The translations under genes were made by a program, and so were the position numbers. A stretch of 32,610 nucleotides of DNA from Prevotella sp. GTDB taxonomy: Bacteria > Bacteroidota > Bacteroidia > Bacteroidales > Bacteroidaceae. Shown in pieces: positions 1 to 32,610 of this stretch (positions are counted from its first letter, which is position 1; every line of letters begins with the position of its first letter). The notes under the pieces are model-generated. The model was not told the origin of the DNA and ran no database searches. It was given only the letters and a program-made list of their open reading frames with translations. The stretch is from NCBI GenBank assembly GCA_017477435.1, contig JAFUVV010000022.1, forward strand, positions 1 to 32,610, read 5' to 3'.

Positions 1-115
1 GTTAACGGGAGTTAGCTCGCTGCGCTCGCCGGAGTAAACGGACAATAGAATTGCATATGTCTGTTAACTCCCGTGGTCGAAGACCACTAACTCCCGATAA
101 CTCCCATTAACTCCT
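1..115. repeat. Short direct and inverted repeats upstream of dnaX
   Basis: No gene is visible here. TAACTCCC-type words recur at 65-73, 88-96, 98-105 and 108-115, the last three at exact 10-bp spacing. The inverted form CGGGAGTTA lies at 7-15. A small hairpin, GTGGTC-GAA-GACCAC, sits at 73-87. The pattern resembles the low-complexity intergenic repeats found elsewhere in this window. No function can be assigned. Confidence 0.6.
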
Positions 116-169
116 GAAGTTTGGCACTTGCGAAACATGAATGATAATTTTTATAAAAACACATAGAAA

Positions 170-203
170 TCTGCACGATATAGGAAAAAAGTTAGTAACT
201 TCG
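170..203 (+). promoter_or_regulatory. Possible dnaX promoter
   Basis: TAACTTCG at 196-203 is one base from the Bacteroidota -7 consensus TAnnTTTG and lies 28 bp before the dnaX start. The only -33-like word is TCTG at 170-173, with a 22-bp spacer that is rather long. This is a weak match. Confidence 0.35.
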
Positions 204-230
204 CACAGAATAGCATAACCACAACATCTT

Positions 231-2039
231 ATGGACGAATATATAGTATCAGCGCGGAAATACAGGCCCACCTCATTCGACACCGTGATCGGACAGCACG
301 CCCTTACCACGACGCTGAAGAACGCCGTCAAAAGCGGCAAACTGGCCCACGCCTACCTCTTCTGCGGACCACGCGGAGTGGGCAAGACAACATGCGCACG
401 CATCTTTGCAAAAGCAATCAACTGCCTCACCCCCACCGCCGACGGCGAAGCATGCGGACACTGCGAGAGCTGCAAAGCATCCGACGAAGGACGATCGTAC
501 AACATCTTCGAGCTCGACGCAGCAAGCAACAACGGCATCGAGCACATCAAGCAACTGATGGAACAGACACGCATCCCGCCACAAGTGGGACGATACAAAG
601 TTTTCATCATCGACGAGGTGCACATGCTCTCAACAGCAGCATTCAACGCCTTCCTCAAAACACTCGAAGAACCACCCGCACACGTCATCTTCATACTCGC
701 CACAACAGAGAAACAGAAAATACTGCCCACAATACTATCCCGATGCCAGATATACGACTTCGAACGAATGTCGGTATCCAACATCATCGCCCACCTCAAA
801 AACGTGGCCGAAAAAGAAGGCATCACCTACGACGAACAGTCGCTCGCACTCATCGCCGAAAAAGCCGACGGAGGAATGCGCGACGCACTATCCATCTTCG
901 ACCAGGCAGCAAGTTTCTGCCAGGGAAACATCACCTACGAACGAGTAAGTGAAGACCTCAACGTGCTCGACATCGACAACTACTTCCAACTCATCGACCT
1001 CGCCCTCGAAAATAAAGTGGCCGACATGATAGCACTCTTCAACTCCATCATAGCAAGAGGATTCGACCCGGGAAACACAATACTCGGACTCGCCGCACAC
1101 ACACGAAACGTCATGCTCGCAAAAGACATCCAGACACTGCCAATGCTCGACATGAGCCAGCAGCAAAGACAGCGATACCAGCAACAAGCAGATAAATGTA
1201 CGACAAAGTTCCTCTACCATGCATTGAAGATCATGAACGACTGCGACACATCCTACAAGATGTCGAATAACAAACGGCTGCTTGCTGAAATCACACTCAT
1301 CAGAGTCGGACAAATCACACAACCCGACGACGATGAGCCCGCGGCGGGGCGTAGCCCTAAGCGACTGAAATCCCTGTTCAACAAGATAATAGCATCTCGG
1401 CCCATAGCGGCAAGACAGGTGGCCGTCGCTGAGATGAAGAAAAACAATAACGAGAAAACGATAAACGAGAACGAGAACGTCAACGACAACGAAGTCCCAC
1501 CCAAAGGGATAAAGAACCTTTCCACTGGAGGAGACAAAGAAAGTTCACCACTCCGAGGAAACACGGGAGGAATGAAACTCAGCGACATCACAATCTCCAT
1601 CTCAAGCATTCTTAACAGAAAGAACACCAAAGAAGAAGAAACCGACGAGCCCACAACCGAAACCAACGACAACTCACACTTCACCGAGGAAGACCTCACA
1701 AGAGAGTGGATCGGAATGTGCAACAGGATGAAACAGAAAGGCATGCCCATAGCCATGCGACTGCGAAACCTGACACCGAAAATCACAGAATATCCCGCAA
1801 TAGAAGTAGTAGCCGACAACCAGATACTACTCGAGCAGATGATGCAAATCAAAGCACGACTGCAGAAAACCATGCGCAACGCTCTCCACAACGACAACAT
1901 ACCACTGACCATCCGACTCGCAAAGAGCGACGAAGTCAGACGCTACCTGTCGCCAAAAGAAATGTTCGACGAACTACGAAAGAACAACCCTGCAGTAGAC
2001 ACTCTCTACAACAAACTCCAGCTCGTGATGGAAAATTAA
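231..2039 (+). CDS. dnaX: DNA polymerase III subunit gamma/tau
   Basis: This is the clamp-loader ATPase of the replicative polymerase, acting in the cytoplasm. The AAA+ domain is clear: Walker A GPRGVGKT at residues 46-53, the zinc-module cysteines C65, C75, C78 and C81, Walker B VFIIDEVHM at 124-132, and the TLEEPP segment just after. The collar (domain III) runs to about residue 365. A poorly conserved linker (about 370-480) leads to a tau-like C-terminal domain. At 602 residues it is a normal full-length tau. The start is MDEYIVSARKYRP, typical of the family. The linker holds repeat-like DNA (separate entry). I saw no convincing programmed frameshift site for a gamma form. It converges on asnA across a shared terminator hairpin. 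Confidence 0.97.
   Translation: MDEYIVSARKYRPTSFDTVIGQHALTTTLKNAVKSGKLAHAYLFCGPRGVGKTTCARIFAKAINCLTPTADGEACGHCESCKASDEGRSYNIFELDAASNNGIEHIKQLMEQTRIPPQVGRYKVFIIDEVHMLSTAAFNAFLKTLEEPPAHVIFILATTEKQKILPTILSRCQIYDFERMSVSNIIAHLKNVAEKEGITYDEQSLALIAEKADGGMRDALSIFDQAASFCQGNITYERVSEDLNVLDIDNYFQLIDLALENKVADMIALFNSIIARGFDPGNTILGLAAHTRNVMLAKDIQTLPMLDMSQQQRQRYQQQADKCTTKFLYHALKIMNDCDTSYKMSNNKRLLAEITLIRVGQITQPDDDEPAAGRSPKRLKSLFNKIIASRPIAARQVAVAEMKKNNNEKTINENENVNDNEVPPKGIKNLSTGGDKESSPLRGNTGGMKLSDITISISSILNRKNTKEEETDEPTTETNDNSHFTEEDLTREWIGMCNRMKQKGMPIAMRLRNLTPKITEYPAIEVVADNQILLEQMMQIKARLQKTMRNALHNDNIPLTIRLAKSDEVRRYLSPKEMFDELRKNNPAVDTLYNKLQLVMEN
1443..1580 (+). repeat. Repeat-like insertion in the dnaX linker
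   Basis: Within the dnaX reading frame (residues about 405-450), a run of AACGAN hexamers at 1443-1493 encodes an Asn/Glu/Asp-rich stretch. It is followed by DNA resembling intergenic palindromic repeats (CCCAAAGGG near 1500; ACTCCGAGGAAACACGGGAGG near 1550). A similar (A)ACGATAA low-complexity run lies in the non-coding fumarase leader at 13619-13675. Inference: non-coding repeat DNA was accommodated in a tolerant protein linker. The reading frame is intact. Confidence 0.4.
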
Positions 2040-2082
2040 GATTCAAAAGAAAACCGAATCAACGACAAACATCAATACATAA

Positions 2083-2128
2083 AAAGAAACGGAAGACGAC
2101 ATACAGTTTCATCGCCTTCCGTTTCTTT
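2083..2128. terminator. Bidirectional terminator between dnaX and asnA
   Basis: A perfect 13-bp inverted repeat (2083-2095 and 2116-2128, AAAGAAACGGAAG / CTTCCGTTTCTTT) with a 20-nt loop lies in the 117-bp gap between the two convergent genes. It carries A-rich sequence on the left and T-rich sequence on the right, so it can act in both directions. Confidence 0.75.
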
Positions 2129-2156
2129 CTTGCCTAAAATAATATTTGCATAGCCT

Positions 2157-3209
2157 CTATATAAGTCTTATTCCGGCCTGGAGACACTGGCTGCGCATGT
2201 CGTCGGGCCAGATGCTTGCCTGTATCTCGCCGATATGGGCTTTCTGAAGCAACACCATGCAGAGACGACTCTGCCCTATTCCGCCGCCAATACTGAGCGG
2301 CAGACGGCCAGAGAGAAGCTGCCGGTGGAAATAGAGCGAGGCACGCTCTTCCTGATGGGAAAGCTCGAGCTGACGGAGAAGCGACGTGCCGTCGACACGA
2401 ATACCCATCGACGACAACTCCACAGAGCGGTTGAGCGGCGGATACCACACGATGATGTCGCCATTGAGACCGCAGCGCCCGTCGGACGTCGGAGTCGACC
2501 AGTCGTCGTAGTCAGGGGCACGGCCATCGTGAGGCTCACCATTCGACAGCCGCCCACCAATGCCGATGATGAACACAGCGCCATAGGCCTTGGCTATAAG
2601 GTCTTCACGCTCGTGGGGACTACGGTCGGGATACATGCGAAGAAGCTCCTCACTATGTATGAAATGAATGTGCTCCGGCAGGAACGGATGAAGCTCGGGA
2701 TAGGTCTCACACGTAAGATACTCCGTGCGGAGAAGGGCCTGATAGATACGCTCGACGGTAGACTTCAGCGTGGAGATATTGCGCTCAGAGGGAGTAATAA
2801 CAGCTTCCCAGTCCCACTGATCGACGTAAAGGGAGTGGAGATTGTCGAGTTCCTCGTCGGCTCGGATAGCGTTCATGTCGGTATAAATGCCATGTCCAGG
2901 TTCAATGCCATACTCAGCCAGCGTCAATCGTTTCCACTTCGCAAGCGAATGGACCACCTCTGCACGCTTGTCGCCAAGAGCCTTCACAGGAAACGACACA
3001 GCACGCTCCACACCGTTAAGATCGTCGTTGATACCCATGCCACTAAGCACAAACAGCGGTGCTGTGACACGCCGCAGACGCAGCTCAGTGCTTAAGTTCT
3101 GCTGGAAAAAATCCTTTATCAGTTTTATACCCTGCTCGGTGCGGCGTGCATCGATTGCCGTATGATAGCCGGAAGGAAGTATCAGGTTGTTCATTGTCAT
3201 CTGTTTCAT
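2157..3209 (-). CDS. asnA: Aspartate-ammonia ligase (asparagine synthetase A)
   Basis: This enzyme makes asparagine from aspartate, ammonia and ATP through an aspartyl-AMP intermediate, in the cytoplasm. It belongs to the class II aminoacyl-tRNA synthetase fold. The sequence is recognisable along its whole 350 residues: LILPSGYHT near the N-terminus, the VLSGMGINDDLNG segment, the central DQWDWE motif typical of AsnA, and the C-terminal SIGGGIGQSRLCMVLL (class II motif 3-like). The length is slightly above the E. coli enzyme. M1, M4 and M6 are all possible starts and the choice hardly alters the protein. It is a single gene with a strong promoter just upstream. The promoter module is shared with the aldo/keto reductase gene. 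Confidence 0.96.
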   Translation of the reverse strand: MKQMTMNNLILPSGYHTAIDARRTEQGIKLIKDFFQQNLSTELRLRRVTAPLFVLSGMGINDDLNGVERAVSFPVKALGDKRAEVVHSLAKWKRLTLAEYGIEPGHGIYTDMNAIRADEELDNLHSLYVDQWDWEAVITPSERNISTLKSTVERIYQALLRTEYLTCETYPELHPFLPEHIHFIHSEELLRMYPDRSPHEREDLIAKAYGAVFIIGIGGRLSNGEPHDGRAPDYDDWSTPTSDGRCGLNGDIIVWYPPLNRSVELSSMGIRVDGTSLLRQLELSHQEERASLYFHRQLLSGRLPLSIGGGIGQSRLCMVLLQKAHIGEIQASIWPDDMRSQCLQAGIRLI

Positions 3210-3257
3210 ATGTTATTACTAAACCGCTGCAAAACACAAACAGGCGGTTATCTTCTG

Positions 3258-3288
3258 CAAAGGTAGTGCAAGTCGGGCGGAGAACAAA
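3258..3288 (-). promoter_or_regulatory. asnA promoter
   Basis: On the minus strand, TTTG (3288-3285), a 19-bp spacer, then TACCTTTG (3265-3258). This exactly fits the Bacteroidota -33/-7 consensus. The start codon lies about 48 bp downstream of the -7 box. The spacer and the upstream 25 bp are nearly identical to those of the promoter at 8048-8078. Confidence 0.85.
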
Positions 3289-3335
3289 ATAAAAAGCGGG
3301 TTTTTATTATTTATCTATTTTTTCTCCCCATATTA

Positions 3336-3366
3336 TTCTTTTTTTAATCTATAATCCTTAATTTTG
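3336..3366 (+). promoter_or_regulatory. Promoter of the helicase/exonuclease gene
   Basis: TAATTTTG at 3359-3366 matches the TAnnTTTG -7 box, 21 bp before the ATG. The -33 region is only a weak TTCT at 3336-3339 (19-bp spacer). It is divergent from the asnA promoter in the same 178-bp gap. Confidence 0.6.
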
Positions 3367-3387
3367 TAGATATAAAACCTTGAATAC

Positions 3388-6102
3388 ATGACCAATAGTA
3401 GACACGAGTTCCACCCCGACGAGAGTCAGCAGCGTGTAATCTCTGCCGGCAAGGGATATCATTTGGTGCTTGCCCCTCCGGGATGCGGGAAGACACAGAT
3501 TCTGACCGAGCGCATCCGCCATGCCCACAGCGAAGGGGTGGCTTACGACGACATGCTATGCCTGACATTCACCAATCGTGCCGCACGAGGGATGGCTGAG
3601 CGCATAATGGAGAACATCGACGACGGCGACATCGGCGAGATATTTGTGGGCAACATCCACAGGTTCTGCTCACGCATGCTCTACCGCGAAGCCATCATAC
3701 CTACCGAGACAGCAATCGTCAACGACGACGACATCGTGAGCATCATGTCGAGCATCATGTCCGATGATGAAATGATCGCCATGCAAAACCGCTATATCCG
3801 CCGCGACTACATGTCGGCCATGCAGGTGGCAGGACTGATGCACCAGATCATCCATCGCCACCCGAAGCAGATCCGCATCCACCCAGAATGCCTCACTGCC
3901 GACGACATCGCCGCCGTCAGGACAATCTGCAGTAAGGAAAACCGACCGTTTACGCCTGAACTTCTTGAAGACATTTACACCGGCACCGACCACTGGCGCG
4001 ACATCTGCCGAACCGACAAATATGACATGGCTGCGCAGAAAATCATCACACCGATGCTCGCCAAGATGAACCTTGCCTACCGCTATAAGCAGTACAAGGA
4101 GCAACGCATGCTCGTCGACTTCGAAGACCTGCTCCTCCTCTCCTACGACGCTCTGCTTGCCGACAACACGCTCCGCCGATACAGTTGGATACAGATCGAC
4201 GAGGTGCAGGACCTGAATCCCCTGCAGATGGCCATCACCGACTTGCTCACCCAGCATGCCGACGACAATCACGACGAGCCGTCGGTGATGTATCTTGGCG
4301 ATGAACAGCAGGCCATCTTTGCATTCATGGGAGCCAAGGCAGATACTCTTCAGGAACTGAAAAAACGCTGTGAAGGAAACATCCACTATCTGGAAAACAA
4401 CCATCGGTCGCCCGACTATCTGCTCAACATGCTCAACACCTACGCTGAGAAGATACTCGGCATCGACACCGCATTGCTGCCAAAGCCGACATACCACGTT
4501 GAGCGGCACGGCGGAGAACTGCGTCTGCTCTCGTCGGAGCTGATAGAAAGCGAACTGAAGGACATCGGCGCCATAGTAGAGAAGCTCCACACGGAAAACC
4601 CCGACGAAACGACAGCAGTGATAGTAACGTCGAACAACGACGCCGAGCATATCTCGGCCGAACTGAATGCCCGACATCTTCCTCACTTCAAGATATCGGG
4701 CAACGACATCTTCTCCTCCACGCAGATGCAACTGCTCGTCAGCCATCTGACGGTCATGACCTCGGAGACCAACCTCATTGCCTGGTCCCGACTACTGAAG
4801 GGACTGCGGGTGTTTGAGACATGCACTGCAGCACGCAACTTCGTCACCGCTTCGCTGCGCCATGCCGTGATGCCGTCGGACTACATCGTCAGGCCTGGCA
4901 CAAGCTATGCAGCGGAGTTTCTGCACGCCGTCGACGAAGAAGAGGTGGTGGTGTTCGACACCGAGACAACGGGCACCAGCACGTTCGACGACGAAATAGT
5001 ACAAATAGCAGCCGTGAAAATGCGCAAAGGGAAGATGGTTGAAGGCTCGGAGTTCAGCATTTTCATAATGACCGAGCGTGAGGTGCCGGAGATGATTGGC
5101 GACGAGGCGAACCCCATCGTCGAAGCCCTCAAGCATAATGTGCTCCACTCGCCTCGCGAGGCTCTCTCTAAATTCCTGAAATACACAGGCCGCCAGACGC
5201 TCATCGCTCACAATGCCGACTTCGACTACAACATCCTCCGTTCCAATCTTCAGCGCCACATGCCCGAGGTGAAGATGGAGGAGCAATTCCCTCGATGCTT
5301 CGACACCCTGCGCATGGCCCGGCTCCTTCATCCCGAACTGAAGCAGCACAAGCTTCGCCATCTGCTTGCCGTGCTTGGTCTCGAAGGCAGCAACACCCAC
5401 ATGGCCGACGACGATGTGGCAGCAACCGTAAGCCTCGTGCAGCACCTCTGCCGACAGGCACAGATGAAGATGGAGGGACAACAGAAATTCCTTGGCGAGA
5501 AAAGGGTGCAGACCCGTGCCGAACTGCTCCATCGCAACTACTCGAAACTCTACAATCACAGCCGTGCCATTCTTTATCAGCGACTGCAGCAGGAGGGCGA
5601 CGAGCCGGCAATAGTGCGCGAGATGAGGTATATCTACCGCCGTCTCCTCGACGACGGAACCATACAGCGACTCGACGGCATCGACAGGGTGATGAACTAT
5701 ATATCGACCGATATCGTGGGCCATGATTCTCATTCTTCTCTCGTCGAACAGATTGACGACCACATTATGGAGATAAACACGCTGAAGGAGGCCGACCTCG
5801 CCGGCAGCGAAAGCAGCGTCGACCGCATCTATCTGGCTACCGTCCACAAGGCGAAAGGTCTGGAGTTTGACAATGTCATCGTATTCGATGTCGTCGACGG
5901 GCGCTATCCCGCGTCGTTCAACCGTGGCAATTCTGCCCTCAACCGCGAGGATGCCCGCAAGCTCTACGTCGCCATGTCGCGGGCACGTCGGCGAGTCATC
6001 ATCGCCCGCAGCAGGATATTCACCGACCGCAACGGCTATCCCCACGAGCGGCAGCCGTCGCCGTTTCTCGAGCCCATAATGTCGATGCTCGACTCTATAT
6101 AG
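3388..6102 (+). CDS. UvrD/Rep-type helicase with inserted DnaQ-type exonuclease
   Basis: This is a superfamily 1A DNA helicase with a 3'-5' exonuclease inside it, likely acting in DNA repair or recombination. Helicase motifs seen: Walker A PPGCGKT (residues 30-36), Ia TFTNRAARGM (about 60-69), II IDEVQD (270-275), III LGDEQQAIFAFMGA (from about 303), V TVHKAKGLEF (about 818-827) and VI KLYVAMSRARR (from about 858). Between motifs III and V lies a complete DEDD exonuclease: ExoI FDTETTG with D524 and E526, ExoII AHNADFDY with D611, and ExoIII HMADDD (671-676). That last motif marks the DEDDh subclass of DnaQ. All catalytic residues of both modules are present. At 904 residues it stands alone in its transcription unit. 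Confidence 0.92.
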   Translation: MTNSRHEFHPDESQQRVISAGKGYHLVLAPPGCGKTQILTERIRHAHSEGVAYDDMLCLTFTNRAARGMAERIMENIDDGDIGEIFVGNIHRFCSRMLYREAIIPTETAIVNDDDIVSIMSSIMSDDEMIAMQNRYIRRDYMSAMQVAGLMHQIIHRHPKQIRIHPECLTADDIAAVRTICSKENRPFTPELLEDIYTGTDHWRDICRTDKYDMAAQKIITPMLAKMNLAYRYKQYKEQRMLVDFEDLLLLSYDALLADNTLRRYSWIQIDEVQDLNPLQMAITDLLTQHADDNHDEPSVMYLGDEQQAIFAFMGAKADTLQELKKRCEGNIHYLENNHRSPDYLLNMLNTYAEKILGIDTALLPKPTYHVERHGGELRLLSSELIESELKDIGAIVEKLHTENPDETTAVIVTSNNDAEHISAELNARHLPHFKISGNDIFSSTQMQLLVSHLTVMTSETNLIAWSRLLKGLRVFETCTAARNFVTASLRHAVMPSDYIVRPGTSYAAEFLHAVDEEEVVVFDTETTGTSTFDDEIVQIAAVKMRKGKMVEGSEFSIFIMTEREVPEMIGDEANPIVEALKHNVLHSPREALSKFLKYTGRQTLIAHNADFDYNILRSNLQRHMPEVKMEEQFPRCFDTLRMARLLHPELKQHKLRHLLAVLGLEGSNTHMADDDVAATVSLVQHLCRQAQMKMEGQQKFLGEKRVQTRAELLHRNYSKLYNHSRAILYQRLQQEGDEPAIVREMRYIYRRLLDDGTIQRLDGIDRVMNYISTDIVGHDSHSSLVEQIDDHIMEINTLKEADLAGSESSVDRIYLATVHKAKGLEFDNVIVFDVVDGRYPASFNRGNSALNREDARKLYVAMSRARRRVIIARSRIFTDRNGYPHERQPSPFLEPIMSMLDSI

Positions 6103-6133
6103 CTCAGCATAGTCTCACGACAGGAAACAAAAA

Positions 6134-6168
6134 TGTGCCGTGACGGAATAAACGACCGTCGCGGCACA
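6134..6168. terminator. Hairpin terminator between convergent genes
   Basis: TGTGCCGTGACGG (6134-6146) pairs with CCGTCGCGGCACA (6156-6168) across a 9-nt loop, with one mismatch. It lies in the 100-bp gap between the helicase and the FMN-binding gene, which converge. It is flanked by an A-run on the left and an AT-rich stretch on the right. It probably serves both genes. Confidence 0.65.
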
Positions 6169-6202
6169 AATATATAAGGGATGTCTGACTGATATTTTCT
6201 TT

Positions 6203-6607
6203 TTATCGCTTCACGTTTTTATTGTAGTACACCGCTCCGCGCTTCACGTTTTCTATCACTGCCTCCGAGGTGCAGGTTGCTCCGGTGATTACGTCCACTT
6301 TCTGAGTGGCGGCTTTCTTTACGGTCAGTCCGTTCCATTTCGTCAGCAGCTTGCGCTTGATAACAGCCAAATACTTCGGGGTCTCGTCGTTTTTCAGCGC
6401 CACGACCTTCTCAATCTTGTTTGCCTTGATGTATATCTTCAGCGGCGTTGGGCCGGCATAGCCATCCACGTCGTCGGCAAGCGTGGTGGTGTTGATAACT
6501 GTGAATCCGTCTTCTTCCGTGACGATGCTATCTGCCGGACGAAGGCTCATGAACAACACTCCGGCCATGATCGCAACAGATGCGATAAAATACTTCTTCA
6601 GTCTCAT
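6203..6607 (-). CDS. Exported FMN-binding domain protein
   Basis: A small protein of about 134 residues with an N-terminal hydrophobic signal or anchor (KKYFIASVAIMAGVLF) and one FMN_bind domain. The domain ends in ITGATCTSEAV, the (S/T)GATxTS motif. In Rnf and Nqr subunits the second Thr of that motif carries covalently bound FMN, attached by ApbE. The conserved GYAGPTPLKIYI and NDETPKY segments are also present. An upstream in-frame ATG at 6637 would add ten Lys-rich residues; I prefer MRLKKYF because the preceding A-rich DNA looks like a leader. It lies 57 bp after the aldo/keto reductase gene on the same strand, so a shared redox role outside the cytoplasm is likely but inferred. Confidence 0.85.
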   Translation of the reverse strand: MRLKKYFIASVAIMAGVLFMSLRPADSIVTEEDGFTVINTTTLADDVDGYAGPTPLKIYIKANKIEKVVALKNDETPKYLAVIKRKLLTKWNGLTVKKAATQKVDVITGATCTSEAVIENVKRGAVYYNKNVKR

Positions 6608-6664
6608 TTCTTTCTTTTTTTTCTTTGTTAGACGCAATGGCGCCTCTTTGGTTTAATTCCGCGG

Positions 6665-8020
6665 CTATCTCCGTCTTCTTCTCGTCATCTCCACGATGCG
6701 GCTCATCTGGTTTGGGATGCGTATCTGCTGTGGGCACTTCGGCAGACATTGTCCGCAGTCGACGCACGTCGTGGCGCGTTTCTCTGCGGGTATCGTGGCG
6801 CGATACGACTTTATCAGCGCGGCCTGGCGCTCGGCGAAGTCGGCTGCAGAAGGCTCAGGCAGAGGCAGTTGCTTATCGGTGACAGCCTTATTGTAGAAGG
6901 CGAAGTTGCCTGGGATGTCGACTCCGTAGGGGCACGGCATGCAATATTCGCACGCTGTGCAGCCGATGGTCGGGAATCCTGCCATCTGGTCGGCGATGCG
7001 GGCGAGCAGGTTGTTCTCTTCTTCCGTACAGGGGTCCAGTGGCGAGAAGGTGCGGATGTTCTCCTCGAGGTGATCCATGCGGTTCATGCCGCTAAGGGTC
7101 GTGAGGATATTCGGATGCGACCCCACCCACCGGAAGCCCCACTTGGCAGGGCTGTCGTCAGGGCGCACGGCCGCAAGCTGTTCGCGTATCTCATCTGCAA
7201 CGTTAGCAAGGTTGCCGCCACGAATCGGTTCCATCACCACGGTCTGTATGCCCAGCTTCGACAACCGGCCGTAGAGATACTCGGCATCGGCATCGCCACG
7301 GCGACGTCCGCGGCCGGCATGGCGCCAGTCTACGTAGTTCATCTGTATCTGTACGAAATCCCACTCGTAGTCGGCATCGTGGTCCAGCAGATAGTCGAAC
7401 ACCTCCACATCGCCATGATAGCTGAATCCGAGGTGACGGATGCGCCCCGCCTCGCGCTCCTTAAGCAGGAAATCGAGCAGTCCGTTGTCGAGGAAACGTC
7501 CTCGAAGCGTGTCCATCCCTCCGCCGCCGACGCTGTGGAGCAGGTAGTAGTCGATGTAGTCTACCTTCAAGGCGCGGAACGAGTTCTCGTACATCGCCTT
7601 TGCCCGGTCTATCGACCAGAAGTCGCGGTTCTGGTTCGACATCTTCGTCGCCACATAGTATTTCTCTCTTGGATGGCGACTGAGAGCTTCACCCGTGACA
7701 CTCTCGTTCCTTCCACCACCGTACATCGGGGCAGTATCAAAATAGTTCACGCCGTGGCTGATGGCGTAGTCCACCAGTCTGTTCACCTCCTCCTGCTCGC
7801 GCGGCAGTCGCATCATGCCGAAGCCCAGCAGCGAGATGTTCTCGCCGGTGCCGTTCTGCCGGCGATATGTCATCTTCACCTCGTCGTCGTCCGCGCGTCG
7901 GGCATCGCCTTCAGCAAAAGTCTTCAGCGGGCCCATCGCCATCATCGAGAACGCCGAGACCGATCCAAGTCCCAGATGTCGCAGAAACTGTCGGCGGTTC
8001 ATGTCGTGATTCTTTGTCAT
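6665..8020 (-). CDS. Tat-exported aldo/keto reductase with ferredoxin-type clusters
   Basis: An oxidoreductase of the aldo/keto reductase superfamily, 451 residues. The N-terminus carries a twin-arginine signal (NRRQFLRHLGLG followed by a hydrophobic stretch), predicting folded export. The TIM-barrel part has the family signatures NYFDTAPMYGGGR (Asp and Tyr), YYVATKMS (Lys) and YYLLHSVGG (His). The C-terminus adds two cysteine-rich motifs, CTACEYCMPCPYGVDIP and CVDCGQCLPKCPQQIRIP, suited to iron-sulfur clusters. Related AKR-ferredoxin proteins are common in anaerobes. Substrate unknown. The downstream FMN-binding gene suggests an electron-transfer partner. Its promoter belongs to the same module as the asnA promoter. 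Confidence 0.9.
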   Translation of the reverse strand: MTKNHDMNRRQFLRHLGLGSVSAFSMMAMGPLKTFAEGDARRADDDEVKMTYRRQNGTGENISLLGFGMMRLPREQEEVNRLVDYAISHGVNYFDTAPMYGGGRNESVTGEALSRHPREKYYVATKMSNQNRDFWSIDRAKAMYENSFRALKVDYIDYYLLHSVGGGGMDTLRGRFLDNGLLDFLLKEREAGRIRHLGFSYHGDVEVFDYLLDHDADYEWDFVQIQMNYVDWRHAGRGRRRGDADAEYLYGRLSKLGIQTVVMEPIRGGNLANVADEIREQLAAVRPDDSPAKWGFRWVGSHPNILTTLSGMNRMDHLEENIRTFSPLDPCTEEENNLLARIADQMAGFPTIGCTACEYCMPCPYGVDIPGNFAFYNKAVTDKQLPLPEPSAADFAERQAALIKSYRATIPAEKRATTCVDCGQCLPKCPQQIRIPNQMSRIVEMTRRRRR

Positions 8021-8047
8021 AGTCGTACTTTTTGTGTATTACGCGTA

Positions 8048-8078
8048 CAAAGGTAGTGCAAGTTGAGTGCAGAACAAA
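8048..8078 (-). promoter_or_regulatory. Promoter of the aldo/keto reductase gene
   Basis: Minus strand: TTTG (8078-8075), a 19-bp spacer, TACCTTTG (8055-8048); the start codon is 27 bp downstream of the -7 box. The spacer differs from the asnA promoter at only a few positions. Both have the T-rich ATTTTG block and a following AAAAACTTGC-type word upstream. Confidence 0.85.
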
Positions 8079-8469
8079 ATAAAAACGCAAGTTTTTGTTT
8101 TTTATGCCGAAACGAAGTCTGCACATTATTCGCAAACTCATCAGCAAGCAGTTCCCTTCTCCGTCTCGCTCGAAACGGTGACCTCAGGTTCAACGGTAGT
8201 TAGAGTTAAAGATATTACATATAAAGACCGGAAAAACTCTCTTTTCTTGCCTGACGCATCCTCCGGCGGCAGTACATGGGCCTTGTACTCCCAGTACATA
8301 GCCTTTGTACTCTCAGTACATGACCTTTGTACTCCCAGTACAAGAGCCATGTACTGCAACATAAGGTTATATGCAAACACATTTACACATCTCTTTCCCA
8401 GCGGCAGATGGTTTGCGCATACCTGCAGGAATCTGTCTGTACAGCCATAGAAGGACCATAACAGACCAT
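8079..8469. other. Gene-free interval between trpB and the aldo/keto reductase
   Basis: The stretch between the trpB terminator and the aldo/keto reductase promoter holds one 85-bp AGTACA element (separate entry) and otherwise nothing I can assign. The short open frames that cross it lie on both strands, overlap each other and consist mainly of the translated repeat, so I do not count them as genes. Confidence 0.6.
8271..8355. repeat. 85-bp AGTACA palindrome array, copy A
   Basis: Four units of AGTACA-N7-TGTACT separated by 3-bp linkers, period 22 bp. The N7 cores are TGGGCCT, TAGCCTT, TGACCTT and AGAGCCA; the linkers are CCC, CTC and CCC. AGTACA and TGTACT are reverse complements, so every unit and every junction is a dyad. 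The first and last units are also near reverse complements of each other. All eight hexamers are perfect. It lies past the trpB terminator and upstream of the aldo/keto reductase promoter. Confidence 0.9.
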
Positions 8470-8502
8470 AAAAAAACGCCGCCTGCATCACTGCAGACGG
8501 CG
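8470..8502 (-). terminator. trpB intrinsic terminator
   Basis: Minus-strand RNA: an 11-bp GC-rich stem (8502-8492 with 8487-8477, one G-U wobble), a GUGA loop, then seven U (8476-8470). It starts 25 bp after the trpB stop codon. Confidence 0.93.
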
Positions 8503-8527
8503 CCATGCTATGAAAAAAAGTCTATTA

Positions 8528-9886
8528 TTACACCTCGGGAACAGACTCGAGGTTTTTCTTTATGTCGTCGTCGGTAATCTTGTAGTTCATAAGGTCGCCG
8601 TTGAGATACTGCTCGTAGGCACTCATGTCGATGAGTCCGTGGCCGGAGAGGTTGAAGAGTATCACCTTCTCCTCGCCTGTCTCCTTGCATTTCAGTGCTT
8701 CGCGGATGGTAGCGGCGATGGCGTGTGAAGATTCTGGAGCGGGAATGATGCCCTCAGTACGGGCAAAGAGGAGTCCGGCCTCGAAGGTCTCGAGCTGAGG
8801 AATATCGACACCATGCATGAGACCATCCTTTATCAACTGGCTGACAATCATGCCTGCACCATGATATCTCAGGCCGCCGGCGTGGATGTTGGCAGGCTTG
8901 AAGGCATGGCCGAGAGTGTACATCGGCAGCAGAGGAGTGTAGCCAGCCTCGTCGCCGAAGTCGTAGCGGAACTCGCCACGGGTGAGCTTAGGACAACTCT
9001 CGGGCTCGGCAGCGATAAACTCCGTAGTCTTGCCGTCGAGGATATTATGCCGCATGAACGGGAATGCGATGCCGCCGAAGTTGCTGCCGCCACCGAAGCA
9101 TGCAATGACAACATCGGGATATTCGCCGGCCTTCTGCATCTGCTTCTCGGCCTCGAGACCGATGATCGACTGATGGATAGCCACGTGGTTGAGCACCGAG
9201 CCGAGGGTGTACTTACAGTTTGGAGTAGTCGTGGCCAGTTCGACAGCCTCGCTGATGGCAGTTCCGAGCGAACCGGGATGGCGAGGGTCGCGAGTGATGA
9301 TGTCCTTACCGGCACGTGTCGACATCGACGGCGATCCCGTCACGGCAGCGCCGAAGGTGCGCATGATGCTGGAGCGGTACGGCTTCTGCTGCATGGAAAT
9401 CTTCACCTGATAGACAGCAGCCTCAAGTCCGAACACCGATGCAGCATAGCTGAGCGCTGCACCCCACTGTCCGGCACCTGTCTCGGTAGTCACGTTCGTC
9501 GTGCCTTCCTCCTTGGCATAGTAGCACTGCGGCAGCGCGGAGTTGATTTTATGAGAGCCCAGCGGATTCACGCTCTCGTTCTTGAAATAGATATGGGCAG
9601 GAGTGCCGAGCGCCTCCTCGAGGGCATAGGCCCGCACGAGAGGAGTAGAACGATAGTACCTGTACTTCTCGAGCACTGGCTCGGGGATGTCAATGAACGG
9701 ATGCTCCTGGTCGAGCTCCTGCACGCAGCATTCGCGTGGGAATATGTGTGCAAGGTCGTCAACACCCAGCGGCTGCTTTGTGGCCGGGTGGATAGGCGGC
9801 AGAGGCTTGTTGGGCATATCGGCCTGAATGTTATACCACTGCTTAGGCAATTCACTCTCTTCGAGCATAAATTTCTTCTGTTTCAT
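8528..9886 (-). CDS. trpB: Tryptophan synthase beta chain, long (TrpB2-like) form
   Basis: A PLP enzyme that makes tryptophan from indole and serine. The PLP lysine is K113 in NPLGSHKINSALPQ. The TETGAGQWG segment and the phosphate-binding FGGGSNFGG loop are present. At 452 residues, with an extended N-terminus and the FPRECCVQELD region, it fits the TrpB2 group rather than the roughly 400-residue TrpB1. No trpA or other trp gene is adjacent, so it is a single-gene unit with its own promoter and terminator. TrpB2 proteins in other organisms are usually thought to salvage indole or act without tight TrpA binding. The upstream leader with three Trp codons and alternative hairpins argues that expression responds to charged tRNA-Trp, supporting a genuine tryptophan-supply role. 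Confidence 0.95.
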   Translation of the reverse strand: MKQKKFMLEESELPKQWYNIQADMPNKPLPPIHPATKQPLGVDDLAHIFPRECCVQELDQEHPFIDIPEPVLEKYRYYRSTPLVRAYALEEALGTPAHIYFKNESVNPLGSHKINSALPQCYYAKEEGTTNVTTETGAGQWGAALSYAASVFGLEAAVYQVKISMQQKPYRSSIMRTFGAAVTGSPSMSTRAGKDIITRDPRHPGSLGTAISEAVELATTTPNCKYTLGSVLNHVAIHQSIIGLEAEKQMQKAGEYPDVVIACFGGGSNFGGIAFPFMRHNILDGKTTEFIAAEPESCPKLTRGEFRYDFGDEAGYTPLLPMYTLGHAFKPANIHAGGLRYHGAGMIVSQLIKDGLMHGVDIPQLETFEAGLLFARTEGIIPAPESSHAIAATIREALKCKETGEEKVILFNLSGHGLIDMSAYEQYLNGDLMNYKITDDDIKKNLESVPEV

Positions 9887-9930
9887 AATTGTGTTGCTTT
9901 TAAGATGAATAATATGTTTTTAAAATTTTT

Positions 9931-10003
9931 ACCTTTTACCTTTTTCCTTTTTTACCTTTTTACTTTTTACCTTTTAACCTTTAACCTTTTAACTCTTTAA
10001 CCT
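9931..10003 (-). repeat. Purine-rich (AAAAGGT)n tract in the trpB 5' leader
   Basis: On the minus strand, about eight irregular copies of A(3-6)GGT(A/T) lie between the attenuator terminator and the trpB start. The tract is unlikely to fold. It could be a ribosome-accessible leader or simply low-complexity repeat DNA. No function is demonstrated by sequence alone. Confidence 0.6.
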
Positions 10004-10033
10004 AAAAAAGGTCTGCCGCAAGCGCGACAGACC
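10004..10033 (-). terminator. Attenuator terminator in the trpB leader
   Basis: Minus-strand RNA: GGUCUGUCGC (10033-10024), loop GCUU, GCGGCAGACC (10019-10010). This makes ten consecutive pairs with one U-G wobble, followed directly by six U (10009-10004). It lies inside the trpB transcript, about 117 nt before the start codon, so it must be bypassed for trpB expression. Confidence 0.92.
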
Positions 10034-10105
10034 TTTTTGTGTATTTCGATTTCATTCATCTACACGGCTGAGCGACTCACGACTTTTTGAATCTTGAGCT
10101 ACGCC
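10028..10105 (-). promoter_or_regulatory. Alternative protector and antiterminator pairings
   Basis: Region 1 (GGCGUAGC, 10105-10098), which includes part of the third Trp codon, can pair with region 2 (GCUCAGCC, 10073-10066) by three plus three base pairs around an internal loop. Region 2 can instead use CAGCC (10070-10066) to pair with GGUCUG (10033-10028, one bulged U), which is the 5' arm of the terminator. An inner helix GUGUA (10065-10061) / UACAC (10043-10039) supports this second structure. The two foldings exclude one another, as in classical attenuation. Base pairing was worked out by eye. Confidence 0.7.
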
Positions 10106-10136
10106 ACCACCAATTGTTAGATCTGAATGTCATCAT
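10077..10136 (-). CDS. Tryptophan leader peptide of the trpB attenuator
   Basis: A 19-codon reading frame, MMTFRSNNWWWRSSRFKKS, ends at TGA (10079-10077). The three consecutive TGG codons are at 10112-10104. Trp is normally the rarest residue, so three in a row in a tiny frame that starts about 22 nt after the predicted transcript start and precedes a terminator and a tryptophan synthase gene is very unlikely to be chance. A ribosome stalled at these codons for lack of charged tRNA-Trp would cover region 1 and let the antiterminator form. Either of the two adjacent ATG codons could be the start. No Shine-Dalgarno site is seen, as is usual in this phylum. Confidence 0.85.
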   Translation of the reverse strand: MMTFRSNNWWWRSSRFKKS

Positions 10137-10163
10137 TTTGCTTGATTATTTATATTCACGCTG

Positions 10164-10195
10164 CAAATGTATGCAGAATGTTTCAAACATGCAAA
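10164..10195 (-). promoter_or_regulatory. trpB (attenuator) promoter
   Basis: Minus strand: TTTG (10195-10192), a 20-bp spacer, TACATTTG (10171-10164), a full match to the Bacteroidota consensus. Transcription should begin near 10158, giving a leader of about 270 nt before trpB. Confidence 0.85.
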
Positions 10196-10286
10196 TTTTT
10201 CTGCAATTATTTTTCATTTTGTCAGAAAAAACGAGCAAGATACGAGAGAAGAGCTCCCTCCCCATTGATAGAGAGGTGGGCTTTTC

Positions 10287-11108
10287 CTACTCCAGCAACC
10301 GCTTGCCTGTCACGTTGAGATACTGACGGATCTTGTCGTAGGCAATCACGAAGGTCGGCAGTCCGGCAGCATAGGGAGCAATCTCATACTGATTGTAGAC
10401 GAACATCACTCCATCCTTCACAAACAGCGGCGGGCACTGCGGCAGAGGAATAGTGTAGAATTTGTCCTCGCTGAGAAGCATACCCTTGAGTTCATCGTCG
10501 GAACCGATGTCGAAATACTCCTTCAGCCCATGCTTGAGCATCTCCTGGAACTCCACGCCATACTGATGCTGGAGAATGTCCCACCCAATCCGTCGGCCGT
10601 CGCTTCGGCGGAATGTCTGTCCTACACTGTAGAAACCGCCGTGGGCACCACCAGTAAATGTCTCTGTGGTATATTCATAGGTGACCACCTTCGGCGTTTC
10701 ATACACTTTGAACATCTTGATGTTATCGAGCAGTTTCATGCCATCAACGGCAAAATGCGGCACCTCGCCGTACATCTCGTGATATTCGTCGATGATGCCC
10801 TTCAGGTAGTGATCGGCCATCGCTGTGGTGTCGGTATATTCACCTTCGAACGTTCCGCCCATCATCTCCGTAGCATACTCATTCACTGCCTTTGCCAATG
10901 CCGACTTCTGGTCGACGGGCAGCTGCAGCGAGATGGAATACATTCCGGAGGAGTCCTCCACCTCACGCAGTGTGGTAGCAATCTGAATAGAGTCGGTAGC
11001 GGAAACATCAGAGCCCGACTTTCCCGACTCTGTTGCGCTGCTCATCAGTTCGTCGCAAGAGTTCACCGATGCAGCAGCAAGTGCCATAAAAAGAAAAACT
11101 TTTTTCAT
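10287..11108 (-). CDS. DUF3298 / RsiV-like lipoprotein
   Basis: A predicted lipoprotein of 273 residues. A hydrophobic signal ends in VNSC, with the lipid-bearing Cys at residue 18, followed by a Ser/Thr-rich spacer. The rest resembles the PdaC/RsiV-like domain pair (DUF4163-DUF3298): TETFTGGAHGGFYSVGQTF is the typical GGAH motif, and the C-terminal FVYNQYEIAPYAAGLPTFVIAY closely matches the family ending. Function of such stand-alone lipoproteins is unknown; RsiV binds lysozyme in Bacillus, but that cannot be transferred here. It is the last gene of a same-strand series after fumarase and the phosphodiesterase, with an 80-bp gap before it. Confidence 0.85.
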   Translation of the reverse strand: MKKVFLFMALAAASVNSCDELMSSATESGKSGSDVSATDSIQIATTLREVEDSSGMYSISLQLPVDQKSALAKAVNEYATEMMGGTFEGEYTDTTAMADHYLKGIIDEYHEMYGEVPHFAVDGMKLLDNIKMFKVYETPKVVTYEYTTETFTGGAHGGFYSVGQTFRRSDGRRIGWDILQHQYGVEFQEMLKHGLKEYFDIGSDDELKGMLLSEDKFYTIPLPQCPPLFVKDGVMFVYNQYEIAPYAAGLPTFVIAYDKIRQYLNVTGKRLLE

Positions 11109-11188
11109 AATCTTTGTTGTGATTTATAGTATGAAAGTTGAAGAGTTATTTGCATATCCCTTGCTTCTGGTCTCTTGCCTCTTCATCA

Positions 11189-11962
11189 TTATCGTCTTTT
11201 GAGGTATTTCCTCACCTTGGCAGGGTTGTCGGTGTTGATGAAGTCGAGTCGCAGGTGTTTTGCCAGTTGCCAAGCCTTCGGGGAGTCGGGCATTGCCCAG
11301 AATCGAATCTTCTTCCCCATGCGGTGGACATCGCGTGCGGCAGTGCGAAGACTGTCGATTTCGGCTTTCGTCAGGTCGCGCTCACCATCCCAGCTGAAGA
11401 ATTTCCTTAGGTCCTGACTAATCACCGACACATGCTTCAACTGTTGCTGAGTATAGGTGCGCCCTACCCTGCCGTCGTGCTTGATGAAGTCGGGATAGTC
11501 GGCAAAATGCTCTGCTGGAATCAAGTCGCCCGACACCGTAAGCGTTATGGCACGGGGATTATGCTCCGTATCGAAGCACTCGGCATACTCCTCTTCAATC
11601 ATACGCTGCAAGGCGAGCAGCGATTCGCGACCGTCTTTCAAGTCGACAATCAATTGGTATGTGCTTCCATCGGCATAGCCTGCACCGCCATTGGAACGAA
11701 ACAGATGACGGATGGGATCGAGATAGAGATTTCGGAGCGTGCGCCATGAACGGATATCCTCGCGGTCGTGCGCCACATAGAGTTCTCCATCAACGAGAAA
11801 CACATCGGCTTCGATGCTCGCGGCATGTGCCTTATACGCATCGAAGAAAGGATGCTCGCGATCGTAGTCGTTGTGGGAGTGTATGCCAATGTGTCTGGCA
11901 TCTGCCGGCAGACATACTGTCAGTAGCATGCCAAACAAAATGGTAATGACTCGATTATGCAT
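11189..11962 (-). CDS. Exported PLC/GDPD-like phosphodiesterase
   Basis: A 257-residue protein with an N-terminal signal peptide (hydrophobic ITILFGMLLTVCLPA). It has the TIM-barrel phosphodiesterase motifs: GIHSHNDY (27-33), SIEADVFLVDGELYVAHD (catalytic-type E51, D53 and H65), then LIVDLKDG. The HSHNDY opening and the weak PLC-like signature match the group often annotated as PI-PLC/glycerophosphodiester phosphodiesterase, related to yeast Aim6. Substrate unknown; a phosphodiester of a lipid or polyol headgroup is likely. It begins 12 bp after the fumarase stop codon, so it is probably co-transcribed with it. No metabolic link between the two is obvious. Confidence 0.85.
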   Translation of the reverse strand: MHNRVITILFGMLLTVCLPADARHIGIHSHNDYDREHPFFDAYKAHAASIEADVFLVDGELYVAHDREDIRSWRTLRNLYLDPIRHLFRSNGGAGYADGSTYQLIVDLKDGRESLLALQRMIEEEYAECFDTEHNPRAITLTVSGDLIPAEHFADYPDFIKHDGRVGRTYTQQQLKHVSVISQDLRKFFSWDGERDLTKAEIDSLRTAARDVHRMGKKIRFWAMPDSPKAWQLAKHLRLDFINTDNPAKVRKYLKRR

Positions 11963-11974
11963 CTGCGAGTGGAT

Positions 11975-13618
11975 TTAGCAAGTGCACTTCCAAGGCTTCA
12001 ACTGTTTGAAGAAGTCGTTGCCCTTATCATCGACGAGGATAAAGGCAGGGAAGTCTTCGACCTGAATCTTCCATATTGCTTCCATGCCAAGCTCAGGATA
12101 TTCCACACACTCTATCGACTTTATCGACGACTGCGACAGTACTGCCGCCACGCCGCCGATGGTACCCAGATAGAACCCGCCATGCTTCTGGCAGGCATCT
12201 GTCACTACCTGGCCGCGGTTGCCCTTGGCAATCATCACCAACGAAGCACCATGATCCTGGAACTCGTCCACATAGGGATCCATGCGATTGGCTGTTGTCG
12301 GGCCCATTGAGCCACAAGGATATCCCTCCGGAGTCTTTGCAGGACCGGCATAGAAAATGGGATGATCCTTGAAATACTGCGGCAAGTCCTCGCCGGCATC
12401 GAGACGAGCCTTCAGCTTTGCGTGGGCAATGTCGCGGGCAACGATAATAGTGCCTTTCAGATTCACTCGAGTGGAAACAGGATACTTCGTCAGTTCGGCC
12501 CTCACAGCATCGATACCCTTGTCAAGATCGATCACTATACCTCCGGCCTCGCCTGGCTTTCTCATATCTTCGGGTATGAGTTCGGCTGGATTACTGTCCA
12601 TTTTCTCAAGCCATACGCCGTCGGCATTTATCTTCGCCTTGATGTTTCTGTCGGCCGAACAGCTCACACCCATGCCTATCGGACACGATGCCCCATGGCG
12701 TGGCAGGCGAACCACACGAATGTCGTGAGCCAAATGCTTACCGCCAAACTGCGCACCAAGGCCAATCCTATGGGCCTCAACGAGGAGCTTCTTCTCAAGG
12801 TCAACATCGCGGAAGGCACGTCCCGTCTCGTCGCCAGTGGTGGGGAGGTTATCGTAGTACTTTATCGAAGCGAGCTTCACCGTCAGCAGGTTCTTCTCTG
12901 CCGACGTGCCTCCAATGACAAACGCAATGTGGTAAGGCGGACAAGCGGCCGTGCCAAGCGTCTTCATCTTCTCCACGAGGAACGGCAGCAGCGTGCCTTC
13001 ATTCTGTATCGTAGCCTTAGTCATCGGGTAGAAATACGTCTTATTGGCCGAACCGCCACCTTTGGCCACCATCACGAAGCGATACTCCATACCCTCCGTG
13101 GCCTCGATATCAATCTGTGCAGGAAGGTTGCAGCGGGTGTTCACCTCATCGTACATCGTAAGCGGCGCATTCTGAGAATAGCGCAGGTTGTCTTCAGTGT
13201 ATGTATTATATACTCCGCGGGAGAGAGCTTCCTCATCGTCGAAACCTGTCCACACCTGCTGACCTTTCTCGCCGTGGATGATAGCCGTGCCCGTATCCTG
13301 ACAGAAGGGCAGTACGCCTTTCACCGATGTCTCGGCATTGCGGAGGAATTGCAGGGCTACATACTTATCGTTCTCCGATGCCTCTGGGTCGCTGAGGATT
13401 GCGGCAACCTGCTCATTATGCTCGCGGCGGAGCATGAACTCGCAGTCGTGGAACGCCTGCTGAGCCAGCAGCGTGAGCGCCTCGCGGCTCACCTTCAGGA
13501 TCTTTTTCCCTTCAAATTCACTTACACTGACACCCTCTTTCGTCAGGAGACGATACTCTGTAGTATCCTTCCCCAACTGGAACATGGGTGCATACTTAAA
13601 CTCTGGATTCTTTGCCAT
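11975..13618 (-). CDS. Fumarate hydratase, class I (iron-sulfur)
   Basis: This enzyme interconverts fumarate and malate in the cytoplasm. In anaerobic Bacteroidota it works in the reductive branch leading to succinate. The protein is a full-length class I enzyme of about 547 residues with both domains: [12 protein letters not shown] near residue 110 supplies one cluster cysteine, the [29 protein letters not shown] region the middle part, and the C-terminal [21 protein letters not shown] the beta domain. The oxygen-sensitive [4Fe-4S] cluster is typical of this class. I chose [11 protein letters not shown] as the start: the upstream ATG at 13672 would add 18 residues encoded by low-complexity ACGATAA repeats. 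The phosphodiesterase gene follows closely. Confidence 0.95.
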
Positions 13619-13675
13619 GATTCTTTCGTTTTCGTTTATCGTTATCGTTTTATCATTATCGTTTATCGTCATTAT
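13619..13675 (-). repeat. ACGATAA low-complexity leader before fumarase
   Basis: The minus strand has irregular tandem words of the type ACGATAA / ACGAAA directly before the fumarase start. It stays open in frame with the gene, giving an Asn/Asp/Thr-rich pseudo-extension. No TAnnTTTG box is seen nearby. Confidence 0.55.
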
Positions 13676-13694
13676 TTCTTCAGCTCTCAGTAAA

Positions 13695-13767
13695 GAGCCT
13701 TTCTAATGCCGTCAAAGCATTGGGTTGTTGCCATCAAAAGGGCTCTTTGACGGCATTAAAGAGGCTC
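13695..13767. repeat. Long hairpin between the M16 peptidase and fumarase genes
   Basis: Two 23-nt arms (13695-13717 and 13745-13767), near-perfect reverse complements, both contain the word for GCCGTCAAAG. They flank a 27-nt loop that holds a second partial copy (CATCAAAAGGGCTCTTT). It lacks a T-run next to the stem, so it may be a repeat element or a transcript-processing or stability hairpin rather than a simple intrinsic terminator. It lies 48 bp after the M16 peptidase stop. Confidence 0.75.
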
Positions 13768-13814
13768 TTAAATAACGCTTTGTCGTTCAAGCGTTTGCAG
13801 CTGCTCTTTTTTCA

Positions 13815-16736
13815 TCAGTAGCCAAATATCTGCTCTGTAGTTATTCTCTTCACCGGTGCAATCTTCTCGAGGGCAGGGATATCAAGGTCGCGCTCGCTGC
13901 CGAGGATGACATAGCGATAGGGCTTGCCTGCGATATTCTCCTTCTCGAAAGCGACGATATCGCTGAGCTGCAGTGCGGGCAGTGCTTTGTAGATGCGCTC
14001 GTTGACGTCGTAGTCTATGCCCAACCATTTTGCATAGAGCCATGCGTTGATGAGTCCGAACTTGGTGTTGCGCTGGCTGGCGAGACGCTTGGTGAGTGCT
14101 TCCTTGGCAATGGTGAATGCCTGCGCGCTCTCGGGGATGGTGTCGAGAATAGCGTGGAACTGACGCACGCAGTCCATCATCTTGTCGTTCTGTGTGATGA
14201 TGTGTGTGAAGAAATACTCTGGCTGGTCGATGTATGTCGGTTCGACATAGGCAGCGAAGGCGTTGTAGGCCAGGCCGCGTGCCTCACGCAGTTCCTGGAA
14301 CACGATCGTGTTCATTCCTCCGCCGTAGTATTCGTTGAAGAGAGCTTTGACGGCTGCCTCATCTGGGTTCCACGGACGAGAGGTATTGTGAATCATACGC
14401 ATGTAGATGTTCTTTGCATCATAAGGTGCGAGGAGTATTTCGTTCTGCTCTGTTGGCTGCATAGCGTAGTGCTTGCACTCGGGCACTGGGCGCAGTGTGG
14501 CTGCAACTGGGTGGTTGGCATCGACGACTGATGCGAGTTGTTTATCCTTGAGAGGACCATAGTAGAGGAGGGTGTGCTCATACTGGTCAAGGTCTCTGAG
14601 CAGTGAAAGCAGCTCTTCGGGATTGGCTTTGCGGAGGCTGTCGATGCTCATGATGTTGCGCTCGGGGTTGTATTCTCCATAGATACCATACTGCACGAGG
14701 GCTGAGAAGTTGGCCCGCTGGTCGAATTTGTTATCGGTGCGCCCCTTTTCTACGAGTGATACGTACTGCTGCCAAGCGTCGGGATCGGCCTTGGCACACT
14801 TCATGAGATGCTCGAGCAGGGAGAGGGCCTCGCCCATATTCTCGCTTAGGCCATTGAGCGAAACGGTGATGTTGCGGCTGCCGACGTTGATTCCATAGGA
14901 GCAAGCAAGTTTGTAGAACTGCTGCTTTATCTGCTGATTGGTCAGGCTGTCGGTGCCCAAATAGTCGAGATATTCTGCTGCATGAGCATAGCGGAGGTCG
15001 GCTTCATTGCCAAAGTCGTAACGGAGGGCGAGCTGGAAGCGGCCGTTCTCTGTATTCTTCACATAGACGTAGGGCAGTCCGCTCGGGGTCTTACCTTGTT
15101 TGAGATCTTTCTTGAAATCGACGAAGCGAGGCTTGATGGGCTTCACCTTTGCAGCCTGAATGTCCTTCACAAACTGGCTGACGGTGTCGCGGTTTGTTGG
15201 GATAGCTGTAATTGCGGGTTTGTCGATCTTCTTCAAGGTCTTGTCCTCGCCCTGACGCTTATAGACAACTACGTAGTTATCATTGAAATGCTTGTTTGCG
15301 AAGGCTACAACATCTTCTTTAGTAATTCCAGCCCATCGGTCGAGTAGTCCCACTTGCTGGTCCCATGGAATTTCGTTGATATAGGTGTCTACGAACATTC
15401 CGGCACGTGCCTGGTTGCTCTCGAGGGCATTGAAGTAGCGGAGCTTTGCATTGTTCAGAACCGAAGGCAGCAGGTCGTCGGAGAAGTCGCCAGCCTTGAG
15501 CTTAGCCACTTCTTCGAGCATGAGGTTGCGTGCCTCGTCGAGTGTCTGTCCGCCACGTGGACTGCCACCCATGATGAAAGCCGAATGGTCGCGCAGCTGT
15601 TCCACTCCTGCCCATGCTCCGAGCATCTTCATCTGCTGATTGATATCGAGATCGAAGAGTCCTGCGGTGCCGTTGGAGAGTATTCCTTCGATGATATTGA
15701 GTGTATCGATCTGCAGAGTGTTGCCCCGATCGAAGCGCCACCCCATCCATACTGCCTCTGCCTCAAGTCCATAGACGGTGGTATCGCGGGGCTCGGTGTA
15801 TTCCTTCAACGCAGGGAATTCAGGCTGTGTCACGTCGTCGCCCGGCTGCCAAGAGCCGAAGTGCTTGTCGATGGTCTTTATGACATCATCGGGATCGAAG
15901 TCGCCGGCCATGCAGATAGCCACGTTGTTAGGACGGTACCACTTGTCGAAGTAGTTCTTAATGTTCACTATCGACGGGTTCTTCAGGTGTTCCTGCGTAC
16001 CGATGGTCGACTGTGTTCCATAGGGATGGCCTGGGAAGAGCATTGCCGAGATGGCCTGCCAGAGCTTGCGTGAATCTTGAGCAATGCCGATGTTGTACTC
16101 CTCGTACACGGCCTCAAGCTCTGTATGGAAGCCGCGGATGACCATATTCTGGAAGCGGTCGGCCTGTATCTTTGCCCAGTTGTCTACTTCGTTCGACGGT
16201 ATGTCTTCGGTGTAGCAGGTCACGTCGTTCGACGTATAGGCATTAGTGCCTTCTGCACCGATGGCAGCCATGAGCTTGTCGTATTCGTTAGGGATATTGT
16301 ACTTTGCAGCGAGCTGACTTACGGAGTCGATCTCATGATATGCCTTACGACGCTCGGCCGGGTCGGTCAGAGTGCGATACTTCTCATAGAGGTTTGTTAT
16401 CTCCTCCAGATATGGAGCCTCTGCCTCGGGATCGGTGGTGCCGAACTGCTTAGTGCCTTTAAACATGAGGTGCTCCAGGTAGTGAGCAAGACCTGTTGTC
16501 TCAGCAGGGTCGTTCTTCGAACCTGTGCGCACAGCGATATAGGTCTGAATACGTGGAGCCTCCTTGTTTACAGAGAGATAGACTTTCAGTCCGTTGTCGA
16601 GAGTGTAGATGCGAGTCTTTGTAGGATCGCCCTTCACGGTTTCATACTTATACTTTCCCGTACAAGCACTGAATGCAATCAGCATGATAACGGCAACCAT
16701 CGCCGTAACACTGACACGAAAAATGTTTTTCTTCAT
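13815..16736 (-). CDS. M16 family metallopeptidase, lipoprotein
   Basis: An insulinase/pitrilysin-type zinc protease of 973 residues with two M16 halves. The inverted zinc motif HYLEH is at residues 85-89, with the catalytic Glu at 88. The ELEAVYEEY segment (206-214) probably supplies the distal Glu ligand. A signal peptide ends in AFSAC with Cys25 as the lipidation site, so it is expected on the outer or inner membrane facing the periplasm. The second half carries the typical YYGGGMNTIVFQELREARGLAYNAFA segment that shapes the substrate chamber. It follows the DUF4954 gene with 43 bp between them. Related proteins degrade or process peptides; the specific substrate is unknown. Confidence 0.93.
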   Translation of the reverse strand: MKKNIFRVSVTAMVAVIMLIAFSACTGKYKYETVKGDPTKTRIYTLDNGLKVYLSVNKEAPRIQTYIAVRTGSKNDPAETTGLAHYLEHLMFKGTKQFGTTDPEAEAPYLEEITNLYEKYRTLTDPAERRKAYHEIDSVSQLAAKYNIPNEYDKLMAAIGAEGTNAYTSNDVTCYTEDIPSNEVDNWAKIQADRFQNMVIRGFHTELEAVYEEYNIGIAQDSRKLWQAISAMLFPGHPYGTQSTIGTQEHLKNPSIVNIKNYFDKWYRPNNVAICMAGDFDPDDVIKTIDKHFGSWQPGDDVTQPEFPALKEYTEPRDTTVYGLEAEAVWMGWRFDRGNTLQIDTLNIIEGILSNGTAGLFDLDINQQMKMLGAWAGVEQLRDHSAFIMGGSPRGGQTLDEARNLMLEEVAKLKAGDFSDDLLPSVLNNAKLRYFNALESNQARAGMFVDTYINEIPWDQQVGLLDRWAGITKEDVVAFANKHFNDNYVVVYKRQGEDKTLKKIDKPAITAIPTNRDTVSQFVKDIQAAKVKPIKPRFVDFKKDLKQGKTPSGLPYVYVKNTENGRFQLALRYDFGNEADLRYAHAAEYLDYLGTDSLTNQQIKQQFYKLACSYGINVGSRNITVSLNGLSENMGEALSLLEHLMKCAKADPDAWQQYVSLVEKGRTDNKFDQRANFSALVQYGIYGEYNPERNIMSIDSLRKANPEELLSLLRDLDQYEHTLLYYGPLKDKQLASVVDANHPVAATLRPVPECKHYAMQPTEQNEILLAPYDAKNIYMRMIHNTSRPWNPDEAAVKALFNEYYGGGMNTIVFQELREARGLAYNAFAAYVEPTYIDQPEYFFTHIITQNDKMMDCVRQFHAILDTIPESAQAFTIAKEALTKRLASQRNTKFGLINAWLYAKWLGIDYDVNERIYKALPALQLSDIVAFEKENIAGKPYRYVILGSERDLDIPALEKIAPVKRITTEQIFGY

Positions 16737-16737
16737 A

Positions 16738-16779
16738 GTTAATATGTGATTTTGTTAATATGATTATCTGTTAATTTGT
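16738..16779 (-). repeat. ATTAACA-type repeats before the M16 gene
   Basis: The short leader on the minus strand has several words of the kind ATTAACA / ATATTAAC. A similar run lies at 23287-23342 before nagB. These are low-complexity leader sequences of unknown role. Confidence 0.45.
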
Positions 16780-18636
16780 TCACATGTACAGTTTCTGATT
16801 CTCAAAATCTACTTCTCGGTCGAGCTGGTCGATGAAATCGTCGAGCACATTGTCCTCCACGTCGCCGAGTTCGAATTCCTTCTCTGCATCCTTGCGTATC
16901 TCTGCGATCCATGCCCGTCGGGCTGTGATGTAGTCCTGTCGTATCCGTTCGGCATCTTCCTCGGTGAGGGTGTCGAGGCCATAGTAGTCGAGCATCATCT
17001 GATATGTCCACGACCAGCGATACTCGGGATAGTTTTGGTTTATCTCGCGGAATCTCTCGAGCACCTCCTCCACGGTATCTAAATTTCCGCAGATGATGTC
17101 TTCGGTCAGTCGTTGCTCTTCGCTCTCGGGGAGCAGCAGTCCAGAAAGGTCAATCCAGTTGCCTTTTCCCTTCTCGGTCGACGGCGGAACGAGCTTGTGG
17201 CGTTTCAGCACTGCACCCATGAATATACGCAGGGCGATATCGTAGTATTTTATTCCTTTTCGGAGCGAGCTTGCCTTGATGACATACTCATGGTAGTTGT
17301 ATGTCGACACGTTGTCGCCGCTGGCAGCCCGCAGGTCTTCGAGTATTTTCTTCCCTCGCAGGATCTCTCCCACGGTGAACGGGCTGAGCCAGTCGAAGTT
17401 GACGATGCTCTTCCGGCAATAGCGTCCCCGTCTGTCGCGCTTCGGCCATTTGCGTATGTCGCGGTAGAGTCCGACCGTGGTCAGGTTGCGTCCTGGCACG
17501 AGGTACATCACGTCGCCATAGGCCATCAGGTATGAGAACGGCAGATTGCGCGTGTCGGGATGATACATCAATTTGCCGAAGCATACGGTAAATGCCCCGA
17601 TATGTGCCGGCATCAGTATATATGCCCCGCTGGCAGTCTTTGTGCCTCTTTCCAGTTCGCCGTAGTGCATGGGACCCATCTTGTAGGCATGGTTGGAGAA
17701 ATTGGTTGCCGATCCTGCATTGTAGAACGAGAATTGTCCTCCGATAAGCAGCGAGCTCTTATGGTGGCTGGCACTGAACGGTCCGCAGAAGGCTGCACAC
17801 GCCTCGCCGTTCGACATATAGGAGTTGGCAAAGAACACGCTTGCCGAGGCTGTGAAACCATTGCTTATCTGACATGCCTCGCCGACGAAGCAGTCTTGCA
17901 TCTTCACACTGTTGATGATGCTCGACCCGTCGCTTATGATCGAGTTCTCACATATCACTCCCGTACCGATAAACACGTTGGCTTCGTCTGAACTCATAAT
18001 CGTGCAGTCGCTCAACCGTGCTGCACCGCTTATCTCGCATCCGTCGCCGATAATGGTATTGGTTATCTCCTTGGTGTTCACTATCTTCACGCCGTTGCCC
18101 ACAGCACCTCTCTCTGGCTTGCTGCGCTCAATGTCTTCTCGGATGAGCCGCATGATGGCATCTTTCAGGGCTTTATTCCTGAAGTTCTTCACCATATAGG
18201 CAGCAAATTGAGAGTTAAGGTTTTTGAACAACACGATGTTCCCATCGCCTATCTCATTGAGCACCGATATCAGATTGCCGTCGCCATAGGTAGCTCCCTC
18301 GGTGGTTTCCATCGTGGAGACATTCGAAATGTGGCAGTCGTCGCCGATGGTGTAATTATTTATATAGCCCGATATCTTCTCTATCAGGCAGTTGTCGCCG
18401 ATGGTCACGTTGCGCAGTGTGGCATCGTTGATTCCCGAGTGTTTCACAAATCCGCTGCTTATTTCCACGCTTTTGTCGAACGACCCCAGGCGAATCTTGC
18501 CATAGAACATCACCCGGTGGAAATAATTCGGCCGGAAGTCCTCGGCCACAAGCACATCGCCCCAGTCTTCGCTCCAGCAGCTATTACGCTCGAGCACGTC
18601 AATCTCAAAGTCTGTCAGTTGTCTGTATTGATTCAT
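16780..18636 (-). CDS. DUF4954 family protein with left-handed beta-helix
   Basis: A 618-residue protein without signal peptide. The N-terminal half (about residues 60-300) has repeated hexapeptide-like turns such as VTIGDNCLIEKISG, YTIGDDCHISNVS, TIIGDGCEISGAARL and NVFIGTGVICENSII, the pattern of left-handed parallel beta-helices of acyl- and nucleotidyltransferases. It matches what I know as DUF4954, widespread in Bacteroidota. The C-terminal part is charged and helical. No catalytic residue can be named; a sugar-nucleotide or acyltransferase-like role is only a guess from the fold. It sits between hflX (50-bp gap) and the M16 gene, probably in one transcript. Confidence 0.85.
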   Translation of the reverse strand: MNQYRQLTDFEIDVLERNSCWSEDWGDVLVAEDFRPNYFHRVMFYGKIRLGSFDKSVEISSGFVKHSGINDATLRNVTIGDNCLIEKISGYINNYTIGDDCHISNVSTMETTEGATYGDGNLISVLNEIGDGNIVLFKNLNSQFAAYMVKNFRNKALKDAIMRLIREDIERSKPERGAVGNGVKIVNTKEITNTIIGDGCEISGAARLSDCTIMSSDEANVFIGTGVICENSIISDGSSIINSVKMQDCFVGEACQISNGFTASASVFFANSYMSNGEACAAFCGPFSASHHKSSLLIGGQFSFYNAGSATNFSNHAYKMGPMHYGELERGTKTASGAYILMPAHIGAFTVCFGKLMYHPDTRNLPFSYLMAYGDVMYLVPGRNLTTVGLYRDIRKWPKRDRRGRYCRKSIVNFDWLSPFTVGEILRGKKILEDLRAASGDNVSTYNYHEYVIKASSLRKGIKYYDIALRIFMGAVLKRHKLVPPSTEKGKGNWIDLSGLLLPESEEQRLTEDIICGNLDTVEEVLERFREINQNYPEYRWSWTYQMMLDYYGLDTLTEEDAERIRQDYITARRAWIAEIRKDAEKEFELGDVEDNVLDDFIDQLDREVDFENQKLYM

Positions 18637-18686
18637 ATTTTCTTTTCTTTAAAGGAGTTCAGGGAGTTCAAGGCTTGACCTCCCTT

Positions 18687-19928
18687 TCACACAGTATATA
18701 AGAAATCGTTGTAGGGATATTTCTGCACATGTAGCTGTCGCACTTTCTTATAGAGCACGTCGCGGAACTCGTCGATGTTCTGCCGCTCTGTTGCAGAGAT
18801 GAAGAGGCAGTTGTCGCCCATACGTGCCATCCACGTGCGTTTCAGTTCGTCGAGCGAGACATTCTCGCGGGTCATCGGGGTCAGGTCGTCTTCCTCTTTC
18901 GGAGTCCAACGGTAGTTGTCTATCTTGTTGAAGACAATCATGCTTGGTTTGTCGGCACATCCCAGGTCGGCGAGTGTCTTTTCCACCACGCGTATCTGCT
19001 CCTCGAAGTCGGGATGTGAGATGTCGACCACATGCACGAGCAGGTCGGCCTCGCGTGTCTCATCGAGGGTCGACTTAAACGAATCGACGAGGTCGGTGGG
19101 CAGTTTGCGGATGAATCCCACGGTGTCGGCCAGCAGGAACGGCAGGTTCTCTATCACCACCTTGCGCACAGTAGTGTCGAGGGTGGCAAAGAGTTTATTC
19201 TCGGCAAACACGTCGCTCTTCGAGAGCATGTTCATGATTGTCGACTTTCCCACGTTGGTATATCCCACGAGTGCCACTCTGACCATCCTCCCGCGGTTCT
19301 TGCGCTGTGTGGTCTTTTGGCGGTCTATCTCTTCGAGTCGTTGTTTCAGGAGGGTGATGCGCTGGCGTATGATGCGCTGGTCCATCTCGAGCTGTGTCTC
19401 TCCTGGTCCGCGCAGTCCCACGCTTCCTTTTCCTCCTCCCGATCCGCTGCCGCCGCCTTGTCGCTCGAGGTGTGTCCACAGTCGTTGCAGGCGGGGGAGC
19501 ATGTATCGATACTGCGCCAGTTCAACCTGAGTCTTAGCGTTTGCCGTCTGGGCCCGCATGGCGAATATATCGAGTATGAGCGAGGTACGGTCGAGGATTT
19601 TCACCTTCAGCTCAGCCTCGATGTTGCGTATCTGCTTTGCCGAGAGTTCGTCGTCGAATATCACCATGCCCACGGGTCGCTCGGCATCTTCCTCTGCACG
19701 CAGGTACTGCCGGATTTCTTCCAGCTTGCCGCTGCCCACGTATGTTATCGAGCTTGGTCCTCCCACGCGCTGGGTGAAGCGCTTCACCACCTGCGCACCG
19801 GCGGTATCGGCAAGAAACTCAAGTTCGTCGAGATATTCCTTGGTCTTGGCCTCGTCCTGCTCCTTGGTGATAAGTCCTACAAGTACAGCGGTTTCGGTCT
19901 GAGCCTCGGAGATTACAAATTCCTTCAT
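18687..19928 (-). CDS. hflX: GTPase HflX
   Basis: A ribosome-associated GTPase that splits stalled ribosomes in other bacteria. Seen here: the N-terminal HflX domain with TYVGSGKLEEI (63-72), the Gly-rich loop near 158-170 and GLRGPGETQLE, then the G domain with G1 GYTNVGKST (222-230), switch ATLDTT (249-253) and G3 DTVGF (268-272). NKID supplies the guanine specificity motif. Length 413, normal. An in-frame ATG at 19964 exists, but it lies at or upstream of the predicted transcript start (-7 box at 19961-19954), so MKEFVISEAQ at 19928 is the start. It is the first gene of a probable hflX-DUF4954-M16 transcript. A small imperfect hairpin (18662-18684) follows its stop without a U-run. Confidence 0.95.
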   Translation of the reverse strand: MKEFVISEAQTETAVLVGLITKEQDEAKTKEYLDELEFLADTAGAQVVKRFTQRVGGPSSITYVGSGKLEEIRQYLRAEEDAERPVGMVIFDDELSAKQIRNIEAELKVKILDRTSLILDIFAMRAQTANAKTQVELAQYRYMLPRLQRLWTHLERQGGGSGSGGGKGSVGLRGPGETQLEMDQRIIRQRITLLKQRLEEIDRQKTTQRKNRGRMVRVALVGYTNVGKSTIMNMLSKSDVFAENKLFATLDTTVRKVVIENLPFLLADTVGFIRKLPTDLVDSFKSTLDETREADLLVHVVDISHPDFEEQIRVVEKTLADLGCADKPSMIVFNKIDNYRWTPKEEDDLTPMTRENVSLDELKRTWMARMGDNCLFISATERQNIDEFRDVLYKKVRQLHVQKYPYNDFLYTV

Positions 19929-19953
19929 TAATATGTACGTATATAATTCTCGG

Positions 19954-19961
19954 CAAAGATA
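19954..19961 (-). promoter_or_regulatory. hflX promoter -7 box
   Basis: Minus strand TATCTTTG at 19961-19954 matches TAnnTTTG, 25 bp before the chosen start codon. No clear TTTG is found at the -33 distance. The box helps decide the hflX start. Confidence 0.6.
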
Positions 19962-20016
19962 CAAAAAAGTTCATAGTTCTTGGTTCATAGTTCATATTTT
20001 TTTTGCGTATACCGCG

Positions 20017-20037
20017 CTCCGACCATCAACGACTATC
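20017..20037 (+). repeat. CTCCGACCATC...CGACTATC repeat, copy 1
   Basis: CTCCGACCATC, AA, CGACTATC. It is one of three copies of the same roughly 21-bp word within 310 bp. Confidence 0.6.
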
Positions 20038-20052
20038 TGTGAGTCCCCTATA

Positions 20053-20068
20053 GTCCCCCAAGGGGGAC
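20053..20068. repeat. Perfect 16-bp palindrome
   Basis: GTCCCCCAAGGGGGAC is self-complementary over all 16 bases. It lies in a C/G-rich island of an otherwise AT-rich gap. Confidence 0.7.
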
Positions 20069-20141
20069 ATCCAAGGAATCCGTATCATCCGCGTTCGTTT
20101 TTTCATTGAATTGTGCAGATAACTCTACACTATATTTTTCT

Positions 20142-20174
20142 CTCCGACCATCTCCGACCATCTGCCGACTATCG
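20142..20174 (+). repeat. CTCCGACCATC...CGACTATCG repeat, copy 2 (extended)
   Basis: CTCCGACCAT occurs twice in tandem, then CTGCCGACTATCG followed by seven T. The partial duplication suggests slippage within the unit. Confidence 0.6.
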
Positions 20175-20303
20175 TTTTTTTACCTCCAAAAATCTTCAAA
20201 AATATCTTCAAAAATCTTTTATCTTTTATCTTCGACTTGTGCGGATTAACATGATTGTCATTTATCATTTATCATTTAGCCGCAGGCGTTAGTTTCTTCT
20301 TCC

Positions 20304-20325
20304 CTCCGACCATCGCCGACTATCG
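20304..20325 (+). repeat. CTCCGACCATC...CGACTATCG repeat, copy 3
   Basis: CTCCGACCATC, GC, CGACTATCG and then six T. Copies 2 and 3 share the following T-run, copy 1 does not. Confidence 0.6.
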
Positions 20326-20355
20326 TTTTTTACATTTTACCCTTTTCATTAATTA

Positions 20356-20443
20356 GTAGGGATGGGCTTTATGCCCATCAGCAAACACACATTTTGTTAT
20401 ATTTATGCCGCGATTAGCTGACGGGCATGAAGCCCGTCCCTAC
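20356..20443. repeat. Inverted repeat pair with nested palindromes
   Basis: Two 27-bp arms (20356-20382 and 20417-20443) are near reverse complements, separated by 34 bp of AT-rich DNA. Each arm is itself a hairpin: GATGGGC-TTTAT-GCCCATC on the left, GACGGGC-ATGAA-GCCCGTC on the right. The outer ends are GTAGGGA and TCCCTAC. There are compensating changes between arms (T/A versus C/G) that keep each inner hairpin paired. It is 88 bp long and MITE-like; no target duplication is evident by eye. Confidence 0.8.
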
Positions 20444-20567
20444 AACATAATATGTATATGATTAGTAAAAAATCTGTGAAATCTACATTATTTAGTATAG
20501 TGCATGAATGAAAAATCTGTTTAATCAACTTAATCTGTGGTAGAAGCTCCCTCATCGCGGTTGCGTT

Positions 20568-20585
20568 CCCCTCCCTAGGGAGGGG
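20568..20585. repeat. Perfect 18-bp palindrome
   Basis: CCCCTCCCTAGGGAGGGG is self-complementary over all 18 bases, 55 bp before copy B of the AGTACA array. Confidence 0.7.
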
Positions 20586-20640
20586 TTAGGAGTGGTGCTG
20601 TATCCCATACCCAGAGAGGCAGGGGTGGGCTTTCGGATGC

Positions 20641-20725
20641 AGTACATGGGCGTTGTACTCGCAGTACATGGGCGTTGTACTCGGAGTACATGGTTTTTGT
20701 ACTGGCAGTACAAAGCCCATGTACT
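20641..20725. repeat. 85-bp AGTACA palindrome array, copy B
   Basis: Same architecture and exact length as copy A. Four AGTACA-N7-TGTACT units, cores TGGGCGT, TGGGCGT, TGGTTTT and AAGCCCA, linkers CGC, CGG and GGC. All eight hexamers are perfect. The first and last units are near reverse complements. It lies in the divergent hflX/HAD gap, ending 66 bp before the HAD -7 box. Confidence 0.92.
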
Positions 20726-20791
20726 GAACCCCAAAAAACACCGAAGCAATGAAAAGCGAAAGAGAAAAGCCTCTTTATCGGTTTTTTTTCG

Positions 20792-20799
20792 TAAATTTG
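20792..20799 (+). promoter_or_regulatory. HAD gene promoter -7 box
   Basis: TAAATTTG matches TAnnTTTG, 44 bp before the ATG. The -33 region is T-rich without a clear TTTG. Confidence 0.55.
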
Positions 20800-20843
20800 C
20801 ACGGTAATTCAACTATGCCGCCCTACCCCACCTATTATTATAT

Positions 20844-21500
20844 ATGAGCATCCGACTTGCAATATTCGATTTCGACGGCACCCTTGCCGACACGCGCCGC
20901 ACAATTGTCTGCACTCAGCAGCAGACGCTCAGCGAACTGGGCAAGCCCGTCCCCGACGAGCAGACGTGCGCTGCAACGATAGGACTGACGCTGACGAACT
21001 GCTTCCGCACACTGTGCCCGGAGCTCAGCGACGACGAACTGAAGCAGTGTGCCGACATCTACCACCGACGCTTTGACGAAAACAAGCGGCTGATACCCCC
21101 GACGCTGTTCGACGGTGTAAGGGAGACGCTCCACCGACTCAAGGAGCAAGGGATAGCCATTGCAATAGCCACATCGCGCAACTCCCGTTCGCTCCACGAA
21201 CTGCTCGAGGAGCTGGGCATCAGTGAGTATGTGGCCTATACCGTCGGCGGCGACGACGTCACTCGTCCGAAGCCCGACGCCCAACCGGTGGAGATGATCC
21301 TCTCGGCCATGGGCATCGCCGCAGAAGAGGCCATCGTGGTGGGCGACATGCCGGTAGACATAATGATGGGCGTCGGTGCAGGAGTGAGGACGTGCGGAGT
21401 GAGCTATGGCAACGCCACACGCAAAGAGCTCGAGGACGCAGGAGCCGACAACGTGATAGACAGCATCAAGGAACTGACGCAGGTGATTCACAGTGCATAA
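20844..21500 (+). CDS. HAD-superfamily phosphatase, phosphoglycolate-phosphatase-like
   Basis: A 218-residue cytoplasmic HAD hydrolase. Motif I is FDFDGTLADT (nucleophile Asp at residue 9 and acid Asp at 11). Motif II is the TSRNSRS segment. Motif III Lys lies in RPKPDAQP, and motif IV is VVGDMPVDIMMG. The helical cap between motifs I and II is of the C1 type, as in Gph/PGP and beta-phosphoglucomutase. It probably removes phosphate from a small metabolite such as phosphoglycolate; the true substrate cannot be read from sequence. It appears to be a single-gene unit. The following 140 bp before the hexosaminidase hold a weak CTCC-TTTC-GGAG hairpin and ATTCTACATT-type low complexity. Confidence 0.9.
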   Translation: MSIRLAIFDFDGTLADTRRTIVCTQQQTLSELGKPVPDEQTCAATIGLTLTNCFRTLCPELSDDELKQCADIYHRRFDENKRLIPPTLFDGVRETLHRLKEQGIAIAIATSRNSRSLHELLEELGISEYVAYTVGGDDVTRPKPDAQPVEMILSAMGIAAEEAIVVGDMPVDIMMGVGAGVRTCGVSYGNATRKELEDAGADNVIDSIKELTQVIHSA

Positions 21501-21602
21501 TGCATAATTATCTCCTTTCGGAGGAGTGGGGTTATTAAAAAAACTCTTCATTCATCAAAAAAATTCTTCATTCTACATTCTACATTCTTCATTTTTTATT
21601 AC

Positions 21603-21610
21603 TACCTTTG
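21603..21610 (+). promoter_or_regulatory. Hexosaminidase gene promoter -7 box
   Basis: TACCTTTG is a full match to TAnnTTTG. It overlaps an upstream in-frame ATG at 21608, which therefore cannot be the start; MKKTAVA at 21641 is. The -33 region has only TTC-type words. Confidence 0.65.
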
Positions 21611-21640
21611 CAATATCATATACATAAAACACTTAACCGC

Positions 21641-23284
21641 ATGAAAAAGACCGCCGTTGCAATTATTGCAGCCCTATTCACCGCAGGCATCGCCTTTGCC
21701 GATGGCACACAGAAAGCCGACTATCAGGTTGTGCCCTTACCAAGGCAGATAGAACTCACCGATAACAACAACTTCACCCTCAGCAGTCAGACGCCGATAG
21801 TCTATCCCTCCGGCGACGAGGCAATGGCACGCAACGCAAAGTTCCTGGCCGAATATATAAAAGAGGTGGCAGGCATCGGCGTCGCCACGACCACGGCCAA
21901 GACGAAGAACAGCATCACGCTGTCGCTGTCGAAAAAGATTGCCGGCGACGAGGAATACCGCATCACCGTGAAGGCGAAAGGCGTGACAATAGAAGGCAAA
22001 ACCCCCGCAGGAGTGTTCTACGGCATACAGACCCTGCGCAAGGCGCTGCCCATCACCGACGGCACGACGGAGATAGTACTACCGGGAGCAACGATCAACG
22101 ACTCGCCACGGTTCGGATACAGAGGAATGATGCTCGACTGCTGCCGTCACTTCTTCCCCGTCAGCTTCGTGAAGAAATACATCGACCTGCTCGCCCTGCA
22201 CAACATGAACCGCTTCCACTGGCACCTCAACGACGACCAAGGATGGCGCATCGAGATAAAGAAACACCCGCGACTCACGCAGATAGGCTCCATACGCCCG
22301 ACCACAGTGATGGGCCACAACTCGGGAGTGTTCGACGGAATAGAGCACGGAGGATACTACACCCAGGAGGAGGCACGCGAGATAGTGAGATATGCAGCAG
22401 AGAGATACATCACCGTTGTGCCCGAGATAGATATGCCCGGACACATGCTCGCCGCACTGGCAAGCTATCCTGAACTGGGATGCACAGGCGGACCATATAC
22501 CGTGGGGCGCACGTGGGGCATATTCCCCGAAGTGCTATGCCTGGGAAACGAGAAAATATATCAGTTCTGCCAGGACGTTCTCAGTGAGATAATAGATATC
22601 TTCCCATCGAAGTATATCCACATCGGCGGCGACGAAGCACCGCGCGACAGATGGCGTGAGTGTGCAAAATGCAAAGCTCTTGCCAGTCGCGAAGGACTCT
22701 CCATCGACAAACTGCAGGGATATTTCACCAACCAGATGGAGAAATTCGTCAACACCAAAGGACGCAGCATCATCGGATGGGACGAGATACTGGAGGGCGA
22801 CATCAACCAAAGTGCCACCATCATGAGCTGGCGAGGACCCAAACCGGGAAGCCACGGAGCACAACTGGGACACGACGTCATCATGGCCCCGAACAACTTC
22901 TGCTACTTCGACTACTACCAGACCAACGAGACAAGCCACGAACCGATGCTCATAGGAGGGTGGGTGCCGGTGGAGAAAGTGTATGAACTCGAGCCTGTGC
23001 CCGACTCGCTGAGCGTGGAAGCAAAGCAGCACATCATCGGAGTGCAGGCCAATCTGTGGACGGAATACATCGGAAGCACAAACCTCGTGGAGTATCAGAT
23101 ACTGCCCCGAGCAGCTGCACTGGCAGAAGTGCAATGGACCGACGGCAAGAAAAACTATGACGCCTTCCGCAAACGACTCGACCGGATGGCCGAACTCTAC
23201 GACCACTACCGCCTCGTCTACGCCACACACCTGTGGCCGGGAAGGAAGATAAAAGCCAACGGAGAATACGTGGAAGACTTCTGA
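21641..23284 (+). CDS. Beta-N-acetylhexosaminidase, GH20, exported
   Basis: Releases terminal GlcNAc or GalNAc from glycans using substrate-assisted catalysis. An N-terminal signal peptide (KKTAVAIIAALFTAGIAFA) sends it to the periplasm or surface. The GH20b domain spans about residues 25-145. The catalytic barrel follows, with MLDCCRHFFPVSFVKKYID, NRFHWHLNDDQGWR and the catalytic pair D331-E332 in HIGGDEAP. IMSWRGPKPG and VQANLWTEY also fit the family. Length 547. No lipobox is seen. It begins the amino-sugar gene series; the gap of 140 bp to nagB contains ATTAACA repeats but no clear terminator, so co-transcription is plausible. Confidence 0.95.
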   Translation: MKKTAVAIIAALFTAGIAFADGTQKADYQVVPLPRQIELTDNNNFTLSSQTPIVYPSGDEAMARNAKFLAEYIKEVAGIGVATTTAKTKNSITLSLSKKIAGDEEYRITVKAKGVTIEGKTPAGVFYGIQTLRKALPITDGTTEIVLPGATINDSPRFGYRGMMLDCCRHFFPVSFVKKYIDLLALHNMNRFHWHLNDDQGWRIEIKKHPRLTQIGSIRPTTVMGHNSGVFDGIEHGGYYTQEEAREIVRYAAERYITVVPEIDMPGHMLAALASYPELGCTGGPYTVGRTWGIFPEVLCLGNEKIYQFCQDVLSEIIDIFPSKYIHIGGDEAPRDRWRECAKCKALASREGLSIDKLQGYFTNQMEKFVNTKGRSIIGWDEILEGDINQSATIMSWRGPKPGSHGAQLGHDVIMAPNNFCYFDYYQTNETSHEPMLIGGWVPVEKVYELEPVPDSLSVEAKQHIIGVQANLWTEYIGSTNLVEYQILPRAAALAEVQWTDGKKNYDAFRKRLDRMAELYDHYRLVYATHLWPGRKIKANGEYVEDF

Positions 23285-23286
23285 CG

Positions 23287-23342
23287 GACTAACATGTTAA
23301 CGGATTAACAGATTAACATATTAACAAATTAACGGATTAACA
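23287..23342 (+). repeat. GATTAACA-type tandem words before nagB
   Basis: About six irregular copies of (G/A)ATTAACA(G/T) follow the hexosaminidase stop codon. Similar words occur in the M16 leader. Confidence 0.5.
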
Positions 23343-23424
23343 ATATAACGAGTAAGAGAGGCAAAGACGTGATTATCACTCCCCTTTAAATCTCCGACCT
23401 CATATCTCAAATAAAAAAAACATC

Positions 23425-24216
23425 ATGAGACTTATCATTGAACCAAACTATGAGCAGCTTTCGCGCTGGGCTGCAGAGCATGTCGTAAAGCGTATCAACG
23501 AGTTCAACCCCACCCCCGACCGCAAATTTGTGCTCGGACTGCCTACGGGATCATCACCCATAGGCATGTATAAATGTCTTGTAGAAGCGTGCCGTCAGGG
23601 AAGAGTGTCGTTTAAGAACGTATTGACATTCAACATGGACGAATACGTCTGCCTGCCCGAGGAGCACCCCGAGAGCTACCACTCCTTCATGGCCAGCAAC
23701 CTCTTCAACCACATCGACTGCCCGAAGGAGAACATCCATATCCTCAACGGCAATGCTCCCGACCTCGACGCCGAGTGCCGCCACTACGAAGAGATGATCG
23801 AAGAGGCAGGAGGCATCGACCTCTTCATCGGCGGTATAGGCCCCGACGGACATATCGCCTTCAACGAGCCAGGATCGTCGCTCACGTCGAGAACACGCGT
23901 GAAGACACTCACCACCGACACCATCATAGCCAACTCGCGCTTCTTCGAAGGCGACGTCAACAAAGTGCCAAAACTCGCACTCACCGTCGGCGTGGGCACT
24001 GTGATGGCAGCACGCGAAGTGATGATTCTCGTCAATGGTCACCACAAAGCCCGTGCACTGCAAGCAGCAGTGGAGGGAGGAGTGACACAGATGTGGACCA
24101 TCAGCGCGCTGCAGATGCATCAGCACGGCATCATCGTATGCGACGAAGCTGCTACCGAAGAACTCAAAGTGGGCACATACAGATATTTCAAAGACATAGA
24201 AAAAGAGAATATATGA
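23425..24216 (+). CDS. nagB: Glucosamine-6-phosphate deaminase
   Basis: Converts glucosamine-6-phosphate to fructose-6-phosphate and ammonia. All catalytic residues are at the numbers of the E. coli enzyme: D72 in FNMDEYV, D141 and H143 in [14 protein letters not shown], and E148. The phosphate loop [13 protein letters not shown] is intact. Length 263, typical of the family. Its stop codon overlaps the start of the next gene by ATGA (24213-24216), indicating translational coupling. It therefore supplies a true deaminase next to the fused NagB-like protein. Confidence 0.97.
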
Positions 24217-26204
24217 GACTCAACCTTAGTTCACAGATAGTACTCAACAAGGTACCGGTCGATATCTATCAGCCAAAGACTGCCGTCGACCGGTCCGAGC
24301 TGACACGATATGAAAAGATAGTCACCGACATCTTTCCAAAGACAGAAGACGGTGCCAGTCACATCGCCGACCAGGTAGAGGCCGAGATAAAGGCACGACA
24401 GAGAGAAGGCAAGTACTGCGTGCTCGGCCTCGGCACAGGACTGTCGCTCACACCGGTGTATTCCGAGCTCATCCGACGCTACGAAAACCGCACACTGAGC
24501 TTCAGCAATGTCGTGGTGTTCAATGCCTATGAGTATTTCCCCATCACCGATACCACGAAGAACAGCAGTATCAGGCAACTGAAAGACCGACTGCTCGACC
24601 ACGTCGACATTCCCGCACAGAACATCTTCTCCTTCGACGGGACAATAGAGCAAGACAAGGTGCAGGAGGCATGCCGCCTCTACGAGCAGCGCATCGAGTC
24701 GTTCGGGGGTATCGACGTGATGCTACTCGGCATAGGACGTGTGGGCAACATTGCAACCAACGAACCTGGCTCAGGACTGTCGTCGACATCGAGAATAATA
24801 CTCGTCAACCAACTCTCGCGAGAGGAGATGACCATGAGTTTCGGCACAAACGAACCAGTTCCACCATGCTCCATCACCCTCGGCATCTCCAACATACTCA
24901 AGTCGCGCAAGATATTCCTCGTGGCCTGGGGCGAAGAGAAAGCCGACATCATCCGCGAGACAGTCGAAGGACGCCTCACCGACGCCATACCTGCCTCGTT
25001 CCTGCAGACCCACAACAACGCCCACGTCGTCTGCGACCTCTCGGCAGCAAGCAAACTGACGCGAATAATCCACCCCTGGCTCGTGAAGTCGTGCACGTGG
25101 AACGACAAGCTGGTGCGCTCGGCTCTCGTTTGGCTATGCCTGAAAATAGGAAAGCCGATACTCAAGCTGACAAACAAAGACTACAATGAAAACGGGCTCA
25201 CCGAGCTGCTCGCACTCTACGGATCGGCATACAATGCAAACATAAAGATCTTCAACGACCTTCAGCACACAATCACCGGCTGGCCCGGAGGCAAGCCCAA
25301 TGCCGACGACACCTACCGCCCCGAGCGCTCCACACCATATCCAAAGCGCGTCATCGTATTCTCACCACATCCCGACGACGACGTCATCTCGATGGGAGGA
25401 ACAATACAGCGACTCGTCACACAAGGCCACGACGTGCACATTGCCTACGAGACATCGGGCAACATCGCTGTCGGCGACGAAGAGGTGACGCGATTCATGC
25501 ACTTCATAAACGGATTCAACCAGCTCTTCGGAGGCGACAAAGACGAGGTGATAAAAAACAAGTACAAAGAAATAAAGACCTTCCTCGCCTCCAAGAAAAA
25601 AGACGATCCCGACTCTCGCGACATCCTCACCATCAAGGGTCTCATCCGTCGCGGCGAAGCCCGCACGGCCTGCACCTACAACAACATCCCTCTCTCTCAT
25701 GTTCATTTCCTCGACCTACCCTTCTATGAGTCGGGCAAGATAGAAAAACTGCCCATGACCGAGGCCGACGTGGAAATCGTCCGTGCACTGCTCAGAGAGG
25801 TGAAGCCCCACCAGATATACGTTGCCGGCGACCTCGCCGACCCACACGGTACCCACCGCAAGTGTACCGACGCCGTGCTCGCTGCCATCGACCTGGAGAA
25901 AGCCGACGGCGCAGAATGGCTCAAAGAGTGCCGCACATGGATGTATCGCGGAGCATGGGCAGAATGGGAAATTGAAAACATCGAGATGTGCGTGCCAATG
26001 AGTCCAGAAGAGCTACGAGCCAAGAGAAACGCAATACTAAAGCACCAGTCGCAGATGGAGAGCGCACCCTTCATGGGCAACGACGAACGCCTGTTCTGGC
26101 AACGAGCCGAAGACAGAAACCGCGCCACAGCCGCTCTCTACGACCAACTCGGTCTGGCATGCTACGAGGCAATGGAGGCCTTCGTCGAATATAAACCTCT
26201 CTGA
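24213..26204 (+). CDS. NagB-like domain fused to PIG-L/LmbE deacetylase
   Basis: A 663-residue two-domain cytoplasmic protein; the start MRLNLSSQ overlaps nagB by 4 bp. Residues about 50-290 have the NagB fold: [13 protein letters not shown] and FNAYEYF (A105 in place of D72), then [14 protein letters not shown] with V177 and N179 in place of D141 and H143, while the last Glu of the triad is kept. The C-terminal domain (about 380-640) is LmbE-like with PHPDDD (385-390) and DPHGTH (543-548), the usual zinc ligands and base of de-N-acetylases. So the first half looks inactive as a deaminase and the second half looks active. It may remove acetyl groups from an amino sugar, with the NagB-like half binding or sensing a sugar phosphate; this is inference. 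The longer upstream open frame in the same phase is antigenic noise over nagB. Confidence 0.9.
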
Positions 26205-26208
26205 CCGC

Positions 26209-26293
26209 AGTACAACGTTCTTGTACTCCAAGTACAACGACAATGTACTGCAAGTACAAAGCCCGCATACCGAGATTGCAAAGCCCATGTACT
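26209..26293. repeat. 85-bp AGTACA palindrome array, copy C (partly decayed)
   Basis: It begins 4 bp after the stop codon of the LmbE fusion gene and ends 39 bp before the kinase start. Units 1 and 2 are perfect (cores ACGTTCT and ACGACAA). Unit 3 has CATACC in place of TGTACT and unit 4 has ATTGCA in place of AGTACA; the final TGTACT is intact. Spacing and total length of 85 bp are exactly kept, showing it is a diverged member of the same family. Confidence 0.85.
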
Positions 26294-26332
26294 GAAGCCG
26301 GAGAATAACAGTAAACAAAAAGAACAAATATT

Positions 26333-27433
26333 ATGGTCACTGACAACAGACATTTTTTCGACGTTGCAGCCCACTTCTGCCTGCAGGGGGAAGTAATCGA
26401 TGTGAAGCCGCTCGGTAATGGTCTCATCAACGACACATTGAAGATCACTACCGCCGGCAGCACGACGCCCGACTATGTGCTGCAACGCATTAACAACAAC
26501 ATATTCACCGACGTACCACTGCTGCAACGGAACATCGAGGTGGTGACGCAACACATAAGGGCAAAACTGCTGCAGCGAGGCGAGAAAGACATCGACCGCA
26601 AGGTGCTCACATTCGTTCCAACAAAGGAAGGAAAGACCTACTTTGAGGCTCCCGACGGCACCTACTGGCGCGTAGCGGTATTCATTCCCGATGCCTATAC
26701 CTACGAGGCCGTGACGCCAGAGTACTCCTATTCGGCAGGACGGTCGTTCTCTGAGTTTGAAGCAATGCTCACCGACGTTCCCGAACAGCTGGGAGAGACG
26801 ATTCCTGATTTCCACAACATGGCGCTCCGCCGGCGTCAGCTCGACGAGGCAACGAAAGAAGATAAAGTGGGAAGGGTGAAGGAAGTGAGCAATCTGCTCA
26901 ACGAGATCTACGACCACGTGGAGCACATGTGCATGGCCGAAGAGCTGTATAAAGAAGGACGGCTGCCCAAGCGCATCTGCCACTGCGACACGAAGGTGAA
27001 CAATATGCTCTTCGACAAAGACGGCCACGTGCTCTGCGTGATCGACCTCGACACTGTGATGCCGAGTTTCGTGTTCTCCGACTACGGCGACTTCCTGCGC
27101 ACAGGAGCTAACTTCGTGGCCGAAGACTGTCCCGACCTGAAGGATGTAGGCTTCAATATGGAGATTTTCCGTGCTTTCACCGAAGGATATATCGAAGGGT
27201 CGGAGTCGTTCCTCACGCCGATAGAGCGCGACAACCTGCCCTTCGCAGCAGCACTGTTCCCGTTCATGCAGGCAGTGAGATTCCTCACCGACTACATCAA
27301 CGGCGATACATACTACAAAATCCAGTATCCTGAGCACAACCTCGTCAGGACAGAGAACCAGATGGCACTCTTCCGCGATGTCATGCGGCATGAAGGAGAA
27401 ATGAACGATTTCATAAAGAGACTGACACGATGA
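26333..27433 (+). CDS. Sugar kinase of the aminoglycoside-phosphotransferase fold, NahK-like
   Basis: A 366-residue cytoplasmic kinase. The catalytic loop is HCDTKVNNMLF with H217, D219 and N224, and the metal-binding motif is VIDLDTVMPS with D238 and D240. The N-lobe LGNGLINDTLKI is the nucleotide loop. These motifs and the length resemble N-acetylhexosamine 1-kinases of bifidobacteria, which phosphorylate GlcNAc or GalNAc at C1. Placement in a GlcNAc-type cluster supports an amino-sugar substrate. 1-kinase versus 6-kinase activity cannot be settled from sequence. The end overlaps the next gene by ATGA. Copy C of the AGTACA array lies directly before it. Confidence 0.82.
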   Translation: MVTDNRHFFDVAAHFCLQGEVIDVKPLGNGLINDTLKITTAGSTTPDYVLQRINNNIFTDVPLLQRNIEVVTQHIRAKLLQRGEKDIDRKVLTFVPTKEGKTYFEAPDGTYWRVAVFIPDAYTYEAVTPEYSYSAGRSFSEFEAMLTDVPEQLGETIPDFHNMALRRRQLDEATKEDKVGRVKEVSNLLNEIYDHVEHMCMAEELYKEGRLPKRICHCDTKVNNMLFDKDGHVLCVIDLDTVMPSFVFSDYGDFLRTGANFVAEDCPDLKDVGFNMEIFRAFTEGYIEGSESFLTPIERDNLPFAAALFPFMQAVRFLTDYINGDTYYKIQYPEHNLVRTENQMALFRDVMRHEGEMNDFIKRLTR

Positions 27434-28128
27434 AGACGCTGAAAGTAGAACACCTGGGCGGCATTCATCGCCCCCTTGCCGCCGACGTCCCGCCACTGCT
27501 CGACGCGGCAGGCATCGGATTTGAAGAAATAGCATGTGCACCATGGGCAGAGGAATATCCCTACCAACCGGAGGTGAAGGTGCGCATCGGCATCACCGAC
27601 GAGGCATTCCTGCTCCACTATGTTGTCAGCGAGGAGTATGTGGCAGCGGCGGCAGATGCCGACAACGGACATGTGTGGGAAGACTCCTGCTGCGAGTTCT
27701 TCTGCCAGCCAGAGAACGACGGCACATACTACAACGTAGAGTGCAACTGCATGGGCACACTGCTCATGGGATTCGGTAGCAGCCGCGACGGCAGGCAACT
27801 GGCTCCTAAGGAGACGCTGAAGTCTATCCGAAGGTGGTCGTCGCTGAATCCTGAGCCAATCAGTAATTGCGACAATACCCACATCGACAAAAGGACATTA
27901 CCGCTGCAAAAGCAGAAGGGGAAACCTTGGCAGCTGGCTCTCGTCGTACCATTCACGGCATTTTTCCGCCACAATATAACAATGAAGAAAGGGAAGATAA
28001 TAAGAGCAAACTTCTATAAATGCGGCGACAAGCTGCCAAATCCTCACTTCCTCGCCTGGAACGACATATCCCTACCACATCCAAACTTCCATTGTCCCGA
28101 TCACTTCGGAACATTAAACCTCCTATAA
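27430..28128 (+). CDS. Carbohydrate-binding family 9-like protein
   Basis: A 232-residue protein with no signal peptide, translationally coupled to the kinase by a 4-bp overlap. The core has the CBM9-like pattern: VKVRIGITDEAFLLHYVVSE, VWEDSCCEFFCQP, then YYNVECNCMGTLL, WQLALVVPF and the ending FGTLNLL. CBM9 domains usually bind sugar ends in secreted xylanases, but the members annotated as CBM9-like in Bacteroidota are often stand-alone and cytoplasmic. It could bind or act on a sugar product of the kinase. No catalytic residues are recognised. It converges with the small HExxH gene 21 bp away. Confidence 0.82.
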   Translation: MKTLKVEHLGGIHRPLAADVPPLLDAAGIGFEEIACAPWAEEYPYQPEVKVRIGITDEAFLLHYVVSEEYVAAAADADNGHVWEDSCCEFFCQPENDGTYYNVECNCMGTLLMGFGSSRDGRQLAPKETLKSIRRWSSLNPEPISNCDNTHIDKRTLPLQKQKGKPWQLALVVPFTAFFRHNITMKKGKIIRANFYKCGDKLPNPHFLAWNDISLPHPNFHCPDHFGTLNLL

Positions 28129-28149
28129 CCTCACCCGAGGGCAGGCGTT

Positions 28150-28470
28150 TCATTTCTTTAAATACCTTACCCATGCATACGGACGACGATGGCTCAGATA
28201 GTCATCGTCGTACATGTTTTCATAGGCTTCACGTTCCATCGATATATTATGATAGGCATTGCCCCGCATGAAAATACGCACAATCCATTCGGCAAGATAC
28301 CACACGTAGAACCCCACGAATAGCATCTCACGCATCTGCGCCGTGTGGATACTTTCATGACGTATCACACGCAGCGTCACCCTACTGCTGTCGCGGCAGA
28401 AGAGAACACCAAACAGATTGATGGCATCAAAACGCTTTGGCGGAATCAGACGATTGCGGATTATTATCAT
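28150..28470 (-). CDS. Small HExxH-motif protein, putative metallopeptidase-like
   Basis: A 106-residue protein. The zinc-protease-like motif HESIH is at residues 38-42 within VIRHESIHTAQMREML, followed by a hydrophobic stretch (LFVGFYVWYLAEWIVRIF) that could be one membrane segment, and then SMEREAYEN with a possible third Glu ligand. Short proteins with the pattern RHExIHTAQ and EREAY recur across Bacteroidota and are generally unannotated. Catalytic activity is unproven for such a short chain. It starts 24 bp after the rhamnosidase stop on the same strand, so it is probably co-transcribed. Confidence 0.75.
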   Translation of the reverse strand: MIIIRNRLIPPKRFDAINLFGVLFCRDSSRVTLRVIRHESIHTAQMREMLFVGFYVWYLAEWIVRIFMRGNAYHNISMEREAYENMYDDDYLSHRRPYAWVRYLKK

Positions 28471-28494
28471 GGTGAAAACGGGGAAAGGTGATTG

Positions 28495-31374
28495 TTATCG
28501 TTTCACTACCCTTGCGGCGAGAGTGCCTGTGGGTGTGTGGGCGGCGAGGATATAAACGCCGTTGCTGAGCCCCGAGAGGCTGATAGCGTCGTCGCTGACA
28601 GGGGTATATCTCACTGCCGCACCCTTTGCGTCGTATAAACTAAGCCTCTCCACTGGCTTGTCGGCAGACCATCGCAGGGTGTCGGTGACAGGATTGGGAG
28701 TCACCGTCAGCTTGCCGCGCTTCTTTGCCTTGGGCATCGTGATGCCACTGGTGGGATGCGGAGCGAAACGGTGATGCCCGGCACCGATGAGGAATATCTG
28801 CAGTCCGTCAGCGTAGCCCAGTGGGATGGTACCCTCTACGCTGCTTGCGGCACGGTTGCCATCGTAGATGGTCTGCTCGGCAGACGTGGCGGGGACATAT
28901 ACAGTGGCGGTGGTACCTACAGGAACTGTCACATCAACGACACCCTCCTCACGCTGCCAGGCCACACGTATCATTCCATAAGGAGTAGGCTTTGCACCCT
29001 CTGCCCATGTGACGCCAGAGGGATACTGTGGGTCGATGAAGAAATGGCGGTATCCACCAGCCTCCACGTCAGGACGTATGCCTGCGACAGCCTGATAGAA
29101 CCATGTACCAATGCCGTTGTAGCAATTGTGCACATGACTGCGTTGCCCATCCCAGTATTCCCACGTGGCTGTGGCACCGTTGGCAATCATGTGGAGATAT
29201 CCGGGGTAGTCGGGTTGGCGAAGGATGTCAGCCATAAGGTCTGCTTGACGATAGCGCACAGCCCACTCGGTGAATATAGGTACGCCAAACAATCCTGCGG
29301 CTATATGCTTACCATATTTATTATTACTGTCACTTACCAGTCGCCGCACCACTCTGTTCTCTTGCGTTTCAGTCTCAGGCACGCCAGCCAGCAGGGCATA
29401 GGCCTGATCTATAGGAGTGCCGTTGGCATAGTAACCCGCGGTGTGGTAGTATTTGGCATGGATGGCCTTATTTAGTTGCTGACGTCTGTCGTCAAACTGC
29501 TGCGCATCATCTTCTTTGCCAAGCAGACGAGCCATCGTTGTCATATTGGCGAGGCAGTCGCTGATGAAGCAATTGTTGGCATGGATTACCGACTCGCCAC
29601 CCACGTCGACACCGTCAGGTGCCAGCCAGTCACCGAGAAACCACATGCGGTTTGGTGTGTCGGGCCATGGCTGGAGAAGTCCGTCAACGGTATATTTCTC
29701 CACATAGTCGAGCCAATGTTTCATCTGCTCGTAATATCTCTCCATGGGGCGTCGGTCGCCATAATTGAGATACATGCGCCAGGGAGCTTTCACAAAGAAG
29801 CCACTCCAATAAGGTCCGCCACCTCCGCCACCTGCCGGTGCTACATAGGGCAGCGATCCGTCGGCATCAACATTATCACTCCATGCCGACAGCCAGTTCA
29901 TAAAAGTAGGCTGCACATCATACATAGTCTGCAACGTCATCGTCGAAGAGTTGCCGTCGCCACCATAACCCATGCGCTCAAGATGAGGGCAGTCAACCAT
30001 ATAGCCTGAGAAGGTCAGGCACTCCATGGTATAGTGAATCATGTCGTGAATGGCATTCAGATTCTCATCGCTACATGCAAATGATGCCACGTCGCCAGTC
30101 TTTGGCAATGCACTTATCTGCAGTGCCTCAGCCTTGAAATCGGAGGCACCCTTTATGCGCACATAACGGAAAGCATGATGATGGAAACGGTTGCAGAATG
30201 TCTCTGTGTCGTCGCCACGAGGGATATAAGTATCGCTCTCTCCCTGACTCTCGAATGTACCTCCAATGGGGATATAGTCGCTGTATTCCATTGTCACAGC
30301 GTTGCCTTTTGTCAATCCCTCGAAATCTACATGCAGCCATCCTGTCACCACACGTCCGAAATCGATTACCGTCGAGCCGTCATCCTGCAGTGTGAGTGTC
30401 ACAGGCTCTATATGGTCAGTGATACGGTTACCCTCAAACAACTGCGGCGTGGCAATCATGTTACTAACATCGTACACCTTAACACTCCCCCATATGCTAG
30501 AAGCATTGGCGTTCACACGTTCACCGCCGAACATCAGCGGATACCAGTTGCCAGTATATATATACCCCGCACTCTTTCCTTGCCAAGTAGCGTCGCTCTG
30601 CGATAACAACTGCCATGAGCCGTCGAAAAGTTGACAAATCTCTGCCTTCAGCAACGGACAGCCATACTGTGCCTTGAAAGTAGTGGTCTTATACCATCCC
30701 TGACCTATCCACGCAATTATCTCGTTATCACCCTCAACTATGTATGGTGTTATGTCGTAAGTGACGATAAGAGAATGCTTATCCAACTGCGACATTGCAG
30801 GTTGAAGCACGTTATCTCCGACACGCTGTCCGTTAACGAATAGCTCATGATATCCCAACGAATTCAGATATGCAAAGACCGGGCCATTGCCTGGTGTGGC
30901 TATATTCACTGTTGTGCGCAGTTGTGCCACCACAGCATCGTTGCCTATATACTCACCTCTCATGCCATCAAGTATTCCCACTGCGAATCGCTCCACGCTG
31001 CTCCACTTCGTTGTTGCACCTTGCTCATCCCAAGTGCGCAGTCGCCAATAGCATAGTTGTCTGCTAGCCAGAGTCTTACCTTCATAGGGCACCATCACCT
31101 GCTCAGCAGACATCACTTTCCCCGACTGCCACATATCAGCGTTGCCCGCAGCAAGAGCGACACTATCGCTACCCACCTCAATCTCGTAGGCAGTCTGTCG
31201 CTGTCCTACACGATTGAGGGTATTTTTCCAACTGAAATGAGGCACTGTGGTGTCTATCCCTAAAGGAGCACGCATACCCTCGCAGCGCAGGTCATACACC
31301 TGCCCAGACATACTAATAGTGCACAGCAGCAATACAGAGGCGCACACTAAGCGTCTAGTCATTAGCCTTGTCAT
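28495..31374 (-). CDS. Alpha-L-rhamnosidase (GH78) with T9SS sorting tail
   Basis: Cleaves terminal alpha-L-rhamnose from plant or bacterial polysaccharides. The 959-residue protein begins with a signal peptide (VCASVLLLCTISMSG). N-terminal beta domains include YDLRCEGMRAPLGIDTTVPHFSW and GYHELFVNGQRVGDNVL, then the catalytic (alpha/alpha)6 barrel with DCPHLERMGYGGDGN, the region of the general acid in GH78. The last 75-80 residues form a T9SS type A sorting domain: VTPNPVTDTLRW, then LSNGVYIL and a terminal VVKR. It is therefore expected on the cell surface or secreted. No SusC/SusD pair or regulator is seen next to it within this window. Confidence 0.93.
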   Translation of the reverse strand: MTRLMTRRLVCASVLLLCTISMSGQVYDLRCEGMRAPLGIDTTVPHFSWKNTLNRVGQRQTAYEIEVGSDSVALAAGNADMWQSGKVMSAEQVMVPYEGKTLASRQLCYWRLRTWDEQGATTKWSSVERFAVGILDGMRGEYIGNDAVVAQLRTTVNIATPGNGPVFAYLNSLGYHELFVNGQRVGDNVLQPAMSQLDKHSLIVTYDITPYIVEGDNEIIAWIGQGWYKTTTFKAQYGCPLLKAEICQLFDGSWQLLSQSDATWQGKSAGYIYTGNWYPLMFGGERVNANASSIWGSVKVYDVSNMIATPQLFEGNRITDHIEPVTLTLQDDGSTVIDFGRVVTGWLHVDFEGLTKGNAVTMEYSDYIPIGGTFESQGESDTYIPRGDDTETFCNRFHHHAFRYVRIKGASDFKAEALQISALPKTGDVASFACSDENLNAIHDMIHYTMECLTFSGYMVDCPHLERMGYGGDGNSSTMTLQTMYDVQPTFMNWLSAWSDNVDADGSLPYVAPAGGGGGGPYWSGFFVKAPWRMYLNYGDRRPMERYYEQMKHWLDYVEKYTVDGLLQPWPDTPNRMWFLGDWLAPDGVDVGGESVIHANNCFISDCLANMTTMARLLGKEDDAQQFDDRRQQLNKAIHAKYYHTAGYYANGTPIDQAYALLAGVPETETQENRVVRRLVSDSNNKYGKHIAAGLFGVPIFTEWAVRYRQADLMADILRQPDYPGYLHMIANGATATWEYWDGQRSHVHNCYNGIGTWFYQAVAGIRPDVEAGGYRHFFIDPQYPSGVTWAEGAKPTPYGMIRVAWQREEGVVDVTVPVGTTATVYVPATSAEQTIYDGNRAASSVEGTIPLGYADGLQIFLIGAGHHRFAPHPTSGITMPKAKKRGKLTVTPNPVTDTLRWSADKPVERLSLYDAKGAAVRYTPVSDDAISLSGLSNGVYILAAHTPTGTLAARVVKR

Positions 31375-31406
31375 TTATCGTATCCGTTATCAATTATTAC
31401 CTTTGG

Positions 31407-31438
31407 CAAAGATAATCACAAAATCCGAAACGCACAAA
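31407..31438 (-). promoter_or_regulatory. Rhamnosidase gene promoter
   Basis: Minus strand TTTG (31438-31435), a 20-bp spacer, TATCTTTG (31414-31407). The start codon is 32 bp downstream of the -7 box. It diverges from the PfkB gene promoter. Confidence 0.8.
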
Positions 31439-31544
31439 ACATAATAATGTTTTTATTTCCACATCAACATTATTTCACTATCAAGCGCAGATAATGGTTA
31501 TGAAGAGAAATAAATATTAAAAAAAGTTTTTTCGAGATTTGTCT

Positions 31545-31575
31545 TTTGCTTTTCTGTTTTTTCATCGTATCTTCG
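31545..31575 (+). promoter_or_regulatory. PfkB gene promoter
   Basis: TTTG (31545-31548), a 19-bp spacer, TATCTTCG (31568-31575; one base from TAnnTTTG). It gives a leader of about 60 nt before the start codon. Confidence 0.65.
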
Positions 31576-31640
31576 CATATTGAACTTTATACTTTTAATA
31601 AATACCGTTAAATTGATTAGCAAAATAACACTGAAAGAGT

Positions 31641-32495
31641 ATGAGAAATGTTGTTGGAATCGGTGAAGTGCTTTGGGATTGTCTGCCTGAGGGGCGACAA
31701 CTTGGCGGTGCTCCTGCAAACTTCGCCTATCATGCTGCACGAATGGGGATGAATGCAGTGGTGGTGAGTGCTATTGGCGACGATAGCCTCGGAAGGGAAA
31801 TCATTGAGCGACTAGATGAGAAGAGTCTACCACACAACCTCAATGTGGTACCATTCGCAACGGGTACCGTAGAAGTGGAACTGGGTGAAGCTGGCATTCC
31901 GAAGTATAATATAAAAGAAGATGTGGCGTGGGATAATATTCCCTACACCGACGCTTTGAGGGCAATAGCTGCTGATTCACAGGCAGTGTGTTTCGGTTCA
32001 CTGGCACAACGAAGCAGTATAAGTCGCCAGACAATATATTCATTTCTCGACGAAATGCCACGCCGCGACAATATACTGAAGGTGTTCGACATAAATCTCA
32101 GGCAGAGTTTTTATTCTAAAGAGATAATCGAAGACAGTCTGAAGCGGTGTAACATCCTGAAGATAAACGACGAAGAACTTATCACCATAGCTGAAATGTT
32201 TAGCCTGAAGGGTTTGAACGCTGAGGAGCAATGCATGAGTCTTCTCAACAGGTACAATCTGAAGATACTCATCCTCACTTGCGGGACTCAAGGCAGCTAT
32301 GTTTTCACCGCTGACGAGAAGTCATTCCTGCCCACGCCGAAGGTTGAGGTTGCTGACACAGTGGGTGCCGGCGACTCATTTACAGGGGCTTTCGTCGCCT
32401 CGATACTAAGTGGCAAGAGCATAGCCGAGGCACACAGAAAGGCTGTGGAGGTAAGTGCCTACGTTTGCACACAACATGGCGCAATGCCTTATTAA
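31641..32495 (+). CDS. PfkB-family carbohydrate kinase, fructokinase-like
   Basis: A 284-residue cytoplasmic ribokinase-superfamily enzyme that phosphorylates a sugar, probably fructose. Seen: GIGEVLWDCLPEGRQLGGAPANFAYH near the N-terminus (di-Gly substrate motif), KVFDINLRQSFYS, NILKINDEEL, and the C-terminal ATP motif VADTVGAGDSFTGAF with the catalytic Asp in GAGD. The overall pattern is close to bacterial fructokinases that act on imported fructose or sucrose breakdown products. It is complete in the window. No transporter or sucrase is visible downstream before the window ends, so the partner genes cannot be named. Confidence 0.92.
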   Translation: MRNVVGIGEVLWDCLPEGRQLGGAPANFAYHAARMGMNAVVVSAIGDDSLGREIIERLDEKSLPHNLNVVPFATGTVEVELGEAGIPKYNIKEDVAWDNIPYTDALRAIAADSQAVCFGSLAQRSSISRQTIYSFLDEMPRRDNILKVFDINLRQSFYSKEIIEDSLKRCNILKINDEELITIAEMFSLKGLNAEEQCMSLLNRYNLKILILTCGTQGSYVFTADEKSFLPTPKVEVADTVGAGDSFTGAFVASILSGKSIAEAHRKAVEVSAYVCTQHGAMPY

Positions 32496-32555
32496 GTAAC
32501 TGTTCAAAATTAATTGTACATAAAATTTATGAATAATTTATGGTCAATTCATGGC

Positions 32556-32583
32556 AATTCGTGTTAAAATAAAAACACGAATT
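32556..32583. terminator. Hairpin after the PfkB kinase gene
   Basis: AATTCGTGTT (32556-32565) pairs perfectly with AACACGAATT (32574-32583) across an 8-nt loop, 60 bp after the stop. A second CACGAATTATTCAT follows and extends the symmetry with an upstream ATGAATAATT word. The flanks are AT-rich, but there is no long T-run. It is either a terminator or part of an AATTCGTG-type repeat. Confidence 0.5.
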
Positions 32584-32610
32584 ATCACGAATTATTCATT
32601 AATTAAATTA

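Follow-up and report, generated by a model that had tools for sequence, protein, structure and literature searches.

A tryptophan-peptide leader related to Bacteroid-trp RNAs precedes a stand-alone trpB2 in Prevotella

Introduction

The locus described here raises the question of why a stand-alone trpB2 should be preceded by what reads as a complete tryptophan attenuator, and of how such a leader relates to those already described for trp operons. Within the window (the whole 32,610-nt stretch of Prevotella DNA that was analysed), the minus strand carries, 5' to 3', a promoter, an open reading frame with Trp codons, a protector, an antiterminator and a terminator, followed by trpB2. For Bacteroidetes, Trp-peptide leaders in front of trp genes are on record, as attested by the Rfam family RF01692 (Bacteroid-trp, 'Bacteroidete tryptophan peptide leader RNA'), by Table 1 of PMC2864571 (Weinberg 2010), where Bacteroid-trp is listed as cis-regulatory in Bacteroidetes, and by a passage of PMC6414381; the kind of element is thus not new. 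With a probability of roughly 90%, we hold that the stand-alone trpB2 of the window is controlled by a tryptophan attenuator of the ribosome-mediated type, and that this element is a homolog of the Bacteroid-trp leaders that precede trp operons in Bacteroidetes.

Results

Anatomy of the leader and its target

The target gene, trpB2 (8528 to 9886, minus strand), encodes a 452-aa tryptophan synthase beta-like PLP enzyme according to NCBIfam profiles, scoring 688.7 bits with NF009057 (cut-off 366) and 588 bits with TIGR01415 (cut-off 518.85), and falling under the cut-off of the trpB1 profile TIGR00263 (150.1 bits against 392.45). Upstream on the same strand, a -33 element TTTG (10192 to 10195) and, 20 nt from it, a -7 element TACATTTG (10164 to 10171) that fits TAnnTTTG can be read in the sequence as a Bacteroidetes-type promoter, of which we take TTTG / TAnnTTTG to be the consensus; transcription would start near 10158. 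A -7 box of the form TAnn(n)TTTG occurs 20-110 nt 5' of the Trp run in all 76 leaders that we collected (39 before operons, 37 before trpB2), as against 7.5 of 76 expected from a mononucleotide shuffle. A generic sigma-70 and terminator scan of the minus strand reported neither the promoter nor the terminator.

The leader peptide MMTFRSNNWWWRSSRFKKS is encoded at 10077 to 10136 (minus strand) by 19 codons followed by TGA, with an alternative ATG at 10133, and includes three consecutive Trp codons at 10104 to 10112. This run is the single occurrence of WWW across all six frames of the window. At least two Trp lie within the first three codons in 76 of 76 leaders, and three in 65, counts to be read with the caveat that the model and the pattern used to find the leaders themselves contain Trp codons. 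Between the terminator and trpB2, the gap is filled by A/T-rich imperfect tandem repeats with units of about 7-8, 15 and 23 bases (9918 to 10003, minus strand), to which no function is assigned.

Two further open frames in the window may be recorded. One of 395 codons lies antisense to trpB2 and the spacer (8813 to 10000, plus strand) and is probably mechanical. The other, of 257 aa (11189 to 11962, minus strand), sits between a class I fumarase gene and the gene of a DUF3298 protein, and has no Pfam or NCBIfam match at E <= 0.001.

Competing folds

The stretch from 10155 to 10004 folds at -50.5 kcal/mol (z -5.7), and none of 200 shuffles folds equally low. In the free leader, a protector (regions 1:2; 10066 to 10111, minus strand) is predicted with pairs 10111-10109/10068-10066, 10105-10102/10074-10071, 10099-10095/10079-10075 and 10093-10090/10084-10081, and protector cells are paired at 92.1% and 95.0% across 40 trpB2 leaders (alignment A1, below). 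Bases 10111-10109 and 10105-10104 of the Trp run pair with region 2, which by predicted pairing places the regulatory codons inside region 1. When the transcript is ended at the terminator loop and the first 15 nt from the Trp run are masked, the minimum-energy fold of this part transcript is an antiterminator (regions 2:3; 10028 to 10070, minus strand) in which 10070-10066 pair with 10033-10028, with one bulge, and 10065-10061 with 10043-10039. The intrinsic terminator hairpin (regions 3:4) with its U run occupies 10004 to 10038 (minus strand), the stem spanning 10038-10005 and the U run 10009-10004, and of the six U's, five are also paired with A's. The terminator is the minimum-energy structure of all full-length folds printed, whether stalled (masked) or not; the choice between folds would therefore have to be kinetic, made during transcription.

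Much of the original prediction survives this analysis. The promoter, the 19-codon frame with its three Trp codons, the terminator and trpB downstream are all present in the sequence, and the antiterminator proposed between 10070-10061 and 10043-10028 is reproduced as the masked minimum-energy fold. A protector exists as well, but the register given for it (10105-10098 with 10073-10066) was partly wrong and the predicted pairing is more extensive; the terminator stem, described as perfect, contains one U.G pair. The two foldings that had been expected to compete do share one arm in silico, with the antiterminator winning in the half-made transcript only.

We extended the folding to all 40 trpB2 leaders and measured, in the half-made transcript, what share of the terminator 5' arm is taken up by region 2. 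This share has a mean of 0.24 in the free leader and 0.36 with a ribosome at the stop codon, compared with 0.67 and 0.63 for a ribosome stalled at the first and third Trp codon, respectively, and 0.34 when spacers are shuffled under the first-Trp mask. The first-Trp stall exceeds the free value in 40 of 40 leaders, the shuffles in 39 and the at-stop value in 34, leaving six in which the stalled value is not above the at-stop value. For the window leader the corresponding shares are 0.20 (free), 0.80 and 0.63 (stalled) and 0.54 (at stop), so that the crude ribosome footprint separates the stalled and at-stop states poorly there.

We infer a mechanism of the following form. With charged tRNA-Trp plentiful, the ribosome would reach the stop codon and leave region 2 covered or engaged in the protector, in which case the terminator would form and transcription would stop near 10004. 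With charged tRNA-Trp scarce, the ribosome would stall at the Trp codons, themselves part of region 1, and region 2 would be able to pair with the terminator 5' arm before the 3' arm is made; the antiterminator once formed, RNA polymerase would continue into trpB2. Such a model requires coupling of transcription and translation over the leader.

Conservation among trpB2 leaders

Alignment A1 comprises 40 trpB2 leaders, the window's included, collected with a pattern that required Trp codons and a GTCGT motif and trimmed to the best downstream hairpin, so that conservation of the Trp codons, GTCGT and the hairpin is partly ascertained; the selection made no use of promoter, downstream gene or protector pairs. 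Over protector and terminator together, 95.3% of 1200 cells are paired, versus 34.0-45.4% when the alignment is slid, and 47 cells carry changes on both sides versus 13.9 in shuffles. Eight pairs show double changes, which is unremarkable (37 of 500 shuffles reach as many), and so is the pair-type count (equalled in 23 of 500). Seven of the eight belong to the terminator, in which 96.3% of cells are paired and 7 of 15 pairs changed on both sides; the only one in the protector, pair 17:36, is C-G in 36 leaders and U-A in the four sequences of a single genus group (g24). The expectation of conserved Trp codons, covarying stems and otherwise variable sequence is accordingly borne out across the 40 leaders in the terminator and, less strongly, in the protector, the Trp codons having been required by the collection; these covariation counts cover protector and terminator, and support for the antiterminator comes from the folding test.

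Of the 76 leaders, 66 have a block that fits GTCGT(G/A)G strictly. In 17 of these 66 the peptide's stop codon already begins upstream of the block, indicating that the block is conserved as RNA and not as peptide. This bears on a different reading, in which the nascent peptide senses free tryptophan, as in TnaC-like arrest, and the peptide itself, not stalling at Trp codons, sets the fold. A peptide tail RSSRxKKS is indeed conserved in many trpB2 leaders, as such a sensor might lead one to expect, but in the leaders printed the tail varies both in sequence and in length (6 to 14 codons from first Trp codon to stop), the block outlives the reading frame in the 17 leaders just mentioned, and the tail codons build the protector stem, which can explain their conservation. 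We therefore regard peptide sensing as very improbable, and stalling on Trp codons as the better account.

Relationship to the Bacteroid-trp family

RF01692 matches the window leader from 10156 to 10026, over model positions 1-131, end to end. The match scores 43.2 bits (E 7.3e-4) against a curated cut-off of 49, placing the leader below the family's membership threshold, and stops inside the terminator. At the gathering threshold Rfam gave no match in the window for any RNA family, the T-box among them, and RF01692 is visible by E-value only; in the window's assembly, the leader is its sole match at E <= 10. Among 14 control genomes, RF01692 has matches in seven at E <= 10 (one of them above cut-off) and in one at E <= 0.01, so weak matches alone would not count.

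Across 295 genomes sampled from the order, RF01692 matched in 43 at E <= 0.01 and in 15 above cut-off. Thirty loci from this sample and from the window's assembly were read by script: 16 have a leader followed by a TrpB1-like open reading frame, one is the window, one is a spurious match (L160), one has a leader with no open reading frame in reach (L154), and 11 were missed by the script pattern. RF01692 was absent at the Rfam gathering threshold from 12 loci, eight of them with a trpB2 leader. When 16 loci (nine operon, seven trpB2) were rescanned with this family, five matched at E <= 0.5, and the cut-off was passed by two of the nine operon leaders (L296 at 59.1 and L289 at 56.4 bits) and by none of the seven trpB2 leaders. 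In one locus (L026), two stretches (1337-1428 and 2829-2912), one of them just 3' of the leader, gave sub-cut-off matches to unrelated microRNA and plastid RNA models, and are probably hairpin-forming repeats.

The connection to accepted members is clearer from the other direction. Run against 150 congeneric genomes, model R1, which was built from A1 and hence with the window in it, detects the element in 112 of them at E <= 0.01; 108 remain at E <= 1e-6. The top score (104.3 bits) is that of the window itself, and many of the weak matches are reflections of the hairpin from the opposite strand. R1 scores 100.2 and 85.6 bits on the operon leaders L289 and L296, and 66.5 and 65.6 bits on L147 and L151, which belong to other genus groups and stem from matches above the RF01692 cut-off; through these four scores the window leader is tied to accepted members of the family, and it has in common with them a leader frame with a run of Trp codons 5' of a tryptophan gene. 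From 95 R1 matches we removed 17 weak ones, namely L325 and second matches on the opposite strand, as well as two duplicates (L033, L324), which left the 76 leaders used above. The open reading frame that follows the 39 operon leaders resembles, by its N-terminus, TrpD in 26, TrpB1 in 12 and TrpF in one, calls checked by NCBIfam for one TrpD and one TrpB1. Judged by sequence, the window element is a homolog of RF01692 under its cut-off and not an accepted member.

These searches also bear on two kinds of control in which no translating ribosome takes part, one by an RNA-binding protein of the TRAP type and the other by a T-box. We found nothing that speaks for either. Neither kind of system requires an open reading frame whose Trp codons form region 1, and the best match of the leader is to a peptide leader family, with no T-box or other RNA family at cut-off. 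We consider control of this sort extremely improbable here, and return to the ribosome-mediated attenuator.

Distribution and evolution

Within the genus, 119 genomes have trpB2, and in the 109 of these examined the leader precedes it in five and was not seen in the other 104. Among the 80 nearest TrpB2 homologs, mostly labelled Prevotella, Prevotellaceae or Bacteroidales, the leader reaches at least 50 bits in 40 and is partial in one (L090, below); three of the 80 (L042, L060, L098) have less than 250 nt of upstream sequence. Among 30 loci of the family, the leader was found at 50 bits in all four of g24 and in none of the 26 others. At one locus within the leader-bearing clade (L090, 2386-2470), a partial leader of 40.4 bits lies before trpB2, and is perhaps a decaying attenuator.

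Such patchiness could be read to mean that the element terminates constitutively or serves as a 5' UTR, in either case unresponsive to tryptophan, its Trp codons being relics of an operon leader, and both the 104 genomes with no trpB2 leader seen and the partial leader fit that idea. The Trp codons and protector are kept, however, in 40 leaders spanning more than one genus group, shuffling the spacers yields less antiterminator pairing in 39 of the 40, and operon genes are preceded by the same element; retention of Trp codons, protector and antiterminator together is not expected of a relic. An element devoid of tryptophan response is thus a very unlikely reading, and we continue with a working attenuator.

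A quick TrpB2 tree was made of 137 proteins, with truncated ones and L112-L114 left out and with L042, L060, L090 and L098 carrying no leader state. A clade of 31 leader-bearing and three unscored sequences, the window among them, is supported at 99 (SH-aLRT) and retains the leader. Over the whole tree, presence or absence of the leader switches at least 10 times, and the poorly supported leader tree calls for at least 6 switches between operon and trpB2 targets. A single origin of the trpB2 leader was weighed against these counts, in which gains, losses and transfers are indistinguishable. As far as these trees reflect its history, the leader is repeatedly gained, lost or replaced.

Operon and trpB2 leaders coexist in three genomes (G440, G506, G460), where the identity between the trpB2 leader and the genome's own operon leader is 0.80, 0.67 and 0.76. 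A recent copy of the operon leader within the genome is unsupported, since the own operon leader is the closest leader overall in none of the three. In G440 it is the nearest of the operon leaders, and in G460 the nearest leader of all is an operon leader of another genome.

Pathway context

The trp genes were scored in 39 of the 40 leader-bearing homolog genomes (L034 left out): trpB1 is over its family cut-off in nine, trpA in 11 and trpC in the same 11. Neither trpA nor trpC was found in 28 of the 39, a share concentrated in related genomes, mostly metagenome assemblies, and involving at least 6 state changes on the TrpB2 tree. In the window's assembly, which is only 78% complete, trpA, trpB1 and trpC were not found. 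Together with the known chemistry of TrpB enzymes, these absences lead us to infer indole salvage, the making of tryptophan from indole, as a role of trpB2.

A link between the trpB2 leader and loss of the trp operon was considered for the genus sample and dropped: three leader-bearing genomes have trpA and two do not, as against 79 with and 25 without among the leader-less, which shows no association (Fisher p = 0.60). In two genomes (G832 with L035, G836 with L039), trpA and trpC are present and trpB1 was not found, for which contig breaks may be responsible; trpB2 might serve the pathway there.

Discussion

The attenuator before trpB2 is real and well conserved, a divergent relative of a described leader placed on an unusual target. 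It is this target, a lone trpB2 in place of the usual trp operon, that is distinctive, and at the level of titles and abstract openings, with supplements and most subscription papers outside the search, we found no literature on an attenuator in front of trpB2. The described Bacteroidetes leader is hereby extended to a new target and to sequences below the Rfam cut-off. This suggests that some relatives of Prevotella set the synthesis of tryptophan from indole by the speed of translation. It might well be, and might equally well not be, that the trp-operon attenuator of Bacteroidales is a portable cassette, put before unlinked trpB2 genes several times independently, by which indole salvage answers to the charging of tRNA-Trp, and which would be the last trp control where the pathway has been lost. 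Genomes with both an operon leader and a trpB2 leader (the three named above) allow a comparison of the two, which can be seen as natural variants of a single attenuator.

In the trp attenuator of Escherichia coli (trpL), Trp codons lie in region 1, and the regions combine as protector 1:2, antiterminator 2:3 and terminator 3:4. The leader described here follows the same logic of regions, the comparison being confined to logic, but precedes a single gene where trpL precedes a whole trp operon. With RF01692 the likeness extends to the sequence, in that the Trp-codon frame, the TCGU-AG block, the antiterminator region and the start of the terminator all align, and both are found in Bacteroidetes, 5' of trp genes; the difference lies in the score (43.2 bits against a cut-off of 49), in a match that ends inside the terminator, and in a lone trpB2 where RF01692 precedes an operon beginning with trpB1 or trpD. 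The nearest comparison within the phylum is with Flavobacterium psychrophilum, for which a passage of PMC6414381 describes a Bacteroid-Trp RNA that resembles the leader of E. coli and is conserved 5' of the trp operon, and passages of PMC9723704 report strong clues of leader-peptide attenuation 5' of amino-acid operons; in these passages, too, the attenuation mechanism is inferred. Those leaders, as there described, share with ours the phylum and a place before amino-acid biosynthesis genes, whereas their target is an operon and the target here is a lone trpB2.
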